Positions 1 to 64,000 of a stretch of DNA of 64,000 nucleotides are shown here, one piece after another. The notes under the pieces were generated by a model, which worked only from the letters and a program-made list of their open reading frames with translations, was not told the DNA's origin and searched no databases. Positions within the stretch are counted from its first letter, which is position 1, and each line of letters begins with the position of its first letter. Made by a program: the position numbers and the translations under genes. The stretch is taken from positions 2,756,873 through 2,820,872 of the forward strand of contig NZ_CP017074.1 of assembly GCF_001717465.1 (NCBI RefSeq). The letters run 5' to 3'. This DNA comes from Luteimonas sp. JM171. Lineage in GTDB: Bacteria; Pseudomonadota; Gammaproteobacteria; Xanthomonadales; Xanthomonadaceae.

Positions 1-3000
1 CCAGCATCGACAGGGTGAAGCGGAGCGAGGCGTCGTCGCGCCCCAGCCACGCCTGCACCTTGGCGTCGGCGTCACCGCCCCGGGCGGACAGCGCCTGCCC
101 GGTCAGCTGGATCTGCCTGGCCGCCAGGTCATCGCGCAGGACGCCCCGGGCCACCGCGTGCCAGCGGCCCTGTACCTCCAGCGCATCGATCTGGTCGAAC
201 AGCCACGGCAAGCGCAGCGCATCGCCCACGCGGTAATGCACCTTGGCCACCTCAACCGGCTTGAGCTTGCGCGCGGCCGCCAGCTCGATGATGTCGAACA
301 CCGGCTCCAGGTACGGCAGCTCGGCCAGGTCCTCGGCCAGCTGCGCCGGCATGCCGCGCTCGCGCCAGCCGGCGCGGCGGGCGTCGTAGCCGGGGCGCTG
401 GGAATCCGGGAGGATCCCATCGGCGCTGCGGATGGCGTTGAAGCCGTCGCTGTAACGCGCCACCGCGTCGGTGATCCCGGGCATCGGCCCGGGGCGGTTG
501 AGCAGCCAGCGCACAAACGAGCGCTGCAGGTTCCAGATCTCCAGCAGGGCATCGATCTGCACCGCCTCGGGCACCTTGCCGTCCAGCTCCTCGAGCTGGC
601 TCCACAGGGTGCGGGCGTTGAGCACCTCGCGGCCGATGGTGTACGCCTTGGCCACTTCCGCCGCGGTGCGCCCGGTGTCTTCCTGCATGCGCATGATGAA
701 GGTCGCGCCCATGCGGTTGATGGTGGCGTTGGTGACGGCGGTGGCGATGATCTCGCGCTTGAGCGGGTGCTCCTCCATCGCCGCGGCGTACTTCTTCTGC
801 AGCGGCGTGGGGAAGTAGCGCTGCAGTTCCTTGGACAGGTACGGATCCTCGGGGATGTCCGAATCCAGCAGCTGGTCGTAGACCACCTGCTTGGAGTAGG
901 ACAGCAGCACCGCAAGCTCCGGCCGGGTCAGGCCCTCGTCGCGGGCCTTGCGCGCGGCCAGCTCGGCATCCGACGGCAGGTACTCGATCTGCCGGTCCAG
1001 CAGCCCCTGGGCCTCCAGGGTGCGGATGAAGTGCTGCTTGGAGCCCAGCCGCGGCACGCTCATCCGCTCCATCAGGCTCAGGGCCTGGTTCTGGCGGATG
1101 TTGTCCCACAGCACCAGGGTCTCGACCTCATGGGTCATGTCCAGCAGCAGCTTGTTGCGCGCCTTGAGCGCAAGCTTTCCTTTGCGCACCTGGGCGTTGA
1201 GCAGGATCTTGATGTTGACCTCGCGGTCGGAGGTGCCCACGCCGCCGGAGTTGTCGATGAAGTCGGCGTTGAGGATCACCCCGGCCTGGGCGGCCTCGAT
1301 GCGGCCCAGCTGGGTGAAGCCCAGGTTGCCGCCCTCGCCCACGATCCGCGCGCGCAGTTCGCCGCCGTTGACGCGAACCGCGTTGTTGGCGCGGTCGCCG
1401 ACGTCGGCCTGGGTTTCAGACGACCCCTTGACGTAGGTGCCGATGCCGCCGTTCCACAGCAGGTCCACCGGCGCGCGCAGCACCGCCTTGATCAGGTCGT
1501 TGGGGCTCAGCTCCTTGACGTCCTCCTCCAGTCCCAGCGCCTCGCGCATCTGCGGCGAGACCGGGATCGATTTGGCGCTGCGCGGCCACACGCCGCCGCC
1601 CTTGCTGATCAGCTTGCGGTCGTAGTCGTCCCAGCTCGAGCGCGGGGTCTTGAACAGGCGGTCGCGCTCCTTGAACGACTTGGCAGCGTCCGGATCCGGG
1701 TCGATGAACACGTGGCGGTGGTCGAACGCCCCCACCAGGCGGATGTGCTTGGACAGGCGCATGCCGTTGCCGAACACGTCGCCTGACATGTCGCCGATGC
1801 CCACCACGGTGAAGTCCTGTTTCTGGCAATCGATGCCCAGCGCACGGAAGTGGCGCTTGACGGATTCCCAGGCGCCCTTGGCGGTGATGCCCATGCCCTT
1901 GTGGTCATAGCCCACCGAGCCGCCGGAGGCGAAGGCGTCGCCAAGCCAGAAGTTGTACTCGGCGGAGATGCCGTTGGCGATGTCGGAGAACGTCGCCGTG
2001 CCCTTGTCCGCGGCGACCACCATGTAGGTGTCCACGTCGTCGTGGCGCACCACGTCCTGCGGCGGCACGATCTCGCCGTCGACGATGTTGTCGGTCACGT
2101 CCAGCAGGCCGCTGATGAAGCGCTTGTAGCAGGCAATGCCCTCGGCCTGGATCGCATCGCGGTCACCGCCCTCGGGCAGGCGCTTGGCGATGAAGCCGCC
2201 CTTGGCGCCCACCGGCACGATCACGGTGTTCTTCACCGCCTGCGCCTTCGCCAAGCCCAGCACCTCGGTGCGGAAGTCCTCGCGCCGGTCGGACCAGCGC
2301 AGGCCGCCGCGGGCCACCATGCCGTAGCGCAGGTGCACGCCCTCCACGTGCGGGCCGTACACGAACACCTCGCGGTACGGGTGCGGCTTGGGCAGGTCGG
2401 GCACCCTGGCGCAGTCGAGCTTGAAGGCGGCGTAGTCCTTGTCGTTGCCGTCCTTGCCACGCTGGTAGAAGCTGGTGCGCAGGGTGGCGTCGATCACGCC
2501 CATGAAGCTGCGCAGGATCCGGTCTTCGTCCAGGCTCGCGACCCGGTCAAGCAGGGTCCGCAGCGCGTCGCGCACCTTCTCCTGGCGGCCGTCGCGCGAG
2601 AGCCTGCGGGCCTCGGCCACCGGCTTGAGCGCGGCGGCGGCGGCCGCATCGCCACCAGCCAGCAGTTCGAACTGGGCGCGCAGGCGCGCCGCGTCGGTGT
2701 CGCGCCCCTTGGGCGCGAAGCGGGCCTCGAACAGCTCCACCAGCAGGCGCGCCACCAGCGGGTGACGGAGCAGGGTCTGCTCCATGTAGGCCTGCGAGAA
2801 CGGCGAGTCGATCTGCAGCAGATACTTGCAGTACGCACGCAGCATCGACACCTGGCGCCAGTCCAGGCTCGCGGCCAGGATGAGCTTGTTGAAGCCGTCG
2901 TTCTCCGCCTCGCCGCGCCACAGGCGCACGAAGGCATCCTCGAACTCCGGCGCCATGCTGTCCAGGTCGATTTCCGCGCCGGCTTCAACCTCGAAGTCCT

Positions 3001-4906
3001 GGATGAACAGCGTGCGCCCGTCCGCGCTGATGCGGTTGAGGTGCTCGGCGATCACGCGCAGGCCCATGTTCTCCATCATCGGCAGCACGTCCGACAGCGG
3101 CAGGTCGCGGTCGGCGGTGAACAGCTTCAGGCGCAGCTTGCCGGGTCCTTCGCCGCCGGCCGGTGCCGGGGCCCGGTACAGGCGCGGGCGCAGTTCGACG
3201 CCCTCGCCCACCGACGCCAGGTGGGAGACGTCGGCCGCGGCCACCGCCGGGCCGGCTTCCTGGATGTAGGCGGTCCCGAGCGGGCGCCCGAAGCGCTCGA
3301 ACAGCGCCATCCCGTCCGCCTCGCCATGCACCATCACCAGCTCGTCGCGCAGGTCGTCGAGCCAGTTGCGGACCACGTCGGCCAGCTGCTTCTCCAGGCG
3401 CGCCTCGTCGACTTCCACCTGGGCACCGGGGCGCGGGCGCACGATCAGGTGCACCTGGGCCAGCGGCGACTCGTCCAGGCGCACGCTCGAATCGACCCGG
3501 TCGGCTTCCAGCTCGCGCTTCAGCAGCGCCTCCACCTTCAGCCTCACCTCGGTGTTGAAGCGCTCGCGCGGCACGTAGGCAAGGATCGAATAGAAATGTC
3601 CGTAGCGGTCGCGGCGGATGAACAGGCGGCTGCGGATGCGCTCCTGCAGCTGCAGCACGCCGATGCCCAGGCGCGCCAGCTCCTCGGCCGTGGACTGGAA
3701 AAGCTCATCGCGCGGCAGCGTTTCCAGGATGTGCTTGAGCGCCTTTCCGCTGTGTCCGGTCTCACGCAGCCCGGAAGTGGCCATCACGTGCTCGAAGCGC
3801 TCGCGCACCAGCGGGATGTCCCACGGACGGCGGTTGTAGGCGCTGGAGGCATACAGGCCGATGAAGCGCCGCTCGCTCACGGCATTGCCGTCGGCGTCGT
3901 ACTCCACCACGCCCACGTAGTCCATGTAGCCCGGCCGGTGCACGGTGGAGCGCGAGTTGGTCTTGGTCAGGATCAGCGGATCGATGCGGCCGGTCTTGCG
4001 CACTTCATGCGCCGACAGCGAGGCCAGCGGCCGGGCCGGACCCGCCTCGCGGCCGCGCATCAGGCCCAGGCTGCTGCCCTCGACCGGTGCCAGCACCGCG
4101 TCGCCGCGCTTGCGGCGAACTTCGTACTCGCGGTAGCCCAGGAAGGTGAAATGGTCGTCGGCCAGCCAGCGCAGGAACTCCTGCGCCTCTTCGCGCTCCT
4201 TCTGCGGGACCGGCAGTTCGCTGGTCGCCAGGCCGGAAGCCACTTCCAGCATCTTGCCGCGCATGGCCTCCCAGTCGCCCACCGCCAGGCGCACGTCCTC
4301 CAGCACCGAAACCACGGCGTCCTGGATGCCCTGCAGGGCGTCCCCGGACTGGCGGTCGATCTCCATGTGGATCAGGGACTCGGACTCGCCCTCGCCCACG
4401 GCCTCCAGCTTGCCGCCGCGGCCGCGGCGGATCGGGACCACGGGGTGTCCAAGCACGTGCACGCCGATGCCCAGGTCGGCCAGGGCCATCGTGACCGAAT
4501 CCACCAGGAACGGCATGTCGTCGTTCACCACCTGCAGCACGGTGTGGCCCGACTCCCAGCCATGGGTCTCGCGCGAGGGATTGAACAGGCGCACATTGGC
4601 CGTGCCGGGCTTGCGCTTGCGGGCGAAATCGAGGAAGTCGTTGGCAAGCGCGGCCCACGCCTCGGGCGTGTGCAGCGGCAGCTCGTCGTCGGTCAGGCGG
4701 TGGTAGAACGCCTTGGCGAACAGGCTCGCGTCCTCCTGCCGTTCCTTGCCGGCCAGGCTGCGGATGGCGCTGAAGATCGGCGCCAGGCGCGCGCTGCGGC
4801 TGGCCTTGCCAGCCTTCGCGGCGCGGGCCGTCCTGGCCGGGGATTTCTTCGCGGCCTTGCTGGCGGCAGTGGGCTTGCGGGCGGGGCTCTTGCGGGATGT
4901 GGTCAT
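1..4906 (-). CDS. gdhB: NAD-specific glutamate dehydrogenase, large type (3' end beyond window)
   Basis: Oxidatively deaminates L-glutamate to 2-oxoglutarate with NAD+, a catabolic cytosolic reaction feeding the TCA cycle. The frame is open from ATG at 4906 to the left edge, 1635 codons without a stop; large bacterial NAD-GDHs have about 1600-1660 residues, so only a short C-terminal tail should be missing. The dehydrogenase core near residues 863-905 contains GGLRWSDRREDFRTEV and VIVPVGAKGGF, typical of the glutamate-binding and catalytic lysine region. The long N-terminal half is the regulatory (ACT-like) part of this family. The first 37 or so residues form a Lys/Arg/Ala/Ser-rich tail. No strong ribosome-binding site precedes the ATG, and an in-frame TTG lies upstream, so the start is fairly but not fully certain. 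The acyl-CoA dehydrogenase gene lies directly upstream on the same strand. Confidence 0.95.
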   Translation of the reverse strand, partial: MTTSRKSPARKPTAASKAAKKSPARTARAAKAGKASRSARLAPIFSAIRSLAGKERQEDASLFAKAFYHRLTDDELPLHTPEAWAALANDFLDFARKRKPGTANVRLFNPSRETHGWESGHTVLQVVNDDMPFLVDSVTMALADLGIGVHVLGHPVVPIRRGRGGKLEAVGEGESESLIHMEIDRQSGDALQGIQDAVVSVLEDVRLAVGDWEAMRGKMLEVASGLATSELPVPQKEREEAQEFLRWLADDHFTFLGYREYEVRRKRGDAVLAPVEGSSLGLMRGREAGPARPLASLSAHEVRKTGRIDPLILTKTNSRSTVHRPGYMDYVGVVEYDADGNAVSERRFIGLYASSAYNRRPWDIPLVRERFEHVMATSGLRETGHSGKALKHILETLPRDELFQSTAEELARLGIGVLQLQERIRSRLFIRRDRYGHFYSILAYVPRERFNTEVRLKVEALLKRELEADRVDSSVRLDESPLAQVHLIVRPRPGAQVEVDEARLEKQLADVVRNWLDDLRDELVMVHGEADGMALFERFGRPLGTAYIQEAGPAVAAADVSHLASVGEGVELRPRLYRAPAPAGGEGPGKLRLKLFTADRDLPLSDVLPMMENMGLRVIAEHLNRISADGRTLFIQDFEVEAGAEIDLDSMAPEFEDAFVRLWRGEAENDGFNKLILAASLDWRQVSMLRAYCKYLLQIDSPFSQAYMEQTLLRHPLVARLLVELFEARFAPKGRDTDAARLRAQFELLAGGDAAAAAALKPVAEARRLSRDGRQEKVRDALRTLLDRVASLDEDRILRSFMGVIDATLRTSFYQRGKDGNDKDYAAFKLDCARVPDLPKPHPYREVFVYGPHVEGVHLRYGMVARGGLRWSDRREDFRTEVLGLAKAQAVKNTVIVPVGAKGGFIAKRLPEGGDRDAIQAEGIACYKRFISGLLDVTDNIVDGEIVPPQDVVRHDDVDTYMVVAADKGTATFSDIANGISAEYNFWLGDAFASGGSVGYDHKGMGITAKGAWESVKRHFRALGIDCQKQDFTVVGIGDMSGDVFGNGMRLSKHIRLVGAFDHRHVFIDPDPDAAKSFKERDRLFKTPRSSWDDYDRKLISKGGGVWPRSAKSIPVSPQMREALGLEEDVKELSPNDLIKAVLRAPVDLLWNGGIGTYVKGSSETQADVGDRANNAVRVNGGELRARIVGEGGNLGFTQLGRIEAAQAGVILNADFIDNSGGVGTSDREVNIKILLNAQVRKGKLALKARNKLLLDMTHEVETLVLWDNIRQNQALSLMERMSVPRLGSKQHFIRTLEAQGLLDRQIEYLPSDAELAARKARDEGLTRPELAVLLSYSKQVVYDQLLDSDIPEDPYLSKELQRYFPTPLQKKYAAAMEEHPLKREIIATAVTNATINRMGATFIMRMQEDTGRTAAEVAKAYTIGREVLNARTLWSQLEELDGKVPEAVQIDALLEIWNLQRSFVRWLLNRPGPMPGITDAVARYSDGFNAIRSADGILPDSQRPGYDARRAGWRERGMPAQLAEDLAELPYLEPVFDIIELAAARKLKPVEVAKVHYRVGDALRLPWLFDQIDALEVQGRWHAVARGVLRDDLAARQIQLTGQALSARGGDADAKVQAWLGRDDASLRFTLSML

Positions 4907-4927
4907 GTCAGGTTTCGGATGCAATGA

Positions 4928-4948
4928 GGCCCGCGCAGGAGGCGGGCC
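4928..4948 (-). terminator. Weak hairpin between acyl-CoA dehydrogenase and gdhB
   Basis: Inverted repeat GGCCCGC (4928-4934) and GCGGGCC (4942-4948) with a 7-nt loop, in the 84-bp gap between the two minus-strand genes. There is no T-tract, so it could be an attenuator, a processing site or chance in GC-rich DNA. Confidence 0.25.
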
Positions 4949-4990
4949 GATGGGTCGGGGGTGGGAACCGGGCGGGCAGTGGCTGCTCCG

Positions 4991-6139
<1,149 letters not shown>

Positions 6140-6222
6140 GCTCGACTGCTCCCGGCATTGGTTTGACAAGACGCCCATTGTAGCCGGGCCCAGCCATCCA
6201 CCGCACCACCGCGCCCGTTCGC

Positions 6223-6251
6223 TTGACGCCCCCGCGGCCCGGCAGCATCAT
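6223..6251 (+). promoter_or_regulatory. Promoter of the regulator-metH operon
   Basis: TTGACG (-35, 6223-6228), 17-bp spacer, CATCAT (-10, 6246-6251), 31 bp before the GTG start at 6282. The -35 matches consensus 5/6 and the -10 4/6. Confidence 0.55.
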
Positions 6252-6252
6252 C

Positions 6253-6268
6253 ATCGCTTCATCGCGAT
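6253..6268. promoter_or_regulatory. Candidate operator of the ArsR-type regulator
   Basis: Inverted repeat ATCGC (6253-6257) and GCGAT (6264-6268) with a 6-bp spacer, just downstream of the -10 at the expected transcription start. A dimeric ArsR-type repressor bound here would block its own operon. Assignment to the adjacent gene is inference. Confidence 0.4.
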
Positions 6269-6281
6269 ACGGAGATGTTTT

Positions 6282-7214
6282 GTGGATCTGGAATCCTGGT
6301 CCGCCCGGCTCAAGGTGCTCGCAGACGCCACCCGCGTGCGCCTGCTCGCGCTGCTCGAGCGCGAGGAACTCACCGTCGCCGAGCTGTCGGCGGTGACGCG
6401 CCTGGCGCAGCCCAGGGTATCCACCCACCTGGCGCGGCTGAAGGAGGCCGGACTGGTGCGTGACCGCCGCGCCGGCGTCTCCGCCTACTACCGCTTCGAG
6501 GAGGATCCGCTGGATCCGGCCCTGCGCGACCTGTGGCGCACCCTGCGCGACGGCAGCGACGACCCGCTGCTGCGCCAGGACGCCGAGCGCCTGGCCGAGG
6601 TGCTGGCGATGCGCGCGGCAGACCAGAACTGGGCGGACTCGGTGGCCGGGGACATGGAGCGGCACTACTCCCCGGGCCGCACCTGGGAGGCGATGGCGCG
6701 CAGCGTGTTGCCGCTGTTCGAAACCGGGGACGTGCTCGACATCGCCTCCGGCGACGGCGTGATGGCCGAGCTGCTGGCACCGCACGCGCACCGCTACGTG
6801 TGCATCGACGCCAGCCGGCGGGTGGTCAACGCAGCCACCGAACGCCTGCGCCGCCACCGCAACGTCGAAGTGCGCGAGGGCGACATGCATGAGCTGCCGC
6901 TGGACGACGGGAGCTTCGACCTGGTGGCGATGATGCACGCGGTGACCTATGCCGAGCGCCCGGCGGTGGCAGTGGCTGAAGCCGCGCGCGTGCTCCGGCC
7001 CGGCGGCCGCCTGCTGCTGACCAGCCTTGCAAAGCATGAGCACCGCAGCATCGTGGAGTCCTACGGCCACGTGAACCTCGGGTTCACTCCCCGCGAGCTG
7101 CGCCGCTTCGTCGACAAGGCGGGGCTCAAGCTGCAGCACATCGAAACGGTGACGCGGGAGAAACGCCCCCCGCACTTCGAGGTGATCTCGCTGATCGCGG
7201 AGCGACCGGCGTGA
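6282..7214 (+). CDS. ArsR-family regulator fused to a SAM-dependent methyltransferase domain (SahR-like)
   Basis: 310 residues. Residues 1-75 form an ArsR-type winged helix ([17 protein letters not shown], then [17 protein letters not shown]). From about residue 150 a class I methyltransferase fold follows, with motif [10 protein letters not shown] and a later [11 protein letters not shown] strand. The GTG start has GGAG 7-8 nt upstream; longer frames reach far upstream but run through the promoter. The stop overlaps the start of the next gene (GTGA), so translation is coupled to metH. Proteobacterial SahR regulators of the S-adenosylhomocysteine cycle are of the ArsR type, and the position here fits a sensor of SAH/SAM controlling methionine synthase. 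That role is inference; the fold assignment is firm. No arsenic-type cysteine pair is evident. Confidence 0.88.
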
Positions 7215-8286
7215 CCGCCCTGCCCTGGCACGCCCCCGATCGCGTCCGCGCCCTGCTGGAGGCACTCCAGGAGCGGATCCTGATCCTGGACGGCGCCATG
7301 GGCACGATGATCCAGCGCGAGCGCCTGGATGAGGGCGGCTACCGCGGCGAGCGCTTCGCGCAGGGCTTCGACGCCGGCACCCCGGGCGCGCCGGATGCGC
7401 CGCGGGACCTCAAGGGCAACAACGACCTGCTCAGCCTCACCCGCCCCGAGCTGATCCGCGGCATCCACGACGCCTACCTGCAGGCCGGGGCGGACCTGGT
7501 GGAAACCAACACCTTCAACTCCACCGCCGTCTCGCAGTCCGACTACGGCCTGCAGCACCTGGCGCGCGAGCTCAACCGCGAGGGCGCGCGGCTGGCCCGG
7601 GCGGCCTGCGACGCCGCTGAAAGCCAGGCCCCCGGGAAGCCGCGCTTCGCGGTTGGGGTGATCGGCCCCACCAGCCGCACCGCATCGATCAGTCCCGACG
7701 TGACCGACCCGGGTTTCCGCGCGGTGACCTTCGATGACCTGGTCCGGGATTACCGGGAGGCGGCCGACGGACTGGTCGAAGGCGGGGCCGACATCCTCAT
7801 GGTCGAGACCGTATTCGACACCCTCAATGCCAAGGCCGCGCTGTTCGCCATCGGCGAGTGCTTCGACGCGCTGGGGGCGCGGCTGCCGGTCATGGTGTCG
7901 GGCACGATCACCGACGCATCGGGCCGCACCCTGTCGGGACAGACGGCGGAAGCGTTCTGGTACTCCGTGCGCCACGCGGGCCCGCTGGCGATCGGCCTGA
8001 ATTGCGCGCTGGGCGCCCGCGAACTGCGCCCGCACGTGCAGGCGCTGGCCGAAGTGGCGGACTGTCCCGTCAGCGCGCACCCGAACGCCGGGCTTCCCAA
8101 CGCGTTTGGCGAGTACGACGAGGCCCCCGACGAGATGGCGCCGGTGCTGGGCGAGTTCGCGCAAACAGGGCTGGTCAACATCCTCGGCGGGTGCTGCGGC
8201 ACCACGCCCGACCACATCCGCGCGATCGCGCATGCAGTCCAGGGCCTGCCGCCGCGCCGGGTCCCGCGGATCGGGGAGGCGGCAGC

Positions 8287-8290
<4 letters not shown>
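7211..8290 (+). CDS. metH: Methionine synthase, homocysteine-binding half
   Basis: 359 residues equivalent to the first domain of E. coli MetH, the zinc barrel that activates homocysteine for methyl transfer from methylcobalamin. Seen directly: [11 protein letters not shown] near the N-terminus, ETNTFNST, and the zinc ligands Cys265 (GLNCALGA) and Cys328-Cys329 (GGCCGTTP). It begins at GTG 7211, overlapping the upstream regulator by 4 nt, and its stop overlaps the start of the second half (ATGA). In most bacteria the protein is a single chain of about 1230 residues; here the break falls exactly at the domain boundary, and the two halves sum to 1255 residues. Split MetH is known in xanthomonads, so this is an evolved arrangement and not a frameshift. 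Confidence 0.95.
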
Positions 8291-10977
<2,687 letters not shown>

Positions 10978-10993
10978 GCGTCCCGGGGCACAG

Positions 10994-11596
10994 CTACCAG
11001 ACGAGGTCGTCGGGCACCTGGTACCTGGGATCGGCGTAGGGATCGTCCTCCGCAGGCGCGTCCGGGTCGACCTTGAGGGCCACCGCCGGGGCAAACACCT
11101 TCTCGGCCTCGGCGAGCAGTTCCGCGGTGACCAGCAGGTAGCGCCCGTTCTGCTGCACCACGCCCAGCTCGCCGGCATTGAGGGCCTTGAGCTGGTCGGC
11201 GGTGACGTAGATGCGCTTGATCTTGCCGCCATATTCGAAGTGGCGGGCAATATCCGCATCGTCCGCGTTCAGGGCCTTGCCCTCGAGCAGCTTCGCGAGC
11301 CTGGCCCGCGCCTCGCGCCGCAGCCGGGCCTCCTCCTGCTTCTTCTTCTCGGCCTCGATCCGCTCCTGCTTCTCGCGCTGGGCGCGGATCGCGTAGGCCT
11401 TGGCCAGGTCGATCTCTTCCTGGCCGCGGCTCGACTTGCGATCGCGCCCCGGCTCCGGCCGCTTGCCCCCGCCCTTCCCCTTGCGGGCCTCGCCTTGCGG
11501 CGGACCGCCCTTGCGGCGCCTGGCATCGGGTTTCCGCTCCGGCTTGGGCGCCTTGAAGCCCAGGCCCATCAGCTGGTCACGCAGTGAATTGCTCAT
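10994..11596 (-). CDS. yaiL: DUF2058 (YaiL) family protein
   Basis: 200 residues, cytosolic, function unknown. The N-terminus MSNSLRDQLMGLGF is typical of the family. Residues about 15-60 are a disordered basic stretch rich in Lys, Arg, Gly and Pro; residues about 60-110 are a strongly charged helix, probably coiled coil (AIRAQREKQERIEAEKKKQ). The conserved C-terminal part, about 115-175, includes FEYGGKIKRIYVT and GRYLLVTAELL. The basic tail suggests nucleic-acid or ribosome contact, which is inference. It is the last gene of the FKBP-SlyX run, 6 bp after slyX, so it is probably cotranscribed with the two isomerases. Confidence 0.85.
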   Translation of the reverse strand: MSNSLRDQLMGLGFKAPKPERKPDARRRKGGPPQGEARKGKGGGKRPEPGRDRKSSRGQEEIDLAKAYAIRAQREKQERIEAEKKKQEEARLRREARARLAKLLEGKALNADDADIARHFEYGGKIKRIYVTADQLKALNAGELGVVQQNGRYLLVTAELLAEAEKVFAPAVALKVDPDAPAEDDPYADPRYQVPDDLVW

Positions 11597-11602
11597 CGAT
11601 CT

Positions 11603-11827
11603 TCAATAATGCGGCGGCGGCGGTTCCTGCGCCGGATCGGCGAAGAACGACCCGCTCGCCTGGCGGATTTCCTCCAGCCCGCGGCGCAGCGCCTCTGCGT
11701 TGCGGGCTGCCTCGGTACGGAGCCCGGCCAGCGCGTCGCTGAGCTCGGCCAGCGCCTGGTCCTGGAACGCCAGCCGGGTCTCCAGCTCCACCACCCGCGC
11801 CTCCAGATCCGCGACCCGGTCGCCCAT
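11603..11827 (-). CDS. slyX: SlyX family protein
   Basis: 74 residues, almost entirely a predicted coiled coil (ADLEARVVELETRLAFQDQA) ending in the proline tail PPPPHY that marks SlyX proteins. Molecular function is unknown. The start lies 2 bp after the stop of the upstream FKBP lipoprotein, implying translational coupling. In E. coli slyX sits between fkpA and slyD, two FKBP-type isomerases, so the link between SlyX and peptidyl-prolyl isomerases is kept here although the gene set differs. Confidence 0.9.
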   Translation of the reverse strand: MGDRVADLEARVVELETRLAFQDQALAELSDALAGLRTEAARNAEALRRGLEEIRQASGSFFADPAQEPPPPHY

Positions 11828-11829
11828 GG

Positions 11830-12597
11830 TTACTGCGCCGGCTCGAAGTCGATCAGCTCGACGTCGAACACCAGGGTGGCGTTCGGGCCGATCGGGCCAC
11901 CCACGGTGCCCTGTTCACCGTACCCCAGCTCCGACGGGATCCACAGCCGGTAGCGGCTGCCGCGCGACATCAGCTGCACGCCTTCCTGCCAGCCGGGCAC
12001 CACCTGGTCGAGGGTGAACTCGGCCGGCTGGCCCCGCTCGCGCGAGCTGTCGAACACGTTGCCGTCGAGCAGGCTGCCCTCGTAATGCACGCGCACGCGG
12101 TCGGTCGGTCCCGGCCGGTCGCCGTCGCCTTCCTCCAGCACCTCGTACTGCAGGCCCGATTCGGTGACCTGCACCTCCTCGCGCTGGGCGTTCTCGGCCA
12201 GGAACGCCGCCCCCTCTTCGGCCGCGCGGGCGCCGGCTTCGGCGCGGGCGGCGTCCATGCGCTCGCCCAGGGACTGCATGATCTGCATGAACTGCTGCTC
12301 GTCCACCTTGGGCTCGCGGCCGGCGATGCTGTCCTTGATGCCTTCCATCATCGCGTCCAGGTCCACCTCTTCGCGCACCGGCACCAGCGTGCCGCCCAGC
12401 TCCAGGCCGATCACATAGCCGGCCTGCTCCTGCGCGGTGTCCAGCCCCTCGATGCCTTCGATGCCCGGCGTTGACGCCACCTCCGGCGCATCGGCGGCCG
12501 AGGCGCTGGTGCTGCCTTCTTCGATGGGCTTGCAGGCGGCGAGCGCAAGCACGGCCGCGAGCGCAAGGGTGGAACCGGTCAGCGATGACAACTTCAT
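11830..12597 (-). CDS. fkpA: FKBP-type peptidyl-prolyl isomerase, lipoprotein (FkpA-like)
   Basis: 255 residues. A lipoprotein signal with lipobox LALAAC (Cys22) anchors it to the envelope. An FKBP_N dimerisation domain follows (about 50-150, starting EQAGYVIGLELG), then the FKBP catalytic domain (about 155-250, DRVRVHYEGSLLDGNVFDSS and VVPGWQEGVQLM). It would speed proline isomerisation and chaperone folding in the periplasm. ATG 12597 is chosen because GAGGAG lies just upstream and it gives a proper signal; a longer frame overlaps the neighbour. It follows the second FKBP gene by 10 bp and precedes slyX by 2 bp, so the three form one operon. Confidence 0.92.
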   Translation of the reverse strand: MKLSSLTGSTLALAAVLALAACKPIEEGSTSASAADAPEVASTPGIEGIEGLDTAQEQAGYVIGLELGGTLVPVREEVDLDAMMEGIKDSIAGREPKVDEQQFMQIMQSLGERMDAARAEAGARAAEEGAAFLAENAQREEVQVTESGLQYEVLEEGDGDRPGPTDRVRVHYEGSLLDGNVFDSSRERGQPAEFTLDQVVPGWQEGVQLMSRGSRYRLWIPSELGYGEQGTVGGPIGPNATLVFDVELIDFEPAQ

Positions 12598-12607
12598 GGG
12601 CAACTCC

Positions 12608-13546
12608 TCAAAGGACGTCGAGCAGCTCGACGTCGAAAACCAGGGTGGCATTGGGGCCGATCGGCCCGCCGGGGGTGCCGCTTGCGCCATAGGCAAGCTG
12701 GCCGGGGATCCAGAACCTGTACTTGGCGCCCACTGGCATCAGCGCCACGCCCTCGGTCCAGCCGGGGATGACCTGGCGCAGGCCGAACTCGGCCGGCTCC
12801 CCACGCTCATAGGAACTGTCGAACACCGTGCCGTCCAGCAGGGTCCCGTGATAGTGCACGCGCACGCGATCGGTGGGCATCGGGCGCGGGCCCGACCCCT
12901 GGCGGATCACCTTGTACTGCAGGCCCGAACCGGTCGTGATCACGCCCGGCTGGTCGCGGTTGCCGGCCAGGAACGCCTCGCCCTCGGCCCGGTTGCGCTC
13001 ACCCAGCTGCGCGGCCTCCGCCTGCATCCGCTCCTGGACGCGCGCGGAAAAACCGGTGCGAAGCGCATCGGCCTCCGCCTCGCTCAGCAACAGCTCGCCG
13101 CCTTCGATGCGGGCGCGCAGGGCCCGCATCAGTACCGGCAGCTCGATCTCCCCGCCCACCGGAGCCAGCGAACGGCCCACATCGGCCCCGAGCATCAGGC
13201 CGGCCTGAACGGCATCCACCTCGGGCGGGGCCGAACCCGGGGGAAGCCCCTGCATCGGCTGGCCGGCGCGATGGGCCGCGCGCAGCATCAGCACCATCCC
13301 GACGGACTGGGCGGTTTCCGTGTCGACCAGCGGCTCGCCGCCCTGCAGCGCGTTGGCCAGGGCGCGCTCGAAGGCGTCGTAATCCATGTCCTCGCCCACC
13401 GGCGCCAGCGACTGGCCGACGTCCATGCCGATGACATAGCTGATCCGCTCACGCTCCCCGTCCAGGGGCTGGGCGGCAGCAGGCAGCATGAACAGGGCGG
13501 CGGCAGCAAGACACAGCGCGACGGCGCCACGCATCGCTTTGGACAT
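12608..13546 (-). CDS. FKBP-type peptidyl-prolyl isomerase with doubled N-terminal domain
   Basis: 312 residues with a cleavable signal peptide (cut likely after LPAAA, about residue 25) and no lipobox, so probably soluble periplasmic. The dimerisation-type FKBP_N unit appears twice: [20 protein letters not shown] (about 37-56) and again [20 protein letters not shown] (about 116-135), followed by one catalytic FKBP domain ([20 protein letters not shown]). Usual FkpA/Mip proteins have a single N-terminal unit, so this protein is about 60-80 residues longer. Its catalytic domain closely resembles that of the adjacent lipoprotein, both ending in [11 protein letters not shown], which points to tandem duplication. 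It is first in the operon, behind the promoter at 13596-13624. Confidence 0.9.
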
Positions 13547-13595
13547 GGGGGACTCCGGCTTGGACAGGGGCGCGCCTGCGCGACGCGAGCCGCCT

Positions 13596-13624
13596 ATTGT
13601 CGCGGCATCTGCCAACCCGGGCAA
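13596..13624 (-). promoter_or_regulatory. Promoter of the FKBP-slyX-yaiL operon
   Basis: Read on the minus strand: TTGCCC (13624-13619), exactly 17 bp, GACAAT (13601-13596), leaving a leader of about 40 nt to the ATG at 13546. The -35 lies within an inverted repeat CCCGGGCAA (13616-13624) / TTGCCCGGG (13669-13677) shared with the divergent promoter region. Confidence 0.5.
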
Positions 13625-13679
13625 TCAATGCGCCTGAATGCCTTCCAGGAACCGTGACTTCAGTTGGGTTGCCCGGGGA

Positions 13680-13707
13680 TTGACGCTCCCTGTTCTGGTG
13701 TTATAGT
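13680..13707 (+). promoter_or_regulatory. Promoter of the YtrA-type operon
   Basis: TTGACG (13680-13685), 16-bp spacer, TATAGT (13702-13707). Both boxes match consensus 5/6, making this one of the best promoters in the window. The -10 lies inside the palindrome at 13697-13720. Confidence 0.75.
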
Positions 13708-13720
13708 CACATACAACACC
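13697..13720. promoter_or_regulatory. Palindromic operator over the -10 box, probably for the GntR/YtrA regulator
   Basis: GGTGTT (13697-13702) and AACACC (13715-13720), with inner TA steps at 13704-13705 and 13712-13713 also symmetric, giving the pattern GGTGTTNTA-N6-TANAACACC. This 24-bp dyad covers the -10, so a bound dimer would exclude RNA polymerase. YtrA-subfamily GntR regulators commonly repress their own operon through such sites, and the regulator gene is second in this transcript. Confidence 0.7.
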
Positions 13721-13745
13721 GATCACCCAGGGCAGGAGGTTCGAG

Positions 13746-14192
13746 ATGAACCAGACGCTCCAACACACGAAACTGGCGGGCGCATTCAGCGCCATGGCGT
13801 TGCTTTGCGCCCTGCTCCTCGCCGAACCGGTCCCGCAGCACCGCGGCGTCGAACCCGGGGCCCTCATGCTTGCCGCAGGTGGCCACGCGGTCGGCGAACT
13901 GGGCCGCGGGCTTGCACGCGACATCGACCTGCACGCCAGGCGCCTGGAGTCCGAACTCGCGGCCACCGGCCCCGCCGGCGGGGCGCTGGCCATGGCTTCG
14001 TCGGCGATGACGGGGCAGGTGGTGGACAGCACCCTGGCCGTGCTGCTGGATGGCTTCGGAAGCCAGCGGCCCACCGGCGCGACGCCGGCGGAGGCCACGG
14101 CCCCGGCGAGCCGGCCGGCCCGCACCCGCAGCGCGATGGCGATGCCGTATTTCGCCACCGCCGGCGTCAACCACCACGGCCTCGGGGAGTAA
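13746..14192 (+). CDS. Small exported or membrane-anchored protein of unknown function
   Basis: 148 residues. AGGAGG lies 6 nt before the ATG, the clearest ribosome-binding site in the window. One hydrophobic segment (about residues 10-27, AGAFSAMALLCALLLAE) is a signal peptide or membrane anchor. The rest is Ala/Gly-rich with a likely helical stretch around 45-70 (GELGRGLARDIDLHARRLES) and a low-complexity Ala/Thr/Pro region near 105-125. I recognise no domain. It is the first gene of the YtrA operon, 4 bp before the regulator, so it is expressed under the same operator and probably works at the membrane with the ABC permease. No catalytic motif is visible. Confidence 0.75.
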   Translation: MNQTLQHTKLAGAFSAMALLCALLLAEPVPQHRGVEPGALMLAAGGHAVGELGRGLARDIDLHARRLESELAATGPAGGALAMASSAMTGQVVDSTLAVLLDGFGSQRPTGATPAEATAPASRPARTRSAMAMPYFATAGVNHHGLGE

Positions 14193-14196
14193 CGCC

Positions 14197-14568
14197 ATGA
14201 GCCCCGTCCAATGGAGCGACAACGCTCCGATCTACCGCCAGCTCAAGGAACGCGTGATCGCGATGATGCTCGACGGCGAGCTCAAGCCCGGTGACGCGCT
14301 GCCTTCGGTACGCCAGGTCGCGGCCGACTTCCAGCTCAACCCCATCACCGTGTCCCGCGCCTACCAGGAGCTGGTGGACGAGGCGCTGGTCGAGAAGCGC
14401 CGCGGCCTGGGGATGTTCGTCACCGAAGAGGCCTCACGGAAGCTGCTGGGCAACGAACGCGAGCGGTTCCTCAAGGAAGAGTGGCCCCAGGTGCTTGAAC
14501 GCATCCGCCTGCTGGGCCTGTCCCTCGAGGACCTGCTGTCATCCGCATCCACCGGAGAATCCAAATGA
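14197..14568 (+). CDS. GntR-family transcriptional regulator, YtrA subfamily
   Basis: 123 residues. An N-terminal GntR winged helix (about 12-75) has NAPIYRQLKERVIAMMLDGE, then PSVRQVAADFQLNPITVSRA as the helix-turn-helix and GLGMFV in the wing. Only about 45 residues follow, a short helical dimerisation tail, which is what defines YtrA members as opposed to larger GntR types with ligand domains. Such regulators repress linked ABC transporter operons and are relieved by envelope stress such as cell-wall-active antibiotics. HpaR1 of Xanthomonas is of this subfamily. The gene overlaps the ATPase gene by 4 nt (ATGA). The dyad at 13697-13720 is the likely binding site; the signal it senses is unknown. 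Confidence 0.93.
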   Translation: MSPVQWSDNAPIYRQLKERVIAMMLDGELKPGDALPSVRQVAADFQLNPITVSRAYQELVDEALVEKRRGLGMFVTEEASRKLLGNERERFLKEEWPQVLERIRLLGLSLEDLLSSASTGESK

Positions 14569-15452
14569 CTGTCGACCTGCAGACCGCAAGCGCCCAGGGG
14601 CCGGTCGTGCGCGCCCGCGGGCTGCGCAAGGCCTATGGCAAAACGGTTGCGCTGGGCGGCGCCGACTTCGAGATCCAGCCCGGCCGCATCGTCGGCCTGG
14701 TGGGCCCCAACGGCGCCGGCAAGACCACGGCCCTGAAAGCGATCCTCGGGCTGGTGCCCTTCCAGGGCGAGCTGGAAGTGCTTGGCCGCGATCCCTGCAC
14801 GCGCCGCGATGAGCTGATGAACGACGTGTGCTTCATCGCCGACGTGGCGGTGCTGCCGCGCTGGATCCGGGTGCGGGAAGCGATCGACTACGTCGAGGGC
14901 GTGCACCCGCGCTTCGACCGCGCCCGCTGCGAGCACTTCCTGGCCAATACCAAGCTGACGCCGAAGATGCGGGTGCGCGAGATGTCCAAGGGCATGATCG
15001 TGCAGCTGCACCTGGCGCTGGTGATGGCCATCGATGCCCGCCTGCTGGTGCTGGACGAGCCCACGCTCGGGCTGGACGTGCTGTACCGCAAGCAGTTCTA
15101 CCAGCGCCTGCTGGAGGACTACTTCGACGAGGCCAAGACCATCGTCATCACCACCCACCAGGTGGAAGAGGTGGAGCACATCCTCACCGACGCGCTGTTC
15201 ATCCGCGACGGCCGGATCGTGGTCGACGCCTCGATGGACGAACTCGCCGAACGCTTCACCGAACTGCTGGTGGACGCCGGCCAGGCCGATGCCGCCCGGG
15301 CCCTGGGGCCGATCGACGAGCGCGCCCTGCCCTTTGGCAAGACGGTGATGCTGTTCGACGGCGCCGACCGCGCGGTGCTCGCCGCCCATGGCGAGACCCG
15401 CACGCCCGGCCTGGCCGACCTGTTCGTGGCCACCATGAAGGGGACCTACTGA
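14565..15452 (+). CDS. ABC transporter ATP-binding protein
   Basis: 295 residues. Walker A GPNGAGKT is at 47-54 and Walker B reads LLVLDEPTLGLD. The signature motif is not LSGGQ but MSKGMIVQ, a variant seen in GntR-linked ABC-2 type ATPases. The C-terminal 75 residues go beyond the nucleotide-binding domain and resemble the regulatory tail of BcrA/YtrB-type ATPases. It should power the permease encoded 1 bp downstream, as a homodimer with two permease copies since only one of each is encoded. Substrate is unknown; related systems export peptides or protect against cell-wall antibiotics. Confidence 0.93.
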   Translation: MTVDLQTASAQGPVVRARGLRKAYGKTVALGGADFEIQPGRIVGLVGPNGAGKTTALKAILGLVPFQGELEVLGRDPCTRRDELMNDVCFIADVAVLPRWIRVREAIDYVEGVHPRFDRARCEHFLANTKLTPKMRVREMSKGMIVQLHLALVMAIDARLLVLDEPTLGLDVLYRKQFYQRLLEDYFDEAKTIVITTHQVEEVEHILTDALFIRDGRIVVDASMDELAERFTELLVDAGQADAARALGPIDERALPFGKTVMLFDGADRAVLAAHGETRTPGLADLFVATMKGTY

Positions 15453-15453
15453 T

Positions 15454-16500
15454 ATGAACGCCACAGCCCATTCCATGCCCGCGACCGCTGCGCGGGTCAC
15501 CCCGCCCCGCCGCTTCGCGACCCTGCTCCGGCGCGAGTACTGGGAGCACCGCGGCGGATTCCTGTGGGCCCCGGCCATCGCCGGCGCCGTCTCGCTGCTG
15601 CTGACCGCGGTGTTCCTGGTGATTGCCATCGTCGGCATCCGCAACGCCGACGAAGACGCGATGGTCCACCTGGGAGATGGCACCAGCATGTCCATCAACG
15701 GCCTGGACCTGGGTCTGCTCGCCTCGCAGCTGAGCGAATCCGACAAGGCGCAGCTGGCCGCCGGGATCGACCTGACGATGCTGATGTCCGCGGCCTGGCC
15801 GGGGATCGTCATGGTGTTCGTGATGTTCTTCTATTGCCTGGGCGCCCTCTACGACGAGCGCAAGGACCGCAGCGTGCTGTTCTGGAAGTCGATGCCGGTA
15901 TCCGACGGCATGACCGTGGCCTCCAAGGTGGTGAGCGCGGTGGGCACCCTGCCGGTGCTGGCGACGCTGTCGGCCATCGCCACGATGTTCGGCTTCCTGC
16001 TGATGCTCAGCGCGGTGGTGATGATGCATGGTGGAAACCCCTGGGAGCTGATCTGGGGGCCGGGCAATCCGCTGCTGATCTCGCTGTCGATGCTGGCCGC
16101 CATCCCGGTCTACGCGCTCTGGGCGCTGCCCACGGTGGGCTGGCTGATGCTGTGCTCGGCCTGGGCGCGCAGGGTGCCATTCCTGTGGGCGCTGCTGGTG
16201 CCGATCCTGTCCGGCGTATTCGTCAGCCTGTTCAGCGTGATGCGGCTGTTCAACCTGGAGACCAGCTGGTTCTGGACCAACATCGTGGCCCGGATGCTGC
16301 TGGGCACGGTGCCGCTCACTTCGCACGACTTCGCCCGGATCGACGGGGCGGCCATCGACCGCCTTGGCATCCTGCCGTTCGTTTCCCCGCCGGCCGTGTA
16401 TTCCAACCTGCTCCAGCCCGCGCTGTGGATCGGCGCCGTGGCCGGCGTGCTGATGCTGCTGCTGGCGATGCGCCTGCGCCGCTGGCGCGACGAGGGCTGA
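15454..16500 (+). CDS. ABC-2 type transporter permease
   Basis: 348 residues with about six membrane segments: residues near 45-68 (AGAVSLLLTAVFLVIAIVGI), 108-130 (PGIVMVFVMFFYCLGALY), two around 165-195, one around 225-245 and one near the C-terminus (AGVLMLLLAMRLRRW). The N-terminal cytosolic stretch LLRREYWEHRGGFLWAP and the periplasmic loop after the first segment are typical of ABC-2 permeases. It begins 1 bp after the ATPase stop, so the two make one complex in the inner membrane. Residues DERKDRSVLFWKSMPVS form the cytosolic coupling region typical of this family. Confidence 0.9.
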   Translation: MNATAHSMPATAARVTPPRRFATLLRREYWEHRGGFLWAPAIAGAVSLLLTAVFLVIAIVGIRNADEDAMVHLGDGTSMSINGLDLGLLASQLSESDKAQLAAGIDLTMLMSAAWPGIVMVFVMFFYCLGALYDERKDRSVLFWKSMPVSDGMTVASKVVSAVGTLPVLATLSAIATMFGFLLMLSAVVMMHGGNPWELIWGPGNPLLISLSMLAAIPVYALWALPTVGWLMLCSAWARRVPFLWALLVPILSGVFVSLFSVMRLFNLETSWFWTNIVARMLLGTVPLTSHDFARIDGAAIDRLGILPFVSPPAVYSNLLQPALWIGAVAGVLMLLLAMRLRRWRDEG

Positions 16501-16526
16501 GTGCCCAAGACCACAGGAGACCTGCA

Positions 16527-17189
16527 ATGAACATCCGCACCCTTGCAAGCACCGGCGCCGTCCTCGCCCTCGCTGCGGCGCTTGCCACCGGCTGCGGCGG
16601 CGCGGAAGGGCCGCCACCGGCCGGCGATTCCGAAGCGCCCGCGGCCCAGTCCTGGATCGGCCGCAAGGCCGAGGCGGCGATCACGAAGGCCCGGCAGGAG
16701 ATGGAAACCGGGAACCTCAAGATCGGTGGCAAGCACGGTTTCTCCATCAACGGCACGCACTACGGCCCCAGCCGCAGCAACGGCCTGCCGCCGGCGGAGA
16801 TCACCCCGGACGGCGAGCTGCTGATCGAAGACAGCCAGGTGCCCGTCACCGGCGCCCAGCGCGAACTCCTGCTGGACTACCGGAACCGGTACATCGATGT
16901 TGCCCAGGCCGGGATGGCCATCGGCATCCAGGGCGCGGACATCGCCGGCAAGGCGCTGGGCGGCATCGGCAGCGCGGTCTTTGGCGGCGAGGAAGGCCGC
17001 AGGGAATACGAGGCGCGGATCGAGGCCGAATCCGCGCGCATCAAGGACGAGGCGCGCAGGCTCTGCGCCCTGCTTCCGCCGCTCCACGACAGCCAGCAGG
17101 CGCTGGCGGCGTCGCTGCCCGAGTTCGAGCCCTATGCAACGCTGACCCTCCAGGACATCGAAGACTGCGGCAAGGGCGACGACGCCTGA
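16527..17189 (+). CDS. DUF2884 (YggN-like) lipoprotein
   Basis: 220 residues. The N-terminus has a lipobox ending ALATGC with Cys23, so it is lipidated and probably periplasm-facing. The mature part resembles DUF2884/YggN proteins: a strand-rich section (HGFSINGTHYGP, AEITPDGELLIEDSQVPVT), then helices with QRELLLDYRNRYIDVAQAGM and a charged helix around residues 150-180. Function is unknown. It lies 26 bp after the permease and 32 bp before the beta-helix protein, all on one strand, so it is very likely part of the YtrA operon and induced with the transporter. Confidence 0.85.
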   Translation: MNIRTLASTGAVLALAAALATGCGGAEGPPPAGDSEAPAAQSWIGRKAEAAITKARQEMETGNLKIGGKHGFSINGTHYGPSRSNGLPPAEITPDGELLIEDSQVPVTGAQRELLLDYRNRYIDVAQAGMAIGIQGADIAGKALGGIGSAVFGGEEGRREYEARIEAESARIKDEARRLCALLPPLHDSQQALAASLPEFEPYATLTLQDIEDCGKGDDA

Positions 17190-17221
17190 GCCGGCCCTGG
17201 ACCCAATCGAGGAGCTTCGCC

Positions 17222-18112
17222 ATGATCCGCAACCTGTTGTTCGCCTGCGCCTTGCTGCTGCCGTTCGCGGCGCAGGCTGATGATTCCCGGGACTGCCGCC
17301 ACTCCGCGCCACGCCAGATCGACCTGGACATGGAGGGCGTGCGCACCGTCACCTTTGACGTGGGAAGGCACCAGCTCAGGCTGGAAGCTTCGTCCGGCGC
17401 CGGCGGCGCGCTGGAGGGCCGCGCCTGCGCGTCGAATGCCGGCTGGCTGGAGAAGCTCCAGGTCGGGCAGCGTCGCGACGGTGATCGCCTGCACGTGGAA
17501 CTGCGCTACGACCAGCCGCCGCGCGGCATCTTCCTGGGCCGCAACTACGCGCGCCTCGAACTGGCCGGCAGCATTCCCCGGGACGTTGCGGTCGAACTCT
17601 CGGTCGGCTCCGGCGATGCCCGCGTAGTGGGCGCGTCCGCGCTTGGCGTCAAGCTCGGCTCGGGCGACGTCGAAGGCCGCACCATCAGCGGGCCGGTGGC
17701 GGCCACCGTCGGCTCCGGTGATCTCACGCTCAGCGGCATCGGCTCGCTGGACATCCGGTCGATCGGTTCCGGGGATGTCGAAGTCGAGCGCGTGGAGGGT
17801 GACGCGGTGATCGGCAGCATCGGCTCCGGCGACCTGGAGGTCCGGGGCGTCGGCGGGAACGCCAGCATCCGCTCGATCGGCTCGGGCGACGCGGAACTTT
17901 CAGGCGTCCGCGGAGACGTCACGGCCGGCTCGATCGGTTCGGGCGACCTCCAGCTGCGCGACGTTGGCGGCAGCGTCACCCTGGAGAGCCTCGGCTCGGG
18001 CGACTTCGAAGCCCACGGCGTGGGCGGTGACTTCACCGTCACCAGCAAGGGCAGCGGCGACATCCGCCACCGCGACGTCGCCGGCGAGGTGGACGTGCCG
18101 AAGCGGCGCTGA
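17222..18112 (+). CDS. Exported beta-helix protein with nine GSGD repeats (DUF4097/DUF2807 type)
   Basis: 296 residues. The signal peptide ends near AAQA (cut after residue 19). Residues about 20-120 are non-repetitive. The rest consists of nine 17-19-residue units, each opening with a hydrophobic residue plus GSGD, for example IGSGDLEVRGVGG and IGSGDVEVERVEG; the last six keep an almost exact 19-residue (57-bp) period. Such units stack as a right-handed or ladder-like beta helix with polar turns, as in DUF4097 'putative adhesin' domains. No catalytic site is visible; a structural, binding or scaffold role in the envelope is inferred. It is the last gene of the YtrA operon and is followed by a strong hairpin. 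A ribosome-binding site GAGGAG lies just upstream. Confidence 0.87.
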   Translation: MIRNLLFACALLLPFAAQADDSRDCRHSAPRQIDLDMEGVRTVTFDVGRHQLRLEASSGAGGALEGRACASNAGWLEKLQVGQRRDGDRLHVELRYDQPPRGIFLGRNYARLELAGSIPRDVAVELSVGSGDARVVGASALGVKLGSGDVEGRTISGPVAATVGSGDLTLSGIGSLDIRSIGSGDVEVERVEGDAVIGSIGSGDLEVRGVGGNASIRSIGSGDAELSGVRGDVTAGSIGSGDLQLRDVGGSVTLESLGSGDFEAHGVGGDFTVTSKGSGDIRHRDVAGEVDVPKRR

Positions 18113-18122
18113 CGCCCGGAAA

Positions 18123-18155
18123 CGGCGCCGGGCGCGGAGTCCGCGCCCGGCGCCG
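18123..18155. terminator. Strong bidirectional hairpin between convergent genes
   Basis: A 16-base arm starting CGGCGCCGGGCGC (18123-18138) is perfectly matched by 18140-18155, with one central base. It lies between the end of the YtrA operon and the end of fumC. The minus side is followed by TTT; the plus side has only a weak GTGTT tail. Confidence 0.7.
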
Positions 18156-18158
18156 TGT

Positions 18159-19547
18159 TCAGGCCTTCTTGCCGGGGATCCCGCCGCGGGTCAGCCGCGT
18201 GGGATCCAGCAGCCGGCGCAGCTCCTCTTCGCCAAGCCCGCTGTCCTCCAGCGCGACGTCGAACACCGGCCGGTTTTCAGCATAGGCGCGCTTGGCGATC
18301 GCCGCGCCCTTCTCGTAGCCGATCACCGGGTTGAGCGCGGTCACCAGGATCGGGTTGCGGTCCAGCGCCGCGGCCACGTTGTCCTTGCGGATCTTGAGCC
18401 CGGCGATGGTGTCGTCGGCCAGCAGGCGCATGCCATTGGAGAGGATCTGCATCGAATCGAGCAGGTTGGCGGCAATCAGCGGCAGCATCACGTTGAGCTG
18501 GAAATTGCCGCTTTGCCCGGCCACTGTGATCGCGGCGTGGTGGCCCATCACCTGCGCGCACACCATGCACACCGCCTCGGGAATCACCGGGTTGACCTTG
18601 CCCGGCATGATCGAGCTGCCCGGCTGCAGCGCCGGCAGCTCCACCTCGCCCAGCCCGGCCAGGGGCCCTGAATTCATCCAGCGCAGGTCGTTGGCGATCT
18701 TCATCAGCGCGACCGCCAGCGCGTTGAGCTGGCCCGACAGCTCCACCGCGTCGTCCTGCGAGGCGATGCCTTCGAACTTGTCCTTCGCGCTCTCGAATTT
18801 GACCTTGGTGCGGCTGGACAGCAGCTTGGCCACGCGTTCCCCGAAGCGCGGGTCGGCGTTGATGCCGGTGCCGATCGCGGTGCCGCCCAGCGGCAGCCGG
18901 CGCAGCCGCTTGAGGCTGTCCTCGATCCGCGCCTGGGCCGAGGCCAGCTGCGACGACCAGGCGCCAAACTCCTGCGCAAACGTCAGCGGCATGGCGTCCA
19001 TCAAGTGGGTGCGGCCGGTCTTGACCACCTTCTGCAGTCCGCGCGCGCGGCGGTCGATGACCTTGCGCAGGTGCTTGAGCGCCGGCAGCAGGTCCTCCAC
19101 CGTCGCCAGCTGGGCGGACACCCGCAGCGCCGTGGGGATGACGTCGTTGGAACTCTGGCCAAGGTTGACGTGGTCGTTGGGATGCACCTTGCGCCGCGCG
19201 GTGGAGGCCAGGGACGCGATCACCTCGTTGGCATTCATGTTCGACGAGGTGCCCGAACCGGTCTGGTAGATATCGATCGGGAACTGGTCGTCGAGCCTGC
19301 CGTTGGCCACTTCCAGGGCCGCGCGGACGATGGCCTTCGACACCGTTTGCGGCAGCAGGCCAAGGGCGGCGTTGGCCTCCGCCGCGGACGCCTTCACCAG
19401 CCCGAGTGCGCGGATGAAACCGCGCGGCATCGGCCGGCCGGAAATCGGGAAGTTCTCCACCGCGCGCTGGGTCTGCGCGCCCCACCTGGCATCGGCAGGG
19501 ACCTGCAGCTCACCCATGCTGTCATGTTCGATACGGAAATCTGCCAT
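18159..19547 (-). CDS. fumC: Fumarate hydratase, class II
   Basis: Converts fumarate to L-malate in the TCA cycle; an iron-free homotetramer. 462 residues, the usual length. The family signature GSSIMPGKVNP is present, with the catalytic serine in its loop, as are TGSGTSSNMNANEV, GQSSNDVIPTA and GRTHLMDAMP. ATG 19547 is chosen because AAAGGAG is about 6 nt upstream and MADFRIEHDSMGELQVP matches the known N-terminus; a longer frame adds 19 basic residues. Divergent from purB, with 146 bp between them. Confidence 0.97.
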   Translation of the reverse strand: MADFRIEHDSMGELQVPADARWGAQTQRAVENFPISGRPMPRGFIRALGLVKASAAEANAALGLLPQTVSKAIVRAALEVANGRLDDQFPIDIYQTGSGTSSNMNANEVIASLASTARRKVHPNDHVNLGQSSNDVIPTALRVSAQLATVEDLLPALKHLRKVIDRRARGLQKVVKTGRTHLMDAMPLTFAQEFGAWSSQLASAQARIEDSLKRLRRLPLGGTAIGTGINADPRFGERVAKLLSSRTKVKFESAKDKFEGIASQDDAVELSGQLNALAVALMKIANDLRWMNSGPLAGLGEVELPALQPGSSIMPGKVNPVIPEAVCMVCAQVMGHHAAITVAGQSGNFQLNVMLPLIAANLLDSMQILSNGMRLLADDTIAGLKIRKDNVAAALDRNPILVTALNPVIGYEKGAAIAKRAYAENRPVFDVALEDSGLGEEELRRLLDPTRLTRGGIPGKKA

Positions 19548-19657
19548 CACCGGCTCCTTTGACGGGGGAAGGCGCCGGCCCGCTGCGCGGCGGCGCCGGC
19601 ACACCGCTGGAAGGATACGCCAGCGGCCCGGGCCGGCCGCGCCCGCGCGTGGAACGC

Positions 19658-21061
<1,404 letters not shown>

Positions 21062-21095
21062 ATCCTGCGTCCGGACCAGCGGCCAACCGCGGCGG

Positions 21096-22145
21096 TCAAC
21101 GCGCGTTGGCGTTGATCCAATCCACCAGCGCCTCCACCAGATCCGGTGCAAGCATCATTTCGCCGGCCTTGTGATCGCCCGGCTCGCGCCCTTGCGACTC
21201 CAGGAAGAAATGGTCCTGACGCGGAAGTATCCGCACGGTCAGATCGGCCTCGCCGCCCGCCGCGGCCAGCTCCACCAAGCGCCCGGCGTTCTGCGCCGGC
21301 GTGGTGAAGCGGTCGTGGGAGCCATAGACCGCCAGCACCGGGCCTGCCAGCCGCGCGAGCGCGGGCTGCGGATCGTAAGCGAGGAAGCCGCGCATCCAGT
21401 TGTCGGTCATCCGGCTGGCGAAGTTTTCGATCGATCCGTCGCCGCGCGCAGTCGCCTCGTCGATGCCAAGCACTCCGAACAGGTCGACGGCGGTCGCCTC
21501 CAGAACCTCGCCACCTTCGCCCTGGACGGACTGCGCGGCGGCCAGCTCCAGCAAGGCGCGGACGCGCGCCTGCGCGGCCGGGTCGCCCTCCAGCTCCGCC
21601 TCGGCCGGCGCCGCCTGCTGTTCCACCCAGACCTCGCGGCCGGGGCGCGCTGGCGCACCCAGCAGCACCGCCCACTCGACCCCGGGCTCCCGGACCAGCT
21701 CGGCGGCGATGGCGGCTCCCTCGCTGTGACCCACCAGGCCAATGTGGCCCAGGGGCCCATGGGCCGCATCACGCAGCCAGGCGACGACCGCCCGGGTGTC
21801 TTCGATGCGATCGGGCGTTGTCGATTCCAGCGCCTTCGGCCCGGTGGACCCGCCGCTGCCCCGTGAATCCACGCGCAGGCTGGCGATGCCGGCTGCCCGG
21901 AGCTCCTCGGCGAGCACTTTGAACATGGGCAGCCGGGAGATCACCTGGTCGCGGGTGTGGTTGCCGGTGCCGGTGACGAGCACCGCCACCGGCGGCCGCT
22001 CGACCCCGTCTGGCACCAGCAGCGTGCCGGCCAGCACTACGGCCGGGTCCGCGGTAGGGATGGAGACTTCCGTTTCGGCGGCAGACGCAAACGTGCACAG
22101 CGCGAACAGCGCGCTGACCAGGAGGAAGCGGCACGTCGTGTTCAT
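21096..22145 (-). CDS. Exported alpha/beta hydrolase
   Basis: 349 residues. A signal peptide ends near ASA (about residue 22), placing it in the periplasm or outside. The alpha/beta-hydrolase triad is intact: Ser141 in the nucleophile elbow GHSEGA, Asp278 in GSHDRF, and His312 in QDHFF. VAVLVTGTGNHTRD supplies the oxyanion loop, and RVDSRGSGGSTG is a typical early loop. It resembles the dienelactone hydrolase/acyl-aminoacyl peptidase-like esterases; the substrate (ester, lactone or amide) cannot be given. GGGAG lies upstream of ATG 22145. Three CAGTGG-type half-sites at 22160-22197 lie directly before the gene, suggesting specific regulation. Confidence 0.85.
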   Translation of the reverse strand: MNTTCRFLLVSALFALCTFASAAETEVSIPTADPAVVLAGTLLVPDGVERPPVAVLVTGTGNHTRDQVISRLPMFKVLAEELRAAGIASLRVDSRGSGGSTGPKALESTTPDRIEDTRAVVAWLRDAAHGPLGHIGLVGHSEGAAIAAELVREPGVEWAVLLGAPARPGREVWVEQQAAPAEAELEGDPAAQARVRALLELAAAQSVQGEGGEVLEATAVDLFGVLGIDEATARGDGSIENFASRMTDNWMRGFLAYDPQPALARLAGPVLAVYGSHDRFTTPAQNAGRLVELAAAGGEADLTVRILPRQDHFFLESQGREPGDHKAGEMMLAPDLVEALVDWINANAR

Positions 22146-22159
22146 GGGAAGCTCCCTGG

Positions 22160-22197
22160 TGCAGTGGCGGGACTTGCCACTGCAATGTGAACAGTGG
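22160..22197. promoter_or_regulatory. Three alternating CAGTGG half-sites upstream of the hydrolase gene
   Basis: CAGTGG (22162-22167), CCACTG (22177-22182) and CAGTGG (22192-22197) repeat with an exact 15-bp step and alternating orientation. The first two are part of a perfect 9-bp dyad, TGCAGTGGC / GCCACTGCA, spaced by 7 bp (22160-22184). They begin 14 bp before the hydrolase ATG, so they could be an operator or a leader hairpin. Confidence 0.45.
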
Positions 22198-22348
22198 AAC
22201 CGGCGCCCACGCGTGCTGGAAGTCATCATGTCGCATGGCGTACGGCCGGCCTGCGCCGGTCCCCCCGGCTCCCTCCAGCCGCCCACGGGAGATGCGCCCA
22301 TGCCCGGGGCGGCCGCACAGCCGGGCCGGATCGCGCTAGGCTTCCCGC

Positions 22349-23578
22349 ATGAGCCCCCCGCCGATTGAAATCGATGCCCGCGAGTTGCCACCGCTGGGCA
22401 TGGCGCCGGAAGACTTCCTGCGCGATTACTGGCAGAAGCGCCCGCTGCTGATCCGCAACGCGTTCCCCGGGTTCGAATCACCCATTGCCCCGGAGGACCT
22501 GGCCGGCCTGGCCTGCGAGGACGGGGTGCTGGCGCGGATCGTCGCCCATGAGCGCGAAACCGACAAATGGCTGCTGCGCCACGGCCCCTTCCCCGAGGAG
22601 ATGTTCCCGAAGCTGCCCGACCACGACTGGACCCTGCTGGTGCAGGACGTGGACAAGTGGGACGCCGACATCGCCGCCCTGCTGCCCCATTTCAGCTTCC
22701 TGCCGCGCTGGCGCATCGACGATGTCATGGTGAGTTTCACCGCGCCGGGCGGATCGGTGGGCGCGCACGTGGACCAGTACGACGTGTTCCTGCTGCAGGC
22801 CCAGGGCCACCGCCGCTGGCAAATCGACGACCGCCCGGACCCGCCGCTGCATTACCGGCCGGACACCGAACTGCGCCTGCTGCAGCGCTTCCGGCCCAGC
22901 CACGACTGGGTGCTCGGACCCGGGGACATGCTCTACCTGCCGCCCGGCGTGCCCCACCACGGCGTGGCGGAGGATGCATGCCTGACCTTCTCGGTGGGCA
23001 TGCGCGCGCCCTCGGCCGCGGAACTGATGGGCGACTGGGTAGACGCGATGATCGCCGAGGCCGACGACGCGCTGCGTTACAGCGACCCCGACCTGGAGCT
23101 GCCCGCCGACCCGCACGAGATCGACACGGCGGCGATGGACCGGGTGGTCGAAGCGCTCAACCAGCTGCGCATGCGCGACCCGGACCGGCTCGGCGACTGG
23201 TTTGGCCGCTTCATCACCATGTACCGGGCCGGGGCCACAGCGGCGCCCGGGGAGCAGCCCCGCTCGCGGATCGAGGTGGAGTGGGACCTGCAGCAGGGCG
23301 CGACCCTGCAGCGCCATCCCTGGACCCGGATGGCCTGGCGCCAGGCCGCGGACGGGGACCCGGGCCGGGCGCGCCTGTACGTGGCGGGCTCGGACCACCC
23401 ACTGCCGGCAGAAGACGCCGCGCGCATTGCCGCCGCGCACGAGGTCGACGGGGATCTGTACCAATCGCTTTCCCCGGACGGCCGCGACCTGCTGATCGAT
23501 CTCCTCGCCCAGGGCCATTTCCGGCTCGAGCTCGGTGATGGAACGCAGCAGGAGAACGAGGAGGACGACCCGGAGTGA
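22349..23578 (+). CDS. roxA: Ribosomal protein uL16 3-hydroxylase (JmjC/cupin, RoxA/YcfD)
   Basis: Fe(II)/2-oxoglutarate oxygenase that hydroxylates an arginine of ribosomal protein uL16; cytosolic. 409 residues, somewhat longer than E. coli YcfD (373). The N-terminal part has FLRDYWQKRPLLIRNAFPGF, characteristic of the family. The iron site is His140 and Asp142 (HVDQYD) with His203 or His204 (PPGVPHHGV). A dimerisation and winged-helix part follows to the C-terminus (LDLLAQGHF region), ending in an acidic tail. The stop overlaps the GTG start of the GNAT gene (GTGA), so the two are translationally coupled. Confidence 0.94.
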   Translation: MSPPPIEIDARELPPLGMAPEDFLRDYWQKRPLLIRNAFPGFESPIAPEDLAGLACEDGVLARIVAHERETDKWLLRHGPFPEEMFPKLPDHDWTLLVQDVDKWDADIAALLPHFSFLPRWRIDDVMVSFTAPGGSVGAHVDQYDVFLLQAQGHRRWQIDDRPDPPLHYRPDTELRLLQRFRPSHDWVLGPGDMLYLPPGVPHHGVAEDACLTFSVGMRAPSAAELMGDWVDAMIAEADDALRYSDPDLELPADPHEIDTAAMDRVVEALNQLRMRDPDRLGDWFGRFITMYRAGATAAPGEQPRSRIEVEWDLQQGATLQRHPWTRMAWRQAADGDPGRARLYVAGSDHPLPAEDAARIAAAHEVDGDLYQSLSPDGRDLLIDLLAQGHFRLELGDGTQQENEEDDPE

Positions 23579-24489
23579 GCGCGCACGGGCAGCGCTTCGA
23601 GGTGGGGCTTTACGGGTTCGCCCAGGCGCAGGCCGACTGCGGCCGCGTCCGCGATGAGGTGTTCGTCCGCGAGCAGGCCGTGCCTCCCGAGCTCGAGCGC
23701 GACGAACACGACCCGGACTGCATGCACGCGATCGCGCGCGACGCCACCGGCAGGGCCATCGGCACTGCACGGATCACCCCGGACGGGCGGATCGGGCGCA
23801 TGGCGGTGTTGCGGGAGTGGCGCGGGCTCGGGGTTGGCGACGCAATGCTCCGTGCCCTGCTCGATCACGCCCGGGCCAGCGGGCTGGGGGAAGTCCGGCT
23901 CCATGCCCAGGCGCCGGTCATCGGCTTCTACGCCGCGCGCGGCTTTTTCCCCACCGGGGGCCGCTTCCAGGAAGCGGGCATCGAGCACCAGGCCATGCGG
24001 ATGCTGCTGCCGCGCGCCGGAGCGGTGGAAACCCGTGAGGATGCGGTGGCGGTCACCGCGGCGGTGGTGGCCGGCGCCCGGGCCAGGCTGTGGCTGCGCA
24101 GCCGCGAGCTTGATCCCGGCGTGCTGGACGCCGAGCCCGTGCTGGAAGCGCTGCGTGCGTTCGCCGTCGGCGGGCGGGGGCGCGAGGTCCATGTGATCCT
24201 GCATGACCCGGCCGCGCCGCAGCGGGCGCATGCTCCCCTGCTGGGCCTGGCCCAGCGCCTGCCCAGCGTATTCCTGTTCCGGGCGGTGGACGACCCGGTC
24301 GATCGCGCCTTCGTGCCGGCCTTCGTGGCCAACGACGCGGGCGGCTACTACTTCCGCCGCCTGGGCCACCGCTTCGACGGCGACTGGGACCCGGCCGACC
24401 CCGGTCGCGCCCGCCAGCTGGCCGAGTCCTTCAAGCCGGTCTGGGAGCGGTCGCGCCCCTGCACCGAGCTGCGCGCGCTGGGCCTGTGA
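23575..24489 (+). CDS. GNAT acetyltransferase fused to a PLD-like C-terminal domain
   Basis: 304 residues in two parts. Residues 1-145 are a GNAT N-acetyltransferase of the ElaA/YjcF type, with CGRVRDEVFVREQAVP, the acetyl-CoA loop REWRGLGVGD and VIGFYAARGF. Residues about 155-300 are a second domain with HVILHDPAAPQRAHAPLL and LAQRLPSVFLFR; this resembles a degenerate phospholipase-D-like fold in related proteins (DUF7931), but the full HxKxxxxD signature is absent, so catalysis there is unlikely. GTG 23575 overlaps roxA by 4 nt. Coupling to a ribosome hydroxylase suggests a translation-related acetylation target, which is inference. A CCGCGG-acg-CCGCGG hairpin lies just after the stop at 24498-24512. 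Confidence 0.82.
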   Translation: MSAHGQRFEVGLYGFAQAQADCGRVRDEVFVREQAVPPELERDEHDPDCMHAIARDATGRAIGTARITPDGRIGRMAVLREWRGLGVGDAMLRALLDHARASGLGEVRLHAQAPVIGFYAARGFFPTGGRFQEAGIEHQAMRMLLPRAGAVETREDAVAVTAAVVAGARARLWLRSRELDPGVLDAEPVLEALRAFAVGGRGREVHVILHDPAAPQRAHAPLLGLAQRLPSVFLFRAVDDPVDRAFVPAFVANDAGGYYFRRLGHRFDGDWDPADPGRARQLAESFKPVWERSRPCTELRALGL

Positions 24490-24572
24490 GGCACCGCCCG
24501 CGGACGCCGCGGCGGGCCCTTGCCCATGTCCGGGACAGAGCGTTCCTGGTCGCCCTGTTCACGTCCAGCGGC

Positions 24573-24578
24573 TATAAT
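24573..24578 (+). promoter_or_regulatory. -10 box of the sucA-sucB-lpd operon
   Basis: Perfect TATAAT, 105 bp before the sucA GTG. No good -35 is visible at 16-18 bp, so an activator may be needed. The roughly 100-nt leader contains no gene. Confidence 0.5.
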
Positions 24579-24683
24579 TGATCGGGTTCCGTCCCGCAAG
24601 GCCGACGCTCACTGCCAAGGCCGCCACCAGGCCCGGCACGGCACCTCCCCACCCCCACATCATCCCGAGTCCCGACCCCAGAC

Positions 24684-27551
24684 GTGGAAAGTCTCCTGAA
24701 GAAGTTTGCGCAGTCTTCGCAGCTCGGCGCCAATGCCGCCTACATCGAAGACCTGTATGAGCAGTACCTGGTCAACCCCGACAGCGTTGGCCCCAAGTGG
24801 AAAAGCTGGTTCGACGAGTTCAAGGGACGCGAGGCGGGCGATGTCCCGCACTCCGCGATCCAGGAACGCGTGGCCGCCGCCGGCCGCGCGGCGCGCGAAG
24901 GCGCCATTGTCGCCGAGGGCGACGGCGGCGAGTCCTCCCGCAAGCAGGGCGCGGTGCTCAAGCTCATCACCGCCTACCGCTCGCGCGGCCACCTGCAGGC
25001 CGACATCGACCCGCTGGGCACGCTCGAGAAGCTCGACGCGCCTGATCTGGAACTGCCGTTCCACGGGCTGTCGGACGCCGACCTGGACGAGGAATTCCGC
25101 ACCGGCCCCGGCGGTGGCAGCACCAGCACCTTCGGCGGCCCCGAGCGCATGCGCCTGCGCGAGCTGCTGGGACTGCTGCGCAGCACCTACTGCGGCAGCA
25201 TCGGCGCCGAATTCATGCATATCCCCGACGCCACCCAGCGCCAGTGGCTCTACCAGCGCATGGAGCGGGCCGGCGGCAACTTCCATCGCAGCAGGGAAGA
25301 AAAGATCCGCACCCTGGAGCGGCTCACCGCCGCCGAGGGCCTGGAACGCTACCTGCACACCAAGTACGTCGGCCAGAAGCGCTTCTCGCTGGAAGGCGGC
25401 GATTCGCTGATCCCCGGGCTGGACGCGATGATCCAGCGCGCCGGCAACGACAACGTCAAGGACATCGTGATCGGCATGGCCCACCGCGGCCGCCTCAACG
25501 TGCTGGTCAACACCCTGGGCAAGAACCCGCGCAAGCTGTTCGACGAGTTCGAGGGCAAGTTCGACCAGCCGACCGACCGCGCCCACACCGGCGACGTGAA
25601 GTACCACATGGGCTTCTCGGCCGACGTGCGCACCGGCGGCGGCCCGGTCCACCTGGCGCTGGCGTTCAACCCTTCGCACCTTGAGATCGTCGGCCCGGTG
25701 GTCGCGGGCAGCGCACGCTCGCGCCAGCACCGTCGGCGCGACACTGAGCGCAAGGCCGTGCTGCCCGTGCTGCTGCATGGCGACGCCGCCTTCGCCGGCC
25801 AGGGCGTGGTGATGGAACTGATGCAGATGTCGCAGGCCCGCGGCTTCGCGGTCGGCGGCACCGTGCACATCGTCATCAACAACCAGGTCGGCTTCACCAC
25901 CAGCGACCAGCAGGACGCCCGCTCCACCCTGTACTGCACCGACGTGGCCAAGATGATCGCCGCGCCCGTGCTGCACGTGAACGGCGACGACCCGGACGCG
26001 GTGGTGTTCTGCATGGAGATGGCCTTCGACTTCCGCCAGAAGTTCGGCAAGGACGTGGTCATCGACCTGGTCTGCTACCGCCGCCACGGCCACAACGAGG
26101 CGGACGAGCCGGCGGCGACCCAGCCGCTGATGTACCAGATCATCCGCAAGCACAAGACCCCGCGCGAGCTGTACGCCACCAAGCTGATCGCGGACGGCAC
26201 CATCGACGAAGCGGGCGCCAAGGCCCTGGTTGACGGCTACCGCGACAAGCTCGACGCCGGCGAGGTCACCACCGAGCTGGTCGATGCGGCCCCGGACGAC
26301 TACGACCTCACCATCGACTGGGACACCTACCTCAAGGGCACCCTGGCCGACGAGGTCGACACCCGGTTTGACGCCGACAGGCTGCGCGAGCTGGCCGCGA
26401 CCATCAGCGAGGTCCCGGAAGGACTCTCGCTGCATGCCCGCGTGGCCCGCATTTACCAGGACCGGCAGAAGATGGCCGCCGGCGAAATCCCGGGCGACTG
26501 GGGCTTTGCCGAGAACCTTGCCTACGCCACCCTGCTCGACGCCGGCAACCGCCTGCGCCTGGTGGGCCAGGACTCCGGCCGCGGTACCTTCTTCCACCGC
26601 CACGCGGTGCTGCACGACCAGAAGACCGGCGAGGACTACCTGCCGCTGCGCCAGCTGGTGGAGAACCCGGAGGACGCCACCATCATCGACTCGCTGCTCA
26701 GCGAGGAAGCGGTGATGGCGTTCGAGTACGGCTACTCCACCTCCGAGCCCAACACCCTGTGCATCTGGGAGGCCCAGTTCGGCGACTTCGCCAACGGCGC
26801 CCAGGTGGTGATCGACCAGTTCGTCTCCTCGGGCGAGGCCAAGTGGGGCCGCCTGTCCGGCCTGGCGCTGTTCCTCCCGCACGGCTACGAAGGCCAGGGC
26901 CCCGAGCACAGCTCGGCGCGCCTTGAGCGCTTCCTGCAGCTGTGCGCGCTGGACAACATGATGGTGTGCGTGCCGACCACCCCGGCGCAGGCGTTCCACA
27001 TGATCCGCCGCCAGATCTGCATGCCCACCCGCAAGCCGCTGGTGGTGATGACGCCCAAGTCGATGTTGCGCCACAAGCTGGCGGTCTCGACCCTGGACGA
27101 GCTCGCCAACGGCAGCTTCCAGCACCTGATCCCCGACGCGAAGGTCAAGCCGGCCAAGGCCAAGGGCAAGCGCGTGGTGGTGTGCTCGGGCAAGGTGTAC
27201 TACGACCTGCTCGAGGAGCGCGGCAAGCAGGGGCTGGACGACGAGATCCCGCTGATCCGCGTGGAACAGCTGTATCCGTTCCCGCGCGAGCTGCTGGCGG
27301 CCGAGCTCAAGCGCTACGGCAAGGACACCGACGTGATCTGGTGCCAGGAAGAGCCGCAGAACCAGGGCGCGTGGTACCAGATCAAGCACCACCTGGAGTT
27401 CTGCCTGGCCGATGGACAGAAGCTGCACTACGCCGGCCGCGCCCGCTCGCCGTCGCCCGCCGTGGGCCACTTCAACGTCCACGTCGAGGAGCAGACGGCG
27501 CTGATCGCCGATGCCCTGGTCAACCCGCCCAAGGGCATGTCGGCCGAATAA
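24684..27551 (+). CDS. sucA: 2-oxoglutarate dehydrogenase E1 component
   Basis: Thiamine-diphosphate enzyme that decarboxylates 2-oxoglutarate and passes the succinyl group to the lipoyl arm of SucB. 955 residues (E. coli 933). Motifs: N-terminal FAQSSQL and AAYIEDLYEQYL, the active-site histidine in MAHRGRLNVL, the ThDP/Mg loop from GDAAFAGQG to NNQVGFTT, and C-terminal HGYEGQGPEHSSAR. GTG 24684 is the only start giving the normal N-terminus, although no clear ribosome-binding site precedes it (the leader is C-rich). The gene is 36 bp ahead of sucB and leads the full 2-oxoglutarate dehydrogenase operon. No sdh or suc C/D genes flank it. Confidence 0.97.
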   Translation: MESLLKKFAQSSQLGANAAYIEDLYEQYLVNPDSVGPKWKSWFDEFKGREAGDVPHSAIQERVAAAGRAAREGAIVAEGDGGESSRKQGAVLKLITAYRSRGHLQADIDPLGTLEKLDAPDLELPFHGLSDADLDEEFRTGPGGGSTSTFGGPERMRLRELLGLLRSTYCGSIGAEFMHIPDATQRQWLYQRMERAGGNFHRSREEKIRTLERLTAAEGLERYLHTKYVGQKRFSLEGGDSLIPGLDAMIQRAGNDNVKDIVIGMAHRGRLNVLVNTLGKNPRKLFDEFEGKFDQPTDRAHTGDVKYHMGFSADVRTGGGPVHLALAFNPSHLEIVGPVVAGSARSRQHRRRDTERKAVLPVLLHGDAAFAGQGVVMELMQMSQARGFAVGGTVHIVINNQVGFTTSDQQDARSTLYCTDVAKMIAAPVLHVNGDDPDAVVFCMEMAFDFRQKFGKDVVIDLVCYRRHGHNEADEPAATQPLMYQIIRKHKTPRELYATKLIADGTIDEAGAKALVDGYRDKLDAGEVTTELVDAAPDDYDLTIDWDTYLKGTLADEVDTRFDADRLRELAATISEVPEGLSLHARVARIYQDRQKMAAGEIPGDWGFAENLAYATLLDAGNRLRLVGQDSGRGTFFHRHAVLHDQKTGEDYLPLRQLVENPEDATIIDSLLSEEAVMAFEYGYSTSEPNTLCIWEAQFGDFANGAQVVIDQFVSSGEAKWGRLSGLALFLPHGYEGQGPEHSSARLERFLQLCALDNMMVCVPTTPAQAFHMIRRQICMPTRKPLVVMTPKSMLRHKLAVSTLDELANGSFQHLIPDAKVKPAKAKGKRVVVCSGKVYYDLLEERGKQGLDDEIPLIRVEQLYPFPRELLAAELKRYGKDTDVIWCQEEPQNQGAWYQIKHHLEFCLADGQKLHYAGRARSPSPAVGHFNVHVEEQTALIADALVNPPKGMSAE

Positions 27552-27587
27552 CCCTCCCCTCTTACGAATTACTGCCAGGAAGCTGCA

Positions 27588-28826
27588 ATGGCCACTGAAA
27601 TCAAGGTCCCCGTCCTCCCCGAATCCGTCGCCGACGCGACCATCGCCGCCTGGCACAAGAAGGTCGGCGATTCCGTCAGCCGCGACGAGAACATCGTCGA
27701 CCTGGAGACCGACAAGGTCGTGCTCGAGGTGCCCTCCCCCGTGGACGGCGTGATCAAGGAGCTGAAGTTCGAGGAAGGTGACACCGTCACCAGCCAGCAG
27801 CTGCTGGCGATCATCGAGGAAGGCGCCGCCGCCGAGGCCCCGAAGGCCGAATCCGGCAGCAAGGACAAGCAGGCGCCGGCCGCCGGTGACGAGGAAGTGC
27901 AGTCGAAGGCCGGTGCCAAGGCCGCCGACGACAAGGCTCCGTCCTCCACCAAGCCGCAGCCCGCCTCCTCCTCCACCGACGACCTGCCGCCGGGCGCGCG
28001 CTTCACCGCCCGCAGCGAAGGCATCGACCCGTCTCAGGTCGAAGGCACCGGCCGCCGCGGCGCGGTGACCAAGGAAGACCTGGTCAACTACGCCGCCGGC
28101 AAGAGCGCCGGCGTCTCCGGCGGACACCGTCCGGAAGAGCGCGTGCCGATGACCCGCATCCGCAAGCGCATCGCCGAGCGCCTGATGCACTCCAAGGAGT
28201 CCATCGCCATGCTCACCTCGTTCAACGAGGTCAACCTGGGCAAGGTGATGGCCATGCGCAAGGAGATGGGTGAGCAGTTCCAGAAGCAGCACGGCATCAA
28301 GCTGGGCTTCATGAGCTTCTTCGCCAAGGCCGCCGCCAACGCGCTGCAGAAGTACCCGGTCATCAACGCCTCGGTGGACGGCGACGACATCATCTACCAC
28401 GGCTACGCCGACATCTCGGTGGCCATCTCCACCGATCGCGGCCTGGTCACGCCGGTGCTGCGCAACGTCGAGCGGATGAACTTCGCCGAGGTCGAACAGG
28501 GCATCGCGGATTACGCGGTGGCCGCGCGCGAAGGCGGCCTGAAGCTGGAAGACCTGCAGGGCGGCACCTTCACCATCACCAACGGCGGCACCTTCGGCTC
28601 GCTGATGTCGACCCCGATCGTCAACCCGCCGCAGTCCGCGATCCTGGGCATGCACACCATCAAGGAGCGCCCGGTCGTCGAGGACGGCCAGGTGGTGGCC
28701 GCGCCGATGATGTACATCGCGCTGTCCTACGACCACCGCATCATCGACGGCAAGGACGCGGTGCTGTTCCTGGTCGACATCAAGAACCAGCTCGAGAACC
28801 CCGGCCGCATGCTGCTGGGCCTGTGA
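27588..28826 (+). CDS. sucB: Dihydrolipoyl succinyltransferase, E2 of 2-oxoglutarate dehydrogenase
   Basis: 412 residues. A single lipoyl domain (1-76) carries the lipoylated Lys43 in [12 protein letters not shown] Lys/Ala/Ser/Pro-rich linker (about 82-125), the E1/E3-binding domain (about 130-165, [19 protein letters not shown]) and the catalytic domain (about 185-412) follow. The catalytic histidine is in [11 protein letters not shown] near the C-terminus. It forms the core of the complex and transfers succinyl to CoA. AGGAAG sits 8 nt before the ATG. It overlaps an alternative GTG of lpd by 4 nt. Confidence 0.97.
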
Positions 28827-28843
28827 GCAACAAGGAAACCGAC

Positions 28844-30295
28844 ATGGCTGAAGAATTCGACGTCGTCGTCATTGGCGCCGGCCCCGCCGGCTACCACGCC
28901 GCAATCCGCGCCGCCCAGCTGGGCATGAGCGTGGCCTGCGTGGACGCGGGCCTGGGCAAGGACGGCAAGCCGGCGGTGGGCGGCACCTGCCTGCGCGTGG
29001 GCTGCATCCCCTCCAAGGCGCTGCTGGACTCCTCGCGCCAGTTCCACAACCTGCAGCACGTGTTCGAGCAGCACGGCATCTCCGCCAAGGATCCGCAGAT
29101 CGACGTGGAGAAGATGGTCGGCCGCAAGGACGCCATCGTGAAGCAGTTCACCGGCGGCATCTCGCAGCTTTTCAAGGCCAACAAGGTCAAGCCGTACTAC
29201 GGCTTCGCCACCCTCCACGCCGACCGCGTGGTGAAGGTGAAGCAGCACGAGGGCGGTGAGGTGGAGCTCAAGGGCACCAACGTGATCATCGCCGCGGGCT
29301 CGGATTCGATCGAGCTGCCGTTCGCGAAGTTCGATGGCGAATACATCGTCGACAACGTCGGCGCGCTGGACTTCAAGGAAACCCCGAAGCGCCTGGCGGT
29401 GATCGGTGCCGGCGTGATCGGCCTGGAACTGGGCAGCGTGTGGAAACGCCTGGGCGCCGAGGTCACCATCCTCGAGGCCATGCCGGAGTTCCTGGCCGCC
29501 GCCGACGCCGAGGTGTCGAAGGTCGCCGCGCGCGAGTTCAAGAAGCAGGGCCTGGACATCCGCCTGGGCGCCAAGGTCTCCAAGGCCGAGGTCATTCCTG
29601 CAAAGGCGGGCGGCAAGAGCAAGAAGAAGGAAGTCCAGGTCACCTTCGAGGACAAGAAGGGCGAGCAGACCATCACCGTCGACAAGCTGCTGGTGGCCGT
29701 GGGCCGCAAGGCCGCGTCGAAGGGCCTGCTGGCCGACGACAGCGGGGTGAAGCTCAATGACCGCGGCCAGATCGAGGTCGACGAGCACTGCCACACCGGC
29801 GTGGACGGTGTGTGGGCCGTGGGCGACTGCGTGCGCGGGCCGATGCTGGCGCACAAGGGTTTCGAGGAAGGCATCGCTGTGGCGGAGCTGATTGCGGGCC
29901 TGCCCGGCCACGTCAACATGGACACCATCCCCTGGGTCATCTACACCGAGCCGGAGCTGGCCTGGGTCGGCAAGACCGAGCAGCAGCTCAAGGAAGAAGG
30001 CATCCCCTACAAGGCGGGCAGCTTCCCGTTCGCCGCCAACGGCCGCGCGGTGGCGATGGTCGAGCCGGCCGGCTTCGTGAAGGTGCTGGCCCATGCCGAG
30101 ACCGACCGCGTGCTTGGCATGCACCTGGTGGGCGCCAACGTCTCCGAGCTGGTGCACGAGGGCGTGCTGACCATGGAGTTCAAGGGATCGGCCGACGACC
30201 TGGCGCGGATCTGCCATGCGCACCCGAGCCTGTCGGAGGTCATCCACGACGCCGCCATGGCCGTGCACAAGCGCGCCATCCACAAGGCCAACTGA
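28844..30295 (+). CDS. lpdA: Dihydrolipoyl dehydrogenase (E3)
   Basis: 483 residues. FAD motif VIGAGPAGYHAA at the N-terminus; redox-active disulfide Cys49-Cys54 in GTCLRVGCIPSK; second Rossmann motif VIGAGVIGLELGSVW for NAD; C-terminal interface HAHPSLSEVIHDA with the catalytic His-Glu pair. It reoxidises the dihydrolipoyl arm of SucB with NAD+. I choose ATG 28844, preceded by AAGGA; a GTG at 28823 overlapping the sucB stop would add seven residues. A 30-residue insertion-like Lys-rich loop (GGKSKKKEVQV) lies in the NAD domain. A hairpin terminator follows. Confidence 0.96.
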   Translation: MAEEFDVVVIGAGPAGYHAAIRAAQLGMSVACVDAGLGKDGKPAVGGTCLRVGCIPSKALLDSSRQFHNLQHVFEQHGISAKDPQIDVEKMVGRKDAIVKQFTGGISQLFKANKVKPYYGFATLHADRVVKVKQHEGGEVELKGTNVIIAAGSDSIELPFAKFDGEYIVDNVGALDFKETPKRLAVIGAGVIGLELGSVWKRLGAEVTILEAMPEFLAAADAEVSKVAAREFKKQGLDIRLGAKVSKAEVIPAKAGGKSKKKEVQVTFEDKKGEQTITVDKLLVAVGRKAASKGLLADDSGVKLNDRGQIEVDEHCHTGVDGVWAVGDCVRGPMLAHKGFEEGIAVAELIAGLPGHVNMDTIPWVIYTEPELAWVGKTEQQLKEEGIPYKAGSFPFAANGRAVAMVEPAGFVKVLAHAETDRVLGMHLVGANVSELVHEGVLTMEFKGSADDLARICHAHPSLSEVIHDAAMAVHKRAIHKAN

Positions 30296-30329
30296 GGCTG
30301 CGCCTGGCTTCACCAGGCACACAGTCGAC

Positions 30330-30364
30330 CGACGCCGGGCCACAGCGCCCGGCGTCGCCGTTTT
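30330..30364 (+). terminator. Rho-independent terminator after lpdA
   Basis: CGACGCCGGGC (30330-30340), 6-nt loop, GCCCGGCGTCG (30347-30357), then CCG and TTTT. An 11-bp perfect stem with a T-tract closes the suc operon. Confidence 0.8.
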
Positions 30365-30399
30365 CACCTTCCGGCCACGGCCGGGGCGAAGGACAAGCG

Positions 30400-30993
30400 A
30401 TGAAGAACCTCTGCGTGTACTGCGGCTCCAACACCGGTAGCAAGCCGGTCTACCAGGAACAGGCGATCGCGCTGGGTACGCGCCTGGCGAAGGACGGGAT
30501 CGGCCTGGTGTATGGCGGCGGCAACATCGGGTTGATGGGCGCGGTGGCCGATGCGGTGATGCAGGCCGGCGGCCATGTCACGGGCGTGATCCCCGAGCAG
30601 CTGGTGCAGATGGAGGTGGCGCACAACGGCGTCACCCGGCTGGAGGTCGTCGGCTCGATGCACGAGCGCAAGAAGCGCATGTTCGACCTGGCCGACGGCT
30701 TCGTCGCCCTGCCCGGCGGCTTCGGCACGCTGGAGGAGATCATCGAGATGCTCACCTGGCGGCAGCTGGGCATCGGCGACAAGCCCTGCGCGTTCCTGGA
30801 CGTGGCCGGCTACTGGTCGCCCATCGCGCGGATGATGGACCGCATGGTGGCCGATCGCTTCCTGCACCCCGACCAGCGGCGGGACCTGTGGATCGGCGAT
30901 GACATCGGAGAAATGCTCGGCTGGATGAAGGGGTACGAACCCGTCCAGGCCACCAAGTGGCTGAACGAGAAGCGGGGCAAGTCGCTGCGCTGA
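30400..30993 (+). CDS. LOG family nucleotide 5'-monophosphate phosphoribohydrolase
   Basis: 197 residues. The motif LPGGFGTLEEIIEMLTW holds the PGGxGTxxE signature, and MHERKKRMFDLADGF gives the conserved Arg and Lys for phosphate binding. LOG proteins release the base from N6-modified AMP (cytokinin activation) or from AMP and other nucleotides (PpnN-like). The short length fits type I LOG. Bacterial members are often called 'TIGR00730 family' or misannotated as lysine decarboxylase. It lies between a terminator and the AcuI-type reductase, apparently with its own promoter, which I cannot place. Confidence 0.9.
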   Translation: MKNLCVYCGSNTGSKPVYQEQAIALGTRLAKDGIGLVYGGGNIGLMGAVADAVMQAGGHVTGVIPEQLVQMEVAHNGVTRLEVVGSMHERKKRMFDLADGFVALPGGFGTLEEIIEMLTWRQLGIGDKPCAFLDVAGYWSPIARMMDRMVADRFLHPDQRRDLWIGDDIGEMLGWMKGYEPVQATKWLNEKRGKSLR

Positions 30994-31072
30994 GCCGCAC
31001 GCTGCGGCCCGCCGTGGGCGCGGCTGCGATTCCGGTCCCGCCGCGGCACAATGGTCGGCCCCCATTCCTGGT

Positions 31073-32074
31073 ATGTCGATGTCCATTCCTGAGACATTCG
31101 CGGCCTTCCGCATCCACAACGACGAGGGCGGCTACCGCGCCGGCATCGAGGCGGTGGCGCTCGATCAGCTTTCGGCTGGCGAGGTGGTCATCCGCGCAGT
31201 CCACTCCTCGGTCAACTTCAAGGACGCCCTCGCCGGCACCGGCAAGGGCAAGATCCTGCGCCGCTTCCCGCTGGTGGGCGGGATCGACGTCGCCGGCCAC
31301 GTCGTGGCCTCCACCGACCCCCGCTTCCGCGAAGGCGACCCCGTGCTGGTCACCGGCCGTGGGCTGGGCGAGACCCGCGATGGCGGTTACGCCCAGTACG
31401 TGCGCGTGGATGCAGACATGCCGGTGCCCCTGCCCGACGGCCTGGACCTGCGCGAAGCAATGATCCTGGGCACCGCCGGCTTCACCGCGGCGCTGGCGCT
31501 GGTGCGCATGGTCCACAACGGACAGACGCCGGCGATGGGCCCGCTGGCGGTCACCGGCGCCACCGGTGGCGTGGGCTCGCTGGCCGTGGACATCTTCAGC
31601 GCCGCCGGCTTCGAGGTTCACGCCATCAGCGGCAAGGCCGACCAGGTGGACTACCTCAAGGCGCTGGGCGCCAACCAGGTGCTGGGTCGCGACGCGCTGC
31701 AGACCGCCCGGCCGCTGGAGACCGCGCGCTTTGCCGGCGGCATCGACAACGTCGGCGGGCCCATGCTGGCCAGCCTGCTTGCGCAGACCTGTCCCTACGG
31801 CAACGTCGGCAGCGCCGGCCTGGCCGCCGACCATCGCCTGGATGCGACGGTGATGCCACTGATCCTGCGGGGCGTGTCGCTGTTGGGCGTTGCTTCCACC
31901 GAGCCGCCCGCAGCCCTGCGCGACGAGGCCTGGCGGCGGCTGGCCGGCGACTGGAAGCCGCGCCACCTGGCACGCATCTGCACCCGCGAGGTCACGCTGG
32001 AGGAATTGCCCGGCGTGTTTGACACCATGCTGGCCGGAGGCTCACTGGGCCGGACGCTCGTCACCCTTCCATGA
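31073..32074 (+). CDS. Acrylyl-CoA reductase-like NADPH oxidoreductase (YhdH/AcuI family)
   Basis: 333 residues, zinc-free medium-chain reductase. GroES-like N-terminal half (HSSVNFKDALAGTGKGKI, PLVGGIDVAGHV) and a Rossmann domain with VTGATGGVGSLAVDI. The family reduces acryloyl-CoA to propionyl-CoA with NADPH, detoxifying acrylate; many members have broader quinone reductase activity. The first ATG (31073) is used; a second in-frame ATG at 31079 is equally possible. It is 79 bp after the LOG gene and 70 bp before the response regulator, each likely transcribed separately. Confidence 0.92.
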   Translation: MSMSIPETFAAFRIHNDEGGYRAGIEAVALDQLSAGEVVIRAVHSSVNFKDALAGTGKGKILRRFPLVGGIDVAGHVVASTDPRFREGDPVLVTGRGLGETRDGGYAQYVRVDADMPVPLPDGLDLREAMILGTAGFTAALALVRMVHNGQTPAMGPLAVTGATGGVGSLAVDIFSAAGFEVHAISGKADQVDYLKALGANQVLGRDALQTARPLETARFAGGIDNVGGPMLASLLAQTCPYGNVGSAGLAADHRLDATVMPLILRGVSLLGVASTEPPAALRDEAWRRLAGDWKPRHLARICTREVTLEELPGVFDTMLAGGSLGRTLVTLP

Positions 32075-32092
32075 CGGGCGCGCAGCGCCGGC

Positions 32093-32120
32093 TTGCCCGC
32101 GCGCCAGTGCCCGATACAAT
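32093..32120 (+). promoter_or_regulatory. Promoter of the PilH-like response regulator
   Basis: TTGCCC (32093-32098), 16-bp spacer, TACAAT (32115-32120), 24 bp before the ATG. The -35 matches 4/6, the -10 5/6. Confidence 0.55.
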
Positions 32121-32144
32121 CGCCATTCACTTTTGGGGATCCAC

Positions 32145-32546
32145 ATGGCCCGCATCCTGATCGTCGACGACTCGCCTTCCCAGCTGGCCGGGATCTGCCG
32201 CATCGTCGAAAAACTCGGTCACCAGACTCTCACCGCGACCGACGGGGAGGCCGGGGTGGACATGGCCCTGCAAGAGCTTCCGGATCTGGTGCTGATGGAC
32301 GTGGTGATGCCCAACCTCAACGGGTTCCAGGCCACCCGCTCCATCTCCCGCAACGAAGCCACCCGCCACATCCCGGTCATCCTGGTCACCACCAAGAATC
32401 AGGAAACCGACCGCGTCTGGGGCATGCGCCAAGGAGCCCGGGGTTACCTCACCAAGCCTTTCAGCGAAAAGGAGCTGGCCGAGGCCATCGCCGGCGTGCT
32501 CGGGCCGGACGCCAGCGGCGGCGCGGCCCGGCCCGCCCTGGGCTGA
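32145..32546 (+). CDS. pilH: Single-domain response regulator, PilH-like
   Basis: 133 residues, one CheY-like receiver domain without an output domain. The acidic pocket is Asp8-Asp9, the phosphoacceptor is Asp52 (LVLMDVVMPNLNGFQATRS), Thr in ILVTTKNQETD and Lys in GYLTKPFSEKEL complete the switch. The sequence style RILIVDDSPSQLAGICRIVEKLGH is that of twitching-motility PilH proteins of xanthomonads. The partner genes pilG, pilI, pilJ and chpA are not adjacent here; the neighbours are AcuI and CbpA, so the regulator is an orphan in position. A short Gly/Ala-rich tail (last 15 residues) follows the domain. Confidence 0.85.
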   Translation: MARILIVDDSPSQLAGICRIVEKLGHQTLTATDGEAGVDMALQELPDLVLMDVVMPNLNGFQATRSISRNEATRHIPVILVTTKNQETDRVWGMRQGARGYLTKPFSEKELAEAIAGVLGPDASGGAARPALG

Positions 32547-32560
32547 TTCGCCGGCGCCGG

Positions 32561-33475
32561 TCAGATCCGGCGCCAGCTGCTCCCGAACGCCTTTTCAAGG
32601 TTGCGGTAGGCTTCGCGCTGGGCATCGCTGCCCGCGCGCGGTGCGGTCACCTCCAGGATCACGATCTGGTCGCCGTCGCGGCCGCCGCGCGTTCCCGGCA
32701 GGCCGCGGCCGCGCAGGCGCAGGCGGCGCCCGGCGTCCGAATCCGCCGGCACCTTGACCTCAACCGGCCCGCCCAGGGTGGGCACCTCCACCGTGGCGCC
32801 GAGCGCGGCCTCCCACGGGGCCACCGGCAGCACGTAGAGGATGTTGTCGCCATCCACCTCGAAGCGCGGATGGGCGGCGTACTCGATCTCCAGCAGCAAA
32901 TCCCCGGGCATGCCCGGCGGTCCCCCGCCCTGCCCCTTGAGCCGCACCACCTGGCCCGGACGGATGCCCTTGGGCACCTTCACGTCCAGGGTGCGGCCGT
33001 TGAGGCCGATGCGCACGCTGGAGCCCGAATGCACGGCCTCCAGCGGCACGGCCACCTTGGCCCGGCTGTCGCCGCGCGGCATGCCGCCGGGCCCGGCCTG
33101 GGGACCCGCGCCGCGCCGCCGGCCGAACAGCTCCTCGAAGAAGTCGCTGAAGCCGCCCGCCGCCCCGCCGCCGGCAAACACCTCCTCGAAGTCGAACCCG
33201 CCGGGAGCGCCCTGGCCAAAGCCCCCGTGCGGCGTACTCACCTCATCGCCGGGGCGATAGCCCCTTGCGCGCAGCTGGTCGTAGGCGGCGCGCTTGGCAG
33301 GGTCGCGCAGTGCCTCATACGCCTCATTGACGGCCTTGAACCTTTCCTCTGCGTCCGCCTCCTTGCTCACGTCGGGGTGGTATTTGCGCGCCAGACGCCG
33401 GTAGGCGGCTTTGATCTCGGTTTCGCCTGCGCCCGGGTCGACCCCGAGCGTGTCGTAGTAGTCCTTGAACTGCAT
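32561..33475 (-). CDS. cbpA: DnaJ-type co-chaperone CbpA
   Basis: 304 residues. J domain at 1-70 with the catalytic HPD of KYHPDVSKEA; a Gly/Phe-rich linker (about 80-130, GGFGQGAPGGFDFEEVFAGG); then two beta-sandwich substrate-binding domains (about 135-295) with VKVPKGIRPGQVVRLKGQG and no zinc-finger cysteines, which sets CbpA apart from DnaJ. It stimulates DnaK ATPase and delivers clients. It lies downstream of the small heat-shock gene on the same strand, but the terminator at 33515-33549 separates them, so readthrough would give partial heat-shock control. Confidence 0.94.
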   Translation of the reverse strand: MQFKDYYDTLGVDPGAGETEIKAAYRRLARKYHPDVSKEADAEERFKAVNEAYEALRDPAKRAAYDQLRARGYRPGDEVSTPHGGFGQGAPGGFDFEEVFAGGGAAGGFSDFFEELFGRRRGAGPQAGPGGMPRGDSRAKVAVPLEAVHSGSSVRIGLNGRTLDVKVPKGIRPGQVVRLKGQGGGPPGMPGDLLLEIEYAAHPRFEVDGDNILYVLPVAPWEAALGATVEVPTLGGPVEVKVPADSDAGRRLRLRGRGLPGTRGGRDGDQIVILEVTAPRAGSDAQREAYRNLEKAFGSSWRRI

Positions 33476-33514
33476 CGTTCACCTGGTGTCTGGAAATGCC
33501 GCGAAAGCGGCCCC

Positions 33515-33549
33515 AAAAGAAACGGCCTGCAAGCGGGCCTGCAGGCCGT
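33515..33549 (-). terminator. Rho-independent terminator of the small heat-shock gene
   Basis: Read on the minus strand: ACGGCCTGCA, 8-nt loop, TGCAGGCCGT, then TTCTTTT. A perfect 10-bp stem with a T-rich tail, 60 bp after the hsp20 stop. Confidence 0.8.
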
Positions 33550-33608
33550 AGTCTAGAACCTCGCACCGGGGCACGGGCGGCGCACGCGCCGGCCGCGTCC
33601 ACAGGGGC

Positions 33609-34064
33609 TTATTTTCCTGCGCCCACCTGGATCCGGCGCGGCGTCGTCTCCGGCCGCTTGGGAATGCTGATCTCGAGCACCCCGTTGCTGCCGGTGGCGG
33701 TCACGCCTTCCGGATCGGCGCTGTCGGGCAGGGCAAAGCGGCGGTGGAAGCTGCCGTAGCGGCGCTCCACGCGTGAGTACTTTTCACCCTCGTCGCGGGT
33801 CTCGCTCCTGCGCTCGCCCTTGATGCTCAGGATGCCCTTGTCCATCAGCACCTCGACCTCGGACAGGTCGATGCCGGGCAGGTCGGCCAGGATGACGAAG
33901 CGGTCGGACTCTTCCTTGATGTCCACGCGCGGCGCCCACTGGCTGGTCACGACGGACGAGCCGTCGCCATCGTTTTCATTGAAGAACTGGTTGAATGCCT
34001 GGCGGATTTCCTCCGGGAAAGCGGAAGAAACCGGCCACTGCGGCTGACGCATCAGGTTTCTCAT
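33609..34064 (-). CDS. hsp20: Small heat-shock protein, Hsp20/alpha-crystallin family
   Basis: 151 residues. The alpha-crystallin domain covers about residues 43-140 (WAPRVDIKEESDRFVILADL to GVLEISIPK), with the C-terminal IPK near the I-x-I/V anchoring position used in oligomer assembly, and an N-terminal arm with FPEEIRQAFNQFF. ATP-independent holdase that binds unfolded proteins in the cytosol. CGGAGG precedes the ATG. The upstream region has a sigma-32 type promoter (34123-34150), so it is a heat-shock gene, and it ends in a clear terminator. Confidence 0.95.
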   Translation of the reverse strand: MRNLMRQPQWPVSSAFPEEIRQAFNQFFNENDGDGSSVVTSQWAPRVDIKEESDRFVILADLPGIDLSEVEVLMDKGILSIKGERRSETRDEGEKYSRVERRYGSFHRRFALPDSADPEGVTATGSNGVLEISIPKRPETTPRRIQVGAGK

Positions 34065-34122
34065 CTCGTTGCCTCCGTAGGACTTGCTGGTTGCACGGGC
34101 CCCTCGTGGGCCCCTGTTCCCG

Positions 34123-34150
34123 ATGTCGGGGCAAAACGCCGGATTTCAAG
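34123..34150 (-). promoter_or_regulatory. Sigma-32 (heat-shock) promoter of hsp20
   Basis: On the minus strand: CTTGAAA (34150-34144), 12 bp, then CCCCGACAT (34131-34123). The E. coli heat-shock consensus is CTTGAAA, 11-16 bp, CCCCATNT; the -35 is perfect. A GGGCCC-ACGAG-GGGCCC hairpin lies in the 5' leader (about 34098-34114). Confidence 0.75.
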
Positions 34151-34215
34151 TGCAGGCACGCTGCACGCACAACCGGCTATGCTCCCCGCGTCCCCCCAGA
34201 AACGAGGCGCGCGCC

Positions 34216-34707
34216 ATGCCCATCCAGGTCGGCGATCCGATCCCCGAAGTGGTCCTCAAGCACATCGACGACGGCATCCAGGCCATCGACACCCCGACCC
34301 TCTTCGAGGACTGCAACATGGTCCTGTTCGGGGTGCCCGGCGCATTCACGCCGACCTGTTCCGAGCGGCACCTGCCGGGCTTCGTCGAACACTTCGACAG
34401 TTTCCGCGCCCGCGGCATCCAGGTGGCCTGCATGTCGGTCAACGACCCCTTCGTGATGAAGGCCTGGGGCGAAAGCCTCGGTGTGCCCAAGGGCCTGCGG
34501 ATGCTGGCCGACGGCAACGGCGACTTCACCCGGGCGCTCGGGCTGGAGATGGACGGCAGTTCCTACGGGATGGGCCTGCGTGCCAAGCGTTTTGCGCTCT
34601 ACGCCGAGAATGGCGTGGTGCGCAACCTGTTCGTGGAGGCGCCCGGCGAATTCAAGGTCTCCAGCGCCGAGCACGTGCTGGCGAACATCGGGCAAGGCAC
34701 TGGATGA
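34216..34707 (+). CDS. Peroxiredoxin, Prx5-type
   Basis: 163 residues. Peroxidatic Cys48 lies in GVPGAFTPTCSERHLPGF, the hallmark PxxxTxxC loop; a second cysteine (Cys76 region, QVACMSVND) may act as resolving residue or be structural. Uses thiol reductants to remove peroxides. ATG 34216 matches the family N-terminus MPIQVGDPIPEVVLK; a longer frame starts far upstream inside the promoter. It is divergent from the heat-shock gene, sharing a 150-bp region, and is convergent with pbpC. No obvious OxyR site is seen. Confidence 0.93.
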   Translation: MPIQVGDPIPEVVLKHIDDGIQAIDTPTLFEDCNMVLFGVPGAFTPTCSERHLPGFVEHFDSFRARGIQVACMSVNDPFVMKAWGESLGVPKGLRMLADGNGDFTRALGLEMDGSSYGMGLRAKRFALYAENGVVRNLFVEAPGEFKVSSAEHVLANIGQGTG

Positions 34708-34728
34708 AGCCTGTTCGCGGGGCACCGC

Positions 34729-37080
34729 TCAGCGCACCACTTCAAACTCCACCCGCGCCCAGGCACCGCTGTCAGCCAGTGCAGTGAGCGCGTGTTTGCC
34801 CGGCGCGTCGAACTGGTGCACGAACGCCCTGCCCCCGACCGTGCTCGCCACCCAGCGGCCGTCGAGCAGCCATTGCACATCACCCGGCGTGCCCAGTGCC
34901 CGCAGCGCCAGCCGCACTCCCTCGGCGCTGCCGGGCGGACGCGCCAGGCGCGCGCCGTCCTGGACGCCGTCGATGCGCAGCCCGTCCATGGCCTGGCGTC
35001 CATCATCCGGGCAGCCCGGCGCCAGGGGCGGCAGTTGCGAAGCCCTGCGGACCGCGGCCGGCAGCCACGGCGAGAGCAACGCCGGCCAGCGGGCGATCTC
35101 GGCTTCCTCGGCATTGCGCCCCTCCATGCAGCCGGCCGAGAGCCGCTGCCCGGTATGCGCATCGACCGGGAAGGCCACCCGTCCGGCGCTCCACAGCCGC
35201 GCGTCACGTTCGGCAAAGGTGGGAGGGACCACGCCATCCAGGACCCAGCCCTCCAGGCGCCGCTGGCACAGGCCCTCCGGCTGCGCGTCCGCCGCCGTCC
35301 CCAGCGGCCAGCAGATCTCCCGCCGCGCCACGCCATCGGGCGGAGGCTGCGGGACACCATCGCCGGGAGCACGCGGCAGGCTGTCAATGACCTCGAACAG
35401 CAGCGGCAGGGCCGTGATCGCTCCGTACTGGCCCGGCAGCGGCGTACCGTCCGGACGGCCGACCCATACGCCCACGGTATGCCGGCGCGTCGCCCCCAGC
35501 GCCCATGCGTCGCGGAAGCCGTAGCTCGTGCCCGTCTTCCACGCCACCCGCGGCCGGTCGCGCAGGTCGAAGGTCTCCATCCGCTCACCCGGGCGCGGGT
35601 TGGCTGCGAGCGTTTCGGCCACGATCCAGGCTGCGCCCGCGGACATCATCCGCCGCTCCAGCAGCGGCGCATCGGCCGTCAGGCGCACCCGGCCGGCGCG
35701 CCCCCCGCGCACCAGGGCGGCATGCGCTCCCACAAGGTCCTCGAGCGTTGCCCCGGTGCCGCCCAGGATCAGCGGCAGGCCGGGCCGGGCACCGCGGGGG
35801 AACCACAGGCGGATGCCGGCGTGCTCCAGCCGCGCGGCGAAACGGCCCGGCCCGACCCGGTCCAGCAGGTCCACCGCGGGCACGTTGAGCGAGAGCCGCA
35901 GGGCCTGTTCCGCGGAAACCGGGCCATGGAAGGCCATGCCGAAGTTGCCCGGCCGGTAGCCGTCGAACGACTGCGGCGCGTCCACCATCAGGCTGGCCGA
36001 GTGGATGAGGCCGTCGTCCAGCGCCATGGCGTAGAGGAACGGCTTGAGCGTGGAGCCGGGCGAGCGCCACGCCCGCACCATGTCCACGTGGCCCAAGCGC
36101 GCGAGATCGCCGAATTCCGCGGCGCCGATGTAGGCCCGCGCCTCCATGGTGGCGTTGTCCACCACCAGCAGCGCGGCCGAGGTGCGCTCGGGCAGTCCGC
36201 CGAAGTAGGACGCCACCCGCTCCTCCAGCATGCGCTGCAGGCCGGCATCGATGGTGGACCGGATCCGTTCGGCGCCCGGCTCGGCACTGCGCAGGCGCTG
36301 GGCAAGCAGTGCCGCGTGCATTGGCTGGCGCACGCTGCGCGACACCACCGGCTCGATCCGCGCGTCGTCCACCTCAGCCCGGCTCCAGGCCCCCTGCGCC
36401 ACCATGCGCTCGAGCAGCTTGTCGCGCGCGATGCGGGCGCGCTCCGGGTGCCGGTCCGGCCGCAGCCGGCTGGGTGCCTGCGGCAGCACCGCCAGCAGCG
36501 CCGCCTCCGCCCGCGACAGCCGTGACGCGGGCTTGCCCAGATACGCCCAGCTGGCGGCCTCGACGCCTTCGATGGTTCCGCCGAACGGCGCGCGCTCCAG
36601 GTACAGGGTGAGGATTTCGCGCTTGGAGAGATGGGCCTCCAGCTGCAGCGCCCGCAGCATCTGCCGCGCCTTGCCCCAGGGTGTGCGCGAGTGCGGTTCC
36701 AGGATCCGGGCCACCTGCATGGTCAGGGTGGAGCCGCCGGACACGATCCTTCCCGTTCGCAGCCACTGCCATCCAGCGCGCGCCAACGCCACCGGATTGA
36801 CGCCCGGATGGCGGTGGAACCAGCGGTCCTCGTAGGTCAGCAGCGCTTCCAGGTACAGCGGCGATACGGTGTCGGGATCGGCCGGATGCCGCCACACGCC
36901 CTCCGCGTCCGCAAACGCGCGCAGCGGCGTGCCGTCGCGCGCGACCACCACGGCGCTGGTATCGCGCGCGGTCGGTAGCGGCGGGGGGAACAGCCAGTCC
37001 AGGGCGAGCAGCGACAGCAGCAGCGCCACCGTGCCCCAGCGCAGCGCCGCCAGGAGCCGCTGCCGACCGCGCGCGCCCAT
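34729..37080 (-). CDS. pbpC: Penicillin-binding protein 1C
   Basis: 783 residues. One N-terminal membrane anchor (about 12-30), a GT51 glycosyltransferase domain with catalytic Glu in TYEDRWFHRHPGVNP and GGSTLTMQVAR, a transpeptidase domain with active Ser343 and Lys346 in GSTLKPF, SLN in RLSLNVPAV, and KTGTS, and a C-terminal BiPBP_C domain (about 690-783). It polymerises and may cross-link peptidoglycan on the periplasmic side; PBP1c is dispensable in E. coli. It follows the alpha-2-macroglobulin gene by 25 bp on the same strand, an arrangement conserved in many bacteria. Confidence 0.96.
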   Translation of the reverse strand: MGARGRQRLLAALRWGTVALLLSLLALDWLFPPPLPTARDTSAVVVARDGTPLRAFADAEGVWRHPADPDTVSPLYLEALLTYEDRWFHRHPGVNPVALARAGWQWLRTGRIVSGGSTLTMQVARILEPHSRTPWGKARQMLRALQLEAHLSKREILTLYLERAPFGGTIEGVEAASWAYLGKPASRLSRAEAALLAVLPQAPSRLRPDRHPERARIARDKLLERMVAQGAWSRAEVDDARIEPVVSRSVRQPMHAALLAQRLRSAEPGAERIRSTIDAGLQRMLEERVASYFGGLPERTSAALLVVDNATMEARAYIGAAEFGDLARLGHVDMVRAWRSPGSTLKPFLYAMALDDGLIHSASLMVDAPQSFDGYRPGNFGMAFHGPVSAEQALRLSLNVPAVDLLDRVGPGRFAARLEHAGIRLWFPRGARPGLPLILGGTGATLEDLVGAHAALVRGGRAGRVRLTADAPLLERRMMSAGAAWIVAETLAANPRPGERMETFDLRDRPRVAWKTGTSYGFRDAWALGATRRHTVGVWVGRPDGTPLPGQYGAITALPLLFEVIDSLPRAPGDGVPQPPPDGVARREICWPLGTAADAQPEGLCQRRLEGWVLDGVVPPTFAERDARLWSAGRVAFPVDAHTGQRLSAGCMEGRNAEEAEIARWPALLSPWLPAAVRRASQLPPLAPGCPDDGRQAMDGLRIDGVQDGARLARPPGSAEGVRLALRALGTPGDVQWLLDGRWVASTVGGRAFVHQFDAPGKHALTALADSGAWARVEFEVVR

Positions 37081-37105
37081 CCCGCGTGTCAGCCGTGCGC
37101 GTGGA

Positions 37106-40100
37106 TCACGGCTGCACCACCGTGATGGTTTCCGGCACCGCCCGGCCGACGCCCCTCAGCTCCGGCCGGTACATGTCCTCCACCATTGGCGGAGGCACGG
37201 TGTAGGTGCCCGGCGTCACCGCGCGCACGAGGTAGAACAGCCGGGCCGTGCGGCCCCGGCGGAGGCTGAGCGCGGCCACGTAGCGGTCGTCGCGGAACTC
37301 CTCATGCTGCAGGTCGGCGGCGCCCTCGCGCTCCGACAGGTTCACCCCCTGCACCGTCACCCCGCCCCACTGCTCGGCATCGGCCAGGTTGAAGTTCTCG
37401 ATCTCCAGCCCGGCAGGGAGCAGGTCCGTCAGCAGGGCATCGGGCATGGCCCGGTCGGCCGTGATCGACACCGCGGCGATCAGGGCCTCGCCCTCCGCCA
37501 GCGGGCCCGGCTCCCACGCCGAACCGTCAAGCCGGTACAGCTGGCGCTCGACCCTGAGCCGGCTGAAATCGGCTTCCGGCGCGGTGCGCGGCACGCCTGC
37601 AACCTCCAGGCTGGCATAGAACGGCGGCTCGCCCGCGGGTTCGAAGCGCACCGAGGCCGCCAGGTCCGCATGGTCGAACCGGCGGCCGAAGATGCGCGTC
37701 CCACTGATCTGCTCTTCGGTCCCGCCAATGCGCAGCGTGCCAGCGACCTGGCGCGTGCCGTCCGCCGCCAGCGCCTTGCCCAGCCGGGCGATCGCAATCT
37801 GCTCCTGCGTGCTCAGGTACATCCAGCGCTGCTGGCGGCGGGCGTCGAGTTCGCGGCCCACGTCAATCGCGCGCGCAGTGTATTCCGGCTTCGCCGCATC
37901 CTGCTCGTGCACCAGCGCGATCGACATCGCCGCGTCCCGCAGCGGCGTGGACCAGTCGCCAAGCCAGCGCGGACGCTCGCGCTCCAGCGCAAAGCCCTGG
38001 GCAATGGCCCTGTCGCCGCGCGCCTGATCGCCCTGCAGCCGCAGCGCCAGCCCAAGCCGCACCAGCGGCAGCCCGCTGAGGGCTGCGTCCGAGTGGTTGT
38101 CGAAGATCGTCCGCAGGGTGCCCAGCGGGGCCCGGTTGACCCGCGCCAGCACGAATCCGGCGTGCGCCTGGTAGGCCAGCTTGAGGTACTGGCGGTGGTC
38201 GCGCCCGTAGAACTCCTGGCCACCGGCCAGCAGGTCCTCGTTGAGGCGCTCCAGCGCCTTCTGCAGCACGCCTTCGGGCACGGCGAAGCCCGCATCGCGC
38301 GCGTCGAGCAGGAACTCGGCCACGTACGGCGTCAGGAAAGGATCGACCGGGCCACTGTTGCCCCACATCGAGAAATGCCCGTTGGCCGCCTGCATGGACG
38401 CAAGCCGGCCGAAAGCGGCCTGCACGGTGCGCTGCCGCCGCTCCGCATCCAAATCCTCAAGGCCGAGCATGGACACCGTGGCCTCGTCCAGCAGCAGCGC
38501 TGCATAGCCGCGGCTGGCGGTCTGCTCGGCGCACCAGTAGGGATAATCAAGCGCGCCTCGCAGCGCGGCCGCGAAAGGAATGGGCGGGAACGCCGTGACG
38601 CTCATCTGCGCCTGAACCGAGCCCGGCATCAGTCCCTGCGCGAAGTCGGCGCCCACGGTCACCGGCGCGAGTTCCTCCAGCGCCCGCGTTTCCGCGCGGA
38701 GCACCGACGGCCAGGCAGCCCGCACGGGCAGGTCGTAGCTGCGGTCGACGCTTTCCCCGTTGCCTTGCACCCGGATGCGCACCCTCGCGGTCGCATAATC
38801 ATTGGCCGCGGTGAGCGGGAAGTTGAGGGTGCCGGCACCGTCGGCGGCCAGCTGGACGCTGCGCACGCCCTCGCCGACCGCGATCGGTCCTTCACCCTCG
38901 GCGCGCACGCTGAATTCGCCATCGCGGCCGGTGAAATTGCTGAGGTCCAGGGTCAGCGTGCTGCGGTCGCCGGGCGCAAGCACGCGCGGCATGCTGGCCT
39001 CGGCCACGATCGGCGCGCGCACCACGGTCTCGGCATCGCGGTTGCCGTATGCCTCATCCGACCACACCACCGCAGAGACCCTGAGGGTGCCGTTGAAGTC
39101 GGGCACCTGCAGCTCGACCGAAGCGTTGCCATCGGCATCAAGTTGCACCGGCCCTGAAAACAGGTCCACGGTCTGCACCCGCGCCGTCGGCCGCCGAGCC
39201 TGCGGGAGGGCGTCCAGGGCCATGTCGCCGCCGAACCGGATCCTCGCGGTGCCGCCCTCGTGGCTTTCGATCACCCGGCCGTAGACGTCGAAGGCGTCGA
39301 TGGCAAAGCGCCGCTGGGCGAAGAAATGCGCCACCGCATCGGGCACCGGGAAGCGGGTGATGTTGAGGATGCCAACGTCCACCGCGGACACCGTGGCATG
39401 GGCCTGCCGACCGGCCAGCTGCGGCACGCCAATGGTCACGCGCAAGGGTTGCTCCGGTCGCACGAGCCCGGCCACCTTCAGCCCCACCGCCACCCGGCGC
39501 TCGCGGCGGTCCATTGGAACGTGGGCCACGCCCACTGCGCGCGCCGGCGTGGTGACGTCGTCGGCGCGCCCGCCGCGGAACACGAGCGCAGTGATGTACA
39601 CATCGTGGCGCTCCCACGCCTGCGTCACCGGGATGCTGAAGGTGCTGCCCGCTTCGGCCTCGATCGCCTGCACGTACAGCAGCTCATCAGTTTCCACCAG
39701 CAGCAGGCCCGGGCCGGGATGGGGCGGCGTCACGGTTACTTCCAGGGTCTCGCCGGCCCGGTACCCGGTCCTGTCCAGCGCCAGCTTGACCTTGTCGGGC
39801 CGCGCGTCCAGGCCGCGGTTGTCGTCGCCCCAGCTCCAGCCGGCGCGGAACGGATAGCGCGTCACCAGGCCGGTGCCCGGGTCCTCGACATCCACCCGGT
39901 ACTCGCCCCATTCCACCGGGAAGTCGAAACGCACCGCGGAGCCGCCGGCGTCGACGGTCCGGGTCTCCACCTTCTCGAAGCGGCGGGTGAAGTCGTAGTT
40001 CCAGCCGCCCTCGTCGTCGTGGCGCCAGTGGTAGTCGCGGTGCTCGCGCACGAGGGTCACCTGCAGGCCGTCGGCCGGCCGTGGCGTGCCGTCGGGGTCC

Positions 40101-42043
40101 ACGCGCACCAGCTCGAAGCCGGCGCGGGCATTGGCGTCGGCACCTTCCTGGTGATCGAACAGCGGCCGCAGGCCGACCAGCGCATCAGCCGGCCACAGCA
40201 CCCGCTTCAAGCTCCGGTTGACGCTGCGGCCGCCGCTTTCATACAGGCTGCCGGTGACTGTGGCCGCGATGGGCGTGACCGGGCGGGCTTCCTCCGGAAG
40301 CGCGATGTCCTGCGCAAGCATGCCGTCTGCATCGAGTTCGGCATCGATCACTTCGCGCGCCTCGCGCGGCAGCTCCAGCGTCGGGTCGCCGAAGAAGTGG
40401 TCGGGCATCCCCTCCACCGGATGCTGTTCCACCGCCACCGCCAGGGTCGCGCTGAAGCGGTTGCCGGCCGCAGGCGCCCCGTACAGATAGGCCCCGGCGG
40501 CCTGCAGCCGCAGCGGCTCGCCGGGTGCCAGCCGTGGCTGCGCGCTGGACAGCTCCAGCTTCATCCGCTCGGGGAGGAACTCCTCGATCCGCAGCGTCAT
40601 CCCCTGGACCGCCTCGCGGCTGCCCGGATCAGTGCGGAACTCGACCTGCCAGCGGCCGGTGGGCGCGTCCGCGGGGATCTCGCGCTCCATCCGGTAATAG
40701 CCCTGCGGACCGGCATCAAGCCGGGTCTCGAAGAAGGTGCGCCCGTCCGGCTGCTTGAGCCGCGCAAACAGGGGCTGTGACCCATCCTCGCCAGCGGGAA
40801 GCTGGCGGCCATCGTGGTCGCGCAGCAGGGCCGACACCCGCACCGTCTCCCCCGGCCGGTACAGGTCGCGTCCGGACCAGGCAAAGACATCGAACGTCGC
40901 CTGCCCGCGCCCTGCCACCGCGAACTCCGACAGGTCCAGCGCCGGCTGGTTGAATGGCAGCAGCGACACGTCGCGGCCGCGGCTGGCCACCAGCACGTGG
41001 GCGGCATCCAGGGAATAGTTGAACAGCGCGTTGCCGTTGCGATCGGTCTCGCCCCGGTAGACGGTCTCGCCCTTGCCATCGAGCACCCGCAGCGAGACGC
41101 CCGAATGCGCCGCGCCGCTCTCCAGCGAGGCGGTGTGCACGAACAGCTGGTCTTCATACGCGCGCGCGTGCAGGCCGATATCGCTGACCGTGAAGAAGGC
41201 GGTCTCGTATTCGCTGTCGAATGCGCCGGCGCGCTTCATCACCGCGAAGTAGAGCCCCGGTTCCTGCAGTTCGGCGATGTCCTGTACCGGCAGGTAGGTC
41301 AGGATGCGCTCGTTGCGCTCGCCGCCCAGCACGAAGCGGTTGACGTACACCGGCTCCGCCATGCGGGAGAGCGGCGTGCGGTCCCGCCAGTCGGCCTCGA
41401 GGTCCCAGCTGCTGCGGCGGCCGCCGCGCTGGTACTGGTTGAAGAAGCGCGGCACTTCGCTTTCGCGCACGCGCAGGAACTCGACGTCCACCTCGGGGAC
41501 GTTGAGCGAGACCACGGGCAGGCCGCGGCTGCCGCGCGCGGGCAGCACGCTGCCCTGCGAGGCGAAGCCCGCCAGCGGCGCCAGGTCGCCGGTATGGATG
41601 CTGCGCCTGGCCTCGCTGCCCAGCTGCGTACCATCGGCAGCGGTCAGCTGCGCCGACACGGTCACCGCATAGTCGCGGTTGGCCTCGGCATTGGGATAGC
41701 GCAGCGTGCGGTTGTCTTCGTCCAGCGACCAGCCGCCCTCGCGCGCGGCTGGTCCTTCAAGCGTCACCAGGCGGTCGAAATCCTGGGTGGGCACCAGCGG
41801 CTGCGAGAACTCCAGCACCAGCGACAGCCCGTCGCCGCGCTCATCGGCCCAGGCCCGGGCCAGCGCGAATCCCTCGACCTCCGCGCGCTCGGCCTGAATC
41901 GCCTCGCCGCTCGGCGCCGGCAACTGCCCCGAAGGATCGCGCCCGCAGGCGGCCAGCGCCAGGGACGCCGCCATGAGCAGCAGGAGGGAACAGCGGCCGG
42001 CAAGGGCCGCCAACGAATCCTTCAAGCACCTCGCCTGGTCCAT
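37106..42043 (-). CDS. yfhM: Bacterial alpha-2-macroglobulin lipoprotein
   Basis: 1645 residues. Lipobox LALAAC with Cys33 anchors it to the envelope. A long series of macroglobulin-like domains makes up the first 1000 or so residues, followed by the thioester and complement-like region. The reactive thioester motif CAEQ is intact (Cys1171-Gln1174, in DYPYWCAEQTASRGY). Cleavage of the bait region by a foreign protease triggers covalent trapping, protecting the periplasm. Pairing with pbpC, which repairs peptidoglycan, is a known arrangement and suggests that both act after envelope breach. It begins 50 bp after the gyrA stop, with no clear promoter. Confidence 0.95.
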   Translation of the reverse strand: MDQARCLKDSLAALAGRCSLLLLMAASLALAACGRDPSGQLPAPSGEAIQAERAEVEGFALARAWADERGDGLSLVLEFSQPLVPTQDFDRLVTLEGPAAREGGWSLDEDNRTLRYPNAEANRDYAVTVSAQLTAADGTQLGSEARRSIHTGDLAPLAGFASQGSVLPARGSRGLPVVSLNVPEVDVEFLRVRESEVPRFFNQYQRGGRRSSWDLEADWRDRTPLSRMAEPVYVNRFVLGGERNERILTYLPVQDIAELQEPGLYFAVMKRAGAFDSEYETAFFTVSDIGLHARAYEDQLFVHTASLESGAAHSGVSLRVLDGKGETVYRGETDRNGNALFNYSLDAAHVLVASRGRDVSLLPFNQPALDLSEFAVAGRGQATFDVFAWSGRDLYRPGETVRVSALLRDHDGRQLPAGEDGSQPLFARLKQPDGRTFFETRLDAGPQGYYRMEREIPADAPTGRWQVEFRTDPGSREAVQGMTLRIEEFLPERMKLELSSAQPRLAPGEPLRLQAAGAYLYGAPAAGNRFSATLAVAVEQHPVEGMPDHFFGDPTLELPREAREVIDAELDADGMLAQDIALPEEARPVTPIAATVTGSLYESGGRSVNRSLKRVLWPADALVGLRPLFDHQEGADANARAGFELVRVDPDGTPRPADGLQVTLVREHRDYHWRHDDEGGWNYDFTRRFEKVETRTVDAGGSAVRFDFPVEWGEYRVDVEDPGTGLVTRYPFRAGWSWGDDNRGLDARPDKVKLALDRTGYRAGETLEVTVTPPHPGPGLLLVETDELLYVQAIEAEAGSTFSIPVTQAWERHDVYITALVFRGGRADDVTTPARAVGVAHVPMDRRERRVAVGLKVAGLVRPEQPLRVTIGVPQLAGRQAHATVSAVDVGILNITRFPVPDAVAHFFAQRRFAIDAFDVYGRVIESHEGGTARIRFGGDMALDALPQARRPTARVQTVDLFSGPVQLDADGNASVELQVPDFNGTLRVSAVVWSDEAYGNRDAETVVRAPIVAEASMPRVLAPGDRSTLTLDLSNFTGRDGEFSVRAEGEGPIAVGEGVRSVQLAADGAGTLNFPLTAANDYATARVRIRVQGNGESVDRSYDLPVRAAWPSVLRAETRALEELAPVTVGADFAQGLMPGSVQAQMSVTAFPPIPFAAALRGALDYPYWCAEQTASRGYAALLLDEATVSMLGLEDLDAERRQRTVQAAFGRLASMQAANGHFSMWGNSGPVDPFLTPYVAEFLLDARDAGFAVPEGVLQKALERLNEDLLAGGQEFYGRDHRQYLKLAYQAHAGFVLARVNRAPLGTLRTIFDNHSDAALSGLPLVRLGLALRLQGDQARGDRAIAQGFALERERPRWLGDWSTPLRDAAMSIALVHEQDAAKPEYTARAIDVGRELDARRQQRWMYLSTQEQIAIARLGKALAADGTRQVAGTLRIGGTEEQISGTRIFGRRFDHADLAASVRFEPAGEPPFYASLEVAGVPRTAPEADFSRLRVERQLYRLDGSAWEPGPLAEGEALIAAVSITADRAMPDALLTDLLPAGLEIENFNLADAEQWGGVTVQGVNLSEREGAADLQHEEFRDDRYVAALSLRRGRTARLFYLVRAVTPGTYTVPPPMVEDMYRPELRGVGRAVPETITVVQP

Positions 42044-42093
42044 CTGCCGCCCTCATCCTGATGGCGGCAGTATAGACATCCGGCGGCCCGGAA

Positions 42094-44724
<2,631 letters not shown>

Positions 44725-44829
44725 CTAGGCTGTTCGCATCCTGGCGGCTGCCGGCAGCGGCTGCATGCACCCGGACCGGGCCGGGGCGCATTCATCTGGC
44801 TGCGGCAAGCGCGTTGAAAAAGACAGCCC

Positions 44830-44838
44830 AGTATATCA
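44830..44838 (-). promoter_or_regulatory. Extended -10 promoter of gyrA
   Basis: TGATATACT on the minus strand: TGn directly before TATACT, 105 bp upstream of the gyrA ATG. The extended -10 can make up for the lack of a clear -35. gyrA promoters often depend on supercoiling through their -10 region. Confidence 0.5.
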
Positions 44839-44976
44839 CGCGCTGCCCCCTCGATGCGGCGTTTTCCAGCAGCAAAACAATGACTTACGGATGGCATGGC
44901 CGACGCATGACAGCTGTCAGTACCCCGCGGGGCGCCGGCCGGCCACAATTTCCGTGCCGCTGGGAGGAGCGTTGCC

Positions 44977-45762
44977 ATGTCCCGTACCGGAATCGCACTG
45001 CGCATTTGCGCATTCGCCGCCGCCATGGTCCTGATCTGGAAGGGCGCGCTTCCCATGTTGGCCGCGGCCGGGGGCAGTCCGCTCCGGCTGGCGGCAGGAG
45101 CGCTTGTTTCGGCCGCTGTGCTGGCCGTGGTGCTGATTGCGCTGCGGGTGGACCGGCTCGGGCTTCGCGCCATCGGCCACCGCGGCGACGTCGCCGGCCT
45201 GCGTGCATTCCTTGCCGGGATGGCCCTGTGGCTGCTGCCTGCGCTGGCGGGCACCGCGCTGTGCCTGGCGATGGGCTGGACATCGATCAGGCTCGAGTCA
45301 CCGCCGGCGACGGTCCTGGCCGCGTTGCCGGCGCTGGCGCTTGGGGTGCTCCTGGTCGAGGCGTTTCCGGAAGAACTGGCGTTCCGCGGCTACCTGCAGG
45401 GGCTGCTTGCCCGGCGCACGGCGCAGTGGATCGCACTGCTGGTGCAGGCAGCGCTGTTCGTGCTCTTCGCCTGGGCGATTGGCGCACTCGGCTCGGCGCA
45501 GCAATGGATGTTCATCCCCGGCTTCGGCCTGATCCTGGGCCTGGTCCGCGCGCTGTCCGGCAGCTTCTGGACCAGCATGGGCGTGCACTTCGCCTGGATG
45601 ACGACGACCCAGCTCCTGCTCGGGCACGCCGGGGTGGAGGGCCTGCAGACCCTGCTGTTCGTGGCGTTCACGCTGTTGCCCTCGGCAACGCTCGGGACCG
45701 TGCTCAGCCTCAAGCGCCCCGGTTTCCGCTGGAAAGCACGGACCGCTGCCAACGCCGGATGA
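44977..45762 (+). CDS. CPBP-family intramembrane metalloprotease
   Basis: 261 residues with about seven membrane segments spread over the whole length. The zinc-site motifs of CPBP (Abi/Rce1-like) proteases are visible: EELAFRGYLQGLL (the EExxxR box), FW in SGSFWTSMGVHFAW, and a following His. Bacterial CPBP proteins are proposed to process prenylated or signal peptides, or to confer bacteriocin self-immunity; the substrate here is unknown. GGGAGGAG lies just before the ATG. It is divergent from gyrA and convergent with mtnA (15 bp apart). Confidence 0.87.
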   Translation: MSRTGIALRICAFAAAMVLIWKGALPMLAAAGGSPLRLAAGALVSAAVLAVVLIALRVDRLGLRAIGHRGDVAGLRAFLAGMALWLLPALAGTALCLAMGWTSIRLESPPATVLAALPALALGVLLVEAFPEELAFRGYLQGLLARRTAQWIALLVQAALFVLFAWAIGALGSAQQWMFIPGFGLILGLVRALSGSFWTSMGVHFAWMTTTQLLLGHAGVEGLQTLLFVAFTLLPSATLGTVLSLKRPGFRWKARTAANAG

Positions 45763-45777
45763 GCGCGCGCGTCCGCG

Positions 45778-46836
<1,059 letters not shown>

Positions 46837-46866
46837 CGGCGCAGTTTACCGGCTGTCCCGGCCGCC

Positions 46867-50194
<3,328 letters not shown>

Positions 50195-50268
50195 CTATCC
50201 AACCAAGGCCACTGATCGGGGCGGTCGGCTGCGGTCGAAGTTGGCTTCGGACGGACGCCGCGCCCTGC

Positions 50269-50359
50269 CGGCGGGGGTGTCGCTTTTCGCGCGGCAGGGC
50301 GTCCTGCCCTGACGCGCGCGCAATACATCCATGTATTGCTTGTCGCGACACCCCCGCCG
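50269..50359. repeat. Multibranched palindromic element (three-way junction)
   Basis: Outer stem of 15 perfect bp: CGGCGGGGGTGTCGC (50269-50283) with 50345-50359. Inside, hairpin 1 is CAGGGC-gtcct-GCCCTG (50295-50311), extended by a CGCG/CGCG pair around one mismatch; hairpin 2 is GCAATACAT-cc-ATGTATTGC (50320-50339). The segment GCCCTGCC at 50262-50269 can also pair with 50293-50300, giving an alternative fold. Confidence 0.75.
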
Positions 50360-50466
50360 ACAGGTCACGGCTCACCCCGACGGGAAAATCTGCCGCTTCG
50401 CTGCAGAAGGCCCCACGATGAGCGTCAGCCTCCGGCGCAACACGGGGCGCCACGTTTCCCTCCGGA

Positions 50467-50584
50467 GCCGAGCCCCGTCGTGGCCGGGAGGCCTTTTCGC
50501 GTAAGCAAAGGAGGAGGCCGGAGCGAAGCGCAGGCCGGGGGACATGGAGCGAAAAGGCCTCCCGGCCGCGACGGGGCCCGTCAG
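50467..50584. repeat. Covarying long hairpin element, copy 1
   Basis: Arms 50472-50500 and 50549-50577 (29 nt) pair fully apart from one G-T wobble (50481:50568). The 48-nt loop contains GTAAGCAAAGGAGGAGG (50501-50517), an imperfect inner hairpin (GGCC 516-519 / GGCC 533-536, using the last three digits) and CCGGGGGACATGGA (50535-50548). It starts 27 bp after the zipA stop. It is homologous in inverted orientation to 58217-58336. Confidence 0.85.
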
Positions 50585-50610
50585 GTCACCGGGGACCCGG
50601 GCGATGCCAG

Positions 50611-51357
50611 TTACCAGCGCGGGCTGCGGGTAATCGGCGGGGCTTCCCGCTCGCGGTCGTAGTTGCGCAGCTCCTCGCGCAGGTGCGCCACCCGCTGGCG
50701 CCCCAGCGCATTGCGCTGCTCATCCAGCAGCACGCCATCAAGCAGCTCGCTCATCCGCACCGCCGTGGGATGCATCGCATCCCAGGCATCCAGCGCCGGC
50801 ACCGGCGCCGGCAGGGTCAGGAAGAACGCGATCGCCGGCGTTTCCAGCTCCTGGATCTCGCTCATCTCGAAGCTCCCCGGCTTCTTGATGTTGGCCACGC
50901 TGAAGATCGGCCCCTGCTCCGGACGCCCCTCCACCAAGCGGTGGAAGACGTTCATGTGGCCGTAGGTCAGCCCCGCCTTCTCCGCCGCCACCACGATGTC
51001 CGGCCCGCGCAGCACCTGGCCGGCGCGGGCAGCGATGTACAGGGTGACGATCTTGTCGAACTCGGTGCTCACCCGGCGGCCCAGCTCGGCGTTGGGGCTG
51101 GCCGGCTCGCCGACGGCGCTGTCGAACAGGTCCATCTCCGCCTGCTCTTCCGCCGGCTGGTCGTCGACCGCCTCGGCGAGCTCCTGTTCGAGCTGCGCGC
51201 CCAGGGTCGGTTCCACCCGCTCGCCGCCGCGCGGCTCGGACGCCACCCGCCGCCCCTGCGAATTGCGCTGCGGGCGGGTGCCGAAGTACCAGATGGCGGC
51301 GATGAGGATGACACCGGCGATCGCGATCGCGATCTGCATCAGCCGGACATCGGACAT
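50611..51357 (-). CDS. zipA: Cell division protein ZipA
   Basis: 248 residues. One N-terminal membrane segment (about 8-26, IAIAIAGVILIAAIWYFG), a charged Pro/Glu-rich linker (about 30-90), and the C-terminal ZipA domain (about 100-230; VLRGPDIVVAAEKAGLTYGHM and FSVANIKKPGSFEM) that binds the FtsZ tail. It anchors the Z ring to the inner membrane. GGAGGA lies before the ATG. Located between smc and ligA, the gammaproteobacterial order. The linker is shorter than in E. coli (328 residues in total). Confidence 0.93.
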   Translation of the reverse strand: MSDVRLMQIAIAIAGVILIAAIWYFGTRPQRNSQGRRVASEPRGGERVEPTLGAQLEQELAEAVDDQPAEEQAEMDLFDSAVGEPASPNAELGRRVSTEFDKIVTLYIAARAGQVLRGPDIVVAAEKAGLTYGHMNVFHRLVEGRPEQGPIFSVANIKKPGSFEMSEIQELETPAIAFFLTLPAPVPALDAWDAMHPTAVRMSELLDGVLLDEQRNALGRQRVAHLREELRNYDREREAPPITRSPRW

Positions 51358-51421
51358 CGGGTTCCTCCAGGAGAATCAGCGACAGGGGACGACAGGGTAA
51401 CGCGGCGCGGCGCCCGCCGGT

Positions 51422-54400
51422 TCAGGCGGCGCCGGCCAGGCGCGCGGCCTCGGCCAGGTCCACCGACACCAGCCGGCTCACGCCCGGCTCGCGCATGGTA
51501 ACCCCGGACAGCTGCTGCGCGGCCTCCATCGTCGCCTTGTTGTGGGTGACGAAGAGGAACTGCACCTTCTCGCTCATCTCGCTGACCATCGCCGTGAAGC
51601 GGCCCACGTTGGCTTCGTCCAGCGGCGCGTCGACCTCGTCGAGCAGGCAGAACGGCGCCGGGTTGAGCTGGAAGATGGCGAACACCAGCGCCACCGCGGT
51701 CATCGCCTTCTCACCGCCCGAAAGCAGCGAGATGTTGGACACGCGCTTGCCGGGCGGCCGGGCCATGATCGCCACGCCGGTGTCGAGCAGGTCGTCGCCG
51801 GTCAGTTCCAGGTAGGCGTGCCCGCCGCCGAACAGGCGGGGATAGATCTCCTGCACGCCGGAATTGACCCGGTCGAAGGTGTCCTTGAAGCGGCCGCGGG
51901 TCTCGCGGTCGATCTTGCGGATGGCGTCTTCCAGCGTCTCCAGCGCCGAGGTGAGGTCGGTGTCCTGGGCATCCAGGTATTCCTTGCGCTGCGCGGCCTC
52001 GGCGTGCTCGGAAATCGCCGCCAGGTTGACCGGCTCGAGCCGGCGCAGTTTGGCGTCGAACTCGGTGACCATCTTTTCCCAATCCGCGGGCCTTGCGTCT
52101 TCGTCCAGGCCCGACAGCACCGCCTCCAGTTCGAAGCCGGCCGCGGCCACTTCCTGGGCGAGCTGCTCGGCGCGGACCACCAGCGACTGCTGGTCCACCC
52201 GGCGCTGGGAGATCGCCTCACGGCGCGCCAGGGCCTGTTCGTCGCGCTGCTGGCGGAGCTGCTCCAGCTCGCGCAGTTCGTTATCGATGCCTTCCAGCGT
52301 GGCCCGGGCCTGGCTGAGCGCGCTTTCCGCCGCCACCCGCTGTTCCAGCGCCGCCTGGCGCTCCAACTCCAGGCCCTTGACCGGGTCGTCGCCCTGGGCG
52401 AGCTGGGCGCTGATCTGCTCCAGGCGCGCGTCGAGCTGTCCGCGCTGGCCGCCCATGCGCTCCAGCGCCTGGGTCAGGGCCACCACCTGGGCGCGCTGGG
52501 ATTCGAGCGACAGCGCCAGTGCATGGGCCGCCTCCCGTGAGGCCCGCGCGGCGTCGCGGGCGGCGTCGCGGGCCTCGACCAGGCCGCGGCGCTCGGCTTC
52601 CAGCGCCTGGCGGCCCGACTCCAGCTCGGCCATCCGCGCCACCAGGTCCTCCAGGCGGGAGCGGGACTCGCGCGCCTGGTTGCCGCTGCCGTCGATGGTT
52701 TCGGCCAGCTGTTCCAGCTCGGCGTCGATCCGCGCCAGCCGGTCGCGGGCCGAATCCAGCCGGCCCTGCTGGCTCTGCAGCTGGCCGGCCAGTTCCGACA
52801 CGCTGCGGTGCGCCAGGTACAGCGCGCGCTGCGCGTCCTCGCGCCGCTGTTCGGCAGAAAGCAGCTGGCTGCGGCGGTTTACGGACTCTTCTTCAAGCTG
52901 TTTCTCACGCGCCTGCAGCTGTTCGATGCTGGCGCGCAGCGACTGGATCTCGCGCTCGCGCAGCAGCGCGCCCTGCTTGGCCGCGCCCGAGCGCAGCACC
53001 CGCACCCAGCCCGCCCCCAGCCGCTCACCGGCGCGGGTGATGACCGAATCACCTTCGCCCAGCTGCGCCTGCAGCGCGCGGGCTTGCTCCAGATCCTCGG
53101 CGACATGCAGCCGGCCCAGCAGCCGGCGGATCGCCAGCGGCCCGCGCACCTTTGCCGCCAGCGAGGTGGGCGCGAAATCCGCTTCGCCCTCGTCCGCCGA
53201 CACCAGCGCCAGGCGACCCTCGCCCAGGTCGGCCAGCGCTCCAACCAGCGCTTCGGGCTGGTCCACCAGCACGCCTTCGATCAGCTGGCCAAGGGCCCCC
53301 TCGACCGCATTCTCCCAGCCGCTCTCGACCTGCAGGCGTTCGCCCACGCGGCTGGCGGAATCGAGCCCCTGGCGCTGCAGCCACTGCACCGCGGCACCCT
53401 GCTCCTGCCCCAGCGCCGCGTGCTGCAGGGTTTCCAGCGACGACAAGCGCCCGCGCTGCTCCTGCAGCTGCTTGCGCAGCTCGGACATCTCGTTCTGGGC
53501 GTTGCGCTGCTCTTCCTGCAGCGCCAGCGCGGCCTGCTTGCGGGCCTCAAGGTCTTCGTTGAGGGTCTCCAGCGAGAGCTTCTGCTCCTCGTGCTGTTCG
53601 GCCGCCACGCTGAAACGTTCGGCCAGCGCGTCCAGGTCCAGGCCCTCGCGCTCGGCAACCAGCTGCTGCCGGCGCCGGTCGGCGTCCAGCGACTGCCTGT
53701 CCAGGTAATCGACGCGGGTGCGCTCCACGTCTGCGGCGCGGGCGGCCTCGGCCACTTCCCGCCCGTGGGCGTCCCAGCGCTGCTGCCACTCGGCCAGGCG
53801 CGATTCGGCTTCGGCCAGGGTTTCCTGGCGCTGCTCGTCCTCGATCCGCAGCTCCTCCAGCCGGGGCTCCGCGTCGACGATGGCTTCCTGCAGGGCCTCC
53901 AGCCGCTGCTGGTCGCCGCTGATGTGCTCGCCGATCTCGGCCAGCGCGCCCTCGGCTTCTTCGCGCGCACGCACCAGGCGCTCGGCCAGCTCCTTCTGGT
54001 GCGCGATCTGCTGTTCCACCCGGGCCAGGGTGCCGCCGATCTCGTAGACCTGTGCCTGGGCAGCGTTGAGCGCCTCGCCGGCCTCGTGCCGGCGCACACG
54101 GCCGGTCTCGATCTTGCGCTCGGCCTCGCGCTGCTCGGCGATCAGCTGCTCAAGACGGGTTTCCTCGCGGGCCAGGTCCTCGCGCATCTTGGCCAGGCGC
54201 TGGTCCAGCGCGCGGTACTCGAGCGCCTTCCATTCGGCGTCGCGCTGCTTGCGCTCGGCCTGGATGGCCGTGTACTGCTCGGCCTGCCGGGCCTGGCGCG
54301 CAAGATGCTGCAGCTGCTTGCCCACTTCCTCGCGCAGGTCGTTGAGGCGGTCGAGGTTCTCGCGGGTGTGGCGGATCCGGTTCTCGGTCTCCTTGCGCCG

Positions 54401-54925
54401 CTCCTTGTACTTGGAGATGCCGGCGGCCTCCTCCAGGTACACCCGCAGCTCCTCGGGCCGGGCGTCGATGATCTGGCTGATCATGCCCTGCTCGATGATC
54501 GAGTAGCTGCGCGGGCCCAGGCCGGTGCCCAGGAACAGGTCGGTGATGTCGCGCCGGCGGCAGCGGGTGCCGTTGAGGTAGTAGTTGCTCTGGCCGTCGC
54601 GGCTGACCGTGCGCTTGACCGAGATCTCGTTGAACGAGGCGTACTCGCCGGTGATGGCGTGGTCGGAGTTGTCGAAGATCAGCTCCACCATCGCCTGCGA
54701 CACCGGCTTGCGGGCCGATGAGCCGGAGAAGATCACGTCGGTCAGCGAATCACCGCGCAGGCGGCTGGCGGTGCTCTCCCCCATCACCCAGCGCACGGCG
54801 TCGATGATGTTGGACTTGCCGCAGCCGTTGGGGCCGACCACGCCGGTCATGTTGGTCGGCAGGTGCAGCGTGGTGGGATCGACGAACGACTTGAAGCCGG
54901 ACAGCTTGATCGTGGACAGGCGCAT
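51422..54925 (-). CDS. smc: Chromosome segregation protein SMC
   Basis: 1167 residues, full length. N-terminal head with Walker A GPNGCGKSNIIDAVRWVMG, two long coiled coils separated by a hinge (about 500-660), and C-terminal head with signature LLSGGEKAMTAVALVFA and Walker B FCLLDEVDAPLD. It binds DNA as a homodimer ring and organises the chromosome. The sequence starts MRLSTIKLSGFKSFVDPTT, the normal N-terminus. It is 64 bp upstream of zipA. ScpA and ScpB partners are not in the window. The coiled-coil part explains many long antisense open frames. Confidence 0.97.
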   Translation of the reverse strand: MRLSTIKLSGFKSFVDPTTLHLPTNMTGVVGPNGCGKSNIIDAVRWVMGESTASRLRGDSLTDVIFSGSSARKPVSQAMVELIFDNSDHAITGEYASFNEISVKRTVSRDGQSNYYLNGTRCRRRDITDLFLGTGLGPRSYSIIEQGMISQIIDARPEELRVYLEEAAGISKYKERRKETENRIRHTRENLDRLNDLREEVGKQLQHLARQARQAEQYTAIQAERKQRDAEWKALEYRALDQRLAKMREDLAREETRLEQLIAEQREAERKIETGRVRRHEAGEALNAAQAQVYEIGGTLARVEQQIAHQKELAERLVRAREEAEGALAEIGEHISGDQQRLEALQEAIVDAEPRLEELRIEDEQRQETLAEAESRLAEWQQRWDAHGREVAEAARAADVERTRVDYLDRQSLDADRRRQQLVAEREGLDLDALAERFSVAAEQHEEQKLSLETLNEDLEARKQAALALQEEQRNAQNEMSELRKQLQEQRGRLSSLETLQHAALGQEQGAAVQWLQRQGLDSASRVGERLQVESGWENAVEGALGQLIEGVLVDQPEALVGALADLGEGRLALVSADEGEADFAPTSLAAKVRGPLAIRRLLGRLHVAEDLEQARALQAQLGEGDSVITRAGERLGAGWVRVLRSGAAKQGALLREREIQSLRASIEQLQAREKQLEEESVNRRSQLLSAEQRREDAQRALYLAHRSVSELAGQLQSQQGRLDSARDRLARIDAELEQLAETIDGSGNQARESRSRLEDLVARMAELESGRQALEAERRGLVEARDAARDAARASREAAHALALSLESQRAQVVALTQALERMGGQRGQLDARLEQISAQLAQGDDPVKGLELERQAALEQRVAAESALSQARATLEGIDNELRELEQLRQQRDEQALARREAISQRRVDQQSLVVRAEQLAQEVAAAGFELEAVLSGLDEDARPADWEKMVTEFDAKLRRLEPVNLAAISEHAEAAQRKEYLDAQDTDLTSALETLEDAIRKIDRETRGRFKDTFDRVNSGVQEIYPRLFGGGHAYLELTGDDLLDTGVAIMARPPGKRVSNISLLSGGEKAMTAVALVFAIFQLNPAPFCLLDEVDAPLDEANVGRFTAMVSEMSEKVQFLFVTHNKATMEAAQQLSGVTMREPGVSRLVSVDLAEAARLAGAA

Positions 54926-55058
54926 GCGGCGGTCGGGTGCCTCGGCGGCATCCGGCCGGGCCGGGAGCCGCGCTCGTGGATAGAAACGGGGTTAAAAAAC
55001 CCGCGCAACCAGTTGATTCAAAAAGAATGGGTGCGACAAGCTTTCCGCACCGTGGGAC

Positions 55059-55064
55059 AGTATA
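55059..55064 (-). promoter_or_regulatory. -10 box of the smc cluster
   Basis: TATACT on the minus strand, 134 bp upstream of the smc ATG, without a convincing -35. A small GGGTT-tttt-AACCC hairpin lies in the leader at 54989-55002. Confidence 0.4.
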
Positions 55065-55149
55065 CCGGCCTGCCGCGGGGCTCGTCGCCCGGGCCTGGCC
55101 GGGTCCGTCCAGCGTGTCGGTCCATCAGCTCCCCGACGTGCCGACGGAT

Positions 55150-56139
55150 TCAGAACCAGAGCTTGGCCAGCAGCTCCAGCGACCGGTCGCGCGCGGCCGG
55201 GTCGAAGGCGTAGGTCACGGTGATCAGCTCGTCGGCGCCGGTGCGCTCGACGAAGGCCTCCATCTGCGCCTTGACCATGTCCGGCGTCCCCACCGCGCTG
55301 ATCTGCAGCATGTTCTGCGAAAGCGCCCGCTGCCCTTCCAGCGAGTCGGGGTCCACCGGCGGCTGGATCCTGCGGCGGCGACCCTGGTGCAGGTCGATGA
55401 TCATCTGCTCGACCACGGTGAACTGGCGCCTGGCCTCCTCTTCGCTTTCGGCCACCACCACGTTGATGCCGGCCATGATGTACGGCTTGTCGATGCGGGC
55501 GGTGGGCGCGTCGGTCTTGAAGGACTCGCGATAGACCTGGATGGCCTGGTCGATCTGGTCGGGCCCGAAGTGCGAGGCCAGCGAAAACGGCAGCCCGAGC
55601 TGGCCGGCGATCGAGGCGCCGCTGACCGTGGAGCCGAGCACCCAGATGGGTACTTCGGTGCCCTCCGAGACGGCGGAAACGATCGGCATGCTGCGCGCCT
55701 GCCCCTCCGGGCCGAACCAGCCCTGCAGGTCGTAGATGCTCTGGGCGAAGGCCTGCGGCTCGGCGGATGAGCGGCCCAGCGCCTGGGCCGTCATCGGATC
55801 CGTGCCCGGTGCGCGGCCCAGGCCCAGGTCGATCCGGTCGCCGTGCATGTTCGCCAGCGTGCCGTACTGCTCGGCCACCATCAGCGGCGCGTGGTTGGGC
55901 AGCATCACCCCGCCGGCGCCAACGCGGATGCGCTCCGTCACCGACGCGGCGCCCGAAATCAGCAGCGCGGTGGCGCTGGCGGCCAGGTTGGGCGTGTTGT
56001 GGTGCTCGGCGAACCAGAGCCGGTTGTACCCCAGCCGGTCGGCCAGGCGCGCGGATGCCATGGAGCTGGCGATGGCTTCGCGGGCGCTGTTGCCTTCGGG
56101 AATGGCGACGAGGTCAAGGATGCTCAGGGGAATCGACAA
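55150..56139 (-). CDS. LLM class flavin-dependent oxidoreductase
   Basis: 329 residues, luciferase-like TIM barrel: SILDLVAIPEGNSAREAI at the N-terminus, GYNRLWFAEHHN, RIRVGAGGVMLPNHAPL and LGLGRAPGTDP are diagnostic of the bacterial luciferase-like (YhbW-type) family. It uses reduced FMN with an unknown substrate. I choose TTG 56139, with AGGAG 8 nt upstream; a longer frame adds 93 residues of basic, alanine-rich shadow sequence. The first residues are then MSIPLSILDLV, which matches homologues. It precedes smc by 224 bp, so its own transcript may end before the smc promoter. Confidence 0.9.
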   Translation of the reverse strand: MSIPLSILDLVAIPEGNSAREAIASSMASARLADRLGYNRLWFAEHHNTPNLAASATALLISGAASVTERIRVGAGGVMLPNHAPLMVAEQYGTLANMHGDRIDLGLGRAPGTDPMTAQALGRSSAEPQAFAQSIYDLQGWFGPEGQARSMPIVSAVSEGTEVPIWVLGSTVSGASIAGQLGLPFSLASHFGPDQIDQAIQVYRESFKTDAPTARIDKPYIMAGINVVVAESEEEARRQFTVVEQMIIDLHQGRRRRIQPPVDPDSLEGQRALSQNMLQISAVGTPDMVKAQMEAFVERTGADELITVTYAFDPAARDRSLELLAKLWF

Positions 56140-56287
56140 TGCGCGGGCTCCTGGGAGAAAGGCAGCCGGCCGGCGCCAGGCGGGCAGCGTGGCCACCACC
56201 GGCTGAGCCCCGAGTGTACTGGCGCCCATCCGCCATCGGCGGCCGCAGCTGGAATGCTGTCGGGGCAGTTGCGTGCACAATGGCGCA

Positions 56288-58162
56288 ATGCCCGCAGCAC
56301 CCCGCCCCGCCGCGCCCGGCCGGCAACCCAATCCCACCTTGCGCGAACGCTTCCAGGCGATGCGCAACGTGCCGCCGTTCCTGCGCCAGATCTGGGCCGC
56401 CAGCCCGGCCCTGAGCATCGCCAGCCTGGGCCTGCGCCTGGTGCGCGCCTTCCTGCCGATCCTGATGCTCTACATCGGCAAGCTGATCATCGATGAGGCG
56501 GTGCGGCTGGTCGGGCTGGGCGTGGAGTTCGATTCGCTTGAGGAAGCCTGGCGCTCCGGGCTGCTGCGGCCGCTGCTGTGGCTGCTGGTGCTGGAGTTCG
56601 GGCTGGCGATTGCCTCCGATCTGATCGGCCGGCTCGTGAGCTATGCCGAGACCCTGCTCTCGGAGCTGTTCACCAATGCCACCAGCATCCGGCTCATGGA
56701 GCACGCGGCCACCCTGGACCTGGAGGATTTCGAGGACCCGGAGCTGCAGGACAAGCTCGACCGCGCCCGCCGCCAGACCATGGGCCGCACCAACCTGATG
56801 GCGCAGATCTTCGGCCAGCTGCAGGATGCGATCACCGTGGTCAGCTTCGCGATCGGCCTGCTGGTGTACGCGCCGTGGCTGATCCTGCTCCTGGCGGTGG
56901 CCCTGATCCCGGCTTTCATCGGCGAGTCGCACTTCAACGCGCTGGGCTATTCGCTCAACTTCCAGTGGACCCCGGAGCGGCGCCAGCTCGAGTACGTGCG
57001 CCAGACCGGCGCCAGCGTGGAGAGCGCCAAGGAAGTCAAGATCTTCAACCTCCACCGGTTCCTGGTGGAGCGCTACCGCACGCTGGCCGATGGCTTCTTC
57101 CGCGCCAACCGCGCCCTCGCCCGCCGTCGCGCTTTCTGGGGCACGCTGCTGGCGGCGCTGGGCACGCTGGGCTACTACATCGCCTATGCCTACATCGCCT
57201 GGCGCACGGTGCGCGGAGATTTCAGCATTGGCGACCTGACCTTCCTGGCCGGCAGCTTCCGGCGCCTGCGCCAGCTGCTGGAGGGGCTGCTGGTGGGCTT
57301 TTCGCAGGTGGCCAGCCAGGCGCTGTACCTGGACGACCTGTTCTCGTTCTTTGCCATCGAGCCGGAAATCCGCTCGCCGGAAAACCCGATCCCCTTCCCC
57401 AAGCCCATCAAGCAGGGCTTCGTCTTCGAGAACGTGGGCTTCCGCTACCCGGACGCGGAGCGCTGGGCGTTGCGGAACCTGGATTTCGAGCTGCGCGCCG
57501 GCGAGGTGCTGGCGCTGGTGGGCGAGAACGGCGCCGGCAAGACCACGCTGGTGAAGCTGCTGGCGCGGCTGTACGACCCGGACGAGGGCCGGATCCTGCT
57601 CGACGGCCGCGACCTGCGCGAGTACGACCTGGACGAGGTGCGGGCGAACATCGGGGTGATCTTCCAGGATTTCGTGCGCTACCACATGACGGCGGCGGAG
57701 AACATCGGCGTCGGGCAGATCGATGCGATGGATGACGATGCGCGCATCCGCGAGGCGGCGCGGCGGGCGATGGCGGATGAGGTGGTCGATTCGCTGCCGG
57801 GCGGCTACGACCAGCTCATCGGTCGCCGCTTCCGCACCGGCGTGGACCTGTCGGGCGGGCAGTGGCAGAAGATCGCGATTGCGCGGGCGTACATGCGCGA
57901 TGCACAGGTGATGATCCTGGACGAGCCGACGGCGGCGCTGGATGCGCGCAGCGAGTTCGAGGTGTTCCAGCGGTTCAAGGAGCTGTCGGAGCAGCGGACG
58001 GCGGTGCTGATTTCGCACCGGTTCTCGAGCGTGCGGATGGCGGACCGGATCCTGGTGATGGACCAGGGGCGGCTGGAGGCTTCCGGCACCCACGAAGAGC
58101 TGATGGCGGACGGCGGGCGGTACGCGGAGCTGTTTGAGCTGCAGGCGGCGGGGTATCGCTAA
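56288..58162 (+). CDS. ABC exporter, fused permease-ATPase (homodimeric type)
   Basis: 624 residues from ATG 56288 (a GTG at 56273 would add five). Transmembrane part with about six helices in residues 35-320 (LILLLAVALIPAF and so on), then a nucleotide-binding domain with Walker A GENGAGKTT, signature DLSGGQWQK, Walker B VMILDEPTAALD and the H-loop ISHRFSSV. The family exports lipids, peptides or drugs; the substrate is unknown. No clear ribosome-binding site is seen, and a CACAAT box ends 6 nt before ATG 56288, so a leaderless message is possible. It ends before the structured element at 58217. Confidence 0.9.
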   Translation: MPAAPRPAAPGRQPNPTLRERFQAMRNVPPFLRQIWAASPALSIASLGLRLVRAFLPILMLYIGKLIIDEAVRLVGLGVEFDSLEEAWRSGLLRPLLWLLVLEFGLAIASDLIGRLVSYAETLLSELFTNATSIRLMEHAATLDLEDFEDPELQDKLDRARRQTMGRTNLMAQIFGQLQDAITVVSFAIGLLVYAPWLILLLAVALIPAFIGESHFNALGYSLNFQWTPERRQLEYVRQTGASVESAKEVKIFNLHRFLVERYRTLADGFFRANRALARRRAFWGTLLAALGTLGYYIAYAYIAWRTVRGDFSIGDLTFLAGSFRRLRQLLEGLLVGFSQVASQALYLDDLFSFFAIEPEIRSPENPIPFPKPIKQGFVFENVGFRYPDAERWALRNLDFELRAGEVLALVGENGAGKTTLVKLLARLYDPDEGRILLDGRDLREYDLDEVRANIGVIFQDFVRYHMTAAENIGVGQIDAMDDDARIREAARRAMADEVVDSLPGGYDQLIGRRFRTGVDLSGGQWQKIAIARAYMRDAQVMILDEPTAALDARSEFEVFQRFKELSEQRTAVLISHRFSSVRMADRILVMDQGRLEASGTHEELMADGGRYAELFELQAAGYR

Positions 58163-58216
58163 AGGCGGCCGGTTGTCGGTGGGGCGCGGCTGGGCTTCTT
58201 CCTGATTCGCGGTGAG

Positions 58217-58336
58217 CTGATGGGCCCTGCCGCGGCCCGCAGGCCTTTACGCTTCATGTCCCCCGGAATCCGCCTGCGGCGGATTCCTCCTCCTTTACTT
58301 ACGCGTAAAGGCCTGCGGGCCACGGCAGGGCTCGGC
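58217..58336. repeat. Covarying long hairpin element, copy 2
   Basis: Arms 58224-58252 and 58303-58331 (29 nt) pair except 58233:58322 (C-A). The 50-nt loop holds CATGTCCCCCGG (58255-58266), a perfect 10-bp inner hairpin (GGAATCCGCC 58265-58274, loop TGC, GGCGGATTCC 58278-58287) and CCTCCTCCTTTACTTAC (58286-58302). It lies in the convergent gap between the ABC exporter and DUF488. Compared with copy 1 in the same orientation, five stem pairs differ and all keep pairing. Confidence 0.85.
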
Positions 58337-58371
58337 TTACGGGGAGAGCGCCCGTGTTGCAGGCGGCTTCG

Positions 58372-58947
58372 CTAGCGGAAGAGATCCGGCTGGCCTTCTT
58401 CGGGGGCGGAGTAGTCGAGCTTGCCGTCGACGATTCTCGCGGCGGGGGTCCAGGGGTGTTCCTGGCTGCGGCCGGGGTTGATGAGGTGAATGACCTTCCA
58501 GCCGCGGGCCTTGAAGTCGTCGGAGATGAGGCTGCGGTGGCAGCGCCACCAGGGGGCTTCGGCGCACATGACGGCGGTGGGGCGTTCGCGGGCGAGGTCG
58601 GCAAGGCGTGCGCTGGCGCGGGCGTATTCCGGCGTGTCCATGTAGTCGGCGTAGCCGCGGAAGCTGGTGTTGCGCCAGGCGGTGTGGGGGGAGTCGGGCC
58701 TGGTGGGCCGGCGGCCGCCCAGGTCGGGCATGGGGACGTAGTCGATGCCCGCCCCGGGGATGGAGACGGCCAGGGATTCGGCGGAGAACTGCGGGTTGCG
58801 CCGGGAGCCGGGGTAGCGGCGCACGTCGGCCAGGCGCTCGACGCCGGCTTCGCGGAGCATGGCTACCAGTTCATCCAGCGGCCGGGTTGAGTGGCCGATG
58901 CTCCACAGCGCCGACACATCCGCCCGTTCATGATCTTGGCGTTCCAT
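58372..58947 (-). CDS. DUF488 family protein
   Basis: 191 residues, soluble. Family hallmarks: SIGHSTRPLDEL near the N-terminus, LADVRRYPGSRRNPQFS, and the cysteine-containing AVMCAEAPWWRCHRSLIS near the C-terminus. The biochemical function is unknown; members have been linked to nucleic-acid or cofactor-type chemistry only by inference. ATG 58947 (MERQDHERAD) is chosen from several upstream candidates because the longer N-terminus overlaps the UbiB gene start and has shadow composition. It is divergent from the UbiB-like gene with 33 bp between the starts, so both promoters must overlap. Confidence 0.85.
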   Translation of the reverse strand: MERQDHERADVSALWSIGHSTRPLDELVAMLREAGVERLADVRRYPGSRRNPQFSAESLAVSIPGAGIDYVPMPDLGGRRPTRPDSPHTAWRNTSFRGYADYMDTPEYARASARLADLARERPTAVMCAEAPWWRCHRSLISDDFKARGWKVIHLINPGRSQEHPWTPAARIVDGKLDYSAPEEGQPDLFR

Positions 58948-58980
58948 GACGCCCATCATCAGCCACAGGGGATCAACGGC

Positions 58981-60720
58981 ATGTCCAGCATCGCCAACAA
59001 CACCCATCCGGACACCGGCGCGGCACCGGAGGATCCCGGCCAGCATCAGAAAAAAGGGCTGGCCCGCAAGGCGCAGATCCTCGGGTTCCTCCTGCGTTAC
59101 CGGAACGCGGGCGTGTTTTCCTTCGACCTGGAGCAGGCCGAGCTGGAGGCGGGCCTGGAGGCGGGGGATGCGGACAAGGGGGATCCCGAGCGCTTCGTGA
59201 ACGATCTGGAGGCGCTGGGGCCAACCTTCGTCAAGCTCGGGCAGTCGCTATCGACCCGGCCGGACATGGTGCCGCCGGAGTACCTGGAAGCCCTGTCGCG
59301 GATGCAGGACGACGTGGCCCCGCTCTCCTGGGAGGCGGTGCGCGGGGTGATCGAGGACGAGCTGGGGCTGAAGCCGGAGAAGGTGTTCGCCGGGATCGAC
59401 GAGGATCCGCTGGGCTGCGCTTCGCTGGCACAGGTCCACCGGGCGGTGCTTCGCGACGGGCGCGAGGTGGCGCTGAAGGTGCAGCGGCCGGGGATCGCCG
59501 AAGTGATCCGTGAGGACCTGGCGCTGCTGGCCGGGATCGCCGAGCGCGCGGACCGGATGACCGACCTGGGCCGGCGGCTGCACTTCGCCGATTGGGTGGG
59601 CGAGTTCCGGCGCACCCTGCTGGCGGAGCTGGACTACCGCCTGGAAGCGCAGAACCTGGACCGGTTCGACGCCCACTTCGCCAACCACCCCAAGGTCTTC
59701 GTGCCCAAGCCGGTCTGGGACCTCACCCGCCCCCGCCTGCTCACCATGGAGCTGGTGCGCGGCACCAAGGCCACCAACATTTCCGGGCTGCGCCGCACCG
59801 AGGAGGATCTGGGCGACCTCGCCGCGGCGCTGATGCGGGCCTACCTGGACCAGCTGTTCGTGCACGGGGAGATCCACGCCGACCCCCACCCCGGCAACCT
59901 GTACGTGACCGACGACGGGCGGGTGGCGCTGTTCGACCTGGGCATGGTGGCGCATGTGCCGCCGCGGCAGCGCGACCGGCTGCTCAAGCTGCTGTTCGCG
60001 GCCGTGGATGGACGCGGTGAGGAGGTGGCCGCGGAAGGCATCGCCATGGGCACCCGGCTGGAGGATTTCGACGAGAACCGCTACGTCCGCGAGACCTCGC
60101 AGCTGGTGGCCCGCTACGCGGCCCAGCGCGAGGGCGCGTCCATGTCGGAGGGGCGTCTGGTGCTGGAGCTGGTGCGCCTGGCCACGGCCTGCGGCCTGCG
60201 TACGCCGCCGGAACTGAGCCTGCTGGGCAAGACCCTGCTCAACCTGGAGCAGGTGGCCCGGGCCCTGGATCCGGAGCTGGACGTCAAGCAGGTGGTGGAA
60301 AGCCACCTGCAGAGCGTGATGAGCGCCCGGCTTCGCAAGTCGTTCTCGCCGACCAACCTGGCCAGTGAGGCCATGGAGCTGCAGGCGCTGGTGCGCGAGG
60401 CGCCCCGCAAGATCGGCGACGTGCTCTCGCTGCTGGCCGACAACCGCATGCAGGTGCGGGTGGCCGGGCTGGAGGAGTCGCACCTGCTGGAAAGCCTGCA
60501 CAAGATCGCCAACCGCATCACCGCCGGGCTGGTGACCGCGGCGCTGATCGTGGGCGCGGCGCTGATGATGGGCGTGGATGGCGGGCCGCGGCTGTTCGGC
60601 TACCCGGCGATCGCGCTGGCCCTGTTCACCGCCGCGGCGGCCATCGGCTTCGCCATCGTGGTGCGGTCGCTGGCCAGCGACCGCAAGCCGCGTCCGCGGG
60701 AGGAACAGTCCCCCCGCTGA
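58981..60720 (+). CDS. UbiB/AarF (ABC1) family atypical kinase
   Basis: 579 residues. ABC1/UbiB marks: KLGQSLSTRPDMVPP (KxGQ), ALKVQRPG with the ATP-binding lysine, HADPHPGNLY (catalytic loop) and FDLGMV (metal loop), followed by two C-terminal membrane helices (about 520-565). It resembles UbiB proteins needed for ubiquinone synthesis, but it is not next to ubiE or ubiJ, so it may be a second family member with another role. ATG 58981 has AGGGG upstream; a longer frame reading into the divergent DUF488 gene was set aside. RNA level and partner are unknown. Confidence 0.88.
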   Translation: MSSIANNTHPDTGAAPEDPGQHQKKGLARKAQILGFLLRYRNAGVFSFDLEQAELEAGLEAGDADKGDPERFVNDLEALGPTFVKLGQSLSTRPDMVPPEYLEALSRMQDDVAPLSWEAVRGVIEDELGLKPEKVFAGIDEDPLGCASLAQVHRAVLRDGREVALKVQRPGIAEVIREDLALLAGIAERADRMTDLGRRLHFADWVGEFRRTLLAELDYRLEAQNLDRFDAHFANHPKVFVPKPVWDLTRPRLLTMELVRGTKATNISGLRRTEEDLGDLAAALMRAYLDQLFVHGEIHADPHPGNLYVTDDGRVALFDLGMVAHVPPRQRDRLLKLLFAAVDGRGEEVAAEGIAMGTRLEDFDENRYVRETSQLVARYAAQREGASMSEGRLVLELVRLATACGLRTPPELSLLGKTLLNLEQVARALDPELDVKQVVESHLQSVMSARLRKSFSPTNLASEAMELQALVREAPRKIGDVLSLLADNRMQVRVAGLEESHLLESLHKIANRITAGLVTAALIVGAALMMGVDGGPRLFGYPAIALALFTAAAAIGFAIVVRSLASDRKPRPREEQSPR

Positions 60721-60754
60721 GCGCCGCGCGCCGGCTTGTTGCAGCGCAAAAGGC

Positions 60755-60760
60755 TAGAAT
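60755..60760 (+). promoter_or_regulatory. -10 box of fpr
   Basis: TAGAAT (5/6) 33 bp before the fpr ATG; no good -35 at 16-18 bp. The identical hexamer is used before purB. Confidence 0.4.
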
Positions 60761-60793
60761 GGACGTCCCCGCGTCACACATCACGATATTTGC

Positions 60794-61603
60794 ATGAGCT
60801 CCCCTTTTGGCGCTGAAACCGTGCTGGACGTCCGCCACTGGACGGACGATTACTTCAGTTTCACCACCACCCGCGACGACGGCTTCCGCTTCGACAACGG
60901 CCAGTTCGTCATGCTTGGCCTGGACATGCCGCGACCCGACGGCGGCAGCAAGCCGCTGCTTCGCGCGTACTCCATCGCCAGCGCGAACTGGGAGGAACAG
61001 CTGGAGTTCTTCAGCATCAAGGTGCCCGACGGGCCGCTGACCTCCAAGCTCAAGGACGTCAAGCCGGGCGACCGGATCCTGATCGGCCGCAAGCCCACCG
61101 GCACCCTGCTCATCCACGACCTGCACCCGGGCCGCAACCTGTACCTCATCGGCACCGGCACCGGGCTGGCGCCCTACCTGTCGGTGATCAAGGATCCCGA
61201 GACCTACGAGCGCTTCGAACGGGTGATCCTGTGCCATGGCGTGCGCCATGCCTCCGACCTCGCCTACCGCGACTACATCGTCAACGAGTTGCCCCGGCAC
61301 GAGCTGCTCGGCGAGATCATCGCCGACCGGCTGCACTACTTCCCGGCGGTGACCCGCGAGCCCTTCGAAGTGGACGGCAACGACCACCGCGGCCGCCTCA
61401 CCACCCACATGGACAGCGGGCGGATGATGGAGATCCTGGGCCTGGATGCCCTGGATCCCGCGCATGACCGGGCCATGATCTGCGGCAGCCCGACGGTGCT
61501 CGCCGACTTCCGTGCCCTGCTGGATGGCCGGGGCTTCACCGCGGCGCCGCGGATCGGGGTGCCCGGCGAGTACGTGTTCGAGCGCGCCTTCGTCGAGAAG
61601 TAG
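60794..61603 (+). CDS. fpr: Ferredoxin-NADP+ reductase
   Basis: 269 residues. FAD-binding RAYSIAS, NADP-binding GTGTGLAPYLSVI and C-terminal GEYVFERAFVEK fit bacterial subclass I Fpr, including the C-terminal extension that stacks over FAD. It moves electrons between NADPH and ferredoxin or flavodoxin, in redox stress and Fe-S metabolism. It lies 73 bp after the UbiB-family gene with its own -10 box and 59 bp before uspA. Confidence 0.95.
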   Translation: MSSPFGAETVLDVRHWTDDYFSFTTTRDDGFRFDNGQFVMLGLDMPRPDGGSKPLLRAYSIASANWEEQLEFFSIKVPDGPLTSKLKDVKPGDRILIGRKPTGTLLIHDLHPGRNLYLIGTGTGLAPYLSVIKDPETYERFERVILCHGVRHASDLAYRDYIVNELPRHELLGEIIADRLHYFPAVTREPFEVDGNDHRGRLTTHMDSGRMMEILGLDALDPAHDRAMICGSPTVLADFRALLDGRGFTAAPRIGVPGEYVFERAFVEK

Positions 61604-61627
61604 CGTCCGCGCGGCCGGGGCCGCCGC

Positions 61628-61633
61628 TATACT
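61628..61633 (+). promoter_or_regulatory. -10 box of uspA
   Basis: TATACT 29 bp before the uspA ATG; no clear -35. Confidence 0.4.
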
Positions 61634-61662
61634 CCGCGTCTGGAAAAGCGGGACTCCCGAAC

Positions 61663-62085
61663 ATGAAAATCCTGGTTGCCGTTGACGGCAGCGATATCAG
61701 CCTGCGCGCCGTCAAGTTCGTCATCGCCCTCAACCGCGAGCTGGCCAAGCCGGCCCGGGTCACGCTGCTGGCGGTGGATCCGCCCACCTTCCCCGGAGTG
61801 GAGACCCGCATCGGCAGCAAGGCGGTGCGCGAACTGCACGAGGAATCCCTGGAGCAGATGCTCAGGGACGCCCGGCGCTCGCTGTCGCGCGCCAAGCTCG
61901 ACCTCACCGAACGCGCCGAAATCGGCGACGTGGCCGAGACCATCCTCGCGGTGGCCAGGAAGGACAAGGCCGACCTGATCGTGATGGGGTCGCATGGCCG
62001 GGGCGCGGTGAAGGGCATCCTGCTCGGCTCTGTGTCCAGCAAGGTGATCGCCCAGGGCGACATCCCGGTGACGATCGTCCGTTGA
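61663..62085 (+). CDS. uspA: Universal stress protein, UspA family
   Basis: 140 residues, one Usp domain. N-terminal MKILVAVDGSDISLRAVKFV and the ATP-binding pattern GSHGRGAVKGILLGSVSSKV (G-2X-G-9X-G-S) indicate an ATP-binding member (UspFG/MJ0577 type). Cytosolic dimer made under stress. It probably forms its own transcript, ending at the hairpin 62114-62137. Confidence 0.93.
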   Translation: MKILVAVDGSDISLRAVKFVIALNRELAKPARVTLLAVDPPTFPGVETRIGSKAVRELHEESLEQMLRDARRSLSRAKLDLTERAEIGDVAETILAVARKDKADLIVMGSHGRGAVKGILLGSVSSKVIAQGDIPVTIVR

Positions 62086-62113
62086 TGGCTTGCTGAACGG
62101 GCCCTGGGCCCAA

Positions 62114-62137
62114 GGGCCATGCCATTGGTCATGGCCC
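62114..62137 (+). terminator. Hairpin after uspA
   Basis: GGGCCATG (62114-62121), 8-nt loop, CATGGCCC (62130-62137), flanked by a further TGAAC / GTTCA pair. No T-tract, so termination is likely but not certain. Confidence 0.4.
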
Positions 62138-62193
62138 GGCGGTTCAGGCGCATCGGCTATCCTTGGGGATTGGACCAACCCGGGATACCGCAC

Positions 62194-64000
62194 ATGAAGC
62201 ATCCGCTCAGCCTTGCCCTGGCCGCCATCCTTGGCGGCATGGTCGCCTCGCCGGCCCTCGCCCAGACCGCCCCCAGCGCCGGACAGGAGGCCTCCAGCAT
62301 GGAAGCCACGCAGGCCAACCCCTTCTTCGAGCAGAGCACGCTCCCGCTGCAGTACCCGCACTTCGACCGCATCCGCGACGAGCACTTCGGCCCGGCCTTC
62401 GACGCCGGCATGGCCGAGCAGCTCGCCGAGATCGAGGCGATCGCCAACAACCCCGAAGACCCCACCTTCGAGAACACCATCATCGCCCTGGAGAAGTCCG
62501 GCGAGACCCTGGGACGCGCCACGCGGGTGTTCTTCAACCTGGTGGGCACCGACACCAACGATGCGCGCCGCAAACTGCAGGCCGACTATTCGGCCCGCTT
62601 TGCCGCCCACCGCGACGCGATCTCGCTCAATCCGCAACTGTTCGCACGCATCGAGGCGCTCTACAACCAGCGTGAATCGCTGGGCCTGGACGCGGAGGGC
62701 GTGCGGCTGATCGAGCGCTACCACACCGACTTCGTCCGCGCCGGCGCCGCGCTGTCGGAGGCCGAAAAGGCCCGGATGAAGGAAATCAACGCCGAGCTGG
62801 CCGACCTGGGCACGAAGTTCAGCCAGAACGTGCTCGCCGAGGTGAACGACTCGGCCGTGATCGTGGACACCGTGGAAGAGCTCGACGGCCTCACCCCGGC
62901 CCAGATCAGCGCCGCGGCCGACGCCGCCGCTGCCCGCGGCCACGAAGGCAAGTACGCCATCACCCTGCTCAACACCACTGGCCAGCCGCCCAACGCCCAG
63001 CTGACCAACCGCGCCCTGCGCCAGCGCATCCACGAAGCCTCCGTGGCCCGCGGCGCGCGCGGCAACGAGTGGGACAACCGCGCCATCCTCTCGCGCGTGG
63101 TCAACCTGCGCGACGAGCGCGCCAAGATGCTCGGCTACCCTAACCACGCCACCTACGTGCTCGAGGAAGCCACCGCCGGCACCCCCGAGGCGGTGAACGA
63201 CATGCTCGGCCAGCTGGCCCCGGCGGCCGTCGCCAACGCCAAGCGCGAGGCGGAAAAGCTGCAGGCCATGATCGACCGCGAACAGGCCGCCAAGGGCGAG
63301 CCCAGCTTCGAACTGGCGCCGTGGGACTGGTCGTTCTACACCGAGAAGGTCCGCAAGGCCGAGTACGACTTCGACGAAGCCCAGCTCAAGCCGTACCTGG
63401 AGATGATGAACGTGCTGGAGAACGGCGTGCTCTATGCCGCCACCCAGCTCTACGGCATCACCTTCAAGGAGCGCACCGACCTGCCGAAGTACCACCCCGA
63501 CACCTGGGTGTACGACGTGTTCGACCACGACGGCTCGCAGCTGGCGATCTTCATCTTCGACCCGTACGCGCGCGACTCCAAGCGCGGTGGCGCGTGGATG
63601 AACTCCTACGTCTCGCAGTCGCACCTCATGGACACCAAGCCGGTGGTGGCCAACCACCAGAACATCACCAAGCCGCCGGCGGGCGAGCCGACCCTGCTCA
63701 CCTGGGACGAAGTGACCACCATGTTCCACGAGTTCGGCCACGCCCTGCACGGCATGTTCTCCGACGTGGAATACCCCTACTTCAGCGGCACCAGCGTCCC
63801 GCGCGACTTCGTCGAGTTCCCCTCGCAGGTCAACGAGATGTGGGCTGACTGGCCGTCGATCCTGGCCAATTACGCCAAGCACCACGAGACCGGCGAGCCG
63901 ATGCCGCAGGAACTGCTGGACAAGGTCGTGGCCACCGCCAAGTTCAACCAGGGCTTCGCCACCACCGAGTACCTGGGCGCCGCGATCATCGACCAGTACC
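62194..64000 (+). CDS. dcp: M3 family zinc metallopeptidase (Dcp-type), cut by window edge
   Basis: 602 codons present. A signal peptide ends near ASPALA (about residue 23), so it is exported. The zinc motif HEFGH is His512-Glu513-His516 (in TMFHEFGHALHGMF), with the third ligand in the FPSQVNEMW segment. The first 500 residues are the helical cap of M3 peptidases (LPLQYPHFDRIRDEHF). It probably is a peptidyl-dipeptidase working on short peptides in the periplasm. About 100-120 C-terminal residues should lie beyond the right edge. Transcription start is unknown. Confidence 0.94.
   Translation, partial: MKHPLSLALAAILGGMVASPALAQTAPSAGQEASSMEATQANPFFEQSTLPLQYPHFDRIRDEHFGPAFDAGMAEQLAEIEAIANNPEDPTFENTIIALEKSGETLGRATRVFFNLVGTDTNDARRKLQADYSARFAAHRDAISLNPQLFARIEALYNQRESLGLDAEGVRLIERYHTDFVRAGAALSEAEKARMKEINAELADLGTKFSQNVLAEVNDSAVIVDTVEELDGLTPAQISAAADAAAARGHEGKYAITLLNTTGQPPNAQLTNRALRQRIHEASVARGARGNEWDNRAILSRVVNLRDERAKMLGYPNHATYVLEEATAGTPEAVNDMLGQLAPAAVANAKREAEKLQAMIDREQAAKGEPSFELAPWDWSFYTEKVRKAEYDFDEAQLKPYLEMMNVLENGVLYAATQLYGITFKERTDLPKYHPDTWVYDVFDHDGSQLAIFIFDPYARDSKRGGAWMNSYVSQSHLMDTKPVVANHQNITKPPAGEPTLLTWDEVTTMFHEFGHALHGMFSDVEYPYFSGTSVPRDFVEFPSQVNEMWADWPSILANYAKHHETGEPMPQELLDKVVATAKFNQGFATTEYLGAAIIDQY

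Follow-up and report, generated by a model that had tools for sequence, protein, structure and literature searches.

The described systems closest to the elements considered here are the REP, BIME and REPIN repeats, the MITEs, and the BRE repeats of betaproteobacteria. REP hairpins have stems of 6-13 bp, according to the section of PMC3733652 that describes them. BRE elements (Hot et al., 2011) are about 90 bp long, GC-rich, chromosomal and mostly intergenic, are patchily distributed in betaproteobacteria and are suspected of past mobility; where they share a locus they form tandem repeats with copy-number variation (from the portion of the description in PMC3110155 that deals with these features). 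The Correia/NEMIS elements of Neisseria are MITEs whose transcripts are processed by RNase III, with cleavage at the terminal repeats, as covered in part of a MITE review (PMC10969869); the word ISL3 is absent from that review.

The window, a 64,000-nucleotide stretch of the chromosome of Luteimonas sp. JM171 (the present genome, G000 in the locus names below), contains two copies of a large folded element and, facing the first of them, a hairpin of a second class. The features are as follows.

50257..50371, minus strand: facing neighbour of copy 1, a hairpin of the second class with a long outer stem and two inner hairpins, its core containing GCAATACATGGATGTATTGC
50467..50584, GTAAG strand plus: copy 1, a type A hairpin (covariance model, 102.8 bits)
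50469..50500, plus strand: left arm of the outer stem of copy 1 (inverted repeat)
50501..50517, plus strand: conserved core segment 1 of copy 1, GTAAGCAAAGGAGGAGG (sequence and family alignment)
50535..50548, plus strand: conserved core segment 2 of copy 1, CCGGGGGACATGGA (sequence and family alignment)
50549..50580, plus strand: right arm of the outer stem of copy 1 (inverted repeat)
58217..58336, GTAAG strand minus: copy 2, a type A hairpin (covariance model, 104.4 bits)
58224..58252, minus strand: one arm of the outer stem of copy 2 (inverted repeat)
58253..58266, minus strand: core segment 2 of copy 2, CCGGGGGACATGAA as read on that strand (sequence and family alignment)
58286..58302, minus strand: core segment 1 of copy 2, GTAAGTAAAGGAGGAGG as read on that strand (sequence and family alignment)
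58303..58331, minus strand: other arm of the outer stem of copy 2 (inverted repeat)

After reversal of copy 1 the two copies align over their whole length, at the intervals that a first-pass annotation had assigned to them, and each of the five stem differences that it had reported as compensated (58228/58327, 58230/58325, 58238/58317, 58240/58315 and 58249/58306) can be read directly in the sequence as such. The inner hairpin likewise differs in sequence between the copies while its pairing is kept. When folded, both strands of both copies outperform 200 of 200 shuffled sequences (z -7.3 to -11.0). The hairpins may be regulatory RNA. We consider the best explanation, with a probability of roughly 0.55, to be a family of structured elements in facing pairs that, within the genus, forms the interior of a MITE moved by ISL3 transposases and whose hairpins persist as folded RNA. 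The repeats, the covariation, the strand asymmetry, the facing pairs and the terminal repeats in common with an ISL3 insertion sequence are direct observations.

The core segment 1 pattern, with at most two mismatches, has 53 copies in the 2.99-Mb chromosome (26 forward and 27 reverse), as against a single match for the reversed-pattern control; a two-block pattern has 50 exact copies against none for its control, and a covariance model of 73 sequences also yields 53 matches in this genome. The finding of only these two copies, named beforehand as an outcome that would count against a selected structure, did not occur. Along the chromosome (G000:C1), 24 of the 36 element loci lie within 1.10-2.12 Mb and none in 2.12-2.75 Mb. 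One core is present in this genome inside two unrelated outer stems, type A (the window copies) and type B, and among the matches listed it is found in other outer stems in Rhodocyclaceae, Sulfuritalea, Burkholderiales, Roseateles, Piscinibacter, Lysobacter, Luteimonas and others, some of the pattern matches, such as that in Brevibacillus, being chance ones that lack the second core segment. Of the 52 genomes of the genus searched with the covariance model, 18 (the present one among them) have 2 to 71 copies each and the other 34 have none; across the class, 3 of 274 genomes including this one have matches, one of the three with a single weak match, and the filters used in both searches lose weak matches. 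Carriage on plasmids, phages or viral contigs was ruled out by the absence of matches there: neither the 72,556 plasmids nor the 50,697 phages searched match copy 1, and viral contigs contain no exact match to the two-block pattern. These large folded elements form a chromosomal family with hosts scattered over the beta- and gammaproteobacteria. Rfam 15 returned no match at any gathering score for the window and 10 related loci (the best sub-threshold match at copy 1 reaches 22.4 bits against a cut-off of 268), in agreement with the earlier remark that no named family fits, and the family was not found in print by the literature searches made.

Support for a conserved fold comes from an alignment drawn from 160 distinct elements among the matches listed. 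Of these, 151 leave at most three positions unpaired among the inner 20 pairs of the stem; 75 spread over genomes were picked from the 151, four were dropped (one identical to window copy 1) and the two window copies were added, giving 73 rows. The covariation score over these 73 sequences is 0.909, compared with 0.209 for shuffled rows and 0.115-0.191 for slid partners, and 858 cells are changed on both sides yet paired, compared with 279 after shuffling. Paired cells amount to 93.8% in the 73 rows (54.7% shuffled), a percentage that preselection for pairing inflates. Double changes are found in 33 of 33 pairs, a weak measure when taken alone (shuffle mean 30.4, with 2 of 500 shuffles reaching 33, and slid partners giving 27-30); because this count discriminates little, the argument for covariation rests on the score and on the doubly changed cells. 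The covariance model and the covariation scoring thus agree with the initial proposal of a selected, covarying structure, and the structure is repeated genome-wide. Orthologous loci of different species retain the composite, with pairing maintained through double changes. Sixteen hairpin comparisons in five groups contain 45 pairs that are doubly changed and paired, 28 singly changed and paired, and 19 broken, although the comparisons are not independent and one wholesale stem replacement supplies 16 of the 45 double changes.

The two core segments had been described as nearly fixed loops, which holds for the pair in the window; in the wider family the loop positions vary in a correlated way. 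Among the 124 of 138 sequences that fit the expression, position 4 of GTAAG and the T of CATG form A-T in 110 and G-C in 14, with no exception, and two positions of the GGAGG / GGGGGA part vary together less strictly. Since core positions covary, the conserved segments have the appearance of a structured internal loop and not of free loops. They are non-palindromic, yet between species they are more conserved than the stems. In Burkholderiales copies the core has a further conserved insert, around CAAACAGTCCTG-GGACTGTTTG, which lies between its GGGGGA and CATGGA motifs (L087:641-817, L113:4220-4611, L192:2248-2422, L090, L196 and L200).

The two strands of the stems are not equivalent. Over a fixed 24 bp in 128 distinct stems, the GTAAG strand has 2761 Watson-Crick, 200 G·T, 23 A·C and 88 other pairs; three of 131 stems had been dropped for having too few Watson-Crick pairs, by a filter that makes no distinction between wobble and A·C, and an antisense match (L181:765-872 +) had been excluded beforehand. 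The excess of G·T over A·C has a binomial p of 2e-36, although the rows are related and the count should not be read as a probability; collapsed by genome and position it is 145 G·T against 25 A·C, with a stem-end rule that slightly favours G·T. Any process at the level of duplex DNA should leave the mismatches symmetric, which they are not, and the GTAAG strand is therefore the constrained one, either as RNA or as single-stranded DNA.

The elements usually come as two hairpins in inverted, facing orientation, which differ in their outer stems but have one structured core in common. Neighbouring covariance-model matches less than 700 bp apart face each other in 61 of 61 cases (15 further matches are single), and pattern neighbours within 1500 bp do so in 50 of 50, in 14 genomes, with their GTAAG ends toward each other; the 61 and the 50 pairs overlap as sets. 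Although the outer stems of the pair members differ, about 11 bases by the core are common to both in G003 and G068. In betaproteobacteria the gap between the hairpins is 36-49 bp in 40 of 44 pairs, and many of the copies that seem single there are accompanied by a hairpin whose core has diverged. Not every locus of the present genome retains the pair: 17 of its 36 loci hold one and 19 have a single copy with the first core, for which no weaker partner was found in the loci and the window searched. Copy 2 has no detected facing partner with the first core. The second-class hairpin that faces copy 1 has a core unrelated to the first, a GC-rich other inner hairpin and variable outer stems. Its core has seven copies in the genome (G000:C1 717747, 1296809, 1340559, 1890432, 2276323, 2353730 and 2807193), beside type A at three sites and beside an apparent remnant at a fourth. 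Two loci of JAAYXJ, L084 and L169, resemble, by comparison with L028 and L003, a facing pair collapsed to one hairpin with one arm of each type; this form may be a real recombination product or an assembly error of the metagenome bin.

An ISL3-type vehicle is well supported within the genus. In the copy-rich genome G013 (19 loci) the pair lies inside a longer unit, the fullest examples of which are bounded by GGTTCATCTCCCAACTCCGGGG and CCCTCAGTTGGGAGAAGAACC. An end scan of the loci collected, allowing 3 substitutions per end, recovered 13 bounded units of 339-611 bp, and 12 of them (339-460 bp; nine in G013, two in G003 and one in DXCY, Ca. Luteimonas excrementigallinarum) contain hairpin cores, as a pair or as one hairpin, between GGTTCWTCTCCCAACT-like terminal repeats. 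In G013 composites, a score of at least 11 of 14 matches is attained by four of six left ends and five of six right ends, compared with 0 and 0 on the opposite strand and 2 of 4000 random windows. The autonomous counterpart is present in the genome under study as an ISL3 element of about 1.3 kb (G000 C1:678,390-679,698) with the ends GGTTCATCTCCCAAGTCCGGGG and CCCTCAGTTGGGAGAAGAACC, which differ from the G013 forms at 1 of 22 bases on the left and 0 of 21 on the right. Against NF033550, whose cut-off is 180, the transposase of this element reaches 334 bits, and the two transposases tested are both ISL3 by NCBIfam. The 12 hairpin elements of the relatives thus match an autonomous ISL3 element in their terminal inverted repeats and have no transposase inside, 339-460 bp being too short for a gene of about 1.2 kb, as would be expected of ISL3-family MITEs. 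The first-pass annotation had named, as an outcome that would count against it, a MITE whose ends explain the palindromes; a MITE does exist in relatives, but its terminal repeats are separate from the hairpins.

The 8-bp target duplication is exact in two autonomous ISL3 elements of this genome, the 1.3-kb element (CAACTTTT) and a second type (AAAAAGAA), which has a type A hairpin about 75 bp away. Among the 12 hairpin elements the duplication is exact in one, L260 (TTTTTCTT); most of the others are flanked on either side by T- or A-runs only, and the elements L066, L270 and L275 are misfits. Bounded units sit in T- or A-runs, several of them, as judged by eye, directly after GC-rich hairpins, and in an empty-site comparison of L121 with the present genome the element alone matched and the flanks did not. 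Another ISL3 copy of the second type is inserted within a type B core (L297:919-2224, G000:C1 about 103.5-104.8 kb), an arrangement that may be an assembly artefact, as the sequence there has one N with an exact 160-bp repeat on either side. No recognisable terminal repeat lies beside either window copy, and in 12 composites of this genome the level of 11 of 14 matches is reached by 1 left end and 0 right ends, the opposite-strand control also giving 1 and 0. The ISL3 copies with both ends seen (L299, L301, L303 and L306) have no hairpin inside, and the hairpin match in L302 lies outside the ISL3 element. Presence of ISL3 does not track that of the hairpins: an over-cut-off match is found in 7 of the 18 genomes that have hairpins and in 11 of the 34 that lack them, and G013, with the most copies of all, has no such match.

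The main rival would have the folded strand act as single-stranded DNA, with the facing hairpins as substrate of a putative trans-acting enzyme, as REPs and REPINs are for RAYT, and with the ISL3 ends as a later vehicle or chance host. We regard this as unlikely, although several features suit it: facing pairs and the narrow betaproteobacterial gap resemble a two-ended DNA substrate, the spread over genomes is sporadic both in copy number and within the genus, and no transposon ends of the ISL3 kind were seen by eye in betaproteobacteria. Against it, no gene for such an enzyme was found beside the elements among the recurrent neighbours scanned, which are metabolic and transport genes. A search for the enzyme through these neighbours gave, in 8 scanned representatives, acyl-CoA dehydrogenase, thiolase, 3-hydroxyacyl-CoA dehydrogenase and ABC transporter genes and no recombinase, and a facing pair 6.8 kb apart at L181, considered as an autonomous element, was set aside on finding metabolic, transport and hemerythrin functions in the 6 genes scanned there. 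The Y1 transposase (PF01797) has no match in G000, G013, G036 or G064; over a sample of 46 genomes it is found in 11 of 15 with hairpins and 18 of 31 without. The initial suggestion of a REP/BIME-like mobile palindrome therefore survives as to architecture (inverted pairs, intergenic, dozens of copies) but not as to kind, and membership in REP/RAYT was ruled out, there being no Y1/RAYT transposase in this genome.

Long near-perfect palindromes are known substrates of arm-to-arm correction by template switching. The hairpins suit such correction, and they could accordingly be dead ISL3-type MITEs of no function whose palindromes are kept paired by template switching at replication forks; that element ends are unrecognisable in this genome's copies would fit as well. 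We think this improbable, as a duplex-level process gives no ground for G·T outnumbering A·C by 9:1 on a single strand, and the non-palindromic core surpasses the stems in conservation between species and covaries at specific positions.

Mean pairwise identity in the present genome (19 entries, with three loci counted in both orientations) is 0.82/0.81 for the hairpins and 0.26 for the spacer (shuffled 0.16), 0.38 for the nearest 40 left bases (shuffled 0.25) and 0.22-0.25 for the other flanks (shuffled 0.21-0.24). With the hairpins alike, the spacer and flanks diverged and almost no terminal repeats recognisable, the folds seem to have outlived the vehicle.

Of 115 sites assessed by a crude reading-frame score, with no background count, 55 lie between convergent genes, 49 between tandem and 7 between divergent genes, with 4 undetermined. 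By the first pattern, seemingly single copies in tandem genes are antisense in 25 cases and sense in 13, for which reason a simple sense-RNA rule is disfavoured; many of these copies have a diverged partner. Readings of the GGA-rich core as a translation start or an RsmA/CsrA sponge, motifs familiar from those systems, were set aside because every pair has both orientations. Orthologous composites lie between tandem thiolase and 3-hydroxyacyl-CoA dehydrogenase genes at L150, L158 and L178, in related MAGs, and a composite lies beside a thiolase gene at L177 (the assignments are by Pfam for the thiolases of L177 and L082 and the dehydrogenase of L158, and by homology for the other loci of that group). 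That the elements are bidirectional transcription terminators or mRNA 3'-end protectors serving the flanking genes is just as doubtful as the template-switching account, since the siting mostly at gene 3' ends with few divergent regions, the terminator T-runs among the targets in relatives and the very stable folds have to be set against an absence of terminator-like sites from copy 1 and the sequence around it (50150-50700; 0.4 expected), an unexplained conserved core and the equally unexplained composites between tandem genes at L150, L158 and L178.

If the hairpins are instead the persisting interior of an ISL3-moved MITE, transposases of the ISL3 family would move a non-autonomous MITE with its hairpin pair into T-runs, several of which are those of transcription terminators at gene ends, and the window copies would have arrived in the same way. 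The vehicle would then decay, and the hairpins would be kept because the GTAAG strand works as folded RNA past gene ends, the shared core most probably serving as binding site for a putative protein that protects or processes the transcript end. It counts against an RNA function that one hairpin of a facing pair is antisense to any single transcript. The paired unit has one sense hairpin per direction, so any transcript through it would carry one core in the constrained orientation, in the distal hairpin. The most likely use of the hairpins is as target of a candidate core-specific RNA-binding partner acting on 3' regions. A broader formulation is offered tentatively, at less than even odds: a structured family with a facing pair of fixed geometry and a putative core-binding partner, carried by various transposon vehicles, of which ISL3-type MITEs would be the one in Luteimonas. 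If true, the family would amount either to a bidirectional RNA device, borne by transposons and independent of orientation, or to a REPIN-like system whose partner is not a RAYT. The interspersed repeats of bacteria are commonly classed with the REPs or taken for dead MITEs; in this family, measurement shows one strand to be the folded and constrained one. The fold appears to outlive its transposon, which makes testable the question of whether small transposons seed chromosomes with functional structured RNAs, and the covariance model, together with the 18 genomes that have the elements and the 34 that do not, gives a handle on the protein that would read the core.

Compared with the systems described at the outset, the elements resemble MITEs, in the general features given in the relevant part of the review (PMC10969869), in having terminal inverted repeats common with an autonomous ISL3 element, a length of about 400 bp, no transposase inside, AT-rich intergenic targets and predicted folded transcripts. 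Correia/NEMIS elements are likewise MITEs; their transcripts are processed by RNase III, and they differ in being cleaved at the terminal repeats (same part of PMC10969869). Unlike in MITEs generally, the conserved part here is the internal covarying hairpins and not the ends, and the hairpins occur also in betaproteobacteria, where no such ends were seen. To our knowledge, Correia/NEMIS elements have no shared core or facing hairpin pair. With REP, BIME and REPIN repeats the family shares strand-specific hairpins, inverted pairs, intergenic siting, dozens of copies and a sporadic distribution among related genomes. It differs from REPs in its stem of about 26-30 bp, as against 6-13 bp, and in the place of its motif: the GTAG/GTGG tetranucleotide of REPs tags one end of a short hairpin (REP features as given in that section of PMC3733652), whereas GTAAG lies in an internal loop inside the 26-30 bp stem. 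Each pair, moreover, has two different stems, and several copy-rich genomes have no Y1 transposase. BREs are similar in size, GC-richness, chromosomal and intergenic siting, patchy betaproteobacterial spread and suspected past mobility, but form tandem arrays, whereas 61 of 61 neighbouring pairs are inverted here, a distinction drawn from the BRE description (PMC3110155, same portion), and the two may prove to be one family. Carriage of a MITE by a known transposon family is ordinary; a facing, strand-specific, covarying pair of hairpins in beta- and gammaproteobacteria is new.
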